64,000 nt of DNA from Arthrobacter sunyaminii (lineage in GTDB: Bacteria > Actinomycetota > Actinomycetes > Actinomycetales > Micrococcaceae). The DNA lies in NCBI RefSeq assembly GCF_018866305.1, contig NZ_CP076456.1:1426001-1490000 (forward strand), written 5' to 3'. This document shows positions 1-64,000 of this stretch, in pieces (the stretch's first letter is position 1; each line of letters begins with the position of its first letter). Position numbers and translations under genes: made by a program. The notes under the pieces were generated by a model, which saw only the letters and a list, made by a program, of their open reading frames with translations, did no database searches and was not told the DNA's origin.

Positions 1-19
1 CTGGAGCCGTTCGTCACCC

Positions 20-2062
20 ATGAGTAAAGACACCACCGGCGAAGTCCTGGAACTTCTGGACACCGCCGTTGCCGGCATGGGCGGACAAAACCGCCCGGGC
101 CAGCATGAAATGGCCCGACAGGTCACGCAGGCCATAGACGAAGGAAAGCACCTGCTGGTTCAGGCGGGCACCGGAACCGGCAAATCGCTGGCCTATCTGG
201 TGCCGCTGATCCATCACTCGCTGGAGAGCACCAAGCCGACGCTGGTGTCCACTGCAACGCTGGCCCTGCAGTCCCAGATTGTGGGCCGGGACCTGCCTCG
301 GCTGCTCAAGACCCTTCAGCCGCAGCTCCCCCGCGAAGTGGACGTGGCACTGCTCAAGGGCCGCAGCAATTATGTCTGCCTGCACAAGACCGGCGGGGGA
401 TTTCCTGAAGAGGAAGATCCCGCCGGTGCCCTGTTCACGCTGGGAGATGACCATGGCGTCGCCCACCCTTCACCGGCTCCCACCTCGGCCATGGGCCGGG
501 AAGTGGTGCGGCTGCGTGAATGGGCGGAGGAAACGGACACCGGCGACCGGGATGATCTGGTCCCGGGTGTGAGTGACCGGGCCTGGCGGCAGGTATCGGT
601 GACCTCCATGGAGTGCCTGGGAGCACAGAAGTGTCCGGTGGCCGCTGAGTGCTTCAGCGAGCGTGCCCGTGCACAGGCCGCCGTGGCCGACGTCGTGATC
701 ACCAACCATGCGATGCTGGCGATTGCTGCCTTCGAAGGCCTGGCCGTGCTGCCGGACTATGACGTGGTGGTCATTGACGAGGCGCACGAACTGCAGGACC
801 GCGTCACCGGTGCCGTCACCGGCCAGCTCTCCGGCACGGTGATTACTGCCGCTGTTACCGCAGCGCGCAAACACACCTCTGCCAGCGTGGAGGAGCTGGC
901 GCAGGCGGCACGTGCCTTTGAGCAGTCCATGGAGGGTGTTCCCTCCGGCCTGCTGGCCAGCGGACTGAACGAAGAGCAGGAACAGGCCGTGGGGCGCGTT
1001 CGCGAGGCCTGCCGAGTGGCGCTCTCTGATTCCAAGCCCGAGCCCGGGGAAACCGCAGACGGTGGCCGGCAGACGGCCCGTTCACGGCTTATGGCCGTGC
1101 TGACTGTTTGCGAGCGGCTGATCTCGGCGCCGGCGGCCGGCGAGGTGATTTGGGCGTCCCGGCCCAGTTCCTTCTCCCCGTCGGGAGGTTTTTCACCGCC
1201 CGACGAGACCGCCCCCGCCACCCTGAACGTTGCCCCGCTGTCAGTGGCGGGACGGCTGCGTGAAGGATTGTTTGACGGGCACACCGTTGTCCTGACCTCG
1301 GCAACCCTGGCGATCGGCTCCGAGTTCGGGCCGGTGGCCGGTGCCCTGGGCCTGCTGGGTCCGGGTGCACCGTCGTGGACCGGAACCGACGTCGGCAGTC
1401 CCTTCGATTACCCGCGCCAGGGGATTCTGTATGTGGCCAAGGATCTGCCCAAGCCGGAGCGGGGTACCTCCGAGGCTCAGCTGGATGAAATCGAAGCGCT
1501 GCTTAAGGCCTCCAACGGCGGCGCGCTGGGCTTATTCTCCTCTCGGCGGGCGGCCGAAGATGCCGCCGATGCCATGCGCACCCGGGTGGATTTCCCCATC
1601 CTGTGCCAGGGGGAATCTTCCATGTCTTCACTGGTCAAGCAGTTCTCTGAAGAGCCGGATACCTGCCTCTTCGGCACCATGTCGCTATGGCAGGGCGTGG
1701 ACGTTCCCGGAGCCGCGTGCCGGCTTGTCCTCATCGACCGCATCCCGTTTCCCCGTCCCGATGACCCGCTGATGACCGCTCGCACCCGAGCAGTGGCCAA
1801 GGCCGGCGGCAACGGGTTCATGTCCGTGGCGGCGACCCATGCCGCCGTGCGTCTGGCACAGGGGGCAGGGCGCCTGATTCGTGCGGCGGGGGACCGCGGT
1901 GTGGTGGCTGTCCTGGACTCCCGGCTGGCCACGGCCCGGTATGGGGGCTTCCTGCGCGCAGCGCTGCCGCCGTTCTGGTCCACCACGGACCGCTCCGTGG
2001 TGCTCTCCGTTTTGGGTCGGCTCGCAGAGCAGTCGGCAGCCGAGGAGCTGTCGGCGGGATAG
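20..2062 (+). CDS. dinG: ATP-dependent DNA helicase, DinG/XPD-like (Fe-S superfamily 2)
   Basis: 680-aa superfamily 2 helicase, expected to unwind DNA 5'-3' in repair or replication-transcription conflict. Walker A AGTGTGKS is at residues 49-56 and the DEAH box at 253-256 (VVIDEAHE). Four cysteines between these motifs (NYVC, then MEC, KC and EC, followed by an ADVVITNHAML stretch) match the iron-sulfur domain of DinG/XPD helicases. The C-terminal half has the motif V-VI pattern (SLWQGVDVPG and QGAGRLIRAAGDRG). The ATG is only 19 nt from the window edge, so the promoter and ribosome-binding site cannot be judged. It converges on lexA across a strong palindromic terminator. The gene name is by family only. 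Confidence 0.9.
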   Translation: MSKDTTGEVLELLDTAVAGMGGQNRPGQHEMARQVTQAIDEGKHLLVQAGTGTGKSLAYLVPLIHHSLESTKPTLVSTATLALQSQIVGRDLPRLLKTLQPQLPREVDVALLKGRSNYVCLHKTGGGFPEEEDPAGALFTLGDDHGVAHPSPAPTSAMGREVVRLREWAEETDTGDRDDLVPGVSDRAWRQVSVTSMECLGAQKCPVAAECFSERARAQAAVADVVITNHAMLAIAAFEGLAVLPDYDVVVIDEAHELQDRVTGAVTGQLSGTVITAAVTAARKHTSASVEELAQAARAFEQSMEGVPSGLLASGLNEEQEQAVGRVREACRVALSDSKPEPGETADGGRQTARSRLMAVLTVCERLISAPAAGEVIWASRPSSFSPSGGFSPPDETAPATLNVAPLSVAGRLREGLFDGHTVVLTSATLAIGSEFGPVAGALGLLGPGAPSWTGTDVGSPFDYPRQGILYVAKDLPKPERGTSEAQLDEIEALLKASNGGALGLFSSRRAAEDAADAMRTRVDFPILCQGESSMSSLVKQFSEEPDTCLFGTMSLWQGVDVPGAACRLVLIDRIPFPRPDDPLMTARTRAVAKAGGNGFMSVAATHAAVRLAQGAGRLIRAAGDRGVVAVLDSRLATARYGGFLRAALPPFWSTTDRSVVLSVLGRLAEQSAAEELSAG

Positions 2063-2128
2063 GCGGGCTGCGGAGTTAACCGCGGCACTCTGCGGCCCAG
2101 TGAGGCCGGGCAGCAAAGACATGGACAT

Positions 2129-2165
2129 GCAAATGGCGGCCGGAATATTTCCGGCCGCCATTTGC
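2129..2165. terminator. Bidirectional hairpin terminator between dinG-like gene and lexA
   Basis: Perfect 17-bp inverted repeat with a 3-nt loop (tat), GCAAATGGCGGCCGGAA and its complement, lying between two convergent genes. It is GC-rich with a short A/T-rich tip and no long U tract, so termination in both directions is an inference from symmetry and position. Confidence 0.75.
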
Positions 2166-2201
2166 GTGCTTTCCGCTGCAGGGATCCCGCCGGGACGTCG
2201 G

Positions 2202-3032
2202 CTAAAGAGCGCGCATCACCGAGACAACTTTGCCCATGATGACGGCGTGATCGCCCACAATGGGCTCGTACCGCGTGTTCTGCGGCAGCAGCCAGGTGTG
2301 GCCGTTGCGCTGCCGGAAGGTCTTGACCGTGGCTTCATCGTCGAGGAGGGCAGCCACAATGTCACCGTTCTCAGCTGTCGGCTGGCGGCGCACAACCACC
2401 CAGTCACCGTCGCAGATGGCGGCATCAACCATGGAGTCTCCCGAAACCTTCAGCATGAAAAGGTCACCGTGTCCCACCAGCTGACGGGGCAGCGGCATGA
2501 TGTCCTCCACCACCTGCTCCGCAAGGATGGGTCCGCCGGCGGCGATGCGGCCGACCAGCGGCACCATGGCGGTATCAACGGAGGTGGCAAGCTCGGTTAC
2601 CGAGGCCAGCGCCGGGGCTGAGCCTGCGCCCTCTTCACGCTGGTCTCCGGTGCGCCCCGCAGCGCCGGCTGAAGGGCTGTTGTCCGTGCCGGAGCCGGGG
2701 CGTCCCGGAGCCTCCTCGGCTGCCGTACCGGAGGATCCGTCACGGAGCATCAGGGGAATGAGGATTTCCATGGCGCGGGGGCGCTTCGGATCACGGCGGA
2801 TGTAGCCGAGCTTCTCCAACTGCATGAGCTGGTGGGTCACGCTGGACAGGCTGGCCAGGCCAACCGTGTCGCCGATTTCGCGCATGGTGGGCGGATAGCC
2901 GTTGGTGCTCACGGACCGCTGAATCATCTCCAGGACGGTCTTCTGCCTGGGGGTGAGCCCCTTGGGGCGCGCACGGGTGCCTGTGGCAGCTGGTTTGTTG
3001 GTGCTGTCTTCGGAAGCAGTCCTGCGGGCCAC
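2202..3032 (-). CDS. lexA: LexA repressor, SOS regulator
   Basis: 276-aa SOS repressor. The N-terminal winged helix (about residues 26-92) carries [17 protein letters not shown], typical of LexA DNA-binding domains. The C-terminal S24 autopeptidase domain has the Ala165-Gly166 cleavage site (IAAGGPI), Ser200 in GDSM and Lys237 in DEATVKTF as the Ser-Lys dyad. A Gly/Ser/Glu-rich linker (about residues 97-150) makes it longer than most LexA proteins. The GTG start at 3032 is preceded by AAGGGA. Upstream, divergent from a LysM protein gene, lie two LexA boxes (3266-3281 and 3333-3348), which implies autoregulation. Confidence 0.97.
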
Positions 3033-3265
3033 GTCGGGTTCCCTTCGGGTCAGCTGGTCCCGGCAATGCCGGGGCTGGTCGGTAAATGTCTAATCGGGTA
3101 CAAACCGGGACGTATTGGCCGTGCAAGCCGTTCCGGCGGTTATGTCAGAGGCAGCTGATTCAGTGATCCTGAGGAACCGCTCCGACGCCTGGGCTTCGAG
3201 TCGATCCGCAGAACCCGTTGAAGGTTCCCTCTTGTCCTCAACGTTAAGCGAGCAGTGCGGTGTTT

Positions 3266-3281
3266 TCAAACATTTGTTCGA
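3266..3281. promoter_or_regulatory. SOS (LexA) box 1 in lexA / LysM-gene divergent region
   Basis: TCAAACATTTGTTCGA differs at one position from the actinobacterial SOS consensus TCGAAC-N4-GTTCGA. It lies between lexA (minus strand) and the LysM protein gene (plus strand). Confidence 0.85.
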
Positions 3282-3332
3282 GCGAGTCTCGACTTTATTA
3301 GTAGATAGGTGCTAGAAATAACTCAGCAGAAA

Positions 3333-3348
3333 TCGAACATACTTTCGA
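3333..3348. promoter_or_regulatory. SOS (LexA) box 2 in lexA / LysM-gene divergent region
   Basis: TCGAACATACTTTCGA differs at one position from TCGAAC-N4-GTTCGA. It is 117 nt upstream of the LysM gene ATG and 67 nt from box 1. The spacer between lexA and the LysM gene (3033-3449) otherwise shows no gene. Confidence 0.85.
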
Positions 3349-3449
3349 CAGCCGCCCTCAGCGGAGGTTCGGGTAAGTCGATCAGCTTCCAATCGTTCGA
3401 ATATGGCTTCGGGTATTTCCCGCAGCCATCGAACCGGAAAGGTGTTGCA

Positions 3450-3914
3450 ATGACAACCCAAACAGTCCCGACAGCTCGAACAGCTGATTCGAGTCATACA
3501 GCTGCTTCAATCCATACAGCTGCGTCAAAAACAGCTGCGTCAAACACATCTCCCTCACAGCACCTCGATTCCCGGCCTTCAAATCCTTCCCTGCCGGTCA
3601 AGACGAACTCGCTGCACCTGACCCGCAGGGGCCGTTTGGTTTTCATCGGCCTCCCGCTGATGCTCGCCGCGGCGGCTGCGCTCATTGTGCTGGGCTTCTT
3701 CACCGCTCCCGCCATGGCCTCCAGCGGGGGGCCGGACGTGACAAGAACCGTCCAGGTCAGTGTGGCTGCGGGTGAGTCCCTGTGGGGCCTGGCGCAGGAG
3801 TTCGCTCCTGAGCGTGACCCGCGGGATGTCATGGAAGACATCATGGAACTCAACAACCTGACTGAATCCCGCCTCATCGTTGGTGCTCAGCTTTACATTC
3901 CCGTTGAACGCTGA
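3450..3914 (+). CDS. LysM-domain membrane protein, probable SOS-induced division inhibitor
   Basis: 154-aa protein with a Thr/Ser/Ala-rich N-terminus (short repeats of a TAAS motif), a basic stretch (HLTRRGR), one membrane segment at about residues 63-84 and a C-terminal LysM peptidoglycan-binding domain (about 99-153, ending LIVGAQLYIPVER). In other actinobacteria and Bacillus the LysM gene divergent from lexA (ChiZ/Rv2719c, YneA) is SOS-induced and delays cell division. The same arrangement with two LexA boxes upstream supports that role by context. The ATG at 3450 was chosen because the reading frame before it overlaps the operator region; GGAAAGG lies about 8 nt upstream of it. Confidence 0.82.
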   Translation: MTTQTVPTARTADSSHTAASIHTAASKTAASNTSPSQHLDSRPSNPSLPVKTNSLHLTRRGRLVFIGLPLMLAAAAALIVLGFFTAPAMASSGGPDVTRTVQVSVAAGESLWGLAQEFAPERDPRDVMEDIMELNNLTESRLIVGAQLYIPVER

Positions 3915-4059
3915 GTCCGCAACAACGCTGAGCCGCAACACCTCAGGACGAAACACCCAGAGCCAAATAAGTCAGTGCTCAATAACGCGGGACGTAACAA
4001 GGCAGGGCGTGCAGCCCGCAGATTCTTCCCGCTCCGCCTTCGAGTCTTAAGCTGTACAG

Positions 4060-5169
4060 GTGACTGAACAGCTGGCGAGACTCAACCGACTTCCTCTGCG
4101 CGATGACCTCCGCGGACTGACGCCCTATGGCGCACCCCAGTTGGATGTGCCCATCCTGCTGAATGTCAACGAGAATACGCATGGCCTGCCGAAATCCGTG
4201 CGGGAGGCGATTGCGATCTCCGTGGAGCGGGCCGTGGCCGGACTGAACCGCTACCCGGACCGGGAATTCACGGAACTGCGGGACCGGCTTGCCGCTTACC
4301 TCGGCCACGGACTGACCTCCGAAAATATCTGGGCCGGGAACGGCTCGAACGAGGTCCTGCAGCAGATTCTCCAGGCGTTCGGCGGTCCCGGACGGACGGC
4401 CATGAGTTTCCCGCCCACTTATTCCATGTATCCGCTGCTCGCCAGCGGCACCGGCACCCGCTACGTCACGGGACGCCGAAGCGACGACTTCGGGCTTACG
4501 GCTGAGTCAGCTGCAGAACAGGTTCGCGCCGAGGCGCCGAACATCGTCTTCCTTTGCACTCCGAACAACCCCACCGGCACAGCGCTTTCACTGGATGTTG
4601 TGGAGGCCGTCTACGAGGCGGGGGCCGCGTCAGAGGCCATCGTGATCGTGGATGAGGCCTACGGCGAGTTCTTCCATGCCGGCACTCCGAGCGCCCTGGA
4701 ACTGCTGCCGGGACGCGAGCGACTGATCGTCTCACGCACCATGAGCAAAGCCTTTGCGCTCGCCGGAGCCCGGATCGGCTACATGGCAGCCGCCCCCGAG
4801 GTTACCGATGCCCTCCGCCTGGTGCGGCTGCCGTACCACCTGTCCGCCATCACGCAGGCCACCGCCAACGCTGCGCTGGAACACGCAGATGCTTTGCTGG
4901 CCAACGTTGAGGACATCAAGGTTCAGCGCGACCGCATTGTCTCCGAGCTGCAGGATCTGGGTCTGAAGCCCGCCCCCTCAGACGCGAACTTCGTCTTTTT
5001 CGGCGGAATGGAGGATCCCCGGGCCGTCTGGGAAGGCCTGCTGGAGGCAGGCGTCCTGGTGCGCGACGTCGGGATCCCCGGCCATCTGCGTGTCACCGCC
5101 GGCACGGAGCCGGAGACCAGCGCCTTCCTCGCACGGCTCCGCGAGCTGCTGGCCGCCGGCATCCGGTAA
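4060..5169 (+). CDS. hisC: Histidinol-phosphate aminotransferase
   Basis: 369-aa class II (fold type I) PLP aminotransferase converting imidazole-acetol phosphate and glutamate to histidinol phosphate. Visible family motifs are LNVNENTHGLP near the N-terminus, CTPNNPTGTAL, IVDEAYGEF, and the PLP-lysine segment SRTMSKAFALAGARIGY. The GTG start at 4060 comes before MTEQLARLNRLPLRDDLRG, the usual HisC opening. It is the first his gene here. hisB follows after 93 nt. No hisD is present upstream in the window. Confidence 0.95.
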   Translation: MTEQLARLNRLPLRDDLRGLTPYGAPQLDVPILLNVNENTHGLPKSVREAIAISVERAVAGLNRYPDREFTELRDRLAAYLGHGLTSENIWAGNGSNEVLQQILQAFGGPGRTAMSFPPTYSMYPLLASGTGTRYVTGRRSDDFGLTAESAAEQVRAEAPNIVFLCTPNNPTGTALSLDVVEAVYEAGAASEAIVIVDEAYGEFFHAGTPSALELLPGRERLIVSRTMSKAFALAGARIGYMAAAPEVTDALRLVRLPYHLSAITQATANAALEHADALLANVEDIKVQRDRIVSELQDLGLKPAPSDANFVFFGGMEDPRAVWEGLLEAGVLVRDVGIPGHLRVTAGTEPETSAFLARLRELLAAGIR

Positions 5170-5262
5170 CTGGGCCGGGCGCCCGCGCTGCCGCGGCCGG
5201 AACAGCACCGGCCGGCAGACACTAAACTGTTAGCAGAGACCATCTTCTTTCAAAGGAAAACC

Positions 5263-5880
5263 ATGACCGTGGAAACCGCCACCGGCCGCACAGCCCGCCT
5301 CGAACGGGTTACCAGTGAATCGTCAGTGGTAGTGGAGCTGGACCTGGATGGAACCGGCCAGTCCAACATCAGCACGTCCGTGCCGTTCTATGACCACATG
5401 CTGACAGCCCTGGCCAAGCATTCCCTGATGGATCTCACGGTCCAGGCGACCGGGGACACTCACATTGATGTCCACCACACCGTCGAGGACATCGCCATCA
5501 GCATCGGCGAGGCGCTGAAGACGGCGCTGGGCAACAAGGCTGGGATCCGGCGCTTCGGCGAAGCAACGGTTCCACTGGATGAGGCACTTGCCAATGCAGT
5601 GGTGGACATCTCCGGTCGGCCCTATCTCGTGCACACGGGGGAGCCGGCAGGACAGGAATACCACCTGATCGGCGGGCACTTCACCGGCTCGCTTACCCGC
5701 CATGTCTTTGAAGCGATCACCCTGCACGCCCAGATCTGCCTGCACATGACCGTCCTCGGAGGACGCGACCCCCACCACATCGTGGAGGCCCAGTTCAAGG
5801 CCTTCGCCCGGGCGCTGCGTGCTGCCGTGGAATCGGATCCCCGCGTCGAGGGCATCCCCTCCACCAAGGGTGCCCTGTGA
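5263..5880 (+). CDS. hisB: Imidazoleglycerol-phosphate dehydratase
   Basis: 205-aa monofunctional HisB of normal length, catalysing the manganese-dependent dehydration of imidazoleglycerol phosphate in histidine synthesis. The metal-binding repeats are clear: [19 protein letters not shown] and later [25 protein letters not shown]. The ATG at 5263 is preceded by AAAGGAAA. The stop overlaps the GTG start of hisH (GTGA), so translation is probably coupled. Confidence 0.97.
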
Positions 5881-6512
5881 GCCGCAATGTCACGGTCCTG
5901 GACTATGGCTCCGGAAACATCCGGTCAGCTGTCCGCGCCCTGGAACATGTCGGAGCCAATGTCACCCTGAGCTCCAAATCCGCCGACGTCCTGAACGCCG
6001 ACGGGCTGCTGGTGCCCGGCGTCGGCGCCTTTGCCGCGGTGATGCAGGGCCTGAAAGAGGTTGACGCGCTGCGCCTGATTGGTCGCCGCATTGCCGGCGG
6101 ACGTCCCGTGATGGGCATCTGCGTAGGCCTTCAGGTCCTCTTCGACGAGGGCGTGGAGCACGGCGTGCGGACTCCCGGAATGGGGGAGTGGCCCGGAGTC
6201 GTGGAACGCCTGGACGCCGAAGTGGTGCCGCACATGGGGTGGAACACCGTGGAGCCGCCGGCTGGTTCCGAGCTTTTCGCCGGCATCGAGGATGAGCGTT
6301 TCTACTTTGTGCACAGCTACGGCGTGCAGAAGTGGGACTTCGACGTGACCCAGCCCGCCATGCGCGCACCCCAGGTCACCTGGTCCGAGCACGGCAGCCG
6401 CTTCATTGCCGCTGTGGAGAACGGTCCGCTGACCGCAACACAGTTCCATCCGGAAAAGTCCGGTGACGCCGGTGCGGCGCTGCTGGAAAACTGGCTGAAG
6501 ACGCTGGGTTAG
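5877..6512 (+). CDS. hisH: Imidazole glycerol phosphate synthase, glutaminase subunit
   Basis: 211-aa class I glutamine amidotransferase that supplies ammonia to HisF. The catalytic Cys82 lies in [13 protein letters not shown], and the His and Glu of the triad in TQFHPEKSG. The N-terminal [11 protein letters not shown] and LLVPGVGAF are typical HisH. The GTG start overlaps the hisB stop by 4 nt. The partner hisF is not in this window. Confidence 0.96.
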
Positions 6513-6516
6513 GGCT

Positions 6517-6675
6517 ATGTGGAGCGTCATCCTGATGGGCCTTGCCGGAATTCTGATCGGCGGCGCAATTTCCTTCCGCCGCCAGGGCATGTCCAAAATC
6601 ATCACCATTAGTTTCTGGGTCCTTGCGGGAATGTCCCTGCTCGGCGCCTACCTCCTGATCGACAGCAGCGTCTGA
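6517..6675 (+). CDS. Small two-helix membrane protein in the his operon
   Basis: 52-aa protein, beginning [20 protein letters not shown] and ending [12 protein letters not shown]. Two hydrophobic segments (about residues 2-20 and 31-47) flank a short basic loop (RRQGMSK). It starts 5 nt after the hisH stop and ends 38 nt before priA, so it is inside the histidine operon. The ATG is at 6517. I do not recognise the family. The coding call rests on the clean membrane-protein composition and the tight spacing. Confidence 0.7.
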
Positions 6676-6713
6676 CCAATCGCCGCTGCCGGAATTCCCA
6701 CGGAAAGCAAAAC

Positions 6714-7463
6714 ATGTCACTTGTTGAAACACCCGTCCTTGAACTTCTGCCCGCCGTTGACGTAGCTGACGGCCAGGCCGTCCGCCTGGTTCAGGGTGAA
6801 GCCGGCAGCGAAACCAGCTACGGCGATCCGCTCGATGCGGCCATGGCCTGGCAGAACGACGGCGCCGCCTGGGTTCATTTGGTGGACCTTGACGCAGCTT
6901 TCGGCCGCGGTTCCAACCTGCCCCTGCTCAAACGCGTTGTTGACCAGCTGGACATCAAGGTGGAGCTGTCCGGCGGCATCCGCGACGACGCGTCCCTGGA
7001 TATGGCCCTGGAACTGGGCGCCAGCCGCGTCAATCTGGGCACCGCCGCACTGGAAAACCCGGAGTGGACCGCCAGTGCCATTGCCCGCTACGGCGAGGCC
7101 ATCGCCGTCGGCCTCGATGTCCGCGGCACCACCCTGGCAGCCCGCGGCTGGACCAAGGAAGGCGGCGATCTGTGGGAGGTCCTGGCCCGTCTGGAAGACG
7201 CCGGCTGCCCGCGCTACGTAGTCACCGACGTCACCAAGGACGGAACCCTGCGCGGACCGAACCTTGAACTCCTGCGCGAGGTGCTGCAGCGCACCGACCG
7301 CCCCGTGGTCGCCTCAGGCGGCATCTCGTCCCTGGATGACCTGGCCGCTCTGCGCGAACTTGTTCCCCTGGGCCTGGAAGGCACGATTGTGGGCAAGGCA
7401 CTCTATGCAGGCGCCTTCACCCTGCCGCAGGCCTTCGACATCGCCGGCCATCCGGAGCGCTAG
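6714..7463 (+). CDS. priA: Phosphoribosyl isomerase A (HisA/PriA)
   Basis: 249-aa TIM-barrel isomerase. In actinobacteria this enzyme (PriA) commonly serves both histidine synthesis (ProFAR isomerisation) and tryptophan synthesis (TrpF reaction). Visible are the N-terminal [27 protein letters not shown], the second-half [13 protein letters not shown] and the phosphate-binding [12 protein letters not shown]. The GSET..YGDP stretch resembles PriA rather than plain HisA. Dual activity is inferred from lineage. The ATG is preceded by ACGGAAAG. The SseB-like gene follows after 5 nt. Confidence 0.93.
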
Positions 7464-7468
7464 GACCC

Positions 7469-8317
7469 ATGGCTGAGCGCGCCCTTCCCGGCCACATTGC
7501 CGCCGCCCTCGCCGGGGCAGGCGGTCCGGCCGATTCCGCCGGGCAGTCCTGGGCCGGCCGGGACCTCTCCGGCGACGGCAACCCGCTCCATAATTTCGAC
7601 GCCGACGACGGCAGCGCCGATGCCGGCTACCTCGCAGCGCTGGCTGCGCTGGAGGACGGCAGCGGCACCGAAGCACAGGTGGTGGCCACGCTGGCCACCG
7701 CCCGGGTGTTTGTCCCCATTGTCGCCAGCCTGGCCGAGGAAGCGGAATCCGATCACGGCCTGGTTGCGGACAAGGAAGCAGACATGGCTTTGGTCACGCT
7801 GACGGCGCCGGACGGACGCAAGGCCCTGCCGGTGTTCACGTCCGTTCCCGCGCTGCAGAACTGGCATCCGAAGGCCCGTCCTGTTGCTGTGTATGCCGCC
7901 CGTGCGGCGCTCTCAGCCGTATCGGAGGAGGCGCAGCTGCTGGTGGTGGACCCCGGCGCGGACATTACCTTCGTGGTGCGCCGCCCGGCCATGTGGGCCC
8001 TGGCCCGGCAGCGGGACTGGACTCCGTCCTACGCGGACCAGGAAGTCGCCCGGGCCGTGTCTGCTGCGGTCGACGTCGAACCGTCCGTTACCGGAGTTGA
8101 GCTTGTCCAGGCCCCGGCAACGGCGACCCGGTCGGCGCGCGGAACGGTCATCGCCGGAGGCGGTGCCGGTCCTGAGCTTAGAATGGTTCTTCACCTGGCA
8201 CCGGGACTGGATGCGCAGGCGGTGCAGGGCATCGCCGGATTGCTGCAGCAACGGCTCGCTGCCGATCCTTTGTTTGTTGAGCGCGTGGATTCCCTGGAAC
8301 TCAAGATCACGCGCTGA
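7469..8317 (+). CDS. SseB family protein
   Basis: 282-aa soluble protein with an N-terminal SseB-like domain (about residues 30-180, including TARVFVPIVA, LPVFTSVPALQNWHP and LLVVDPGADITFVVRRPAMWAL) and a C-terminal alpha/beta region. SseB-like proteins are widespread in actinobacteria without an assigned role. Its tight linkage to priA (5 nt) is a regular actinobacterial arrangement but does not reveal a function. A MFS gene follows after 35 nt. Confidence 0.75.
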   Translation: MAERALPGHIAAALAGAGGPADSAGQSWAGRDLSGDGNPLHNFDADDGSADAGYLAALAALEDGSGTEAQVVATLATARVFVPIVASLAEEAESDHGLVADKEADMALVTLTAPDGRKALPVFTSVPALQNWHPKARPVAVYAARAALSAVSEEAQLLVVDPGADITFVVRRPAMWALARQRDWTPSYADQEVARAVSAAVDVEPSVTGVELVQAPATATRSARGTVIAGGGAGPELRMVLHLAPGLDAQAVQGIAGLLQQRLAADPLFVERVDSLELKITR

Positions 8318-8352
8318 CCCGTTGGGCGGGGGACCGCCGGAAGAGAAGTGCT

Positions 8353-9648
8353 GTGAATTTTGCCTCCTACGGGGAGCTGCTCCGTGTCGCCCCGATCCGC
8401 CGGCTGCTGCTGGTTGGAATGATTGCCCGGTTCCCGCACTCGGCGGCCGGAGTGCTGCTGACCCTGCACGTGGTCATGACCATGGACATGGGATATGCCA
8501 AGGCCGGCGCCGTAGCTGCCGTGGTCACGGTGGGCATCGCCTTCGGCGCCCCGTGGCGCGGCCGCCGGGTGGACAATGTGGGCCTGCGCCGGGCCCTGAT
8601 TCCCTCCGTCATTTCCGAGGCGGTCATCTGGTCCATCGCTCCGCACGCCAGCTATGAGTGGCTGCTGGTGCTGGCACTGATCGGCGGCGTCTTCACGCTT
8701 CCGGTCTTCAGCGTGGTGCGGCAGTCCCTGGGCGTGATGGCAACGGGAGAGCAGCGCCGAACGGCCTTTGCCCTGGACTCCATCGCCACCGAGCTTGTCT
8801 TCATGGGCGGACCGGCACTGGGCGCCATCCTGGCCACCTCGCTCTCCTCCGTGGTGGGACTGACCCTGGTGGGAATTTCGACGTCGCTCGCCGGCCTGCT
8901 CCTGATCTGGTTCAACCCGCCCACCCGGTCCGAGAATCCGCAGAAGGCCGCCACCGAGGTCCAGGAGCGGGAAGCCGCCAACGCTGCCGTCGTGGCTGCC
9001 GCTCCCGCGCACCTGGCAGAGGCCTCTTCGGAGCTTCAGCCGCTGGCGGTGCTGAGCCGGCGGGCGCGGCTGCGCTCGGGTTTCTCCTGGTTCACGCTCA
9101 GCGTGGCCGTGGTTTTTGCCGTGGCGGTGGGCGCGGGACTGCTGCTGTCCAGCTCCGACGTCGGCATCGTGGCCCTGGTGGAATCCTCCGGCAACCCGCA
9201 GGAAGTGGGAATCGTCTTTGCCGCCTGGTGCGCCGCATCCGTGGTGGGCGGGCTGATCTACGGGGGAATGCGCCGGCGGATCTCGCCGATGCTGCTCCTG
9301 CTGGCGATGGCCGTTCTGACTCTTCCCATGGCCCTGGCCACGGACACGATCAGTTTGGCGCTGCTGTCCATTCCGGCCGGGCTGCTCTGCGCTCCGGTGC
9401 TGTCCTCCGCGTCCGAACGTGTGGCCGACCTGGTTTCTGAAGAGCGCCGGGGTGAAGCCATGGGCTGGTATGGATCCGCGCTGACGTCCGGCACGGCTCT
9501 CGGCGCCCCGCTGGCAGGCGCGGCCATTGACATTGTGGGTCCGTGGGCAGGCTTTGCCTTCGCCGGGGTCTCTGCGTCGCTGCTGGTGCTGGTCACCCTG
9601 ACCGTACGAAAGTTCAGCCGGCGCGGCGAGCGGCTCTCAGCGGTGTGA
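8353..9648 (+). CDS. MFS transporter
   Basis: 431-aa major facilitator protein with about 12 hydrophobic segments and a long, hydrophilic Ala/Glu-rich central loop (about residues 195-235, after FNPPTRSENPQKAATEVQERE). A typical loop 2-3 signature is weak. The C-terminal half contains SALTSGTALGAPLAGAAID, common in drug/sugar efflux MFS members. The GTG start at 8353 is used. Substrate unknown. It is probably cotranscribed with the SseB-like gene. Confidence 0.82.
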   Translation: MNFASYGELLRVAPIRRLLLVGMIARFPHSAAGVLLTLHVVMTMDMGYAKAGAVAAVVTVGIAFGAPWRGRRVDNVGLRRALIPSVISEAVIWSIAPHASYEWLLVLALIGGVFTLPVFSVVRQSLGVMATGEQRRTAFALDSIATELVFMGGPALGAILATSLSSVVGLTLVGISTSLAGLLLIWFNPPTRSENPQKAATEVQEREAANAAVVAAAPAHLAEASSELQPLAVLSRRARLRSGFSWFTLSVAVVFAVAVGAGLLLSSSDVGIVALVESSGNPQEVGIVFAAWCAASVVGGLIYGGMRRRISPMLLLLAMAVLTLPMALATDTISLALLSIPAGLLCAPVLSSASERVADLVSEERRGEAMGWYGSALTSGTALGAPLAGAAIDIVGPWAGFAFAGVSASLLVLVTLTVRKFSRRGERLSAV

Positions 9649-9728
9649 CCTTCGGGGGGAGCTGCACGGCAGCCCCGGAAGCAAATCCCCAGTACCCGGC
9701 GGGTCATCAAACTTTCGGGCGGGTGCAG

Positions 9729-10262
9729 TTAGCCGCCGGTGTTCAGATGCGAATAGACAGCCACGTCCATGCGCCGATTCCCCACCGGCAGCGCGGCGCG
9801 CAGGACACCGTCCAGGGCGAAGCCCAGCCGCTTGGCCACTGCCGTACTCCGCTGGTTGTCGGCAACCGTTCGGATTTCCACCCGGAGCATGCCGGCTTTC
9901 CGGGCGTGCTCCAGCAGTGCCCGGCAGGAACGGGTCACGGCGCCCCTGCCTTCATGGTCCGCGTCGATCCAATAGCCCAGCTCCGCGGTTTTCAGGTAGG
10001 AGTTGAGCCGCACGGACGCGGCGCCGATCAGCGAGTCTCCACAAATAATTACGGCGGGAAGTACGGTTCCGGCAACGAAGTCCGCAAGCTGTGCGCGGGT
10101 GAAATCCACCGACCCTGACAGGGTCTGTTCCTCATGAGCCCAGGGTTCCCAGGGTTGGAGCCGGTCCAGGTTTCGAAGCGTCAGCTGATGCATCTCCTCG
10201 GCCGTGTCCAGGGTGCGCAGTCCTAGGGAAAAGCCGCCGCCGATGTCATGGATAAATTGCAT
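9729..10262 (-). CDS. GNAT family N-acetyltransferase, RimJ/RimL-like
   Basis: 177-aa acetyltransferase using acetyl-CoA. The GNAT core is visible as AELGYWIDADHEGRGAVTRS (motif A), followed by VEIRTVADNQRSTAVAKRLGF, a RimJ/RimL-type ending. The start at 10262 (MQFIHDIGGG) was chosen because AGGA lies 8 nt upstream. An alternative ATG at 10304 adds 14 residues but has a poorly spaced site. The acceptor (ribosomal protein or small molecule) is unknown. Confidence 0.82.
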   Translation of the reverse strand: MQFIHDIGGGFSLGLRTLDTAEEMHQLTLRNLDRLQPWEPWAHEEQTLSGSVDFTRAQLADFVAGTVLPAVIICGDSLIGAASVRLNSYLKTAELGYWIDADHEGRGAVTRSCRALLEHARKAGMLRVEIRTVADNQRSTAVAKRLGFALDGVLRAALPVGNRRMDVAVYSHLNTGG

Positions 10263-10369
10263 GAGGTACATCCTGCCGCGTCGGCCGGCGGACGGAGCGG
10301 ACATTTCCCTAGCGTGTCCACCGCCGGCTTGAGCGAATCCAGCCGTGCCCGTACCGGTGCGTTCAGAGG

Positions 10370-11053
10370 TCAGGCATTGCCCTGCGGGCCGCGCAACCGG
10401 CCGCGCAACCGTCCGCCCATACGGTGCATCCAGCCGCGGAAGCCGGGCTGCTGCGCCTGGCCCGCGACTCCGCTTCCGCCGGGTTCTATAAATCGGGCTA
10501 CGGGGCCCTCCTCGGCCGAGCCTGCGCGCAGTCCGCGCCGTGCCCGCCAGCCGAGCACCTCTTCGTCAACGTTCCGGAGCTTGGTGATGACGGGAGGCCC
10601 GCCCTGCAACTGGCGGCGTGCCTCGATGACGCGGACGTTGAAGTCCTCTACGGCGTCGCGCACCTCGCGTTCGGACGGCAGCTGATCCAGCCGCTCCTCG
10701 AATTTCTCGTCCTCCACGCGCAGCAGCAGAGCCGGCGGCCCCAGCCCGCTGATGTTCTCGCGTTTGATCAGCCGCTTGATCCACCAATCCGGGTCGGGAT
10801 CATCAAGGCCGGGAATCGGCTTGCCGGCGTACTGCAGATTGTCGAACTCGCCGCGCCCCATGGCGTCCCTGATGAGGTAATCCGCCTTCTGTGCCTCACT
10901 GAACTTCCGGCGTCTCTCGAGTGCTTCCCCGGATTCCGAGGCGCCCAGGCCCTCGGGCAGCTTGTATCCGGCTGCTTCGGCTGTTCCGGCGGCTTTGAGC
11001 CGTGCCGCCTGTTCCAATCGCTTCCGGTAACCTGCCGCACCGCCGCCGGCCAT
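10370..11053 (-). CDS. DnaJ-family-domain protein DUF1992
   Basis: 227-aa protein with the DUF1992 (DNAJC28-homologous) core at about residues 50-125: FSEAQKADYLIRDAMGRGEF, then a PGLDDPDPDWWIKRLIKRE stretch. The family is named for association with J-domain proteins, although no HPD J-domain is visible here. The N-terminal Ala/Gly/Glu-rich stretch (MAGGGAAGYRKRLEQAARLK) is likely disordered. Function is unknown. It is on the strand opposite to infC, upstream of the GNAT gene. Confidence 0.85.
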   Translation of the reverse strand: MAGGGAAGYRKRLEQAARLKAAGTAEAAGYKLPEGLGASESGEALERRRKFSEAQKADYLIRDAMGRGEFDNLQYAGKPIPGLDDPDPDWWIKRLIKRENISGLGPPALLLRVEDEKFEERLDQLPSEREVRDAVEDFNVRVIEARRQLQGGPPVITKLRNVDEEVLGWRARRGLRAGSAEEGPVARFIEPGGSGVAGQAQQPGFRGWMHRMGGRLRGRLRGPQGNA

Positions 11054-11186
11054 TGCGCGTCACCGCCTCCCGTTATGCGTCCCAATGAACGTCCCGTTCA
11101 GGTTACTCAACGGGCACGGGCACAGAAAAGCCCGGCGGGCCTGCCGGAAACGGCGGGCCCACCGGGCTCAGGGGAAAACGGAGGAA

Positions 11187-11615
11187 CTAGTTGACGGGAC
11201 CGGTGAACTTCTCGCCCGGGCCCTTGCCCGGAGCGTCCTGAATTTCGGAGGCCTCGCGGAAAGCCAGCTGGAGCGAACGCAGTCCGTCACGCAACGGTCC
11301 GGCATGCTGGCTGCCAATCTCAGGTGCGGCCGCAGTCACGAAACCGGCCAGGGCCGTAATCAGCTTGCGGGCCTCATCCAGGTCCTTCAGCTCCTCGGCG
11401 TCCTCGCCGTCGGCCAAACCGCACTTGACGGCCGCAGCGCTCATCAGGTGAACGGCAGCGGTGGTGATAACTTCGATAGCGGGAACCTCGGCGATATCGC
11501 GCATCTGGGCCGCCACTTCCTGCTCTTCAGCGGACGGGGCGTGCACCTCTTCCGTGGTTCCGGGGAAAGAATGGCGGGTGTGCTCGCCCGCCGGGTTGCT
11601 CTGTGGGGTACTCAT
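11187..11615 (-). CDS. DUF1844 family protein
   Basis: 142-aa small acidic protein. The central segment IEVITTAAVHLMSAAAVKCGL followed by DLDEARKLITALAGFV matches DUF1844, a short conserved family usually found beside infC in actinobacteria. The start at 11615 (MSTPQSNPAGEH) was chosen because it begins the usual acidic N-terminus; an upstream ATG at 11675 adds 20 unconserved-looking residues. Function unknown. It is divergent from infC. Confidence 0.8.
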   Translation of the reverse strand: MSTPQSNPAGEHTRHSFPGTTEEVHAPSAEEQEVAAQMRDIAEVPAIEVITTAAVHLMSAAAVKCGLADGEDAEELKDLDEARKLITALAGFVTAAAPEIGSQHAGPLRDGLRSLQLAFREASEIQDAPGKGPGEKFTGPVN

Positions 11616-11807
11616 ACTGGTAAGCTTGTCACAGACCGACTGGTTGTCGTTACTTTCAGCGCCTTTTGCAGGCACCGCCCTTCACCGAGCGGATGTTGAG
11701 AGTTTCACATCAGCCAGTATGCAAGCGGAGACTCCTCCCACCCGCGTCAGCCTGAATCTTCAGTCCACGTGCCCTAGGGCGCCTGTGCAGAAGCAGAGTT
11801 GCCGGGT

Positions 11808-11850
11808 ATGGTCGGCCCCCGGTGGGGGCCAGGCATTGCCTGGCCAACCA
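11808..11850 (+). ncRNA. Structured 5' part of the infC leader RNA (candidate)
   Basis: Two mutually exclusive stems share sequence: GGCCCCC (11814-11820) with GGGGGCC (11824-11830), and GCCAGGC (11828-11834) with GCCTGGC (11838-11844). An outer pairing TGGTCGG / CCAACCA (one mismatch) can enclose them. The region lies in the 5' leader of infC and is not coding in an obvious way. The competing folds suggest a regulatory leader, but this is inference. Confidence 0.45.
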
Positions 11851-11892
11851 ACCCGGGAGGTTGCTGCTGATGCGGCACCCGCCGACCCCTCG

Positions 11893-11924
11893 AGGCCTCC
11901 GATTGCGCGTGCAATTGGGGGCCT
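11893..11924 (+). promoter_or_regulatory. 14-bp hairpin in the infC leader, possible attenuator
   Basis: Arms AGGCCTCCGATTGC and GCAATTGGGGGCCT form 14 consecutive pairs including two G-U pairs, with a GCGT tetraloop, 49 nt before the infC start. G-U pairs that keep the helix intact argue for a selected RNA structure rather than a DNA palindrome. It is followed by TCTTC rather than a good U tract, so it could be an attenuator or an IF3/L20 leader element. Confidence 0.55.
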
Positions 11925-11972
11925 TCTTCAGTTGCAGGCGGTAGCCGTTTTGAATAAAACAGGAGCTGCAAC

Positions 11973-13013
11973 ATTAGCGAGCCAAGAATCAATGATCGAA
12001 TCCGCGTCCCTGAGGTGCGGCTGGTAGGACCGGCTGGAGAGCAAGTTGGGGTTGTCCGTATCGAAGACGCCCTGCGTCTCGCTGCCGAATCCGACCTGGA
12101 TCTTGTTGAGGTGGCACCGCAGGCTAAGCCTCCGGTGTGCAAACTAATGGACTTCGGCAAGTACAAGTACGAAGCCGCCGTCAAGGCCCGTGAGGCACGC
12201 AAGAACCAGACGAACACCGTCCTGAAGGAAATCCGGTTCCGTCTGAAGATTGACACCCACGACTACGAAACCAAGCGCGGGCATGCCATGCGCTTCCTTG
12301 CAGCAGGTGACAAGGTCAAGGCCATGATCCAGTTCCGCGGCCGCGAACAGCAGCGTCCGGAAATGGGCATGAAGCTGCTGAACAAGTTCGCAGCCGACGT
12401 CGCCGAGGTGGGTGTGGTTGAGTCCACTCCGCGCATCGACGGCCGCAATATGGTCATGGTTATCGGCCCGCTGAAGAACAAGGCCGAGGCCAAGGCCGAA
12501 GCACGCCGTGCAACGCAGCGCGCTGACGCCAAGGCAGCCAACGAGGCCGCCAAGAACGGCGAGGCTCCTGCTCGGGTGGATACTTCCGCCGAGAACAAGG
12601 CGCCCCTGACGCAGAGCCTGGCAGATCTTCTGCCGGACGGCCTGCGGCTGGGTTCCTCCGCTGCGGAGGCCGATAAGGCGCGCGCAGAGAAGGAAAAAGC
12701 TGACAAGGAAATGGCCGAGAAGCGGGCACAGGCAGCAGCCGAGAAGGCCGCATCCGACGCACGCCGCGCAGCTCAGGCTGCCAAGGCTCCGGCTCCGCAG
12801 CCGGCCGCTGAAACGCCGGCAGCTCCGGCTGCACCCGCTGAAGCTAAGCCTGCAGCCGCCCCGAAGCCGGCCGCAGTGCCCAAGCCCACGGCAATGAAGC
12901 CTGCACCGAAGCCCGCTGCCCGGCCCAAGCCGGCTGCTGCGCCCAAACCTGCTGGCAAGGCTGCTCCTTCACGGGGTGCAGCAAGCCAGAACAAGCCCGG
13001 AACTGCCGAGTAA
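11973..13013 (+). CDS. infC: Translation initiation factor IF-3, AUU start, extended C-terminus
   Basis: 346-aa IF3, which binds the 30S subunit and proofreads start-codon choice. The frame begins at ATT (11973): the residues after it read [20 protein letters not shown], the normal IF3 N-terminus, and AGGAG lies 8 nt upstream. AUU starts are the classic IF3 autoregulation device. The core (about residues 1-180) contains [26 protein letters not shown] and the C-domain [20 protein letters not shown] further ~165 residues are Lys/Glu/Ala then Pro/Ala/Lys-rich low complexity, well beyond the usual length of about 180-220. rpmI follows after 115 nt. Confidence 0.95.
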
Positions 13014-13128
13014 GTCTCAGCTTTTCCTGCAGGACGTCCCGGCGTCCAGTAACAACCCCTGGCATCTGTAAAGGTGCCCAAAGCCCCGCGGGTCCAGGCC
13101 CGCGGAAACCTAAAGGAGATCGGTAGTC

Positions 13129-13323
13129 ATGCCGAAGATGAAGACCCACAGTGGCGCCAAGAAGCGCTTCAAGCTGACCGGAACCGGCAAGCTCAAGCGC
13201 CAGCAGGCCAACCGCCGCCACTACCTCGAGCACAAGCCGTCCACGCTGACGCGCCGCCTCGCCAGTGACAAGCTTGTTGCCCCGGCAGATGCCAAGGTCA
13301 TCAAGAAGATGCTGGGCATCTAG
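13129..13323 (+). CDS. rpmI: 50S ribosomal protein L35
   Basis: 64-aa L35 of normal length, opening [20 protein letters not shown] and basic throughout ([16 protein letters not shown]). It is preceded by a strong AAAGGAG site 10 nt before the ATG. It lies between infC and rplT, the conserved bacterial order. Confidence 0.97.
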
Positions 13324-13339
13324 TCTTTCCCCCTCGACA

Positions 13340-13359
13340 GGCGGCCCGTCCGGGCCGCC
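13340..13359 (+). promoter_or_regulatory. Hairpin in the rpmI-rplT spacer
   Basis: Perfect 8-bp stem GGCGGCCC / GGGCCGCC with a GTCC loop, 17 nt after the rpmI stop and 85 nt before rplT. It has no U tract, so full termination is unlikely. It could be an RNA processing or stability element, or partial attenuation. Confidence 0.45.
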
Positions 13360-13444
13360 GTCACCCCACCAAGCTTTTCCGGGCCTGAGTACCAGGCAAG
13401 AGCACCTCGCGGTGCACGGAAGATTTATCTGAAGGAGTACGCAC

Positions 13445-14101
13445 GTGGCACGTGTGAAGCGGGCGGTAAACGCCCACAAGAAGCGCCGGGTTATTCTCGA
13501 GCGCGCCAAGGGTTACCGCGGACAGCGTTCACGCCTGGTCCGCAAGGCCAAAGAGCAGCTGCTGCACTCGTTTGTGTACAGCTACGGCGACCGCCGCAAG
13601 CGCAAGGGTGACTTCCGCCGCCTGTGGATCCAGCGCATCAATGCTGCATCCCGCGCCAACGGCCTGACCTACAACCGTCTGATCCAGGGCCTGAAGGCCG
13701 CTGAGATCCAGGTTGACCGCCGCATGCTGGCCGAACTGGCCGTCAACGACGCCGCCGCGTTCGCCACGCTGGTCCAGATCGCCAAGAACGCTCTGCCGTC
13801 CGACACCTCGGCTCCGGCCGTTGCCGCTGCTCCGGCTCCCGCTGCCAAGGCCGCTCCGGCCAAGGCTGCCAAGCCGGCCGCTGCTGTTGCCGACGCTCAG
13901 GGTGGCTTCAAGGCTTCCGAGGGCGACGCTCCCGAGGGCTTTGTCATCAAGGGCAACCTGGGCTCCGGCAAGTACCACGTTCCGGGTTCCACCTGGTACG
14001 AGCAGACCGTTGCTGAGTACTGGTTCAACTCCGTGGAAGCAGCTAAGGCTGCCGGCCTGGAGCCTGCTGGCGGAGAATCCCGCCAGAAGTTCCAGGGCTA
14101 G
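13445..14101 (+). CDS. rplT: 50S ribosomal protein L20 with extra C-terminal domain
   Basis: 218-aa protein. Residues 1 to about 120 are a complete L20 ([57 protein letters not shown]), which binds 23S rRNA and is needed for 50S assembly. A Pro/Ala/Lys linker (about 124-155) then leads to a ~50-residue domain with [20 protein letters not shown] and [20 protein letters not shown]. That pattern (IKGN..S..YH.PGS.WY..T..E.WF.S.E.A.AAG) recurs at the C-termini of some actinobacterial proteins, including some ribosomal proteins. Ordinary L20 is 115-130 residues. The reading frame is unbroken. The GTG start at 13445 has GAAGGAG upstream. Confidence 0.95.
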
Positions 14102-14121
14102 AAATCGGTTATTAGCCGATC

Positions 14122-15051
14122 ATGAGTATCGATGGGCGCCCGCCGGCTCCGTTAATGTCCAACCCCCGAGCAGATCGGGTCAGGGATGTTGCGAAGCTGG
14201 CCGGGCGCCCAGCGCGTTTAAAGACGGGCCGCTTTGTCGCCGAAGGACCGCAGGCCGTCCGCGAGGCGCTGCTGTCCCACCGGGTCGACGTCGAAAGCGG
14301 CGGCGCCGGCGTCGTGCTGGAAGTCTTCGCCACCCAGACGTGCCTTGACCGGCTGCCCGAACTGGCGGATCTGGCCGGTGACGTGTCGCTGCGCCTGGCT
14401 ACGGATGAAGTCATCGGCGCGATGGCCACCACCATCTCCCCGCAGGGCATCGTGGCCGTGTGCCGCATCCAGGACTACGACCTGGATGAAGTACTGGCCT
14501 CCGGAGCCCGGCTGATTGCCGTTTTGTGTGAAGTCCGCGACCCCGGAAACGCCGGAACAATCCTCCGCGCCGCTGATTCCGCCGGTGCCGACGCCGTGGT
14601 GCTGACGGCCTCAAGCGTGGATATCCACAACCCCAAAGCCGTGCGTTCCACTGCCGGCTCCCTGTTTCACCTGCCGGTGGTTACCGGCGTGGAATTCGAT
14701 TTCCTCATGTCAGCCTTCCGCGCCCACGGCCTGACCGTTTTGGCAGCGGATGGCTACGGCAGCGTGGACCTTGACCGGCTGCAGGACGAAAGCGCCCTCC
14801 GCTGTCTGGCTCCCCAGCAGGCCGGGCCCGACGACGGCGCTTCCGCGGCTTCTGCGGACCCAGCTCAGCCCCGCCTGGAAAACTCCACGGCCTGGCTGTT
14901 TGGCAATGAGGCCCAGGGCCTGTCCGAGGGTCAGCTTGCCGACGCCGATTACCGCGTGGCCGTTCCCGTCTACGGGCGGGCCGAAAGCCTGAACGTGGGA
15001 ACCGCGGCCACCGTTTGCCTGTACGCTTCGGCGCGTGCGCAAAACCGCTGA
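14122..15051 (+). CDS. TrmH/SpoU family RNA 2'-O-methyltransferase
   Basis: 309-aa SPOUT methyltransferase using S-adenosylmethionine, probably on rRNA. The N-terminal substrate-binding region carries KTGRFVAEGPQAVREAL. The knotted C-terminal domain shows motif 1 DPGNAGTILRAADSAGADAV, motif 2 LFGNEAQGLS and motif 3 VPVYGRAESLNVGTAATVCLY. It follows rplT by 20 nt, the same position as tsnR (Rv1644) in mycobacteria. An alternative start is ATG 14155; neither has a strong ribosome-binding site. Confidence 0.9.
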   Translation: MSIDGRPPAPLMSNPRADRVRDVAKLAGRPARLKTGRFVAEGPQAVREALLSHRVDVESGGAGVVLEVFATQTCLDRLPELADLAGDVSLRLATDEVIGAMATTISPQGIVAVCRIQDYDLDEVLASGARLIAVLCEVRDPGNAGTILRAADSAGADAVVLTASSVDIHNPKAVRSTAGSLFHLPVVTGVEFDFLMSAFRAHGLTVLAADGYGSVDLDRLQDESALRCLAPQQAGPDDGASAASADPAQPRLENSTAWLFGNEAQGLSEGQLADADYRVAVPVYGRAESLNVGTAATVCLYASARAQNR

Positions 15052-15192
15052 ACCACTGCCTGAATCCATTGTGTGACTCGAGCCCCGCTGCGGCCGTCCG
15101 CAACTGATAAGCACCCTTGCTAACCGCTAAAGTAGCCGCAGGACAAATCCCCGGAGAGCGGGGAGAGCATACTTGCGAAGCGGGTTTCCATC

Positions 15193-16152
15193 ATGTCTGC
15201 CAGCGGCGGTAATAAGGCGGTGGTTGCGGCACTGTCCGCCAACCTCGTCATTGCGTTCCTGAAGTTCCTTGCGTTTGCCCTGACGCGCTCCTCCTCGATG
15301 CTCGCCGAAGCAATTCACTCGGTGGCGGATTCCGGCAACCAGGTTCTCCTTCTGGTGGGCGGCAAGCGTGCCGCCCGCCAGGCCAGCCCGGAACATCCTT
15401 TCGGCTACGGCCGCGAGCGGTATATCTACGCATTCATCGTCTCCATAGTCCTGTTCAGTGTGGGTGGCCTGTTTGCCCTATATGAGGCGTACTCCAAGTG
15501 GCAGGACCCGCATCCGATCGAGGGACAGTGGTGGTGGGTGCCGCTGGCGGTTTTGGTGGGTGCGATCCTGGCAGAGGGTTTCTCCTTCCGGACAGCCATG
15601 CGCGAATCCAACCGGACCCGCGGCAAGAAGTCCTGGATCGACTTTGTCCGCACCGCAAAGGCTCCGGAACTTCCCGTGGTGCTGCTCGAGGACTTCGGTG
15701 CACTGCTGGGACTGCTCTTTGCACTGTTCGGCGTGAGCCTGACCCTCGTCACCGGAAACGGTGTCTGGGATGCCGCCGGAACAGCCATGATCGGACTTTT
15801 GCTCGTGGCCATCGCGGCAGTGCTGGCAGTGGAAACCAAATCACTGCTGCTGGGTGAATCGGCCACCGCAAGCGACGTTCGCCGCATCGAAGAGGCCATC
15901 ACCGCGGACGGAACCCGGATCATTCACCTCAAGACCCTGCACCTGGGCCCCGAGGAACTGCTGGTAGCCGCGAAAATTTCCGTGGACAAGTGTGAAACGG
16001 GTGAGCACATCGCCGAAGCCATTAACGGAGCCGAAAGTCGGATCCGGGAGGCAGTTCCTATTGCGCGGGTGATTTATCTGGAACCGGATGTGTACGTGCA
16101 GCCTCAGCCACAGCAGGCTGCCGGGGATCCTTCCGGTCCAGCCGGCCGCTGA
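15193..16152 (+). CDS. Cation diffusion facilitator family metal transporter
   Basis: 319-aa CDF protein exporting divalent metal ions. The N-terminal membrane domain has the family signature SSSMLAEAIHSVADSGNQVLLL (metal-binding His and Asp in the second helix) and ERYIYAFIVSIVLFSVGGLFALYE, with about six membrane segments, followed by a C-terminal cytoplasmic domain (about residues 230-305). The metal cannot be told from sequence. Its last 95 nt overlap the end of the convergent MFS gene. Confidence 0.88.
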   Translation: MSASGGNKAVVAALSANLVIAFLKFLAFALTRSSSMLAEAIHSVADSGNQVLLLVGGKRAARQASPEHPFGYGRERYIYAFIVSIVLFSVGGLFALYEAYSKWQDPHPIEGQWWWVPLAVLVGAILAEGFSFRTAMRESNRTRGKKSWIDFVRTAKAPELPVVLLEDFGALLGLLFALFGVSLTLVTGNGVWDAAGTAMIGLLLVAIAAVLAVETKSLLLGESATASDVRRIEEAITADGTRIIHLKTLHLGPEELLVAAKISVDKCETGEHIAEAINGAESRIREAVPIARVIYLEPDVYVQPQPQQAAGDPSGPAGR

Positions 16153-17302
16153 TCAGGGCGATGCCCAGTCCCATCAGGGCCAGGACGGCACCGACGACGG
16201 CGGGGGAGCGGTAGCCCCAGCCCCAGGCAATGACGAGTCCGCCCAGCAGCGCGCCGAGGGCGTTGGCCATGTTCAATGCGGAGTGGGTCAGGGATGACGC
16301 CAGGGACTGCGCGTCGGGGGACACATCCAGCAGGCGCGTCTGCAGCGGCGGAACCAGCATGGAGCCGATGGCTCCCACCAGGAACACCAGCGCCAGGGCG
16401 CCGGCCTTGTACTGGACCAGCCAGGCATACGAGGCCAGAATCACGACCGTGCCGGCCAGGATCCCGTAGATGCTCCGCATGACGCTGCGGTCCGCCAGGC
16501 GTCCGCCGGCAATGTTCCCCACCACGTTGCCGAGACCGTAGAGTCCAACGATCAGGGGCAGGAGGTCGGTACTGAAGCCGGCGACATGGGTCATGGTCGG
16601 GGAAATATACGCATACACGGCAAAGAACCCGCCGAAGCCCACCGTGCCCACCAACAGGGCCAGCCACACCTGTACCCGCCGCAGGGCTCCCAGTTCGCGG
16701 CGGATACTGGCGCCGGGAAGGGTCGCCTGGTGCGGTACGAAGCGCACCATCAGGATGACTGTGAGCAGTCCGATCAATCCCACGAGGACGAACATCCAGC
16801 GCCATCCGGCCTGCTGTCCCAGCCAGGTGGCGAAGGGAACGCCGACGACGTTGGCAATGCTCAGGCCGAGCATCACCATGGAGATGGCCCGTGCGCGGCG
16901 CGTGGGGGCGACCAGTGAGGCGGCGATGACGGCGGCGACGCCAAAGAAGGCTCCGTGCGGAAGCCCGGAAACAAAGCGGGTGACCAGGAGCCACTGGTAG
17001 TCGGGAGCAAAAAACGAGGACAGGTTTCCGACGGCAAAGAGCATCATCAGCCCCACGGCCAGCTTCTTACGGGGCATGCGTGCGCCCAGTGCTGCGAGGA
17101 CGGGGGCCCCGACCACCACGCCCAGGGCGTAAGCAGAAATAACGTGGCCGCCGGCAGGCACGGAAATGCCCAGATCGGTGACCATTTCCTGCAGCAGGCC
17201 CATGATCGCGAACTCGGTGGTGCCGATGGCAAAACCGCCAACCGCGAGGGCGAAGATGGCAAGGGAAGCCCGCTTGGCATTGAGCGCGGGTGCTAGAGAC
17301 AT
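16058..17302 (-). CDS. MFS transporter, DHA1/AraJ-like
   Basis: 414-aa drug:H+ antiporter-like MFS protein with 12 membrane segments. It opens with AIFALAVGGFAIGTTEFAIMG, a signature of the AraJ/YdhP/CmlA-like group, and has GARMPRKK after helix 2. Likely an efflux pump; substrate unknown. The C-terminal 31 codons overlap antisense to the 3' end of the cation transporter gene. Confidence 0.85.
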   Translation of the reverse strand: MSLAPALNAKRASLAIFALAVGGFAIGTTEFAIMGLLQEMVTDLGISVPAGGHVISAYALGVVVGAPVLAALGARMPRKKLAVGLMMLFAVGNLSSFFAPDYQWLLVTRFVSGLPHGAFFGVAAVIAASLVAPTRRARAISMVMLGLSIANVVGVPFATWLGQQAGWRWMFVLVGLIGLLTVILMVRFVPHQATLPGASIRRELGALRRVQVWLALLVGTVGFGGFFAVYAYISPTMTHVAGFSTDLLPLIVGLYGLGNVVGNIAGGRLADRSVMRSIYGILAGTVVILASYAWLVQYKAGALALVFLVGAIGSMLVPPLQTRLLDVSPDAQSLASSLTHSALNMANALGALLGGLVIAWGWGYRSPAVVGAVLALMGLGIALISGRLDRKDPRQPAVAEAARTHPVPDKSPAQ

Positions 17303-17483
17303 GGAACTCTTTCGGAAAGGATGCGGTTGAGCGGATGGACGGCGCCCGGGTGCGTGGACCGAAACAAAGAATGCGGGGAAGGACGCGCAGGGCCCCGGGT
17401 TGGTGATCTCCGGGAGCTGGGCGGTTCACCGCAACAGCGCTGTCAGGACAAGCTTAGTCCAGGGCGGCCCGTAGACTCTTTCC

Positions 17484-17918
17484 GTGTCTATTTCCGAATT
17501 GAAGCAAGTTGTTGGTGCCGCGCTCGTGGACAGCTTGGCTGCCCCCACGAAACTGCTGGCCGCCCGGCGCACCGCACCCGAACAGTACGCAGGCATGTGG
17601 GAATTCCCCGGCGGCAAGGTGGAACCCGGGGAGACCTGCGAGGAAGGGCTGCACCGGGAACTGCATGAAGAGCTCGGTGTCCGGGTTCGGCTCGGCGCCG
17701 AGGTGCCGGGACCGGGCATACAGGGGTGGCCGCTGAACGCGAAGGCTGCCATGCGGGTGTGGCTTGCCGAGGTCACCGAGGGAATTCCGGCCCCGCTCGA
17801 GGATCACGATGAGCTGCGGTGGGTGGCCCTTGATCCCCGGGAATTGAAGTCTCTTTCCTGGATCCCTGCCGACCTTCCGATTGTCGAAGCCATGCTGGAC
17901 ACTGCTCTCCGGCCATAA
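17484..17918 (+). CDS. Nudix hydrolase, MutT-like (8-oxo-dGTP diphosphatase type)
   Basis: 144-aa Nudix enzyme. The Nudix box is intact at about residues 44-66: GGKVEPGETCEEGL then HRELHEELGV, matching GX5EX7REUXEEXGU. The start of the fold (VVGAALVD, then RRTAPEQYAGMWEFPGG) resembles MutT-type nucleotide sanitising enzymes. GTG start at 17484. It converges on a radical-SAM gene across a short tandem repeat. Confidence 0.85.
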   Translation: MSISELKQVVGAALVDSLAAPTKLLAARRTAPEQYAGMWEFPGGKVEPGETCEEGLHRELHEELGVRVRLGAEVPGPGIQGWPLNAKAAMRVWLAEVTEGIPAPLEDHDELRWVALDPRELKSLSWIPADLPIVEAMLDTALRP

Positions 17919-17940
17919 GGCAACAGGTAAGAACCGCGCA

Positions 17941-18022
17941 GCAGCCCAGAACAGCAGCAGCCCAGAACAGCAGCAGGCCCAGAACAGCGCAGACTCAGAA
18001 CAGCGGCAGACTCAGAACAGCG
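17941..18022. repeat. Five tandem 16-17 bp repeats
   Basis: Units with the core GCAG-CCCAGAACAGCA or GCAG-ACTCAGAACAGCG at 17941-17956, 17957-17972, 17973-17988, 17989-18005 and 18006-18022. The array starts 22 nt after the Nudix stop and runs over the stop codon and last codons of the convergent radical-SAM gene. Confidence 0.85.
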
Positions 18023-19082
18023 TTTGGGCAGCCGTGCCCGCATGCGCCAGGCCGTCAGCGGCCGGGGACGTTCCCATGATGCGGGTTGGCTTCTCCGGGC
18101 GGGCACCCGCGTTGCTCCGGGACGGCAGAAACTGGGCCCGCGAGGTGAAGCCGTGCTTCTTCTTGAAGAATTGCACCCGGCCGGCGAGCCACTGCCGGTA
18201 TTCCTTGGAGGCATAGGTTCCGCCACCGTAAAGCCGGGCGTACTTGCCGGTCAAATGCGGGTAGTCACGGGCAATGAACGCGAGAAACCACTCCCGGGCT
18301 CCGGGCCGAAGATGCAGCGCTCCAGCAGTAACTCCGGTGGCTCCGGCAGCGGCCAATGCACCAAAGAGGGCGTCAAGGGACTCATCCCCGTCGGTCAGCC
18401 AGGGCAGGATGGGCATGGCCATGACGGAACAGGGAAGCCCTGCCTCGCGGAGCCTGCTGATCAGTTCCAGGCGTGCTTTGGGTGCAGGAGTGCCCGGCTC
18501 CACACGGTGCGCCAACTCCGGATCCAGCAGGGCCAGGGAAATGCCCATGCCAATCTCGGTGTCCTGTCCGGCACTTTTCAGCAGGGGAATGTCCCTGGCC
18601 AGCAGGGTGCCCTTGGTCAGGATGGAAAACGGTGTGCCGGAGGCCGCCAGCGCCTTGATAATGTCCGGCATCAGCCGATACCGGCCCTCGGCCCGCTGAT
18701 AAGGATCGGTGTTGGTCCCCATGGCCACGTGCTCGTGCTGCCAGGACGGACGTGCCAGTTCCCGGCGCAGGACCTCGGCAATGTTGGTCTTGACAACGAG
18801 CTGGCTGTCGAAATCCAAACCGCTGTCCAAATCAAGGTAGGTGTGTGTCTTCCGCGCAAAGCAGTAGACGCAGGCGTGGCTGCAGCCCCGGTAGGGATTG
18901 ATGGTCCACCCAAAGGGCATGCCTGAAGTTTTGCCGACTTTATTGAGTGCTGATTTGGAAATCACCTCATGGAAAGTGATGCCGGCAAATTCCGGGGTCT
19001 TTACGCTGCGGACCACGCCCTGCAGGGCCAGCAGGGCGTCCTGCGAGCCCGCCGCCTTGGGTTCCTGCGCTTCCCATCTCAT
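18012..19082 (-). CDS. Rv2578c-family radical SAM protein (spore-photolyase-like)
   Basis: 356-aa radical SAM protein. The 4Fe-4S cysteines are in GCSHACVYCFARKTH (CX3CX2C spacing). Further conserved stretches are MGTNTDPYQRAEGRYRLMP and SILTKGTLLARD. The N-terminus MRWEAQ and the C-terminal QTLF resemble Rv2578c of M. tuberculosis, a SplB-like protein. The start at 19082 (MRW) is preferred over ATG 19091, because the latter overlaps a LexA-like palindrome. The substrate is unknown; DNA repair is inferred from family and operator. Confidence 0.88.
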   Translation of the reverse strand: MRWEAQEPKAAGSQDALLALQGVVRSVKTPEFAGITFHEVISKSALNKVGKTSGMPFGWTINPYRGCSHACVYCFARKTHTYLDLDSGLDFDSQLVVKTNIAEVLRRELARPSWQHEHVAMGTNTDPYQRAEGRYRLMPDIIKALAASGTPFSILTKGTLLARDIPLLKSAGQDTEIGMGISLALLDPELAHRVEPGTPAPKARLELISRLREAGLPCSVMAMPILPWLTDGDESLDALFGALAAAGATGVTAGALHLRPGAREWFLAFIARDYPHLTGKYARLYGGGTYASKEYRQWLAGRVQFFKKKHGFTSRAQFLPSRSNAGARPEKPTRIMGTSPAADGLAHAGTAAQTLF

Positions 19083-19090
19083 GACCACCA

Positions 19091-19108
19091 TTAGAACACA
19101 TGTTCTAA
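19091..19108. promoter_or_regulatory. LexA-like palindrome at the radical-SAM gene start
   Basis: TTAGAAC-ACAT-GTTCTAA: 7-bp inverted repeat with a 4-nt spacer, keeping the GAAC-N4-GTTC core of the SOS box and differing from TCGAAC-N4-GTTCGA by one symmetric change per half. It lies 9 nt before the preferred start codon, so bound LexA would cover the start region. Confidence 0.65.
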
Positions 19109-19123
19109 ATGGCGAGAAGGTGG

Positions 19124-19519
19124 TTAGCTGTAGCCGCCGTCTGCCAGGCCGGCGAGCCGCTCGAAGACGTTGCCCGACGCAGGATCCCCGGTCCGCAGCA
19201 CGGACAGGCCTGCGGCGGCAAAGTACAGGGGGAGGAAGGCCAGCCCGAGGCCCGCATATTGGCTGGCATGCCGTGCCTCATGCCGCATCAGTGGAGCAGG
19301 ACCGTCCGGGCCGGGCGAAAAGAGCCGGGCCGCGCGAGGGCGGTACAGGATCACATTGCCAACCGTGAAGGCGGCAGCCTTTGGAAGCGGCCAGGTCCAG
19401 CCGCCAGCCAGCAGCAATCCGTCCGGCCCGGGTTTCACCGCACAGTGGCCCGCACGGGCGAGGAGCAGCCCGGCCGGTGTGGTCAGGTTGATGATGTTCA
19501 GTAGCTGGCGCAGGTTCAC
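19124..19519 (-). CDS. Small HEXXH-containing conserved hypothetical protein
   Basis: 131-aa protein opening (M)NLRQLLNIINLTTPAGLLLA. It carries RHEARHASQYA (HEXXH, possible zinc motif) at about residues 78-88 and a hydrophobic segment (LGLAFLPLYFAAAGLSVL) after it. The C-terminus FERLAGLADGGY looks conserved-protein-like. GTG 19519 was chosen because GGCAGG precedes it; the frame is open to 19570. I do not recognise a named family. A membrane-associated peptidase-like role is only a possibility from the motif. It precedes the radical-SAM gene by 41 nt on the same strand. Confidence 0.62.
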   Translation of the reverse strand: MNLRQLLNIINLTTPAGLLLARAGHCAVKPGPDGLLLAGGWTWPLPKAAAFTVGNVILYRPRAARLFSPGPDGPAPLMRHEARHASQYAGLGLAFLPLYFAAAGLSVLRTGDPASGNVFERLAGLADGGYS

Positions 19520-19714
19520 CCTGCCAGTGTAGGAGCGGCGCCGGCCCACGGGTACGGGGCGGGATGTCATCTAGCCGTCACCCCGGGGAGCCGTGCCCCG
19601 GTTCGCAGGCCGGGTTGGTTAGACTGGAAGCTACGGGCATTTTCGCTTGCTGTCATACAACCAAAGCCCATCAAAACGTCCATCAACAGGGCCGGAAATA
19701 GGTAAGAACTGTAC

Positions 19715-20797
19715 ATGTCGAACTCCATACCGGGGACGAACTCCCCAGACACCGTCCCCGAACCCCCCAACCCGCTGGATGAAGCAGCAGTTGCCGCCGC
19801 CGTCGATGCGGCGCTCGCAGCCATTGCCGCCGCAGCGGATCTGGATGCTCTCAAAGACGTCCGCATCGCCGTCGCCGGCGACAAGTCGCCGCTGAGCCTG
19901 GCCAACCGCACCATCGGTTCCCTTCCCAAGGACCAGAAGTCCGCCGCCGGCAAGCTCGTGGGCCCCGCCCGCGGACGCATCAACGCCGCGCTCGCCGCCC
20001 GCACCGTGGAGCTGGAGGCAGAGCGCGACGCGCGGATCCTGGTTGAGGAGGCGGTGGACGTCACCGCAGCTCCGCGCCGCCGCCGCATGGGTGGCCGCCA
20101 CCCGCTGTCCACCCTGCAGGACCGCGTCATCGACGTATTTGTGGGCATGGGCTGGGAAATCGCTGAAGGCCCCGAAGTGGAATCCGAGTGGTTCAACTTC
20201 GACGCACTGAACTTCAAGCCGGACCACCCGGCCCGCGAAATGCAGGACACGTTCTTCGTGGAGCCGCCCGAAGCCCACCTGGTGATGCGCACGCACACCT
20301 CGCCGGTGCAGGTCCGCTCCATGCTCGAGCGCGAGCTGCCCATTTACGTCCTGTGCCCGGGCAAGGTGTTCCGCACGGATGAACTCGATGCCACGCACAC
20401 CCCCGTGTTCCACCAGTTCGAGGGCCTGGCCATCGACAAGGGCCTCACCATGGCGGACCTCGTGGGTACGCTGGAGCACTTCACCCGCGTGCTGTTCGGC
20501 GACGAAGCCAAGGTGCGCCTGCGCCCGAATTACTTCCCCTTCACCGAGCCCAGCGCCGAGCTGGACATTTGGCACCCCGGCGCCAAGGGCGGCCCGCGCT
20601 GGATCGAGTGGGGCGGCTGCGGCATGGTCAATCCGAACGTGCTGCGCGCGGCCGGCATTGATCCCGAGGTCTATTCAGGTTTTGCCTTCGGCATGGGTAT
20701 TGAGCGCGCACTGATGTTCCGCAACGAAGTGGGGGACATGCGCGACATGATCGAGGGCGATGTACGTTTCAGCGAACACTTCGGGATGGAGATCTAA
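19715..20797 (+). CDS. pheS: Phenylalanine--tRNA ligase subunit alpha
   Basis: 360-aa class II aminoacyl-tRNA synthetase subunit charging tRNA-Phe. After an N-terminal coiled-coil region, the catalytic core shows motif 2 [20 protein letters not shown] and motif 3 [16 protein letters not shown]. An Asp/Pro-rich 20-residue N-terminal extension precedes the usual start of homology. Its stop is immediately followed by the GTG of pheT with no spacer, so the subunits are coupled. Confidence 0.97.
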
Positions 20798-23341
20798 GTG
20801 AGAATCCCACTTTCCTGGCTGCGCGAGTATGCCCAGGTTCCGGCGGACGCAACCGCCGAAGACGTCATGGCCGAACTGGTCAAGGTAGGCCTGGAGGAAG
20901 AGGACGTCCACCGTCCCGCCGACGAGCTGTCCGGCCCCATTGTTGTGGGCCAGGTCCTCTCCATGGAGCCCGAGCCCCAGAAGAACGGCAAGACCATCAA
21001 CTGGTGCACCGTCCGCGTGGTGCCCGAGGGCGCCGAGCAGACGCTCACAGGTGACGGCATTGACCCCTCCGGAGTGCAGGGCATCGTTTGCGGTGCTCAC
21101 AACTTCACGGTGGGTGACAAAGTGGTGGTGACCCTTCCCGGTGCCGTGCTGCCCGGAGACTTCCGGATCAGCCCGCGCAAGACCTACGGTCACGTGTCCG
21201 CCGGCATGATCGCCTCGGTGCGTGAACTGGGCATCGGCGATGACCACGACGGCATCCTGGTCCTTTCCCGGCTGGGGCTGGACCCCGAGATCGGCACCGA
21301 CGCCATGGACCTGCTGGGCCTGTATGACGAGGCCGCAGAAATCAACGTCACCCCTGACCGCGGCTACGTGTTCTCCATCCGCGGCGCCGCCCGCGAATAC
21401 GCCCACGCCACCGGAACGAAGTTCACGGACCCGGCTGCCGCCGTCGTCGTCCCCGAAGCCGACGGCAAGGGTTACGGCGTGCGGCTGGAAGACCAGGCTC
21501 CCATCTACGGCAAGGCCGGCTGCGACCGCTTTGTGGCCCGGACCGTCCGCGGCGTGGATCCCACGCGCCCGACTCCGCCGTGGATGTCCTCGCGGCTGCG
21601 CCTGGCCGGGATGCGCTCAATCTCGCTGATCGTGGATATTTCCAACTACGTGATGCTGGAACTGGGCCAGCCCCTGCACTTCTATGACCTGGACAAGCTT
21701 TCCGGGGACATCGTGGTGCGCCGGGCAACTCCGGGGGAGACGCTGAAGACCCTGGATGAGAAGGTCCGCACGCTGGATCCCGAGGATCTGCTCATCACCG
21801 ACGATTCCGGTGCCATTGGCATCGCCGGCGTGATGGGCGGTGCGGAAACCGAAGTGTCCGATGCCACGCAGAACGTCCTGATCGAGGCCGCGCACTTCGA
21901 GGAAGTCAGCATTGGCCGCTCCCGCCGCCGGCACCGCCTGCCGTCCGAGGCGTCCAAGCGTTTTGAGCGCGGCGTGGACTGGAACATCGCCGACATTGCC
22001 GCGCAGCGTGCCGTGGACCTGCTGGCCGAACTGGCCGGCGGCACCGTCGACGCATCAGTGACCGACGTCGGCACGGCCCCGGAGGCCAAGGCCATTGACC
22101 TGCCGGCAGACTTCGCCTCCAAGCTGATCGGTTACGACTTCAGCGAGGACCAGATCACCGGAACGCTGACCGATCTGGGTGCCGCAGTGGCGAAGACGGC
22201 CGGCGGTTACTCCGTGACGCCGCCAAGCTGGCGCCCCGACCTGGAGACGCGCGAGGACCTTACCGAGGAAATCATCCGCCTGGTGGGCTACGAGAACATT
22301 CCGTCCACCCTGCCCACGGCTCCTCCCGGCCGGGGACTGACCCGGATCCAGCAGCAGCGCCGCCGCCTGCAGCAGGCTCTGGCTGCTTCCGGACTGACAG
22401 AGGTGTTGTCCTATCCGTTCGTCACGGAAGAGGACAACAACACCTTCGGAACGCCCGACGCCGGCACCTCGCCGGCCGCGGTTAAGCTGGCGAACCCGCT
22501 CAGTGCCGAGTTTGGCTACCTGCGCACCTCGGTGCTGCCGGGACTCTTCGAGGTCGCCAAGCGCAACCTTTCCCGCGGTTTCCGCGATCTGGCCCTGTTT
22601 GAGTCCGGGTCGGTCTTCCTGCCCGGGGAGCAGCTGGGAACGGCGTCCATTCCTCCGCTGGGCGTCCGCCCGTCGGAGGAAGTCCTGGACTCCCTGTATG
22701 AAGGCGTTCCGGATCAGCCGCTGCACATTGGCGTGCTGTTCACCGGCCACGAGTCACAGCCCGGCGCCGGTTTCACCCCGCGCGCCTGGGACTGGGCCGA
22801 CGCCGTGGATACCGCCCGCCTGATGGGCGACGTGCTGGGCGTGGAACTGGTGGTGAGCCAGGGCGAGCATCAGGCCTTCCATCCCGGACGCACCGCCAAG
22901 CTGTCCCTGCGCAGCGGCGAAACTGTTGGTTACGCCGGCGAGCTGCATCCCAAGCTGCTGGCCGCGCGTGACATGCCGGCCCGTACGGTGGCGCTGGAGC
23001 TCGACGCCGATGCCCTGTTCGACGCCGCGCCCGAGGTGATTGTGGCCCGTGCGATTTCCTCGTTCCCGGCCACCACCCAGGACGTGGCACTGGTGGTGGA
23101 AGCCTCCATTCCCGCCGAGACTGTCTTGGAGACCTTGCGCGAAGGCGCCGGGGAACTGCTGGAGGACATCGCGCTGTTCGATGTCTACTCGGGCAAGGGA
23201 ATTGAAGAGGGGCACAAGTCCCTGGCCTTCGCTCTGCGCTTCCGTGCTCCGGACCGGACCCTGACTGCTGATGAGGCGTCGGAGTCCCGGGCCGCCGCCG
23301 TCGCGCTGGCTGCCGAGCGGTTTGGTGCCGTCCAGCGCTAA
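20798..23341 (+). CDS. pheT: Phenylalanine--tRNA ligase subunit beta
   Basis: 847-aa beta subunit, normal length. Domains in order: N-terminal OB-type tRNA-binding domain (about residues 40-155, with VCGAHNFTVGDKVVVTLPGA), B3/B4 editing domain (about 210-400, MRSISLIVDISNYVMLELGQ), B5 domain, core, and C-terminal anticodon-binding FDX-ACB domain (about 750-847, ISSFPATTQDVALVVEAS). The GTG start directly abuts the pheS stop. Confidence 0.97.
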   Translation: MRIPLSWLREYAQVPADATAEDVMAELVKVGLEEEDVHRPADELSGPIVVGQVLSMEPEPQKNGKTINWCTVRVVPEGAEQTLTGDGIDPSGVQGIVCGAHNFTVGDKVVVTLPGAVLPGDFRISPRKTYGHVSAGMIASVRELGIGDDHDGILVLSRLGLDPEIGTDAMDLLGLYDEAAEINVTPDRGYVFSIRGAAREYAHATGTKFTDPAAAVVVPEADGKGYGVRLEDQAPIYGKAGCDRFVARTVRGVDPTRPTPPWMSSRLRLAGMRSISLIVDISNYVMLELGQPLHFYDLDKLSGDIVVRRATPGETLKTLDEKVRTLDPEDLLITDDSGAIGIAGVMGGAETEVSDATQNVLIEAAHFEEVSIGRSRRRHRLPSEASKRFERGVDWNIADIAAQRAVDLLAELAGGTVDASVTDVGTAPEAKAIDLPADFASKLIGYDFSEDQITGTLTDLGAAVAKTAGGYSVTPPSWRPDLETREDLTEEIIRLVGYENIPSTLPTAPPGRGLTRIQQQRRRLQQALAASGLTEVLSYPFVTEEDNNTFGTPDAGTSPAAVKLANPLSAEFGYLRTSVLPGLFEVAKRNLSRGFRDLALFESGSVFLPGEQLGTASIPPLGVRPSEEVLDSLYEGVPDQPLHIGVLFTGHESQPGAGFTPRAWDWADAVDTARLMGDVLGVELVVSQGEHQAFHPGRTAKLSLRSGETVGYAGELHPKLLAARDMPARTVALELDADALFDAAPEVIVARAISSFPATTQDVALVVEASIPAETVLETLREGAGELLEDIALFDVYSGKGIEEGHKSLAFALRFRAPDRTLTADEASESRAAAVALAAERFGAVQR

Positions 23342-23356
23342 CAGCTGTGGTGCACT

Positions 23357-23389
23357 GAAGGGTCCTGCCGGGTTTCGGCGGGGCCCTTC
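23357..23389. terminator. Hairpin terminator after pheT
   Basis: Arms GAAGGGTCCTGCCG and CGGCGGGGCCCTTC form 14 pairs including two G-U, loop GGTTT, between the convergent pheT and NTF2-like genes. No strong U tract follows. Confidence 0.65.
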
Positions 23390-23404
23390 GCCGTTTCGAT
23401 GCCC

Positions 23405-23794
23405 TCAGCGGCCTCCCTTGGCGAGGTAGTCCGCGCCGTCATAGTGGACGTGGAGGGTATTGATGAGCCCAGCCCCGTCGAAGGTGAAAAACTCCGCGAA
23501 CCGCACGTTTCCGCCGGGCATTGCGGCGTCGTAGAGTATTGCCGACGATGACTCGTCGTGAACCTCCCGGAGAATGTCGAGGCCTTCCACAGTTGCGATG
23601 AAGCCGCTGACTCCCTGCAGGAAGCTCTCCGTGGCATCCGGACGGTGGCCGGCCATGGCGCCGGTGAAGTCAAGCCGCTCGGACAATAGAGGGCGCAGGG
23701 TGCTTCCGTCGCCATAGGCCTCCGGCCCCTCGGACAGGATGCGGTAATACTCGCGCAGTGCCGGCGGTGCCGAGGGGGAGAGATTTCCGTCCAT
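23405..23794 (-). CDS. NTF2/SnoaL-like protein
   Basis: 129-aa single-domain protein. The pattern ALREYYRILSEGPEA, then RPLLSERLDFTGAMAGHRPDATESFLQG, and the beta-sheet ending VRFAEFFTFDGAGLINTLHVHYD is that of the NTF2/SnoaL-like ketosteroid isomerase fold. Some members are enzymes and some bind ligands; no catalytic pair can be assigned. The ATG 23794 was chosen for the AAGGAAG 8 nt upstream. Confidence 0.75.
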   Translation of the reverse strand: MDGNLSPSAPPALREYYRILSEGPEAYGDGSTLRPLLSERLDFTGAMAGHRPDATESFLQGVSGFIATVEGLDILREVHDESSSAILYDAAMPGGNVRFAEFFTFDGAGLINTLHVHYDGADYLAKGGR

Positions 23795-23930
23795 GATTAC
23801 TACTTCCTTATCTGGGTGCAGGCGGCCCGTCCGATCCGCCACTCACGTTTTCCGGGGTCAGCCTAAGTGTGGCAGCGCAGGGCGGGTCACGAACAGGGAT
23901 CCGGGAGTATCTCCTTGAGGGAAATGCCGC

Positions 23931-24770
23931 TCAGCAGGAGGATCTGGCCGGCCCAAGATCCAGCGGTTTCAGCATGGAGGACAGCCCGATCCGCCGGGAC
24001 TCGGCGCAAAAGTCCAGCGGCCCTTGATATTCGACGTGCAGAACGGCCTTTCCCTCGTCGGCGAAGGGCTTGTACGCCTCGCATTCCCCGTACCGAAAAC
24101 ACTCCTCATTGACGGCAAAATCAAAGTCATCCGCCAGTTCGGGAATCTGGTCGATGTCGTTCTTCAAGCCCACCGATAATCCGCGGGCATGGGCCAGTTC
24201 TGCAACGGACCGGTTGTAGGCCACCTGGTCATCCGCCGTCAGCGGGAAGCCCGTCTCATTGACATAGCCGTCAACATTGTCGGGTTCCACGGCGTCGAAT
24301 CCCTTCGCCGCGCAGGTATCCATTCGTGCTGCCATGATCGGCAGGAGAACGTCCGTCCGGCGGATGTCCAGCCACCGCTCATCCGGCCAGCCGTCCACGA
24401 TGTTCCCCAGGACCGTTTCCGGGAACTGTTCTGCATCGCCCCGGAAGTCCTCCCAGGAACCAACCGACAAATAGCAGATTGAGTGCCTGCCGTTTTCCTT
24501 TAGGGTGTCATTGTCCGTCTGTGTTGCTGTCTCGTAGTCGACGTCATACACGTCGGCGTCCACCGTGAGGTCCAGCGCACCGCTTAGCTGCCACTGCCAG
24601 CTGTCTGAGGGAGACGGGGTCCACCGCACAGACACTGGCTCCGCCCGCGCTTCCGGGATGACCTCGGCCGTGACGTCAGGAACGGGTGTGCAGGCGCCCA
24701 GTGAGAACGGGAGGAACGCGGCGCAGGCCACCGCGGCAACGCGCGCTTTGTGCCGGAGATGTCTTTTCAC
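23931..24770 (-). CDS. GH114-like endo-alpha-1,4-polygalactosaminidase lipoprotein
   Basis: 279-aa secreted lipoprotein: basic N-terminus, hydrophobic stretch and lipobox LGAC (Cys27). The mature part is a TIM-barrel of the GH114/TM1410 type, with WQWQLSGALDL, VYDVDYETATQTD, ICYLSVGSWEDFRGD, FDAVEPDNVDGY and NEECFRYGECEAYKPF. YDVDY and AVEPDNVDG hold the expected acidic catalytic residues. Known GH114 enzymes cut galactosamine polymers such as fungal galactosaminogalactan. Last gene of a four-gene overlapping operon; its ATG overlaps the spherulin-like gene stop by 4 nt. Confidence 0.85.
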   Translation of the reverse strand: MKRHLRHKARVAAVACAAFLPFSLGACTPVPDVTAEVIPEARAEPVSVRWTPSPSDSWQWQLSGALDLTVDADVYDVDYETATQTDNDTLKENGRHSICYLSVGSWEDFRGDAEQFPETVLGNIVDGWPDERWLDIRRTDVLLPIMAARMDTCAAKGFDAVEPDNVDGYVNETGFPLTADDQVAYNRSVAELAHARGLSVGLKNDIDQIPELADDFDFAVNEECFRYGECEAYKPFADEGKAVLHVEYQGPLDFCAESRRIGLSSMLKPLDLGPARSSC

Positions 24771-25450
24771 GGACTCACCCTCTCAGCGGACAAACGGGCG
24801 GAGACGGCGGTGGAGGTTCCCAGCCAAGGGTTGGGCAGGGTCCGGTCGGTGGCAAAGACATACCCTGCGCCGTGACTTCCTGCAGCAAGGCGGACGGCCT
24901 CGATCTCACCGGGGCCGCAGCCGTACACCAAATGCCACAGCTGGGACGGCGGTATGCTGCGCGCCCAGTCGGGTGGGCGAAAATCCGCGTAGGCCTCTGC
25001 TGTGCCCTCAAAGACAGCGGTGACATCGAACAGATTCAGATGTGCCTGCGAGGGAAACCTGCCGGGGTTGGCGGCCAGGAAGGTGATTCCTGCGGCTCGA
25101 GCGGCAGCCGCGTATTGAGCGCACTGCACAAGGCTTTTCGGATGGGAAGGAAGCTCGTCGAGCATGATTCCGTCGAGACGGTACAGCCTTTGCCAAGTCT
25201 CAATGTCCCGGGCAACGTCCGCCACCGGCCGGTTTCCGTAATCCACCCGCACGTACCCAAGCAGGCGTATGCACGGCCGCAGTGCCGCCACAGCGTCAGG
25301 ATAGTACTCGTCGTCGTCGCGCCCCGGCCCGTTGTGGACATTGAGAATGGCAAACGAAACCCTTCCGTGCTGAGCGGCCAACCAACTCCATTCCTGCGGA
25401 GCAACAGCCGGATGGACGTACCAGGGAATGGCGGTCCGTGCTTTCTTCAC
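24767..25450 (-). CDS. Spherulin-4 family protein (GH135-like)
   Basis: 227-aa protein with the spherulation-specific family 4 fold: TAIPWYVHPAVAPQEW, SFAILNVHNGPG, LLGYVRVDYGNRPVADV, YRLDGIMLDELP, TAVFEGTAEAY. The Asp-Glu of LDELP and the Glu of FEGT fit the catalytic acids of Sph3, a GH135 alpha-1,4-N-acetylgalactosaminidase. The GTG at 25450 overlaps the stop of the upstream membrane-protein gene (GTGA). No signal peptide is visible, which is odd for a polysaccharide hydrolase. The frame continues open further upstream, but only antisense-like to the neighbour's codons. Confidence 0.82.
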   Translation of the reverse strand: MKKARTAIPWYVHPAVAPQEWSWLAAQHGRVSFAILNVHNGPGRDDDEYYPDAVAALRPCIRLLGYVRVDYGNRPVADVARDIETWQRLYRLDGIMLDELPSHPKSLVQCAQYAAAARAAGITFLAANPGRFPSQAHLNLFDVTAVFEGTAEAYADFRPPDWARSIPPSQLWHLVYGCGPGEIEAVRLAAGSHGAGYVFATDRTLPNPWLGTSTAVSARLSAERVSP

Positions 25451-26778
25451 GCGTACGTCCTCGGATCGGACACGCGGCTCAGCAGCACGCCGATCCCGGC
25501 TACCAGGAACGCCGCGGCTACGAGTATGCCGGCTGTATTTCCTGCTGCAATCCAGGCCTCCGCGGAAAAGAAAGCGGCACCGGCAAAAACCACTCCGCCG
25601 CCAGGCAGCCCAAAGGCGGCCAGCGTGGTGGACGTAGTGGCCAGGGAGCTGAAGGCCGCCGCCACCAGCACGGTGGTGGCAACTCGGGTGTCCTCGACCA
25701 GGAAGACGACCACAAGGGTGGATACAGATGCGGAGATGACTACTATCGCTGCGGACATTGTCATGGTGAGCGACCGCGCGTTCCGGGCTGCGTGCCGCAG
25801 CAGCGGGGTCCGGTTGGAGGACCAGACGAGTCGCTGCCGCATGAGCACCAGAGCCGGATCCGTGGCTGCCGCGGCGACGACCGTGGCTACGATAAGCGCT
25901 GTTCCCTCCCAGTCCGGCAGGCGGGTCAGAGCCAATGACAGAGCCGCGGCAAGAAAGGAGGCCTGGGCGGCCGGCGCGACAGCAGCGCTCCAGCCTCCGT
26001 GCCCGAACAAGCGCCGATCGCTGCTGGTTCGCAGGTGCATCACCAGCACAACGGTGACCGACGCCAGCACCAGGACTGCCACGGACACAACAATGGCCGT
26101 GGCAGTGCGGTGGTTCAGGATCAGCGCCAGGGCAACAATTGGGACGGCAAGCCCCAGGATCGTTAACAACAACCGGGAGTTGCCGAGGATTACGAGCATG
26201 GAGACGACGCAGGAGTACCAGCACCAGGCCATGAGGAGGCCTGCCCAGCCTTGGTCATGGCCGGGAAGGACCGTGGAAACCGCTAAGTAACAGGCCAGGG
26301 CCAGGATGACCAGGATGGTTGCACCGGTCCCGCGGGCGACCCCGCGGTTCACCTGCCCAGCACCGGCCTGTGCCCAAACGATGCCCGAGATGGACTGACC
26401 GATAATCCAGGCCCCGATTCCTGCGATGAGGACTTCCCGGGTGCTGGCGGCCATCACTGTGGCAGTGAGACCGCCGAGAAAAGCACCCAGGATCAGGACT
26501 ATGCCTCGCCGGACGGCCTCAAACAGTGCGTCCCGGGACACCCAGGATTCCTGGTTGCCTGCACTCCGGATCACTGTGCGCACCTGGACAAGGGATTGGG
26601 CGTAGTCGAACACGTCCCTGGCTCCATGCCACCTGCGGGCGGTGCGGTCGGTGACGCCGGAGGACTCCAGCCTGGCGGTAATCTCGTACACGTCAACCGC
26701 GTCGAAACCGGCCTGATCGTTCGAGAACGCCGCCACCGGCCTCCCTGCTCCGGGCACAGCAACACTGTCAGCGCTCAT
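25447..26778 (-). CDS. Polytopic membrane protein, flippase-sized, in Pel-like operon
   Basis: 443-aa protein. A ~90-residue N-terminal cytoplasmic region contains VDVYEITARLESSGVTDRTA and RDVFDYAQSLV, then about 12 hydrophobic segments fill residues 90-440. Size and topology match PelG/MOP-type exporters, but sequence alone does not show membership in that family. It overlaps the glycosyltransferase gene by 4 nt upstream (ATGA) and the spherulin gene by 4 nt downstream, so it probably works with them, perhaps moving the polymer across the membrane. Confidence 0.72.
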   Translation of the reverse strand: MSADSVAVPGAGRPVAAFSNDQAGFDAVDVYEITARLESSGVTDRTARRWHGARDVFDYAQSLVQVRTVIRSAGNQESWVSRDALFEAVRRGIVLILGAFLGGLTATVMAASTREVLIAGIGAWIIGQSISGIVWAQAGAGQVNRGVARGTGATILVILALACYLAVSTVLPGHDQGWAGLLMAWCWYSCVVSMLVILGNSRLLLTILGLAVPIVALALILNHRTATAIVVSVAVLVLASVTVVLVMHLRTSSDRRLFGHGGWSAAVAPAAQASFLAAALSLALTRLPDWEGTALIVATVVAAAATDPALVLMRQRLVWSSNRTPLLRHAARNARSLTMTMSAAIVVISASVSTLVVVFLVEDTRVATTVLVAAAFSSLATTSTTLAAFGLPGGGVVFAGAAFFSAEAWIAAGNTAGILVAAAFLVAGIGVLLSRVSDPRTYA

Positions 26779-28334
26779 GCCGATACCCTCAGCGCCACTG
26801 CGTCCAGCGGTGTTGCGTCATGGAGTGCGGTCATTTTCGTCGGGAACGAGCCGGTCGGCGCCGACGCCAAAATGGCAGCGCCTTGCTTCGGTTTCAGCAG
26901 CCTTCCGGTACGGGCGGCCAGGTAGGCCTCCCGGTACCGGGTCAGGCACCGCTCCAACGTGAACTCGGAAAGCGCCCGTCGCCGTGCTGCGGCGCCCATG
27001 GCGGCCCGGCGCCTCGGATCGGTCAACAGGGAGACACAGGCATCAGCAAACGCAGCGTGGTCCCGGGCGGCAACCAGCATGCCTGTGGACTCGTGCTCGT
27101 CAAGGCATTCTCCTACGCCTCCAACATCGGTGTTGACCGTTGCGCGACCGCACATCATCGCTTCGATCAGGGTGAACGGCAGTCCTTCCGAAATACTCGA
27201 CAGTGCTACCACGTGACCGGCCTCAATGGCCGGCCGGCTGCCTTTGCTGGGGCCTTCCCAATGAACTGCCTCTGCCACACCGAGAGCCCGCGTCAGGGCA
27301 ACCAGCAGCTCCTTGTAGGCTGCGTTTTCTTTGGGAGTTGGACCGAAAATGCGCAATTGGGCATTAGGCACCCGTTCACGAACCAGCGCAAAAGCGGATA
27401 TCAGCGTTTCCAGGTCCTTCAGGGGATCGATCCGGCCCACAAAGCTGATGGTTGGAAGCTCCGGCTCGGAGGTGACGGGCAGGAAAGTCAACGGGTCAAC
27501 TCCGTTCGGAATGGTGTAGATGCGCTCCGGAAGCGCTCCGAGCCGGCGCTCCCAGCGGGCATTGAACTGGTTCACGGGAAGGACCATGTGTGCGCGCACG
27601 TTCACGACTTGGCACAGCCGCCGCAGGAACGCGGTGACCGCGCGTCGCACCGGCCAGGACAAATGAGCGCCGTAGAGCGCCAGGTAGCGCTCACGCAGGT
27701 ATACCCCGTGCTCAGTCAGCAGGATGGGTGTCCCGTGCCGCCATGACTGCGCCAGCGCAAGCAGGGATGAGGGACCGTTACTGGAGGCATGGACCACATT
27801 CACCTTTCCCAGCCGGTGATCGAGGAGGGCAAGGGCACGGTCCACGATGCTGGCAGCCATGACGGCATCCGCGACCGAGATGGGAGGTTCGCCGACGCTG
27901 ACCAGATGCCGGGTCCATGCAGCAATGATCGCTGCCACGGAGCCACGGGTTGCGAGGGAGCGAGCCAATCCAATCCGGTCACTGATGCCCACGAGGTGCT
28001 GCAGGGCGTTGGCGGTCCTCCCCACGGGATCCTGCCGTTCGGATCCCAGCGCGGCGTCCCACAACCGCTCAAGTTCATATTGGGTGGACTCAATCCAGTA
28101 GCGGCGCCGGGGGGTGGGGCGAAGCGGAGAAGCGGAGGGTCCCCAGACCGGAATCAGTCGAACCGATCGAACATTGGGGGGCACCGCCCATACGGGTTTT
28201 TCGGCTCCGCTGCCCGTGAGCGCGACCACGTCAAAGTCGTGCTCCGGAAGTCCGGTCAGGAGCTGGTCGCACCACGTACTTACGCCGCCTGTGACGACCG
28301 GGTAGGTTCCTTCGGTGATAAGGGCTATTTTCAT
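26775..28334 (-). CDS. PelF-like GT4 glycosyltransferase
   Basis: 519-aa GT-B glycosyltransferase. The N-terminal domain opens MKIALITEGTYPVVTGGVST, the hallmark of the PelF/DUF3492 group. The C-terminal GT4 domain has SFVGRIDPLKDLETLISAF, RIFGPTPKENAAYKE and the EX7E motif in SISEGLPFTLIEAMMCG. PelF of Pseudomonas is of similar length and polymerises UDP-N-acetylgalactosamine into Pel. Start at 28334 was chosen for GAAGGGG 8 nt upstream; the frame is open further 5'. First gene of the operon. Confidence 0.87.
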   Translation of the reverse strand: MKIALITEGTYPVVTGGVSTWCDQLLTGLPEHDFDVVALTGSGAEKPVWAVPPNVRSVRLIPVWGPSASPLRPTPRRRYWIESTQYELERLWDAALGSERQDPVGRTANALQHLVGISDRIGLARSLATRGSVAAIIAAWTRHLVSVGEPPISVADAVMAASIVDRALALLDHRLGKVNVVHASSNGPSSLLALAQSWRHGTPILLTEHGVYLRERYLALYGAHLSWPVRRAVTAFLRRLCQVVNVRAHMVLPVNQFNARWERRLGALPERIYTIPNGVDPLTFLPVTSEPELPTISFVGRIDPLKDLETLISAFALVRERVPNAQLRIFGPTPKENAAYKELLVALTRALGVAEAVHWEGPSKGSRPAIEAGHVVALSSISEGLPFTLIEAMMCGRATVNTDVGGVGECLDEHESTGMLVAARDHAAFADACVSLLTDPRRRAAMGAAARRRALSEFTLERCLTRYREAYLAARTGRLLKPKQGAAILASAPTGSFPTKMTALHDATPLDAVALRVSA

Positions 28335-28678
28335 GTGATTGCCCCTTCGGATAGGTACAGGGGCCGAGACTTCAGCGGGTTTCCCTTTTGAAACAAGACC
28401 GGCATGCACAGCATTTAAGACTCTCTTACGGATTGGCGATATCTGCTCCTATGGCCAGTGCCTGCGGCGGATATCGATCCCAGTAAATGTCATGCCGGTG
28501 CAGCAATCGAGAGTAACGACTACGTGCCGGGTACCCGAGCGCACCCGGAGGTGCCCTCCAGCGAGGAATATTCCGAGGTTTTCCATTGCCTGTGGGCATG
28601 ACTCTCAAGGCGCTGCACAGAACGCCGGTAACAACCAGGACAAGGGCGGCCCCGGAGTAAAGGCGGCAAGCCCTCAGG
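28335..28678. other. 344-bp upstream region of the Pel-like operon, no gene seen
   Basis: Between the quinone oxidoreductase stop and the glycosyltransferase start, both on the minus strand. I see no convincing ORF, tRNA, riboswitch or strong terminator. It presumably carries the operon promoter. A short repeated GATATC motif (GGCGATATCTGCTC and GCGGATATCGATC) is present, of unknown meaning. Confidence 0.5.
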
Positions 28679-29644
28679 CTACGGAATCAGCAGCACCTTG
28701 CCGGTGGTCTTCCGCCCCTCGAGGTCCTCCTGGGCCCGGGTGGCTTCAGCGAGCGGATACGTTCCGCCGATGCGCACGTCCAGCGTTCCTTCACGAACCA
28801 TTTCAAACAGGTCATGGGCACGCCACTGCCGTTCTTCGCGTGTGAGCAGATAGTCGCCAATGGTAGGGCGGGTGAGGTAGAGGGAACCGCCGGAATTCAG
28901 CTTCTGGATGTCGAAGGGCGGCACCTGTCCCGAGGCTCCGCCGAACAGGACCAGCATGCCGCGCTTGCGCAGGCTCGCCAGTGAACCCTCGAACGTTGCC
29001 TTGCCCACGCCGTCGTACACCACGTCCACACCCACGCCGTCCGTCAGGTGACGGACTTCCTCGGCGAAGCCCTCGTATCCCAGTGCATGGTCGGCACCCG
29101 CCGAGCGTGCCAGCTCGCGCTTCTCGTCGGTGGACGCCGTGGTGATGATCCTTGCTCCCTTGGCCTTGAGCAGCTGGATCAGCAGGAGGCCAACGCCTCC
29201 GGCGCCCGCATGCGTGAGGACGGTCTGGCCCTCTTCCACCGGAAAGGCGGAGTTGCACAGGTAATGTGCGGTCATGCCCTGCATGGGCAGGGCGGCCGCC
29301 GTCTCGTCGCTGACACCGTCAGGGACCGGCAGCGCCTTGTCCGCCTCCAGGATCATGTACTCCGAGTAGGTGCCACCGCCTTCAGCGGTGGCAACCCGCG
29401 CCCCTTCCCGAAAGTCCTCAACATCGCGGCCTGTCGCCACTACGGTGCCGGCAGCCTCCACGCCGGGAATGAACGGGTACTCCATGGGATACACGCCGCT
29501 GCGCTTGTAGGTGTCGATGAAGTTCACGCCGGCGGCGGCCACGCGCACCAGCAGTTCCTTGGGTCCCGGCTGGGGGAGGTCCACGTCTTCGACACGCAGG
29601 ATTTCCGGCCCGCCGGGGGCGGGTACCACAATAGCTTTATGCAT
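28679..29644 (-). CDS. Quinone oxidoreductase, zeta-crystallin type (NADPH)
   Basis: 321-aa zinc-independent medium-chain reductase. It has the N-terminal GroES-like domain (GVNFIDTYKRSGVYPMEYPF, LPMQGMTAHYLCN) and a Rossmann fold with HAGAGGVGLLLIQLLKAKGA. Conserved KTTGKVLLIP ends the protein. One-electron or two-electron quinone reduction with NADPH is the family role. It is divergent from argC, with a 47-bp tandem repeat between them. Confidence 0.9.
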   Translation of the reverse strand: MHKAIVVPAPGGPEILRVEDVDLPQPGPKELLVRVAAAGVNFIDTYKRSGVYPMEYPFIPGVEAAGTVVATGRDVEDFREGARVATAEGGGTYSEYMILEADKALPVPDGVSDETAAALPMQGMTAHYLCNSAFPVEEGQTVLTHAGAGGVGLLLIQLLKAKGARIITTASTDEKRELARSAGADHALGYEGFAEEVRHLTDGVGVDVVYDGVGKATFEGSLASLRKRGMLVLFGGASGQVPPFDIQKLNSGGSLYLTRPTIGDYLLTREERQWRAHDLFEMVREGTLDVRIGGTYPLAEATRAQEDLEGRKTTGKVLLIP

Positions 29645-29660
29645 GGAATGTCTCTTCCGT

Positions 29661-29764
29661 CACGGCTTCGGTGTTGCTGCCATCGTAGGGCAGCATCGAC
29701 CCCGGCGCACGGCTTCGGTGTTGCTGCCATCGTAGGGCAGCATCGACCCCGGCGCACGGCTTCG
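29661..29764. repeat. 47-bp tandem repeat with internal hairpin
   Basis: Unit beginning CACGGCTTCGGTGTTGCTGC: two full, identical copies at 29661-29707 and 29708-29754 and 10 nt of a third (29755-29764). Each holds an inverted repeat TGCTGCC-ATCGTAG-GGCAGCA. It lies between the divergent quinone oxidoreductase and argC genes, just outside the ARG-box region. Confidence 0.95.
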
Positions 29765-29804
29765 TCTGTTAGGCGCCGGCGTCACGCAGCATCGGGGCAT
29801 GCGT

Positions 29805-29845
29805 CATGAATGTATAAATATGAAGGTTCCTGCATAAATCTGCTG
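29805..29845. promoter_or_regulatory. Probable pair of ARG boxes (ArgR operator) before argC
   Basis: An AT-rich island in GC-rich DNA contains TGTATAAATA (29811-29820) and TGCATAAATC (29831-29840), repeats spaced 20 bp, about two helical turns, as for tandem ARG boxes. The left copy lies in TGAATGTATAAATATGA, close to the ARG-box pattern. It is 13-50 nt upstream of the argC start, and argR is in the same operon. Confidence 0.65.
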
Positions 29846-29848
29846 TAG

Positions 29849-30888
<1,040 letters not shown>

Positions 30889-30889
<1 letters not shown>

Positions 30890-32100
30890 TGAGCACCACC
30901 GAAAACAGTATTGAAGCAGCCAGCACTGTCAACGAAACTGCTGTCACGACCGGCGTCACTGCCCCGGCCGGCTTCCGCGCCGCCGGCATCACCGCCGGAC
31001 TGAAGCTGTCCGGCGGCCGTGACATGGCCCTCGTGGTCAATGACGGTCCGTCCAAGGCCGCAGCCGCCGTCTTCACCCGCAACCGCGTGGCTGCAGCGCC
31101 GGTGCACTGGTCCCGTCAGGTGCTCACGGACGGCCGCGCCGATGCCGTGATCCTCAACTCCGGCGGCGCCAACGCCTGCACCGGACCCCAGGGCTTTCAG
31201 AACACGCACGCCACCGCCGAGAAGACGGCCGAGGTCCTGGGCATCTCCGCCTCGGACGTGGTGGTCTGCTCCACCGGGCTTATCGGTGAGCAGCTGCCCA
31301 TGGAGGAAATCCTCCCCGGTGTGGAGGCCGCCGCTCAGGCATTGGCGGCCGACGGCGGTGCTTCCGCCGCCGAGGCGATCATGACCACCGACACCGTCGC
31401 CAAGCAGGCAGTGTTCACCGGCAGCGGCTACACCATCGGCGGCATGGCCAAAGGGGCCGGCATGCTGGCTCCGGGGCTGGCAACCATGCTCGTGGTGCTG
31501 ACCACCGACGCGCAGCTGCCGGCCGCCGCCCTGGACACGGCGCTGCGCGCAGCCACTGCCGTCACGTTTGACCGCACCGACTCGGACGGCTGCATGTCCA
31601 CCAATGACACCGTGGTGCTGATGGCTTCCGGCGCTGCCGGCACCGTCCCGGACCAGGCAGAATTCACCGCAGGCCTCACCGAGGTCTGCCATTCTTTGGC
31701 CCAGCAGCTGATCACCGATGCCGAGGGCGCCAGCCACGACATCGCCGTGACCACGCTCAACGCCGCCACCGTGGCCGATGCTGAAACCGCTTCCCGCGCC
31801 GTCACCCGGTCCAACCTCTTCAAGACCGCCATCTTCGGCAATGACCCCAACTGGGGCCGTGTCCTTTCCGCCGTGGGAACCACCGATGCCGCGTTTGAGC
31901 CGGACCGGATCAACGTGACGATCAACGGAGTGCAGGTGTGCCGCAACGGGGGAATCGGAGACTCCCGGGACCTGGTGGATCTGACCGGCCGCAAGGTGAC
32001 GGTCGAAATTGATCTCAACGCCGGCACGGAAAGCGCCACCATCTGGACCAATGACCTGACCACGGACTACGTCCACGAAAACTCGGCCTACAGCAGCTGA
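30889..32100 (+). CDS. argJ: Bifunctional glutamate N-acetyltransferase / amino-acid acetyltransferase
   Basis: 403-aa ornithine acetyltransferase, which recycles the acetyl group from N-acetylornithine to glutamate. The precursor self-cleaves before Thr199, in KGAGMLAPGLATMLVV, giving the alpha and beta chains. It begins with an unusual Thr/Ala/Val-rich leader (about 20 residues), then TAGLKLSGGRDMALVVND. Whether it is mono- or bifunctional cannot be read from sequence. It overlaps argC. Confidence 0.95.
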
Positions 32101-32112
32101 TCGGGGACTGAC

Positions 32113-33036
32113 ATGAGCACAACAGCAGAAGTTCGGGAACAACTGGCCGCCCAGGACAAGGCCGCCACCCTCATCGAAGCGCTGCCGTGGATCCAGCGGT
32201 TTGCCGGCAGCATCATGGTGATCAAGTATGGCGGCAACGCCATGGTCAACGATGACCTGCGCCGTGCCTTCGCCGAGGACATCGTTTTTCTGCACCACGT
32301 CGGAGTGCGTCCGGTGGTGGTGCACGGCGGCGGCCCGCAGATCAATTCCCTGCTGGAACGTCTGGGCATCAAGTCCGAATTCAAGGGCGGACTGCGTGTG
32401 ACCACCCCCGAAGCCATGGACGCCGTCCGCATGGTGCTCACCGGCCAGGTGGGCCGCGAGCTGGTAGGCATGATCAACGCGCACGGCCCGTACGCCGTCG
32501 GACTCTCCGGCGAAGACGCCGGGCTGTTGCAGGCAACACGCATCGGAACCGTAATCGACGGCCAGGAAGTGGACCTTGGCCAGGTCGGCGAGGTGACCGG
32601 AGTCAATCCCGGCGCCATTGTCGACCTGCTCGAAGCCGGACGCATTCCGGTTATTTCCACGGTGGCTCCCGAGGTCGACGCCGACGGCGGGCTCACCAGT
32701 GCGGTATTGAACGTGAACGCGGATACTGCTGCCGCCGCCCTGGCCGTGGCACTTGGTGCCTCACGTCTGGTGGTGCTGACCGATGTTGAGGGACTGTACT
32801 CGAATTGGCCGGACAAGACCTCCCTGATTTCCGCGCTGACCGCGGGGGAGCTGCGCGACATGCTGCCCTCCCTGGAAGCCGGCATGATTCCGAAGATGCA
32901 GGCCTGCCTCACGGCGGTTGACGGCGGGGTGGACCGGGCAGCCGTAGTGGACGGCCGGATGGCCCATTCCATGCTGCTGGAGGTTTTCACCACCGCCGGC
33001 ATTGGCACCCAGGTTGTTCCGGAGGAGCAGGCATGA
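32113..33036 (+). CDS. argB: Acetylglutamate kinase
   Basis: 307-aa amino acid kinase phosphorylating N-acetylglutamate. Visible are [14 protein letters not shown] near the start, [20 protein letters not shown] and [15 protein letters not shown]. The length with an N-terminal helix ([20 protein letters not shown]) is typical of the hexameric, arginine-inhibited form. Its stop overlaps argD by 4 nt (ATGA). Confidence 0.97.
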
Positions 33037-34427
33037 GCGACGTTTCCCAGATCCAGACAGAGATCCAGACGAACCCCAGCTCCGCGGAAACCGTCCTCGA
33101 CGGCCTCACGGGGTCATCGCAGGACTGGCTGCAGCGTTACGGCTCCTCGCTGATGGGCGTCTTCGGCACCCCGCAGCGGGTTCTCGTCCGCGGCAGCGGG
33201 TGCACCGTCTGGGACGCCGACGGCAAGCCCTATCTGGACCTGCTCGGCGGCATTGCCGTCAACGCACTCGGCCATGCCCATCCGTTCCTGACCTCGGTGA
33301 TCAGCAGCCAGCTCGCCACGCTGGGCCATGTCTCCAACTTCTTCACCAGCCCGACACAGGTGGCTCTGGCGGAAAAGCTGCTCCAGCTTTCCGGGGCCCC
33401 CGTTGGTTCCAAGGTCTTCTTCGCAAACTCCGGCACCGAAGCCAACGAGGCGGCGTTCAAGCTGGCCCGGCGCAATACCGGAACGGCGGCCGACGGCAAC
33501 CCGCAGCGCACCCGCATCATCGCGCTGGAGGGCGCATTCCACGGCCGGACCCTCGGGGCGCTGGCCCTGACGGCCAAGAAGGCTTACCGGGCGCCGTTCG
33601 AACCGCTGCCCGGGGGAGTGGAGCACATTGCCTTCGGCGACGTCGAGGCCCTGCGCACTGCAGTGGATGACACCGTGGCCGCCGTCTTCGTCGAGCCCAT
33701 CCAGGGCGAAGCCGGTGTGGTTCCGCTGCCCGCCGGATATCTGCAGGCAGCCCGCGACATCACTTCAGCTGCAGGCGCCCTGCTGATCGTGGACGAAGTC
33801 CAGACCGGCATCGGCCGCACCGGAGCGTGGTTTGCCTCCGAAGGGGTTCTGCCGGACGCCATGACCCTGGCCAAGGGTCTGGGCGGCGGTTTCCCCGTCG
33901 GCGCACTGATCACCTTCGGCGAAAGCGTGTCCTCGCTGCTGACCGCCGGCCAGCACGGCACCACCTTTGGCGGCAACCCCGTGGCCACCGCCGCCTCGCT
34001 GGCTACGCTGCACGTGATTGAATCCACCGGGCTGCTGGAACAGGTACAACAGACCGGCGAGCACCTGCGGACGGCGGTGGCAACCGTTCCCGGCGTCACC
34101 CAAGTCCGGGGGGCGGGCCTGCTCATCGGCTTCGATCTGGCCGACGAGATTGCACCGGCCGCCGTGACAGCTGCCCTGGAGGCCGGATTCATCATTAACG
34201 CCACCGGGCCGCGAACCCTGCGTCTGGCGCCGCCGCTGATCCTGACCGCGGCACAGGCCGACTCCTTTGTTGATGCACTGCCGGGAATCCTGGCCGCCGC
34301 CCGTGCCGCCCAGGACACTTCAGCCGCCGTCACCGGACCAGCATCCACCGGACCAGCTACAACTAACGGACAGGCTGCAACTAACGGGCAAGCCCCTGCC
34401 CCCGCAACAACCGAAGGAAAATCATGA
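33033..34427 (+). CDS. argD: Acetylornithine aminotransferase with repetitive C-terminal tail
   Basis: 464-aa class III PLP aminotransferase. The PLP lysine is Lys281 in [13 protein letters not shown], with [17 protein letters not shown] and [19 protein letters not shown]. The C-terminal ~38 residues (from about 427) are low-complexity Thr/Ala/Gln/Pro made by short tandem DNA repeats, and exceed the normal length of about 400-425. It overlaps argB and argF by 4 nt each. Confidence 0.96.
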
Positions 34428-35407
34428 CCCGCCATTTCCTGGTCGACACCGACCTCACCCAGGCCGAGCAGACCGAGGTGCTGGACCTGGCTGACCTGTT
34501 GAAGAAGGACCGCTACAAGTACCAGCCCTATGCCGGCGAATCCACCGGCCGGCAGACGGTCGCCGTGATCTTCGACAAGACCTCCACCCGCACCCGGGTT
34601 TCCTTTGCTGCGGGCATATCCGACCTGGGCGGTGTTCCGCTCATCATCGGTGCCGGGGAGTCCCAGCTCGGGCACAAGGAAAGCGTCACGGACACCACCA
34701 AGGTGCTGGAACGCATGGTCTCCACCATTGTCTGGCGCACCTACGCGCAGTCCGGCCTCGAAGAAATGGCTGCGGCTTCGCGGGTTCCGGTAATCAACGC
34801 GCTCTCGGATGACTACCACCCGTGCCAGCTGCTGGCTGACCTCATGACCATCCGTGAGCACAAGGGCACCCTCGCCGGCCTCACCCTGACTTATCTGGGG
34901 GACTGCGCCAACAACATGGCCAACTCCTACCTGCTGGCATGCGTCACTGCGGGAATGCATGTCCGGGTCGCCGGTCCGATCGGCTACCTGCCGGATCCGC
35001 TGATTGTCGACGCCGCTGCCGCCCGTGCCGAAGAAACCGGCGGATCGGTGATGATCACCACCGATCCCGCCGAAGCACTGGCCGGAGCCGACGTCGTCGC
35101 CACCGACACCTGGGTCTCCATGGGCCAGGAGGACGAAAAGGCGGCCCGTTCCGAGCTGTTCCGCAGCTTCGCCGTGGACGCCGCAGCGATGGCGCAGGCA
35201 GCGGACGACGCCGTCGTCCTGCACTGCCTGCCCGCCTACCGCGGCTACGAAATCTCTGCCGACGTCATCGACGGCCCGCAGTCGCTGGTCTGGGATGAAG
35301 CAGAGAACCGCCTGCACGCGCAGAAAGCGCTCATGGTGTGGCTGATGGCGCGCTCGGGCCTGACCGGAGTTCCGGAGGGACAGGCAGTTTCCGGGGGTGC
35401 AGCATGA
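34424..35407 (+). CDS. argF: Ornithine carbamoyltransferase
   Basis: 327-aa transcarbamylase forming citrulline. The carbamoyl-phosphate site is [11 protein letters not shown], with the [11 protein letters not shown] and [12 protein letters not shown] motifs. It overlaps argD (ATGA at 34424) and argR (ATGA at 35404). Confidence 0.97.
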
Positions 35408-35940
35408 GCATGCCGGCAACCAAGACTGCACGCCAGGCCCGCATCCGCACGCTGCTGACCAGCCGGTCGGTCCGGTCCCAGGCGGAGCTCGCTGCGCTGC
35501 TCGCGGACGACGGCGTCCAGGTCACCCAGGCCACGCTGTCCCGGGACCTGGTGGAGCTGGGCGCGGTGCGGATGCGCGGCAAGGAGGGGGTGCTGGTATA
35601 CGCGGTGCCTTCCGAGGGAGGACAGCGGGCACCGCAGTCGGGGGTTTCAGCGGAAGTCCTGGATGCCCGCCTGGCCCGATTGTGCGGGGAACTGCTGGTC
35701 ACGGCGGAGGCCTCGGGCAACATTGTGGTGCTGCGGACTCCTCCGGGCGCCGCGAACTTCCTGGCCCTGGCCATCGACCATTCAGTGTTGCCGTCCATTC
35801 TGGGCACCATTGCCGGTGACGATACGGTGGTAATGGTCACCCGCGAGCCCGACGGCGGCGCCGACGTGGCGGCGCGCTTCCTGCGAATCGCGGACGAGGC
35901 CACCGCCAACGGGCAGGCCCCGGACAGCCGCATCCTGTGA
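35404..35940 (+). CDS. argR: Arginine repressor
   Basis: 178-aa ArgR. The N-terminal winged helix (about residues 6-75: [39 protein letters not shown]) binds ARG boxes. The C-terminal domain binds arginine and hexamerises ([33 protein letters not shown]). The ATG at 35404 overlaps the argF stop; an in-frame upstream extension lies within argF and is rejected. It probably represses this operon at 29805-29845. Confidence 0.95.
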
Positions 35941-36037
35941 CGCCGGTTTCGGCAGGCACCGGACCCAACAACTTTCATCTACTTTCATCGACAGGCAGCC
36001 GTCTACGGCTGCGCACAACGCAAGAGGAGCATATTTC

Positions 36038-37246
36038 GTGAGCGAACGCATTGTACTGGCCTACTCCGGTGGCCTTGATACTTCGGTGGCTATCGGCTGG
36101 ATCGCCGAAGCAACCGGTGCTGAGGTTATCGCCGTGGCCGTGGACGTCGGACAGGGCGGCGAATCCCTGGAAACCATCCGCCAGCGCGCCCTGGCCTGCG
36201 GCGCCGTCGAAGCCTACGTTGCAGATGCCCGGGACGAATTCGCCTCCGAGTACTGCATGCCGGCGCTGAAGGCCAACGGCCTGTACATGGATTCCTACCC
36301 GCTGGTCTCCGCCCTGTCGCGTCCGGTCATCGTGAAGCACCTTGTCGCTGCCGCCCGTGAGTTCGGCGCCACCACCGTGTCCCACGGCTGCACCGGCAAG
36401 GGCAACGACCAGGTCCGCTTTGAAGTCGGCATCCAGACCCTGGGCCCGGACCTGAAGTGCATCGCCCCGGTCCGCGACCTGGCCCTGACCCGTGACAAGG
36501 CCATCGCCTTTGCCGAGGAAAAGAACCTGCCGATCGTCACCACCAAGAAGAACCCGTTCTCCATCGACGCCAACGTGTGGGGACGCGCCGTGGAGACCGG
36601 CTTCCTGGAAGACATCTGGAACGGTCCCACCCCGGACGTGTACGAGTACACCTCCGATCCCGCTGCCGGCCTTCCCGCCGACGAAGTGGTCATCACCTTC
36701 AAGGAAGGCGTTCCGGTGGCGATCGACGGCAAGCCCGTCACGCCGCTGCAGGCCATCGAGGAAATGAACCGCCGCGCCGGCGCCCAGGGCATCGGCCGCA
36801 TCGACATTGTCGAAGACCGCCTTGTCGGTATCAAGAGCCGCGAAATCTACGAAGCCCCCGGCGCCATGGCCCTGATGGCCGCCCACCGCGAGCTCGAAAA
36901 CGTCACGGTGGAGCGCGAGCAGGCCCGGTTCAAGAAGACCGTTGGCCAGCGCTGGACCGAGCTGGTCTACGACGGCCAGTGGTTCTCCCCGCTGAAGAAG
37001 TCCCTGGGCGCCTTTGTCGAGGACACCCAGAAGTACGTCTCCGGCGACATCCGCATGAACATGCAGGGCGGCCGTGCAGTGGTGACCGGACGCCGTTCCG
37101 ACTCCTCGCTGTATGACTTCAACCTGGCCACCTACGACACCGGTGACAGCTTTGACCAGTCCATGGCCCGCGGCTTCATTGAGCTGTTCGGCATGTCCTC
37201 CAAGGTGGCCTCCGGCCGCGACCAGCGTTTGGCAGAAGGTAAGTAG
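36038..37246 (+). CDS. argG: Argininosuccinate synthase
   Basis: 402-aa ATP-dependent enzyme joining citrulline and aspartate. The PP-loop is [19 protein letters not shown], and [17 protein letters not shown] is the second signature. GTG start at 36038 with AAGAGGAG 10 nt upstream. The 97-nt gap after argR holds no gene. Confidence 0.97.
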
Positions 37247-38707
<1,461 letters not shown>

Positions 38708-38742
38708 CCCGGTCCGCTGCCTGAATACACGCACCCCTCGGA

Positions 38743-38779
38743 AAGGACCCCGGAGAGCTGATGCCTTTCCGGGGTCCTT
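38743..38779 (+). terminator. Hairpin terminator after argH
   Basis: Arms AAGGACCCCGG (38743-38753) and CCGGGGTCCTT (38769-38779), 11 bp, with a 15-nt loop; an alternative inner stem GGAAAGG/CCTTTCC also forms. It is followed by a mixed CT-rich stretch. It closes the arg operon. Confidence 0.7.
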
Positions 38780-38857
38780 CTGGCATCTCTTAGGCTCCTT
38801 TTCATTTGGCTTCGAGGGCCGTGGGCGTGCCACATATCCAGCGGCTACCCTTAGGCC

Positions 38858-39376
38858 ATGAGCGACTCCTTCCGGCTGATGCTGCGTGCCCTGCCCGATT
38901 TTCCGGAGGACCTGCCGGGCTTCGACCGCGCTGGCGCGCCGGCCAATCCGGCTGAGCTGTTCCGCTCCTGGCTGGACGACGCCCTGGCCGCAGGCGTCCG
39001 CCAGCCCCATGCCTTTTCGCTGGCCACGGCCGACGCGGGCGGGAACCTGTCCTCACGGATGCTCATCCTGAAAGATCTCGACGACGACGGCTGGCACTTT
39101 GCCACATCCCGAACCTCGCGGAAGGGCAGGGAGCTTGAGGCGAATCCCCGTGCGGCCATGAACTTCTACTGGTCCGAGCTGGGACGGCAAATCCGGGTGG
39201 CCGGCGCCGTTGTCCAGCTGTCCGATACCGTCTCGGCACGGGACTGGGAGGAACGGCCGGGTGCGGATGGTTCTGAGAACCCGCAGTGGCAGGTGTATGC
39301 GCTGCAACCGTCCGAGATCGAATTTTGGCAGGCAGACCCGGGCCGGCACCACATCCGCCACCGCTACCAGCTCTGA
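38858..39376 (+). CDS. Pyridoxamine 5'-phosphate oxidase-like protein, short C-terminus
   Basis: 172-aa PNPOx-like FMN protein. Conserved: FRSWLDDALAAGVRQPHAFSLAT, SSRMLILKDLDDDGWHFATS, SRKGRELEANPRAAMNFYW, EIEFWQADPGRHHIRHRY. The last RxH-type residues that bind the pyridoxal phosphate in PdxH are kept, but the protein ends at RYQL, about 10-12 residues before the usual end (R(L/W)xP). PdxH-like activity is therefore uncertain; a related flavin oxidoreductase is possible. Confidence 0.78.
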   Translation: MSDSFRLMLRALPDFPEDLPGFDRAGAPANPAELFRSWLDDALAAGVRQPHAFSLATADAGGNLSSRMLILKDLDDDGWHFATSRTSRKGRELEANPRAAMNFYWSELGRQIRVAGAVVQLSDTVSARDWEERPGADGSENPQWQVYALQPSEIEFWQADPGRHHIRHRYQL

Positions 39377-39480
39377 TTTTGACTTTAGGTTCCACCTGTC
39401 CCATCGGCCACCGGCGGCACGCATCCACTGGGCCAGCGCCGCTGCGTGGCGAAATGCTCCGGCTCCCATAAGGTGGGTCA

Positions 39481-40287
39481 ATGACTGGTTTTTCTAATGC
39501 TCCGGGTTCGTCTGTTCCCAAGTCCCCGGACCGTCCCGCCTCCTCCCAGCTGCTGTCCAATGTGGGAACTGCTGCAGCGGATTTTCGGAGCCGCGTCGCC
39601 TCTCTGACAGACGCCGATGTCCGTGCTCCCTCCCGGCTCCCGGGCTGGTCCCGCGGACATGTTCTGGCGCACGTGGCCGGTGTTGCCGATGCCATGGCAC
39701 GCCAGCTGGACTATGCGGCCCGGGGCGAAACCATTGAGTTGTACGACGGCGGTTCTGACGGCCGCAACCGTGCCATCGAAGAGGGTTCCGTTCGTTCGGC
39801 AGACCGGCTTCGCGCAGAGCTCGACGCAGCATTGGACCGTGCCCTGTCGGCCTTCGGCGACCTCAGTGACGAGGACTGGCACGCACCCATTTCCTACCGT
39901 GACGGAGTCGTGCGGGACGGGGGACTGGCCCTGTGGCGGGAACTCGTGATCCATGCAACCGACTTGGGCACCGGCAGCGAAGCCGACAGCTGGTCACCGC
40001 AATTCTGCGAGCACCTGTTCGATTTCCTCTCCGCCCGCGTTCCTGCTGGAGTACGCGTGAGGCTGCAGCCCTTCGGCATGGCCCCGCGTGTGCTTACCGG
40101 AAATACCGGTACTCAAACCTTCGCCACGACCGGCAGCACCGTGTCAGTAAATGGTATGGCTACAGACATTGCCGCCTGGCTCGCCGGAAGAACCCCCAAC
40201 CTGGGCAGCCTGCGGGCCGAGGCAGCCGCGGACGGTATCGACCTTCCCAAACTGCTGCCCTGGCCATCAGGCATTCCCGCCAAATAG
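39481..40287 (+). CDS. Maleylpyruvate isomerase family (mycothiol-dependent type) protein
   Basis: 268-aa DinB-like four-helix metalloenzyme. The metal ligands appear as the His of GHVLAHVAGVADA (helix 1-2), and Glu and His in LWRELVIHATDLG. A C-terminal SCP2-like/MDMPI domain (about residues 185-265) follows. Members use mycothiol in small-thiol-dependent reactions. The substrate here is unknown. Confidence 0.82.
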   Translation: MTGFSNAPGSSVPKSPDRPASSQLLSNVGTAAADFRSRVASLTDADVRAPSRLPGWSRGHVLAHVAGVADAMARQLDYAARGETIELYDGGSDGRNRAIEEGSVRSADRLRAELDAALDRALSAFGDLSDEDWHAPISYRDGVVRDGGLALWRELVIHATDLGTGSEADSWSPQFCEHLFDFLSARVPAGVRVRLQPFGMAPRVLTGNTGTQTFATTGSTVSVNGMATDIAAWLAGRTPNLGSLRAEAAADGIDLPKLLPWPSGIPAK

Positions 40288-40363
40288 TCCCGGCCAGCAG
40301 CCGGTGACCAACAGCCGGTACAGGCGCGCGAAAGACGGGATCCAGCCTCAGGCATCAGCCGGG

Positions 40364-42133
40364 TTAGAACGGCGGTGGTGACTCCTCAACTTCTGGTTCG
40401 AGGTGCGAGTCAGCTGTCCGAGGCGCGCGAAGGTGTCCAAGCGTGAGTTCCGGCTGAGTCTGGTAACGACGTCCGAGAGGCGAGATCCACTCCAAGACCC
40501 CCGGAGAAACCTGCCGGGCCTTCCAATGGCCCAGGGTCTTGAGTCGGTGATGTTTCTTGCAAAGGTTCGCCAAGTTCCAGTGTTCGGTCGGGCCGCCGTG
40601 TGCCCACGGTATGGTGTGGTCTATTTCGGTCCGGGCAGCGCCCGTACTGCAGCCCGGGAAGCGGCAGGTTTGGTCCCTCGCCTGCAGCCACCTCCGCAGT
40701 CCGGACGGCACCTTTCGACGCCGCCCAACTCCCAGAATCTGGCCCGTCTGGGGATCTTGGGCCAATCCGGTCCACCGGCATGCTGTGCGGGCGAGCCGCC
40801 GCGCTTCCTGCGCGCTGATCGATCCGTAGCCGGCAAGTTCGGCAGGGGCGTCGTCGACGCCAAACAGCGTTTCAGCGTTTATCAGGACCATGATCTCCGG
40901 GACCGTACCGGAAGGCAGGGGCGGAACATCGAACGGTTTGCCGGCTCCGACGCAGGGGACCTCCGTTGCGCCGGGTTCGTTGCCGAGTTCCCGGGTGTAT
41001 GCGTTGTCTGGAGCCACAATGTCCAGAGCCTCACTGTCCACAGGTTCATCGTCATCCGGAACGTCACTGTCCGGAGTCTGGGTGCCATGTGGCTTCCCAA
41101 CCCAAGGTTCGGAAGCGTGCAGGAGCAGGGACGCAAGGATGTCGGTGCGCAGCTGGTCCAGGCACCGCGGATCACCCAGTAACTGTTCGCCGCGTGCCGC
41201 TCCGGTCAGCGCGCCAAAGATACTCTGCCCCTTGTCGGCAGGAAGATATGCGGTGAGATGTCCCATGCCATCGGGCTGCGGCTGGAACCAGACCCTCCGC
41301 TGCTCGAACGCCGTCTGATGACGGACCGGGATGGTTTCCGGGTAGCTCCTTTCCCGCAGGCGGCGTGCCTTTCGAACCAACTGGGCATTGGTCAGGCCCG
41401 GAGCCATCTTCAGAAGTTCCTGTTCCATGGCGTGGGCGGCACCGGCAGGAAAAACCTGTCCGGCGGTGGCACCGGGTGAACGGGAAATTCCGGCCGGCAT
41501 TTCCTCCGCAATAAGTGAGCGCGTCTGATCCAGGATGGTGCGGGCCTGAGCGGGATTGATCTCCGCCTTTTCCAGCAAGGCCAAAGTCTCCGGGCAGCGT
41601 TCGCACAACTCGTCGGACTCATCAACCAGGGCTCTTGCTGTTCCTTCCGGGATCCCGAGCAGGGTGGCGATCTCAGTGGCCGCAAGAGTAAAGGCAAGGG
41701 CCGGATCCACCTTTCGCGCAACGGCGGGCCGCCCGCAAGCTGAATCCTCGGCGGCACGCTTCCTGTTGAACTGCTCAAGATCCTCAACCATCAGCTGATG
41801 CTGCCGATGTATGAGTCGAGCCCGCGCTGATGCTGTCCAGCCGTCCAAAACCCTCAGCCGTTGCAAGGCGGCGCCCGTCAATTCCTGGTTCAGGGAATCG
41901 GCGGAGCCCAGTACCAAGGAACCGGTGAGTCCCTTCGGCGTGCCCCACTCCGGATTCGGCGCGGAAGTACTGGCGCAAGCCTGCCCCGCAGAGAACTGCC
42001 CCGCAGAGAACACCGACTCCTCGTCCGCGAACTTCCAAAACTCCAACACCTCCGCGGACCACTCGGCATCCGGAAGCCATAGGGGATCGGGAGGAGGATC
42101 TATCCGGGAGCCGCACACCGTCGTCGTCTTCAT
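40364..42133 (-). CDS. HNH endonuclease, DUF222 / 13E12-type
   Basis: 589-aa protein with an N-terminal DUF222 region (about residues 70-380) and a C-terminal HNH domain (CRFPGCSTGAARTEIDHTIP, WNLANLCKKHHRLKTLG). These 13E12-type proteins are common in actinobacterial genomes, often in several copies; in M. tuberculosis some are LexA-controlled, but I see no SOS box upstream here. An exact 15-bp tandem duplication (41982-41996 and 41997-42011) gives the repeated FSAGQ near the N-terminus. Confidence 0.85.
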   Translation of the reverse strand: MKTTTVCGSRIDPPPDPLWLPDAEWSAEVLEFWKFADEESVFSAGQFSAGQACASTSAPNPEWGTPKGLTGSLVLGSADSLNQELTGAALQRLRVLDGWTASARARLIHRQHQLMVEDLEQFNRKRAAEDSACGRPAVARKVDPALAFTLAATEIATLLGIPEGTARALVDESDELCERCPETLALLEKAEINPAQARTILDQTRSLIAEEMPAGISRSPGATAGQVFPAGAAHAMEQELLKMAPGLTNAQLVRKARRLRERSYPETIPVRHQTAFEQRRVWFQPQPDGMGHLTAYLPADKGQSIFGALTGAARGEQLLGDPRCLDQLRTDILASLLLHASEPWVGKPHGTQTPDSDVPDDDEPVDSEALDIVAPDNAYTRELGNEPGATEVPCVGAGKPFDVPPLPSGTVPEIMVLINAETLFGVDDAPAELAGYGSISAQEARRLARTACRWTGLAQDPQTGQILGVGRRRKVPSGLRRWLQARDQTCRFPGCSTGAARTEIDHTIPWAHGGPTEHWNLANLCKKHHRLKTLGHWKARQVSPGVLEWISPLGRRYQTQPELTLGHLRAPRTADSHLEPEVEESPPPF

Positions 42134-42325
42134 GGCATAAGCCTGTCAGCCGCCACCGACCTTTTCGCCGGCTGAGGACCGCCGGCAAATCAGGTAAATT
42201 CTGCACGAAAGCCAGTACCCGTATCCGGTGGCTGAAGTGCGCGCAGAACCTTACGGATCCGCCCGGCCAAGGGCTACGCTGAACAAAACCCCATTCCGGC
42301 CGTACCCGGACAGGAGGACCCTGCC

Positions 42326-43174
42326 ATGCCTGGACAGATCACTTCCGCCCCCGTTCCAGAAGGCCGAATCGAGAGGCTTTCCGACGGATACGCGGTGGCC
42401 TTCGACCGTCAGTTCGATTACCCCACGGCCCATATCTGGGACATTCTGACGAATCCGGAGAAGATTTCGCGCTGGCTCGGCCAGTTGAGCCCCGAGTGGC
42501 AATTAGGCAAGGAATACACGCTGGAGATGGACGGCGGATCCAGCTTCGGAACCGTGCTCCAGCTGGAACCGCGCTCGAGCCTTCAGATCACATGGGAGGA
42601 CCAGCTGGGATCGGAGTCCGTGCTGGAATGGCAGGTCCTGGCAAGCAGCGGGGGAGCACTGCTGCTGTTCCGTTCCCGGACCGACACCCCGGATTTCCTC
42701 GCCGAGGGCAGTGCCGGGTGGCAAGGTATTTTGGCCGCTTTCGCTTCCGTTGCGGCAGGAGAGGAACCCGCCCGGGACAGCATGGAAACGTGGCTGGCTC
42801 TTCGGGATGCGTATGCGGAAGATTTCGACGTCTCGCCCACCATGGGGCTGGTCACCGGCTCGGGATCCGACGCTGAACTGGTCTTTGACCGTTGGTACCG
42901 GGCCCCGGCGGAGGATGTGGAGGCCGCAGTTGATGCCGCCGGCCGCAGGCTCAGAGTTGGCGGGGAAGCAGAGCTGGAGATGACCAACGACGGTGAGGAA
43001 ACCAGGGTCACCGTCCGCCAGCCCGTGACCGGAAGCCAGGACCAGACCGCTGCTTTGCTGGCTGGCTGGCACATGGCTTTAGACTCCGCACGCGACCAGC
43101 TCGACGGCGGCATGCCGCATCCGAATTCGCACCGCTTGGCCGCGTTGGAGCGGTTCTACCGGCCCATGGTTTAG
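42326..43174 (+). CDS. SRPBCC/AHSA1 family protein
   Basis: 282-aa protein with an N-terminal Bet v 1-like SRPBCC domain (about residues 25-150): RQFDYPTAHIWDILTNPEKI, RWLGQLSPEWQLG, AGWQGILAAFASVAAGE. A second, alpha/beta part (about 160-280) has repeated sheet-like pattern (FDRWYRAPAEDVEAAVDAAG). Ligand and role unknown. It is divergent from the HNH gene. Confidence 0.72.
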   Translation: MPGQITSAPVPEGRIERLSDGYAVAFDRQFDYPTAHIWDILTNPEKISRWLGQLSPEWQLGKEYTLEMDGGSSFGTVLQLEPRSSLQITWEDQLGSESVLEWQVLASSGGALLLFRSRTDTPDFLAEGSAGWQGILAAFASVAAGEEPARDSMETWLALRDAYAEDFDVSPTMGLVTGSGSDAELVFDRWYRAPAEDVEAAVDAAGRRLRVGGEAELEMTNDGEETRVTVRQPVTGSQDQTAALLAGWHMALDSARDQLDGGMPHPNSHRLAALERFYRPMV

Positions 43175-43228
43175 TTTCGGAAGCAGCACGATTCCACGGG
43201 ACGGCTCCGCAATTGTTACGGTCGAAGG

Positions 43229-43870
43229 ATGGAAGACAAAAGCGAGAGGTCACGGCTTGCGGTGCCCGCAACGGAGGCCGCACGCCATCTGCTGGGATCA
43301 GTATTGACGCACGACGACGGCGGGGAACCGGTGAGTGTTCGCGTCACCGAAGTAGAGGCCTACATGGGGGACGTTGATCCCGGCTCCCACGCGTTCCGTG
43401 GCCGCACCGCCCGGAACAACACCATGTTCGGCCCGGCCGGCCATCTCTACGTCTACTTCACTTATGGAATGCACTACTGCGCCAACGTGGTGTGCGGCGA
43501 GGACGGCCATGCCACCGGGCTGCTGCTCCGGGCGGGCGAAATTGTCAGCGGAATTGAAACCGCCAGGATTCGCCGCAACAACCCGCGGACCGATCTGGAT
43601 CTGGCCCGCGGCCCCGCTAGGCTGGCCCAGGCATTGGGAATCAACCGTGCTCTCGACGGCGCCGATGTCTTTGCCGCCCCGCTGCGTCTGGAACTGCCGG
43701 CGGACCCCGTCCCGGCGGAAAAAGTGTCCGCCGGACCTCGGGTAGGTGTCAGCGGACCCGGAGGTACGGACGAGTATCCCTGGCGGTACTGGCTGACCGG
43801 GGATCCAACAGTTTCCAAATACCGTCCGGCCCAGGCCAAGCGCCGGCCAGCCGGTGCAACGGCCCGTTAG
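43229..43870 (+). CDS. mpg: DNA-3-methyladenine glycosylase (AAG/MPG family)
   Basis: 213-aa alkyladenine DNA glycosylase of base-excision repair. Family motifs: ARHLLGSVL, VRVTEVEAYMGDVDPGSHAF (catalytic Glu in TEVEAY), GRTARNNTMFGPAGHLYVYF, TYGMHYCANVV, ARGPARLAQALGI. Same family as Rv1688 of M. tuberculosis, which also lies close to tyrS. Ends at a palindromic terminator. Confidence 0.92.
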   Translation: MEDKSERSRLAVPATEAARHLLGSVLTHDDGGEPVSVRVTEVEAYMGDVDPGSHAFRGRTARNNTMFGPAGHLYVYFTYGMHYCANVVCGEDGHATGLLLRAGEIVSGIETARIRRNNPRTDLDLARGPARLAQALGINRALDGADVFAAPLRLELPADPVPAEKVSAGPRVGVSGPGGTDEYPWRYWLTGDPTVSKYRPAQAKRRPAGATAR

Positions 43871-43891
43871 CCGGAAATACCGGTTAACACA

Positions 43892-43929
43892 CAGGCGGCG
43901 TCGGGGATGATCATCCCCGACGCCGCCTG
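43892..43929. terminator. 38-bp perfect palindrome, bidirectional terminator
   Basis: CAGGCGGCGTCGGGGATGA and its exact reverse complement, with no unpaired loop, between convergent mpg and aldo/keto reductase genes. The perfect symmetry suggests it terminates both genes. Confidence 0.75.
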
Positions 43930-43942
43930 CCGGCAGGACCCT

Positions 43943-44947
43943 CTATTCGCCGCCAGGCAGCGGCGCCTGTGCGGAGATCAGCTTATTTTCCAGCAGCTCG
44001 TCCCAGAAGGCGCCGGGAATCTGTGCCTTCATGGCCGCGATATCCTCAGAGACGCGCTCGGGCCGGCTGGAACCGGGGATGACCGCAGCCACAGCGGGGT
44101 GCGCCGTGGAGAATTGCAGGGCAGCTGCCTTCAGGCTCACGTCGTGCCGCTGGGCGATTGCCGTCAGCCGTGCGATCCGCTCCTTGACCGCCGGAGGAAT
44201 CTCCGCGTAATCGAAGTAGTCCCCGCCCAGCAGGGCACCGGAGTTGAACGGACCGCCGACGACGATTCCCACACCCTTTTCCTGTGCAGCGGGCATCATG
44301 CGTTGCAGGGCACGCTCATGCTGCAGAAGGGTGTACTGCGTGGCGGAGAGGCTCATGGTCGGAGCCGCCACATCCATGTCCATGGCCAGCTCGATGGGCT
44401 CGGTCGTATTGACCCCGAGGCCCCAGCCCTGGATCACGCCCTCGTCCTGCAGCCGGGCCAGAACGCGGAACGCACCGGTCCGGGCCTCATCGAACTTGGC
44501 CACCCATTCGTCGCCCAGGAAGTCCCGGGACGTGTCATGGATGAAGACAAAGTCCAAGCGGTCGGTCTTTAGCCTCGTCAGGCTTTCCTCGATGGACCGC
44601 AGCGTGGCATCAGCCGTGTAATCCGTGGCGATTTTGTTGGAGCGCCCGTGTGTGAACAGGCCTGAGCCTTTCTCCTCCTCCTCGTCCAGGATCAGCCGTC
44701 CCACCTTGGTGCTGAGCGCATACTCATCACGGTTCTTTCCGGACAGGACATCGCCCAGCCGGGATTCTGCCAGCCCGGCGCCGTAGAACGGAGCGGTGTC
44801 GAAGTAACGGATTCCTTCGTTCCAGGCGGCCTCAACGGTGGCCAGTGCCTCGTCCTGGGGAATGTCACGGAACATGTTTCCCAGCGGAGCCGTCCCGAAT
44901 CCGATCTTGTTCTTCAGCACTTCGTGCAGGTTAACCATGTGTTTCAA
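43943..44947 (-). CDS. Aldo/keto reductase
   Basis: 334-aa NAD(P)H-dependent reductase. The catalytic tetrad is visible: Asp and Tyr in YFDTAPFYGAG, Lys in LSTKVGR, and His in FVFIHDTSRD. LSATQYTLLQHERAL and AVIPGSSRPERV are typical of the D-threo-aldose 1-dehydrogenase/fucose dehydrogenase-like group. ATG at 44947. Substrate not assignable. Confidence 0.88.
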   Translation of the reverse strand: MKHMVNLHEVLKNKIGFGTAPLGNMFRDIPQDEALATVEAAWNEGIRYFDTAPFYGAGLAESRLGDVLSGKNRDEYALSTKVGRLILDEEEEKGSGLFTHGRSNKIATDYTADATLRSIEESLTRLKTDRLDFVFIHDTSRDFLGDEWVAKFDEARTGAFRVLARLQDEGVIQGWGLGVNTTEPIELAMDMDVAAPTMSLSATQYTLLQHERALQRMMPAAQEKGVGIVVGGPFNSGALLGGDYFDYAEIPPAVKERIARLTAIAQRHDVSLKAAALQFSTAHPAVAAVIPGSSRPERVSEDIAAMKAQIPGAFWDELLENKLISAQAPLPGGE

Positions 44948-45115
44948 TCCTTGCTGTTGATTCCGGGTCCTCTCCGAAGGACCCGCTCAAACGTGGCAAC
45001 TGCCTCCCCGGAGGCTTTATTCCGCCACCCTTCGGCGCCGCGGGCCGTCGAGAGAAGGGCCACAGCTGCCCCCGTCAGCCACGAGGTCCCGCTGTTGAGC
45101 GGGTAAGGTGGACGC

Positions 45116-45673
45116 GTGAAAGAAACGCCCGCGGACGCCGCACAGAACATTGAGCCCATTGCCGAAACCATTGAACGACTGGGCGCAATTGTGCCGGATT
45201 ACCCCAAGCCGGGAGTCGTCTTCCGCGACCTGACGCCTGTTTTTGCCGACGGTCCCGCGTTCCGCGGCGTTGTTGATGCTCTGCTGGCCGAGTATGAGGG
45301 GCGCTTCGACTACGTGGCCGGGGTTGAAGCCCGCGGCTTCCTCCTCGCCGCAGCCGCAGCCTATGCAGCTGACAAGGGCGTCATCACCATACGCAAGCCC
45401 GGCAAGCTCCCGCGCCGTGTGTTTTCTGAGAGCTTCTCCATGGAATACAGCGAGAACACGCTGGAAGTTCATCAGGATGACATTCCGGCCGGCTCCCGCG
45501 TCCTCATCCTGGACGATGTGCTCGCTACCGGCGGGACCCTCGGTGCAACGGCCCGGCTCATCGAGAAGGCCGGCGCCGTAGTGGCCGGATTCGGCGTCGT
45601 CCTGGAACTGAAGGATCTCGGCGGACGCGCCGCGCTGGCAGGTTACCCGGTGCACGCCCTGGTCGCTTACTAG
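45116..45673 (+). CDS. apt: Adenine phosphoribosyltransferase
   Basis: 185-aa purine salvage enzyme making AMP from adenine and PRPP. The PRPP-binding motif is RVLILDDVLATGGTLGAT. YPKPGVVFRDLTPVFAD, VAGVEARGFLLAAAAAY and KPGKLPRRVFSESFSMEY are the usual Apt blocks. GTG start at 45116. Confidence 0.95.
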   Translation: MKETPADAAQNIEPIAETIERLGAIVPDYPKPGVVFRDLTPVFADGPAFRGVVDALLAEYEGRFDYVAGVEARGFLLAAAAAYAADKGVITIRKPGKLPRRVFSESFSMEYSENTLEVHQDDIPAGSRVLILDDVLATGGTLGATARLIEKAGAVVAGFGVVLELKDLGGRAALAGYPVHALVAY

Positions 45674-45774
45674 CCCCATTTTCCGCTCCTCCGCTTGGCG
45701 GAGCATCACCGCGGCTCCGGACGGAGGCGCACTTAGACCCATCCGGCAAGGGCCGGCGTCACTTAAATAGCTCA

Positions 45775-45799
45775 GTGCATGGAAAAAGTCCAAATGCAC
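45775..45799. promoter_or_regulatory. Inverted repeat upstream of helD
   Basis: GTGCAT (45775-45780) and ATGCAC (45794-45799), 13-nt spacer, 42 nt before the helD start. Could be an operator; no known regulator is recognised and the match may be chance. The 45674-45840 gap holds no gene. Confidence 0.3.
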
Positions 45800-45840
45800 G
45801 CTAAACTTGTGGGTCTGCCTTTGCGAGAGGGAACGCGAAC

Positions 45841-48108
45841 ATGCCTGAAACGTCTTCTGCCCACCACGAGCTGGAACACGAGCGACACTACGTCGCCGGT
45901 TTGTACCAGCGACTCGATGAACTCCGTGAAGAAAAGCGCGAGCAGCTGGCCCAGGTGCGCCGCAGCCACTCTGCCGGTTCACATCAAAACCGCTCCGAGC
46001 GCGATGCCTTCGCCACCATGTATGAGGACCGCCTGGCGCAGCTGAATGCCGTGGATGACCGGCTGGTTTTTGGCCGTCTGGATCTTGACGACGGCGAGGA
46101 GCGGTACATCGGCCGGATCGGCCTCTCCACCGCTGACCTGCAACGGCTCATGGTGGACTGGAGGGCGCCGGAAGCCGGCACCTTTTATCAGGCCACCGCT
46201 TTTGAACGCCAGGGCGTCCGACGGCGGCGCCACCTGATCCTGAAGGGCCGGAACGTCCAGGCCATCGAAGACGATGTGCTGGATTACAGCATGCTCGAGG
46301 AGGAAGAAGCACTCCAGGGCGAAGGCGCCCTGCTGGCAGCCCTGAACTCCAAGCGCACCGGACAGATGTCGGACATTGTCGGCACCATCCAGGCCGAGCA
46401 GGACCGCATCATCCGGGCACCCCTCGCCGGCACACTCGTGGTGCAGGGTGGCCCGGGAACCGGAAAAACCGCCGTCGCGCTCCACCGTGCCGCGTACCTG
46501 CTGTACACGCACCGTGAACGGCTCAAGTCCGCCGGCGTGCTGCTGGTTGGCCCCTCCAACGCCTTCATCCGGTACATCGAACGTGTCCTCCCGTCGCTGG
46601 GTGAGACCGGCGTCGTCATGTCCAGCCTTGGACAACTGATGCCCGGCATCGCCGCTGTCCCGGAAGAGGACGCGAATGTCGCCGAGATCAAGGGCCGTAT
46701 TTCGATGGCCGACGTGGTCGCCCGCGCCGTCGCGAACCGTCAGCGCCTGCCGCTGGAACCGCGGAAACTCAACGTGGAGGGAACCATCCTCCTGCTGACG
46801 CCCAAGATGGTCCAGCGCGCCCGCGACCGGGCACGCGCGACCGGCAAGCCGCACAACGAGGCCCGCGTGACCTTCGTGAAGATCCTCCTGCGCGAACTCA
46901 CCGAGCAGTTGACCGAACAGCTGGAAGAGTCCTCCGGTGCAGGCAACAGCACGGACCGGGCCTACCTGGCCGAGGACGTCCGCAGCTCCCGGGACGTGCG
47001 CGTGGCGCTGAACCTGTGCTGGATGCCGATGACGCCTCAGAAGCTGCTGTCTGAACTCTTCAGCAAGCCCGGACACCTTGAAGGTGCGGCCCCCGATCTG
47101 AGCGCCGAAGAAATCGCACTGCTGCGCCGCAGCCCGGACGCACCCTGGACGGAAGCGGATGTTCCGCTGCTGGACGAGGCCGCCGAACTGCTGGGCGAAC
47201 TGGATGCTTCGGCCGGACGCGACCACGCCCTGCGCGAAGAGCAGCGCAAGCGGGACCTCGCCAACGCCGAGCGCGCCATCGAGAACACGGAAGGGTTCCT
47301 GGAGGATTCCGGTGCCCACGGCATCCTGTCCGCCGAGGATCTGGCTGACCACAACACCGTGGGAGAAACCCGCCTGACCGCGGCCGACCGCGCCGCCGTC
47401 GACCGCACCTGGGCCTTCGGGCACATTGTGGTGGATGAGGCGCAGGAGCTTTCCGCCATGCAGTGGCGCCTGCTGATGCGGCGCTGCCCGCTGAAGTCCT
47501 TCACCGTTGTGGGGGACATTGCCCAAACCAGCTCAGCTGCCGGTGCCACTTCCTGGCAGCAGGCGCTGACGCCGTTCGTGGGGGACCGCTGGACCCTCGA
47601 AGAGCTCACGGTGAACTACCGCACCCCCGCGCAGATTGCCGAAGCCGCCGTGCGCATGGCCAACGCGGCTGGTCTGGTGGTGTCCGCTCCCAAGGCGGTG
47701 CGCGAGGGACGCTGGGCGCCCTTCATCGACCGGGTTCCCGACGGCGGGCTGGTTGACCGCCTGATGGAGACTCTGCCCGAGGACCTGGAAGCGCTCGAGG
47801 GCGGACTCCTTGCGATTATCGCCGAGGAGCACCACCTCGAGGCCGTCCGCCGCGAAGTCGGGGCTGTTTACGGAAAGCGGCTGGGCACGGGTGCCGGCGG
47901 TTTGGAGCAGGACATTGTGGTCACTTCGCCGAGGGAAGCGAAGGGACTGGAGTTCGACGGCGTCGTCATCCTGGAGCCCGAAGAGCTGCTGACCGCTGCG
48001 GCCGGGAAGGTCGGAGATCTGTATGTGGCGATGACCCGCCCCACGCAGCGCCTGCGTCTTATTGCGGCCCGTCCGGTTCCCGCTGGAATTATCGACGAAG
48101 AAGACTGA
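45841..48108 (+). CDS. helD: HelD-type RNA polymerase-associated ATPase
   Basis: 755-aa UvrD-like superfamily 1 protein. The N-terminal ~170 residues form a coiled-coil/basic region (HELEHERHYVAGLYQRLDEL). Walker A GGPGTGKTAVALHRA, motif II HIVVDEAQELSAMQW, VVGDIAQTSSA, and the C-terminal SPREAKGLEFDGVVI / YVAMTRPTQRLRL follow. HelD proteins bind RNA polymerase and recycle stalled complexes; the short N-terminus fits the actinobacterial (class II) kind, related to rifamycin-tolerance HelR. ATG at 45841 with GAGAGGG upstream. An inverted repeat GTGCAT-N13-ATGCAC (45775-45799) precedes it. Confidence 0.85.
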   Translation: MPETSSAHHELEHERHYVAGLYQRLDELREEKREQLAQVRRSHSAGSHQNRSERDAFATMYEDRLAQLNAVDDRLVFGRLDLDDGEERYIGRIGLSTADLQRLMVDWRAPEAGTFYQATAFERQGVRRRRHLILKGRNVQAIEDDVLDYSMLEEEEALQGEGALLAALNSKRTGQMSDIVGTIQAEQDRIIRAPLAGTLVVQGGPGTGKTAVALHRAAYLLYTHRERLKSAGVLLVGPSNAFIRYIERVLPSLGETGVVMSSLGQLMPGIAAVPEEDANVAEIKGRISMADVVARAVANRQRLPLEPRKLNVEGTILLLTPKMVQRARDRARATGKPHNEARVTFVKILLRELTEQLTEQLEESSGAGNSTDRAYLAEDVRSSRDVRVALNLCWMPMTPQKLLSELFSKPGHLEGAAPDLSAEEIALLRRSPDAPWTEADVPLLDEAAELLGELDASAGRDHALREEQRKRDLANAERAIENTEGFLEDSGAHGILSAEDLADHNTVGETRLTAADRAAVDRTWAFGHIVVDEAQELSAMQWRLLMRRCPLKSFTVVGDIAQTSSAAGATSWQQALTPFVGDRWTLEELTVNYRTPAQIAEAAVRMANAAGLVVSAPKAVREGRWAPFIDRVPDGGLVDRLMETLPEDLEALEGGLLAIIAEEHHLEAVRREVGAVYGKRLGTGAGGLEQDIVVTSPREAKGLEFDGVVILEPEELLTAAAGKVGDLYVAMTRPTQRLRLIAARPVPAGIIDEED

Positions 48109-48121
48109 TATTTTGGAAGAC

Positions 48122-49441
48122 GTGACTACCGAAACCCCAGCGGGCCTGAGCGCCCAAAAGAATGATCCGACGTTCGAGAATGTTTGGCAGGAACTGAAGT
48201 GGCGTGGACTGGTCCATGTCTCCACGGATGAGGCCGAACTTGAGAAATTGCTCGCCGGGGAATCGATCACCTATTATTGCGGCTTCGATCCAACGGCGCC
48301 GAGCCTGCACCTGGGAAACCTGGTGCAGCTGCTGACCATGCGCCGCCTGCAGCTGGCCGGTCACCGGCCGCTCGCCCTCGTGGGCGGCTCCACCGGCCTG
48401 GTGGGAGATCCGCGTCCGACGGCGGAACGCACCATGAACACCAAGGAAACCGTCTCGGAATGGGTCGGCTACCTGCAGGGACAGGTGCAGCGCTTCCTCA
48501 GCTTTGAGGGGGACAACGCCGCGCAGATGGTCAACAACCTTGACTGGACCGCGCCTATGAGTGCCATCGACTTCCTCCGTGACATCGGCAAGCACTTCCG
48601 GGTGGGCACCATGATCAAGAAGGAGATTGTCTCCTCGCGCCTGAATTCCGATGAGGGCATCTCCTACGCGGAGTTCAGCTACCAGGTGCTGCAGGGCATG
48701 GACTACCTCCAGCTCTTCCGCGACTACAACTGTGTGCTGGAAACCGGCGGCTCGGACCAGTGGGGCAACCTCACCTCCGGGACCGAACTGGTGCGCAAGG
48801 TCGAGGGCAAGAGTGTCCACGCCCTGGGCACTCCGCTGATTACCAACTCTGACGGCACCAAGTTCGGCAAGAGCGAGGGCAACGCCATCTGGTTGGACGG
48901 CACCATGACCAGCCCGTACGCGATGTACCAGTTCTGGCTGAACACTTCCGACGCCGACGTCGTTGACCGGCTCAAGGTCTTCACCTTCCTCTCCAAGGCG
49001 GAAATTGAGGAGCTGGCCCGCTCTGTGGCGGAGGAACCGCACAAGCGTGCGGCCCAGCGCCGGCTTGCTTACGACGTGACGTCGCTGATTCACGGCGCCG
49101 AAGCAACCGAGAAGGTTATTGCCGCTTCTGCCGCATTGTTTGGGCAGGGTGAAATCACCGAGCTGGATGAAGCAACCCTGACCGCGGCCACGGCGGAACT
49201 GCCGCGGGTAGTGGTGGACCGCAACAGCCTGGGGATTATCGATCTGCTCGTTGCCTCCGGCCTGTCAGCCAGCAACTCGGCCGCGCGCCGGACGGTTGCC
49301 GAAGGCGGAGCATATGTGAACAACCGCAAGGTCACGGACGCGGATGCCGTTATTGACGGGGATGAGCTGCTGCACGGCAAGTACCTGCTGCTGCGCCGCG
49401 GCAAGCGCACCCTGGCAACGGTGGAAGTTAGCGCAGGTTAG
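48122..49441 (+). CDS. tyrS: Tyrosine--tRNA ligase
   Basis: 439-aa class I synthetase. HIGH-like motif is PTAPSLHLGNLV, KMSKS-like motif is KFGKSEGNAIW, with the Tyr-site GGSDQWGNLTSG. The C-terminal S4 RNA-binding domain is at about residues 370-437. The GTG 48122 start has GGAAG only 3 nt upstream. TTG 48113 has a better spaced GAAGAAG and would add three residues, so the true start is uncertain. Follows helD by 13 nt. Confidence 0.95.
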   Translation: MTTETPAGLSAQKNDPTFENVWQELKWRGLVHVSTDEAELEKLLAGESITYYCGFDPTAPSLHLGNLVQLLTMRRLQLAGHRPLALVGGSTGLVGDPRPTAERTMNTKETVSEWVGYLQGQVQRFLSFEGDNAAQMVNNLDWTAPMSAIDFLRDIGKHFRVGTMIKKEIVSSRLNSDEGISYAEFSYQVLQGMDYLQLFRDYNCVLETGGSDQWGNLTSGTELVRKVEGKSVHALGTPLITNSDGTKFGKSEGNAIWLDGTMTSPYAMYQFWLNTSDADVVDRLKVFTFLSKAEIEELARSVAEEPHKRAAQRRLAYDVTSLIHGAEATEKVIAASAALFGQGEITELDEATLTAATAELPRVVVDRNSLGIIDLLVASGLSASNSAARRTVAEGGAYVNNRKVTDADAVIDGDELLHGKYLLLRRGKRTLATVEVSAG

Positions 49442-49514
49442 GGGAGCTCATCCTGCCGATCAGGTGGAGGCCGGCTTTCGGCTCCGCACGCCTTGGAAAT
49501 CCAGGGGCGTGAGG

Positions 49515-49534
49515 AGGCCGGGGGCCGGCCTTTT
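49515..49534 (+). terminator. Intrinsic terminator after tyrS
   Basis: AGGCCGG-GGG-CCGGCCT followed by TTTTCCC: a 7-bp GC stem with a 3-nt loop and a short U run, 73 nt after the tyrS stop. Confidence 0.8.
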
Positions 49535-49586
49535 CCCTTGCGTGCAGGGTGCCTGTCCGGGGTGCAGCAGATCACACGCTGCCGGC

Positions 49587-49615
49587 TTGCACCCATGCCG
49601 GAGGGTGTGTAAAGT
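49587..49615 (+). promoter_or_regulatory. rRNA operon promoter candidate P1
   Basis: TTGCAC (49587-49592), 17-nt spacer, TAAAGT (49610-49615): a good vegetative sigma promoter, about 430 nt upstream of the mature 16S 5' end. Confidence 0.7.
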
Positions 49616-49771
49616 TTAGTGAGTTGCCCCGGTGAGTGCCTGGCGGACATGCTCCGCTGGCAAGGCTCCCGGATCCGGCAACAGCCCAAAAACACAGCAG
49701 CGGATTTCATCCGAGTGCTTTGTGGCGGGTTCAAACGGTTGTTTCAGCTAATTACCGCAAATACCGCGGAA

Positions 49772-49800
49772 TTGCTAAAACGGTCCGGATGAAATAGAAT
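49772..49800 (+). promoter_or_regulatory. rRNA operon promoter candidate P2
   Basis: TTGCTA (49772-49777), 17-nt spacer, TAGAAT (49795-49800), followed by the AT-rich rrn leader. A second promoter in tandem with P1 is usual for growth-rate-controlled rrn operons. The rest of 49535-50042 shows no gene. Confidence 0.75.
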
Positions 49801-49866
49801 AAAGAAACACTGCAGCGAAGAGAAAAGAAAAACATTCTTTGTTTTTCCGAGTATTTCGGATGCATC

Positions 49867-49896
49867 TGTTGTTTGAGAACTCAATAGTGTGCCAAG
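49867..49896 (+). promoter_or_regulatory. rrn leader boxA-like element and 5' strand of 16S processing stem
   Basis: TGTTGTTTGAGAACT (49867-49881), identical to the copy in the 16S-23S spacer at 51945-51959; mycobacterial rrn leaders have the same antitermination-type motif. Bases 49880-49896 can pair with 51786-51802 (17 pairs, three G-U), enclosing the whole 16S gene as an RNase III-type stem. Confidence 0.7.
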
Positions 49897-50042
49897 TTTA
49901 TTGATACCAATTATTTTAATTGGTTGAACTGGTTGTTTCCGCCCACCCCGTGGGTTGGGAGCAGCTTTTTTAGCTGGTTTCGAATTTAGTGCAGGACTGT
50001 GCAGCCAATTTTCCTTGGCTCCGGTCTTGTGTCTGTAACACA

Positions 50043-55237
<5,195 letters not shown>

Positions 55238-55304
55238 CACACCACAGTCTGGGCAGGAAACGACTTCAAACGTTCCCGCCAAAGAAGGATTGTGTTGATC
55301 ATGC

Positions 55305-55327
55305 TGCTTGCGTCCACTATGTGGTTC
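55305..55327 (+). promoter_or_regulatory. 3' strand of the 23S processing stem
   Basis: TGCTTGCGTCCACTATGTGGTTC pairs with 51955-51977 over 23 positions with two G-U pairs and no mismatches. The stem bounds the 23S gene as in other rrn operons. The remainder of the 23S-5S spacer (55238-55535) contains a partial boxA-like copy TGTTGTTTGAG (55458-55468) and no gene. Confidence 0.75.
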
Positions 55328-55535
55328 CCGGATAACAAACCCGTGTGTGGTTTGTCACCGTGGAACCGGTATTCGATCACCTGTGATGGGTGGTGGGATG
55401 CCGTAGAATTAAGGAAGTGTTCATTCTTACGCGTGGATACTTTTTCATGACAGGCACTGTTGTTTGAGTGTTTGGTTGTGACCCATTGTTTTCCCCTCCA
55501 CCAGGAGCAGTTTGGCTGGTGGTGTGGGTGGTAGG

Positions 55536-55653
55536 GTTACGGCGGTCATAGCGTGGGGGAAACGCCCGGTCCCATTCCGAACCCGGAAGCTAAGACCCAC
55601 TGCGCCGATGGTACTGCATCCGGGAGGGTGTGGGAGAGTAGGTCACCGCCGGA
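55536..55653 (+). rRNA. rrf: 5S ribosomal RNA
   Basis: About 118 nt from GTTACGGCGGTCATAGCGTG to GGTCACCGCCGGAC, with the internal CCCGGTCCCATTCCGAACCC block typical of 5S. The 5' and 3' ends pair (GGCGGT / ACCGCC). Confidence 0.96.
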
Positions 55654-55671
55654 CAATATTTCGGTTGAGAG

Positions 55672-55710
55672 GTTGAGGCCCGTACATTTTGGTACGGGCC
55701 TCAACTGTTT
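55672..55710 (+). terminator. Intrinsic terminator of the rRNA operon
   Basis: Perfect 14-bp stem GTTGAGGCCCGTAC / GTACGGGCCTCAAC with an ATTTTG loop, followed by TGTTT, 19 nt after 5S. Confidence 0.9.
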
Positions 55711-55945
55711 AACAGGCCCCGCGTGGGCCCAGATCGCTGCTGTCGTGGGCCGGGAGGTGGGAAGACTCACCTATTCCCTGCAGCGCTTCACGGTAAGGGA
55801 TGTCCATCCCGGAACGTACCTGGACTAGAATCAGACTGTGCCTCTTTAGGCCCCCAAACTTTCTAACCGACTTTTATATATCCATAGTGACGAGCGACTG
55901 CAGTAAATTCCGTTGGTCGGCTCACGACGAGAGGAACTCACGAGC

Positions 55946-57922
55946 ATGTCAGAGCAAAATAACAGGGATCAGCGCGGCGCCGGAAGCAACGCCGCCCACA
56001 GCAGCAGCTCGTCAGATAAGCGGGATGACCGCGGACGTCCCGCCACCAACGACCGGAATGCTCCTAAGCGTTTCGAAGACCGCAAGCCGTCCTTCGGCGG
56101 CAGGCCTGCGCGTGACGGTGAGCGGAAGTCCTTTGGTGATCGCGGCGCGTCCTCAGAACGCAAGCCTTACTCAAAGGATCGCAAGCCGTCCTTCGGGGAC
56201 CGCCCTGCCCGCGGTGACGACGATCGACGTCCGGCACGCGATAACGACCGTAAGCCGGCATTCGGGGACCGCGGCGACCGTAAGCCGTCCTTCGGCGACC
56301 GTCCTGCCCGTGGCGGAGATGACCGCCGTCCGGCACGCGATAACGACCGTAAGCCGGCATTCGGGGACCGCGGCGACCGTAAGCCGTCCTTCGGCGACCG
56401 TCCTGCCCGTGGCGGAGATGACCGCCGTCCGGCTCGCGACAACGACCGTAAGCCGTCCTTCGGTGACCGCGGTGATCGCAAGCCGTCGTTCGGTGGTGAC
56501 GATCGTCGTCCGCCGCGTGATGGTGAGCGCAAGTCCTTCGGTGACCGTGGCGACCGTAAGCCTTCGTTCGGTGACCGTCCTGCCCGCGGCGGAGATGACC
56601 GCCGTCCGGCTCGCGACAACGACCGTAAGCCGTCCTTCGGGGACCGCGGTGACCGTAAGCCGTCGTTCGGTGGTGACGATCGTCGTCCGCCGCGTGATGG
56701 TGAGCGCAAGTCCTTCGGTGACCGTGGCGACCGTAAGCCTTCGTTCGGTGACCGCCCGGCCCGTGGCGGAGATGACCGTCGTCCGGCACGCGACAACGAT
56801 CGTAAGCCGTCGTTCGGCGACCGTGGCGACCGTAAGCCGTCCTTCTCGAAGGACCGGCCGGCCCGGGGCGAGGATGCACTGGTTGTTGAGCACAAGCACA
56901 ACGCCCGCGACCTGCGCAGCGCCAACCGCCCCGACCGTGAGCGTTCCCCCGAGATCGATGACGATGTCACAGGACAGGAACTGGACAAGGTCACCCGCGC
57001 CCAGCTGCGTGTCCTGGAAGAAGTCAACGGCGAGTGGGTCTCCAAGCACCTGGTCATGGCCGGCCGCCTGATCGACATCGACCCTGAGCTGGCCTTCCAG
57101 CATGCGCTGGCTGCCAGCCGCCGCGGCGGACGCATGGCGGCAGTCCGTGAGGCAGTAGCCCTCACGGCGTACGCTTCGGAGAACTTTGCGGAAGCCCTGC
57201 GCGAATTCCGGACCTACCGCCGCATCAGTGGCTCCAATGCCTACCTGGCCATGATGGCCGACTGCGAACGCGGCCTCGGCCGTGCGGACCGCGCCCTGGA
57301 CATTGCACGTTCGGACGAGGCGAAGGAACTGGACACAGCAGGCCAGGTGGACATGGCCATCGTGGCATCGGGTGCACGGATGGACATGGAGCAGTACGAC
57401 GCGGCCGTGACCGCACTGGAAATCCCGCAGCTGGACAAGAACCGTGCGTTCTCCTTCAGCCCCCGCCTCTTCCGTGCCTATGCTGACGCCCTCGAGCTGG
57501 CAGACCGCAACGAAGAAGCCGAGCAGTGGCGCAACCGTGCGCTGCTGGCCGAAAAGGCACTGGGTATCGGGGAGTTCGCTGAGCCGGACATCTACGACCT
57601 CGACGACGAAGAGGAAAAGCCGGAGAAGCCGCGCCGCGGCCGCGAGGACCGTGAAAGCCGCGACGATCACCGCGGTGCTGAGCGTTCGGACACCCCCTTC
57701 GCTGCTCCGGTTGAAACCGAGCCGGCAGATGCCAACGGCGACCTGGACCTGACGGACGACGTCGACACGTTGCCTTCCGATGACCAGGAAGGCGTGATCG
57801 GCGTCCTCGAAGCTGAGGAAGAGGACGACGACAACACCGTCGAACAGCACGACGACGGCAATGACAACGAGGAATTCTCCGCCGACGCACCTGCCGGTGA
57901 CGTCGACGAGGACCGCTCGTAA
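55946..57922 (+). CDS. Repeat-rich disordered protein with C-terminal TPR-like domain
   Basis: 658-aa protein in three parts. Residues 1 to about 310 are disordered and charged; from residue 107 (56264) comes a 33-aa unit A (GDRGDRKPSFGDRPARGGDD...) and a 26-aa unit B (GDRGDRKPSFGGDDRRPPRD...) in the order A-A-B-A-B-A plus a partial copy, to 56845. Residues about 330-540 are alpha-helical, TPR-like (EEVNGEWVSKHLVMAGRLID, SEDFAEALREF-type pattern), and the last ~110 are acidic. Same genomic position as TPR protein Rv1691. RNA or ribosome association is only a guess from the Arg/Gly/Asp-rich tail and the rRNA neighbour. ATG 55946 has GAGAGGA upstream. Confidence 0.85.
   Translation: MSEQNNRDQRGAGSNAAHSSSSSDKRDDRGRPATNDRNAPKRFEDRKPSFGGRPARDGERKSFGDRGASSERKPYSKDRKPSFGDRPARGDDDRRPARDNDRKPAFGDRGDRKPSFGDRPARGGDDRRPARDNDRKPAFGDRGDRKPSFGDRPARGGDDRRPARDNDRKPSFGDRGDRKPSFGGDDRRPPRDGERKSFGDRGDRKPSFGDRPARGGDDRRPARDNDRKPSFGDRGDRKPSFGGDDRRPPRDGERKSFGDRGDRKPSFGDRPARGGDDRRPARDNDRKPSFGDRGDRKPSFSKDRPARGEDALVVEHKHNARDLRSANRPDRERSPEIDDDVTGQELDKVTRAQLRVLEEVNGEWVSKHLVMAGRLIDIDPELAFQHALAASRRGGRMAAVREAVALTAYASENFAEALREFRTYRRISGSNAYLAMMADCERGLGRADRALDIARSDEAKELDTAGQVDMAIVASGARMDMEQYDAAVTALEIPQLDKNRAFSFSPRLFRAYADALELADRNEEAEQWRNRALLAEKALGIGEFAEPDIYDLDDEEEKPEKPRRGREDRESRDDHRGAERSDTPFAAPVETEPADANGDLDLTDDVDTLPSDDQEGVIGVLEAEEEDDDNTVEQHDDGNDNEEFSADAPAGDVDEDRS
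56264..56845. repeat. In-frame coding tandem repeat array A-A-B-A-B-A-a
   Basis: 99-bp A units at 56264-56362, 56363-56461, 56540-56638 and 56717-56815; 78-bp B units at 56462-56539 and 56639-56716; a 30-bp partial copy at 56816-56845. All unit lengths are multiples of three, so copy-number changes keep the frame. Confidence 0.93.
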
Positions 57923-57926
57923 CACC

Positions 57927-58925
57927 ATGGCGGACAATTCGCTGATTGCCGGATACGACGCCGTCCTCTCGGACTTGGACGGCGTCGTCTACGCGGGTCC
58001 GCATGCCATTGAAGGGGCCGTCGAGGCGCTGCAGCGTCTCGACGGCGTGGGTGTGCAGCTCGCCTACGTCACCAACAATGCCTCGCGTTCCTCCGAAACC
58101 GTGGCCGCGCATCTGCGCGAGCTGGGGGCGCCGGCAACAGCGGAGACCGTGTTCGGCTCCGCGCAGGCCGGTGCGGAGCTGCTGGCAGCTTCCGTTCCGG
58201 CCGGCGCAACGGTCCTGGTAACCGGAAGCGCCTGGCTTGCCGAGCAGGTGCGCGAACAGGGTCTGGTCCCGGTGCTTTCCGCTGATGACCGCCCCGACGC
58301 CGTCATCCAGGGCTTTGATCCCGCACTTGGCTGGAAAGATCTCGCGGAGGCGGCCTTCGCCGTCGGCCGCGGCGCTGTCTGGGTTGCCACCAACACTGAT
58401 ATGTCCATTCCGCAGGCCCGGGGGATCGCTCCCGGCAACGGAACCCTCGTGGCCGCCGTCGCTGCAGCAACGGGCAGGACCCCCCTGGTGGCGGGAAAGC
58501 CCGAGGCTCCGCTGTTCCTGACAGCGGCACGCCACCTGAATGCCAAGGCGCCTTTGGTGGTTGGCGACCGGCTGGACACTGACATCTTGGGCGGCAACAA
58601 CGCCGGATTCGCGACGGCAATGGTGCTTACCGGCGTTGACACACCTCAGACGGCGCTGGCAGCCCGCACGCAGGAGAGGCCGACGTATCTGGTCGAAAAC
58701 CTCGACGCGCTCTACCGGCCGTACCCCGAGATTGAAACGGCCGACGGCGTTAGCCGCTGCGGTACTGCCGTTGCCAGAGTCAACGGGAACACCGTGGAAA
58801 TCACGGGCGACAGCACCGATTTGGATAGCTGGCGTGCAGCCTGCGCCGCATGGTGGAACGCCCGTCCTCACGAGGAGAATGCGACTGCTCCGGTGCTCAG
58901 CTGGACTGTCACTGCCGGCGGATAG
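57927..58925 (+). CDS. HAD-IIA family phosphatase
   Basis: 332-aa HAD hydrolase. Motif I is AVLSDLDGVVYAG (catalytic DXD), motif II VTNNAS, and motif III/IV KPEAPLF and GDRLDTDILGGNNAGF. Equivalent to Rv1692, described as a glycerol 3-phosphate phosphatase, but substrate is not certain from sequence. A C-terminal ~60-residue domain follows the HAD core. ATG 57927 is 5 nt after the preceding stop. Confidence 0.88.
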   Translation: MADNSLIAGYDAVLSDLDGVVYAGPHAIEGAVEALQRLDGVGVQLAYVTNNASRSSETVAAHLRELGAPATAETVFGSAQAGAELLAASVPAGATVLVTGSAWLAEQVREQGLVPVLSADDRPDAVIQGFDPALGWKDLAEAAFAVGRGAVWVATNTDMSIPQARGIAPGNGTLVAAVAAATGRTPLVAGKPEAPLFLTAARHLNAKAPLVVGDRLDTDILGGNNAGFATAMVLTGVDTPQTALAARTQERPTYLVENLDALYRPYPEIETADGVSRCGTAVARVNGNTVEITGDSTDLDSWRAACAAWWNARPHEENATAPVLSWTVTAGG

Positions 58926-58966
58926 GCTGGATTCGAAACGTTGGACAAGGGATGGGCAAACGCCGG

Positions 58967-59188
58967 ATGGATGACAGCCAGATGGAGAACACAAGGACAG
59001 AGTCGGCGGGTGCCGCCGGCTCCTGGCCTTCCGTTTTGGTGACCACGCAGGATCCGGCGGTTGATGCCGCCCTGGCAGCTGTTAGGGACGTCCCGGCAAT
59101 GCCCACCACCGAACACCTTGCCGTGTATACAGCGCTTCACGACGGTCTCCTGGCCCAGCTGAACGCCGATCTTTCAGAGGAGCGCTAG
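58967..59188 (+). CDS. Small conserved actinobacterial protein (Rv1693-like)
   Basis: 73-aa protein with [20 protein letters not shown] and EHLAVYTALHDGLLAQLNAD, amphipathic helices ending in an acidic tail. It fills the HAD phosphatase-tlyA gap as Rv1693 does in M. tuberculosis. Function unknown. ATG 58967 is one of three close start choices (58952, 58967, 58982). Confidence 0.7.
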   Translation: MDDSQMENTRTESAGAAGSWPSVLVTTQDPAVDAALAAVRDVPAMPTTEHLAVYTALHDGLLAQLNADLSEER

Positions 59189-59191
59189 AAC

Positions 59192-60070
59192 GTGGCAAGA
59201 CTTGACCAGGAACTGGTAACCAGGGGATTGGCACGTTCCCGGACCCACGCCGCCAAACTCATTGCTGCCGGCCGGGTTTCCCGGGCGGGCGCCGTTCTCG
59301 GCAAGGCGTCGGCTTCCGTCTCAGATGAGGACACCCTGTCAGTGCTCGACGACGGCGTCCCAGACTATGTCAGTCGCGCCGGACACAAACTCGCAGGCGC
59401 GCTTGTCGCTTTCCCGCAGGTGCAGCCCGCGGGACTTCGCTGCCTGGACGCCGGTGCTTCGACAGGTGGTTTCACTGATGTCCTGCTGCGGGGAGGCGCA
59501 GCTCGCGTGGTGGCCGTCGACGTCGGGCACGATCAGCTGGTGGAGGTGCTGCGCCGGGACCCGCGCGTTGATGTGCATGAAGGCATGAATGTGCGGTACC
59601 TGGATCCGGAGGACATCGGGGGACCGGTGGACCTGACGGTGGCCGACCTCTCCTTTATCTCCCTGACCATGGTGGTGCCTGCCCTGGCGAAAGCGACGCG
59701 CCCGGGAGGAAACCTGCTGCTGATGGTCAAGCCGCAGTTTGAAGTGGGCCGTGAGAAGCTGGAGAAGGCGGGGGTTGTTCTCGACCCCCAGAAGCACCGA
59801 ATGGCAGTGGCACGGGTGGTGGAGTCTGCCCTGACGGCGAACCTCCGTATTGGCGGCCTGGCGCCCAGCCCGCTGCCTGGCCAGAACGGCAACGTTGAGT
59901 TTTTCCTGTGGCTGCAGGTGCCAGCACCTGGAACATCGGTTGCGGAGCCGCCCGCGAATGCACAGGGAACCGCCCGGCGTTTGGTGGATGAGGCCTTTGA
60001 CAGGTTTGATGGAGCCGGAAGTAAGCCGGCTGATCGGTTTGCAGACGGGGAACGCCCCGCCGAAGACTGA
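59192..60070 (+). CDS. tlyA: TlyA-type 16S/23S rRNA 2'-O-methyltransferase
   Basis: 292-aa enzyme with an N-terminal S4 domain (ARLDQELVTRGLARSRTHAA) and an FtsJ-like methyltransferase domain: LDAGASTGGFTDVLL SAM-binding motif, and DLTVADLSFISLT. The family 2'-O-methylates ribosomal RNA and in mycobacteria sets capreomycin sensitivity. GTG start at 59192, 3 nt after the small gene. A short Ala/Gly C-terminal tail extends it beyond ~270 aa. Confidence 0.93.
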   Translation: MARLDQELVTRGLARSRTHAAKLIAAGRVSRAGAVLGKASASVSDEDTLSVLDDGVPDYVSRAGHKLAGALVAFPQVQPAGLRCLDAGASTGGFTDVLLRGGAARVVAVDVGHDQLVEVLRRDPRVDVHEGMNVRYLDPEDIGGPVDLTVADLSFISLTMVVPALAKATRPGGNLLLMVKPQFEVGREKLEKAGVVLDPQKHRMAVARVVESALTANLRIGGLAPSPLPGQNGNVEFFLWLQVPAPGTSVAEPPANAQGTARRLVDEAFDRFDGAGSKPADRFADGERPAED

Positions 60071-60117
60071 CGGAATTCCAATCAGCTCCCTCGGGGGCGG
60101 AACAGGACGATACGCAC

Positions 60118-61089
60118 ATGAGCAGACGGATACTCGTGCTGGCCCATACCGGCCGGCAGGCTGCCATGGCTGCCGCCCAGGAAGCGTGCACCCAGCTCCA
60201 CACTTCCGGATTGATTCCGGTCATGCGGCGCAAGGACCTGGAAGATATCCAGTCGGTTTACGGCGTCCTGACCGCACCCACTGAAATCCTCGACGAAGAC
60301 GTTGCCCTTGACGGTGTGGATCTGGGCATGGTCCTGGGAGGGGACGGCACCATCCTGCGTGCCGCAGAACTGGTTCGCGATACGAACGTCCCGCTGCTGG
60401 GCGTGAACCTGGGCCACGTGGGCTTCCTGGCCGAAAGCGAACGCGCCGATCTTGCACAGACCGTGCACTGGGTGGTCGAGCGGGCCTACACCGTTGAAGA
60501 GCGGATGACCATCGACGTCAAAGTCTGGTTCGAGAATCAGCTGATTGCCCACACCTGGGCGCTGAACGAGGCCGCCATAGAAAAGGCCGACCGGCAGCGG
60601 ATGCTCGAGGTAGTGGTGGAGGTCGATGCCCGACCCATCAGCTCCTTTGGCTGCGACGGTGTGGTCCTGGCTACTCCCACGGGCTCCACAGCATATTCCT
60701 TCTCCGCCGGCGGCCCCGTGGTGTGGCCCGAGGTGGAAGCGCTCCTGATCGCGCCCATCAGCGCACATGCACTGTTTTCCCGGCCGCTCGTAGTCGCCCC
60801 TGCGTCCATTCTTGCCGTGGAGGTCCTGACCCGCACAGATGCTGCGGGAGTGCTCTGGTGCGACGGCCGGCGCAGCGTGGAACTGCCGCCGGGAGCGCGG
60901 GTGGAAGTGACCCGCTCCGCCATTCCGGTGCGGCTTGCCCGTACCCACTCAACACCGTTCTCGGAACGCCTGGTGCGCAAGTTCCAGCTTCCCACCCAAG
61001 GCTGGCGCGGCCCGGTCGGCAGCCCGGGGGACCTTTCGGACAGCGTGGAAATTTCACGGCACACGGCAGACAGCGGAGGACCGGCATGA
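60118..61089 (+). CDS. nadK: NAD kinase
   Basis: 323-aa ATP-NAD kinase making NADP. GGDG motif in MVLGGDGTILRAAELV, the substrate region SSFGCDGVVLATPTGST and AYSFSAGGPVVWP. Its stop overlaps the recN ATG by 4 nt (ATGA). Called ppnK in mycobacteria. Confidence 0.96.
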   Translation: MSRRILVLAHTGRQAAMAAAQEACTQLHTSGLIPVMRRKDLEDIQSVYGVLTAPTEILDEDVALDGVDLGMVLGGDGTILRAAELVRDTNVPLLGVNLGHVGFLAESERADLAQTVHWVVERAYTVEERMTIDVKVWFENQLIAHTWALNEAAIEKADRQRMLEVVVEVDARPISSFGCDGVVLATPTGSTAYSFSAGGPVVWPEVEALLIAPISAHALFSRPLVVAPASILAVEVLTRTDAAGVLWCDGRRSVELPPGARVEVTRSAIPVRLARTHSTPFSERLVRKFQLPTQGWRGPVGSPGDLSDSVEISRHTADSGGPA

Positions 61090-62813
61090 TTGAAGAAATC
61101 CGAATCCGGGACCTCGGCGTCATCACGGACGCCACGCTGGAACTAGGGCCGGGATTCACCGTGGTCACAGGCGAAACCGGTGCCGGTAAGACCATGGTCA
61201 TTACGGCCCTGGGGATGCTGCTGGGTGCACGGACCGACGCCGGAGCCGTGCGCACCGGAGCAAAGGCTGCCCTTGCGGAAGCTGTGGTCCGGCTTCCGCC
61301 GGAAAATGCCGCCGTCACCCGGGCGGAGGAGGCAGGCGCTGAACTGGAAACGTACGACGGCGTCACCGAGCTGATGCTCGCCCGAACCGTCAACGCGGCG
61401 GGCCGCAGCCGTGCACACGTAGGAGGACGGTCCGCTCCGGTGGGCGTCCTTGCCGAAGTGGGCCAGCATCTGGTGGCGGTGCACGGGCAGTCGGACCAGC
61501 TCCGGCTCAAGAGCACAGCGGCCCAGCGGGAGGCACTCGACAAGTACGCCGGTCCGGTGCTGGCGTCCCTGCTGTCGTCCTACCAGGCGGATTACACGCG
61601 CTGGCGCGCTGCGGTCACCGAATTGGCCGATCTGCGCAACCAGGCCCGTGAGCGCCTGCGGGAAGCGGAGTACCTTTCGGCTTCACTGGAGGAAATCGAT
61701 GCCCTGGAACTGCTGCCGGGGGAAGACGAAACCCTGAAGGCCGAGGCAACCCGGCTCAACAACTTTGAAGAGCTGCGCACCGCCGCCGTGGGTGCACATC
61801 AGGCTCTGATCGCCGGTGACTTCTCCGACGGGTCCGATGCCACCTCCCTCGTGGATGCAGCGAAACGCCAGCTTGAGCTGGCCGGCGAACACGACCCGGC
61901 ACTGGCGGACTCAGCCAAACGGCTGGCCGAGGTTGGCTACATCCTGACCGACATAGCCGCTGAGCTGGCCAGCTACAGTGCCTCCCTGGACGGGGAAGGC
62001 CCGGAACGGCTGGCTGAAGTGGAAACCCGCCGGGCTGAAATCTCCGCGCTGCTCCGCAAATTTGCTCCGTCCGTGGACGAAGTCCTGGAATGGGCCGAGA
62101 CCAGCCGTGCCCGGTTGGCGGAGCTTGGCGACGACGGCAGCCGGATCGAAGCGCTGGAAGCGGAAATCACCGATCTGCAGGCCGGACTCACGTCAGCGGC
62201 AGCTGACCTGACCAAGCTGCGGACCGAAGCCGCTGCTGACCTGGCACAGCGGGTCAGCGACGAGCTGTCCGCCCTGGCCATGGCCGATGCCAACCTGGTC
62301 ATCGAGGTCACTGCGGTGGATGAGCTGAGTATGCACGGGGCGGACAGCATCTCCTTCCTCCTGCAGCCGCATCCCGGTGCCCCGGCCCGGCCGCTGGGCA
62401 AGGGCGCCTCCGGCGGTGAGCTCTCCCGCGTCATGCTGGCCATCGAAGTGGTGCTGGCCGAAGTGGACCCCGTTCCCACCTTCATTTTCGATGAAGTGGA
62501 CTCCGGGGTCGGCGGAAAGGCGGCTGTCGAAATCGGGCGCCGGCTGGCCATGCTCGCGAAGCACGTGCAGGTGATTGTGGTCACCCACCTTCCGCAGGTG
62601 GCCGCGTTTGCCGACCATCACATCCGCGTGATTAAGATGTCCGCAATGGGGGAAGATGGAACAGGCGTAACCGCCAGTGACGTTACCGTTCTGGACGATG
62701 CAGAGCGGATCAAGGAACTTGCCAGGATGCTTGCAGGCCAGGAGGACTCCGAGTCCGCCCGGGCACACGCCGTCGAACTCCTGGCAGCGGCGGGACATCC
62801 GCCGCGTCAGTAG
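61086..62813 (+). CDS. recN: DNA repair protein RecN
   Basis: 575-aa SMC-like ATPase of double-strand break repair. Walker [13 protein letters not shown] is near the N-terminus, a coiled-coil fills the middle, and the C-terminal ABC signature [15 protein letters not shown] and Walker [16 protein letters not shown] follow. The start at 61086 overlaps nadK; the longer open frame upstream lies inside nadK. No separate SOS box is visible in front of it. Confidence 0.96.
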
Positions 62814-62836
62814 TCCAGTGCCGCAGGAAGAATTCC

Positions 62837-64000
62837 ATGACGACAAACTCAGAACTACAAAAGGTGATAGGCTCGAACTCCGTGGTGCAGCGATCAAATT
62901 CCAGGTTTCCCAAGTCGTCTTCTACGACCAAACACATCTTCGTCACCGGTGGCGTGGCGTCCTCACTCGGTAAGGGACTGACAGCGTCAAGTCTCGGCCA
63001 TCTGTTGAGGTCGCGCGGCATAGCGGTGACCATGCAGAAGCTCGATCCCTATCTCAATGTGGATCCGGGCACAATGAACCCCTTCCAGCACGGCGAAGTC
63101 TTCGTGACCGACGACGGTGCCGAGACTGACCTCGACATCGGACACTACGAGCGGTTCCTTGACGAGAGCCTCGACGGCTCCGCCAACGTCACGACCGGTC
63201 AGGTCTACTCCACCGTTATCGCCAAGGAACGCCGCGGCGAATACCTCGGTGACACCGTTCAGGTCATTCCGCACATTACCGACGAGATCAAGCGCCGGAT
63301 GCGCCTGCCCTCCGAGGCGAAGAAGACCCCCGACGTCATCATCACCGAAATCGGCGGCACGGTTGGCGACATCGAGTCCCAGCCCTTCCTGGAGGCCGCA
63401 CGCCAGGTGCGCCAGGACATCGGCCGCAACAACGTCTTCTTCCTGCACGTTTCCCTCGTGCCGTACATCGGCCCGTCCCAGGAACTGAAGACCAAGCCGA
63501 CCCAGCACTCCGTGGCTGCCCTGCGGTCCATCGGTATCCAGCCGGACGCCATCGTCATCCGCTCGGACCGCCCGGTGCCGGACGCCATGCGCAACAAGAT
63601 CGGCCGCATGTGCGACGTCGATGTCGATGCCGTGATCGGATGCCCGGACGCCCCGAGCATCTACGACATCCCCAAGACCCTTCACTCCCAGGGCCTGGAC
63701 GCGTACATCGTCCAGCACCTGGACCTGAAGTTCAAGGACGTCAACTGGACCAAGTGGGACAAGCTCCTCGAAGCTGTCCACAACCCCAGGCACCACGTGA
63801 ACATTGCCCTGGTCGGCAAGTACGTGGACCTGCCGGACGCCTACCTCTCTGTGACCGAAGCCCTGCGCGCCGGCGGCTTCGCCAATAAGACCAAGGTCAA
63901 CATCCGGTGGGTTCCCTCCGATGAGTGCGCAACGCCCGAAGGCGCCGCAGAGGCCCTGGCCGACGTCGACGCCATCTGTGTTCCCGGCGGCTTCGGCATC
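62837..64000 (+). CDS. pyrG: CTP synthase (5' part, cut by window)
   Basis: 388 codons of CTP synthase, which aminates UTP using glutamine. After ~35 unusual residues ([12 protein letters not shown]...), the core begins [20 protein letters not shown]; the Mg-site segment [20 protein letters not shown] and [16 protein letters not shown] follow. The glutaminase domain is just starting (VPGGFGI) at the edge. ATG 62837 has AGGAAG 8 nt upstream. The gene is truncated only by the window. Confidence 0.97.

Follow-up and report, generated by a model that had tools for sequence, protein, structure and literature searches.

What might a bacterium make with a PelF-type glycosyltransferase and two hydrolases of the Pel and galactosaminogalactan (GAG) kind, encoded beside a membrane protein and with no deacetylase nearby? 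The question is raised by a four-gene operon of Arthrobacter sunyaminii within a window of 64,000 nucleotides, by which we mean the whole stretch of DNA that was analysed. Operons of this kind are already published: Bamford et al. (2020, PMC7229062) describe bacterial agd3 operons with a glycosyltransferase, a membrane protein, GH114 and, in some Actinobacteria, spherulin-4, and suggest transfer between bacteria and fungi. What is new is the variant without Agd3, of which the main texts of the open-licence literature yielded no description for Arthrobacter; the initial annotation had left it in doubt whether the system had been described in this lineage. The reading that we favour, with somewhat more confidence than doubt, is that of a reduced agd3-type, GAG-like operon whose PelF-made polymer is exported by the membrane protein, with GH135 acting inside the cell and GH114 outside, and whose product is probably GalNAc-rich and neutral.

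Four coupled genes and their products

The operon is real and conserved. Its four open reading frames are all intact and, as the initial annotation had it, are coupled on the minus strand by overlaps of 4 nt (Table 1). A promoter scan of the operon found none, and its terminators were no different from those of shuffled sequence. Read from their translations, the flanking frames resemble pheT, a SnoaL-like protein, a quinone oxidoreductase, argC and argJ, with pheT on one side and the quinone oxidoreductase/argC block on the other, and the claim that no deacetylase or epimerase lies nearby is borne out for these frames. A GalE-like gene is found elsewhere in the same genome (the best of 8 matches, at 44% identity and in an open frame).

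Table 1. Features of the A. sunyaminii operon, in positions of the window.
Feature	Positions	Strand	Basis or sequence
Whole operon	23931-28334	minus	four intact ORFs
PelF-type GT4 glycosyltransferase, 519 aa, ATG start	26775-28334	minus	PF11997 (E 5.7e-45); glycosyltransferase group 1/4 domains; NCBIfam PelF NF038011 (165.7 bits, cut-off 100)
Polytopic membrane protein, 443 aa, ATG start	25447-26778	minus	hydropathy; no Pfam/NCBIfam family
GH135/spherulin-4, 227 aa, GTG start	24767-25450	minus	PF12138 (E 9.2e-33); alignment to Sph3 structures 5C5G (E 1.7e-11) and 5D6T
GH114, 279 aa, GTG start, lipoprotein-like N-terminus (LGAC)	23931-24770	minus	PF03537 (E 6.3e-85); best PDB match Ega3 6OJ1 (E 3.2e-50)
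4-nt overlap, PelF/membrane protein	26775-26778	minus	ATGA
4-nt overlap, membrane protein/GH135	25447-25450	minus	GTGA
4-nt overlap, GH135/GH114	24767-24770	minus	GTGA

The membrane protein occurs in 11 of 29 same-genus genomes (A. sunyaminii included), and all 11 also carry the other three genes, with GH114 lying 3.4 kb away from the rest of the operon in G546. The pheT and/or quinone-oxidoreductase/argC flanks are found beside the operon in 8 of the 11, and neither was found in the stretches for G080, G131 and G546. When the four genes were compared with those of three relatives (12 gene comparisons), dN/dS was 0.08-0.32, and the genes are therefore maintained under purifying selection; together with the 11 complete sets among 29 genomes, this makes the operon more than a chance assembly.

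The family assignments of PelF, GH135 and GH114 proposed from the sequence were upheld by profile searches, and the tie to Pel/GAG chemistry was judged right. The PelF-type protein is the predicted polymerase; donor sugar, linkage and the export role within the operon are predictions drawn from the families.

The membrane protein fared differently. Counted simply from its hydropathy, it has 12 hydrophobic segments, which follow about 83 soluble residues; 20 diverse members of its family gave no more than single weak matches, all to unrelated families, and a PDB sequence search with the family profile returned chance matches alone. The initial annotation had set it beside PelG, to which we find no recognisable similarity: the PelG family PF16933 has no match in the protein or in its genome, and hhalign comparisons of the membrane family, taken once as 20 and once as 27 rows, with seven PelG proteins, run without a positive control, gave probabilities of 0.2% and 0.1%. 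On these two results PelG identity was rejected. Across the class PF16933 has 13 matches, which by their coordinates lie on contigs other than those of PelF matches, or in genomes without a PelF match. A protein search retrieved at least 45 relatives, those with organism names being Arthrobacter, and the family profile, which includes one Thermus row, also retrieves Thermus proteins (49 matches in total). We predict that the protein is the exporter partner of PelF, in PelG's stead.

How does the operon compare with known systems? The PelAH hydrolases of Gram-positive Pel operons presumably belong to families other than those in Arthrobacter. These operons were discovered via PelF and PelG (PMC7112168, PMC7112194); the Arthrobacter operon resembles the Gram-positive pelDEADAFG type (PMC7112168) in a PelF above the NCBIfam cut-off and departs from it in having neither PelG nor a recognised deacetylase. 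With Pseudomonas pelABCDEFG (PMC12345266) it shares PelF and a hydrolase for the same kind of polymer, but again not PelG. Strictly taken, it falls outside the Pel operons: it has PelF, but its membrane protein bears no similarity to PelG. As for the agd3 type, the glycosyltransferase and membrane protein, GH114 and GH135 are all there and Agd3 (CE18) is not: the operon is like the published bacterial ones (PMC7229062) in its cytoplasmic glycosyltransferase, multi-span membrane protein, GH114 and spherulin-4, and unlike them in that no Agd3 match occurs in its own or 28 other genomes of the genus and that it has no epimerase gene. The fungal GAG cluster, uge3-gtb3-agd3-sph3-ega3 (PMC4817252), likewise has a glycosyltransferase with Sph3-type and Ega3-type hydrolases, whereas in Arthrobacter separate genes encode the glycosyltransferase and the membrane part, Agd3 and epimerase genes are absent from the operon, and GH135 bears no recognisable export signal.

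Related gene sets across the class

A diverse membrane-protein profile found the family in at least 16 of 395 sampled genomes of the taxonomic family, G775 weakly (1.1e-8), a lower bound given that four candidates were scored per genome. In the class, PF11997 occurs in 46 of 394 genomes and PF12138 in 31 of 394. Besides the window, 59 of 67 full-length PelF places were surveyed, eight full-length places and split hits being left out. Within about 9.5 kb of PelF, the 59 stretches hold the membrane family in 55, GH135 in 48, a GalE-like protein in 43, an Agd3-like protein in 32, a nucleotidyltransferase in 18 and GH114 in 16, counts that come from profile matches (the gene caller being poor in very GC-rich loci) with profiles iterated on those very stretches. 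The membrane family is missing from four stretches: contig ends truncate two of them (L103 and L136), and the other two (L099 and L100) belong to a distant PelF group. The initial annotation would have counted a general lack of the hydrolases in related operons against its reading; such a lack is seen for GH114 taken by itself but not for GH135. The order PelF, membrane protein, GH135, GH114 recurs, with an Agd3 homologue and diverged proteins, in G275 (L070) and G153 (L074). Deinococcus and Thermus plasmid loci carry PelF, the membrane family, an Agd3-like protein and GH114, with no match to GH135; the membrane family is a likely exporter in actinobacteria, Deinococcus and Thermus.

Might PelF make another glycan altogether, for example a wall polymer of other sugars, on which the hydrolases then act? 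The donor specificity of GT4 enzymes is not readable from sequence, and the nucleotidyltransferase in 18 of the clusters, along with a UDP-glucose dehydrogenase in the L101 cluster, hints at further sugars. Two hydrolases of the alpha-1,4-galactosaminidase type and the Agd3-like deacetylase of so many relatives nevertheless point to a GalNAc polymer, and we consider another product improbable.

Agd3 in relatives and its apparent absence from Arthrobacter

The large protein encoded beside PelF in relatives is Agd3-like by PF25115/PF25116, with L101 scoring above the cut-off, L070 below it and L071 giving no match; when the L070 protein was searched against the PDB, no Agd3 came up, and an alignment of 11 such proteins retains the Asp-Asp and His-x3-His positions. 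A profile built from these proteins gave no credible match in the 29 same-genus genomes (best E 0.099, G549). It scored 3.8e-75 in G156, whose row is not in the profile, and 2e-293 in G275 and 9e-275 in G153, whose rows are; G057, G031, G039 and G337 gave no match. No Agd3 was present within the 19-kb stretches examined for G662 and G674, and the A. sunyaminii genome gave no match to a single Agd3 query.

In the PelF trees, the Arthrobacter clade, in which no row has Agd3, is nested within Agd3-bearing rows: a Kocuria rosea plasmid together with G682, Agd3-positive, is its sister, and G275, also Agd3-positive, is next out. Clade support is 100/99 in the first tree and 86/98 in the second; L070 and L156 were flagged as long branches, and the first tree omits L136, which is truncated, and the repeated rows L007, L077 and L179. 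Because the nearest relatives keep Agd3 and the 29 genus genomes yielded no credible match, the Arthrobacter clade has probably lost it. Loss is the simpler reading; the clade may alternatively have imported an Agd3-less copy. The "minimal system" of the initial annotation is most likely a derived one, its nearest relatives having an Agd3-type deacetylase and the clade none.

A second, separate Agd3-less group comprises 21 rows, with GalE in 21 and GH135 in 19. A single loss for all Agd3-less rows (the 14 of the Arthrobacter clade and these 21) was rejected, with an AU p of 1.9e-14 for groups named after seeing the tree. Two Agd3 changes were counted on 69 of 78 rows, those left out being six without the membrane family (including L103, at a contig end) and L114, L115 and L117. 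No Agd3 was detected at L114 and L117, which would add changes, and L115 has an Agd3 fragment only.

Two hydrolases and their proposed placement on opposite sides of the membrane

The window GH135 retains the Asp-Glu pair and Glu222 of Sph3 in its alignment to 5C5G, as do all 14 Arthrobacter-clade rows. Over all 63 rows, 54 have the Asp and 44 have Glu222; the second acidic residue is Glu in 14, just those of the Arthrobacter clade. This variation may in part be misalignment. The alignment agrees with Asp166, which we take to be the Sph3 nucleophile. The residue is printed as Asp196 in one paper (PMC12054363).

On which side of the membrane does GH135 work? Its start codon in the window overlaps the upstream gene and lies few residues ahead of the barrel, and GH135 beside PelF has no recognisable export signal. 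In a start-independent test, one of 66 GH135 matches near PelF (two pieces each from L096 and L140 being counted) was preceded within 60 residues by a hydrophobic 13-mer, the sole positive being an extra copy at L074. The same test was positive for 26 of 33 GH114 matches and for just 3 of 34 of the presumably secreted Agd3, probably because the Agd3 profile already starts before the signal; the outcome hinges on the point at which a given profile starts, and the GH135 negative is therefore weaker than it appears. Sidedness was read from hydropathy rules, with no trained signal-peptide predictor. The nearest start codon was rejected as proof that GH135 lacks an export signal, a start within 25 residues being likely by chance. 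The sidedness of the bacterial GH135 appears to differ from that of fungal Sph3, whose proposed site of action is the polymer's exit from the cell (PMC12054363), and this fungal placement counts against a cytoplasmic GH135. Our reading would set the enzyme across the membrane from the side proposed for its fungal counterpart.

In the favoured model, a GalE-like enzyme encoded elsewhere would supply UDP-GalNAc, which PelF would polymerise on the cytoplasmic face into an alpha-1,4 polymer; the membrane protein, in PelG's stead, would move this polymer across, GH135 on the cytoplasmic side would remove or shorten acetylated polymer stalled at the synthase, and the lipoprotein GH114 would work at the surface. 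The exported polymer would be little or not deacetylated. Since Agd3 was probably lost in the clade, the polymer is probably GalNAc-rich and neutral rather than cationic; of the initial annotation's galactosamine-type polymer, the GalNAc-rich form is the likelier, no deacetylase having been found. Precedent for a mostly GalNAc polymer comes from Streptococcus intermedius, whose Pel is reported to be cleaved by Sph3 and not by Ega3 (PMC12345266). Against the model counts a Pseudomonas aeruginosa PelA deacetylase mutant that is reported to make no extracellular Pel (PMC10269871). More tentatively, and with rather more doubt than belief, we speculate that PelF and the membrane family form a second, PelG-independent route for making and exporting alpha-1,4-GalNAc polymer, with GH135 as quality control inside, and that the loss of Agd3 left a neutral polymer and a re-purposed GH114. 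A natural GAG/Pel-like system without a deacetylase would make the role of polymer charge testable.

Why, then, is GH114 kept? The Asp189/Glu247 equivalents of Ega3 are retained, the catalytic D and E pair is intact in 32 of 32 rows, including 14 of 14 from the Arthrobacter clade, dN/dS is 0.10-0.32, and no clade-specific substitutions emerged at the thresholds used. Yet 15 of the 16 class stretches with GH114 also hold Agd3, which makes the Arthrobacter GH114 an exception, and Ega3 is reported to be specific for deacetylated galactosamine stretches (PMC12054363), so that one would hardly expect selection to preserve GH114 next to a polymer that is fully acetylated. The difficulty would vanish if some unrelated deacetylase were encoded elsewhere: the polymer would then be positively charged, like Pel and GAG, and would be trimmed in the manner of Ega3 by GH114, which all 11 operon genomes have. 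Such deacetylases can escape family searches, since PelADA of Bacillus cereus is reported to deacetylate GalNAc oligomers and to fit no existing CE family (PMC13254593). The failure to find a credible Agd3 in the genus speaks against this account, as does the sole PF01522 (CE4) match in the A. sunyaminii genome, a fragment of 43 positions that scores 23.2 bits against a cut-off of 23.1 and lies in a broken-looking stretch; we regard this account as unlikely.

We attach low probability to a further account, in which GH114, and perhaps GH135 too, serves chiefly for attack or nutrition, cutting cationic Pel or GAG made by nearby bacteria and fungi, and has simply been inherited with the operon. 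In most cases GH114 resembles a lipoprotein, the N-terminus being lipobox-like for 28 of 33 matches (the window protein reads ...LPFSLGAC), its best structural match is a fungal enzyme, and it is the least constant of the four genes, with no match in the stretch fetched around the G674 operon. Against this account stand the overlap of GH114 with GH135 and its company with the synthase in every operon-bearing genome of the genus.

A conserved motif and a plasmid-borne cassette

In an alignment of the window's membrane protein with its homologues, the soluble N-terminus of this predicted exporter family carries a conserved motif, approximately VDxxEIAAxLE..G..DR....G..DVFxLA, which is possibly a docking site for PelF.

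The Kocuria rosea plasmid bearing an Agd3-containing version of the operon was typed as mobilizable. Its cassette is flanked by two identical 941-bp insertion-sequence copies, inverted relative to each other, a layout that resembles a composite transposon.

Coordinates of the features discussed
Feature	Location	Source or context
Membrane-family protein	25450-26778	window
Agd3-PelF-Mem-GH135-GH114 cassette	L156 5383-14713	Kocuria rosea plasmid NZ_CP126484.1
Second GH135, 409 aa	L074 6704-7933	G153; adjoins Agd3
Distant PelF-like genes	L099, L100, L161	same-family genomes G031, G039; Paenarthrobacter aurescens plasmid pTC2
UDP-sugar dehydrogenase, GalE-like and CE4-type gene fragments	L189, near G000:C1:3903000-3906000	own genome; reading of sequence

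PelF genes in other settings

A separate group, with genus code g64 and probably Streptomyces (stretches L093, L096, L098, L102, L105, L131-L135 and L137-L147), combines PelF with a diverged membrane protein and GalE, and in most cases GH135; none of these stretches holds Agd3. Within the same family, neither GH135 nor GH114 was found within 9.5 kb of any of the three distant PelF-like genes, two of which (in G039 and on pTC2) adjoin GalE.

Additional loci

The second GH135 of genome G153 has a signal-like N-terminus and is present besides the operon's own GH135, which lacks a recognisable export signal. In the genome of the window itself, the stretch holding the three kinds of gene fragment contains short frames, and from its sequence it looks like a decayed polysaccharide locus.
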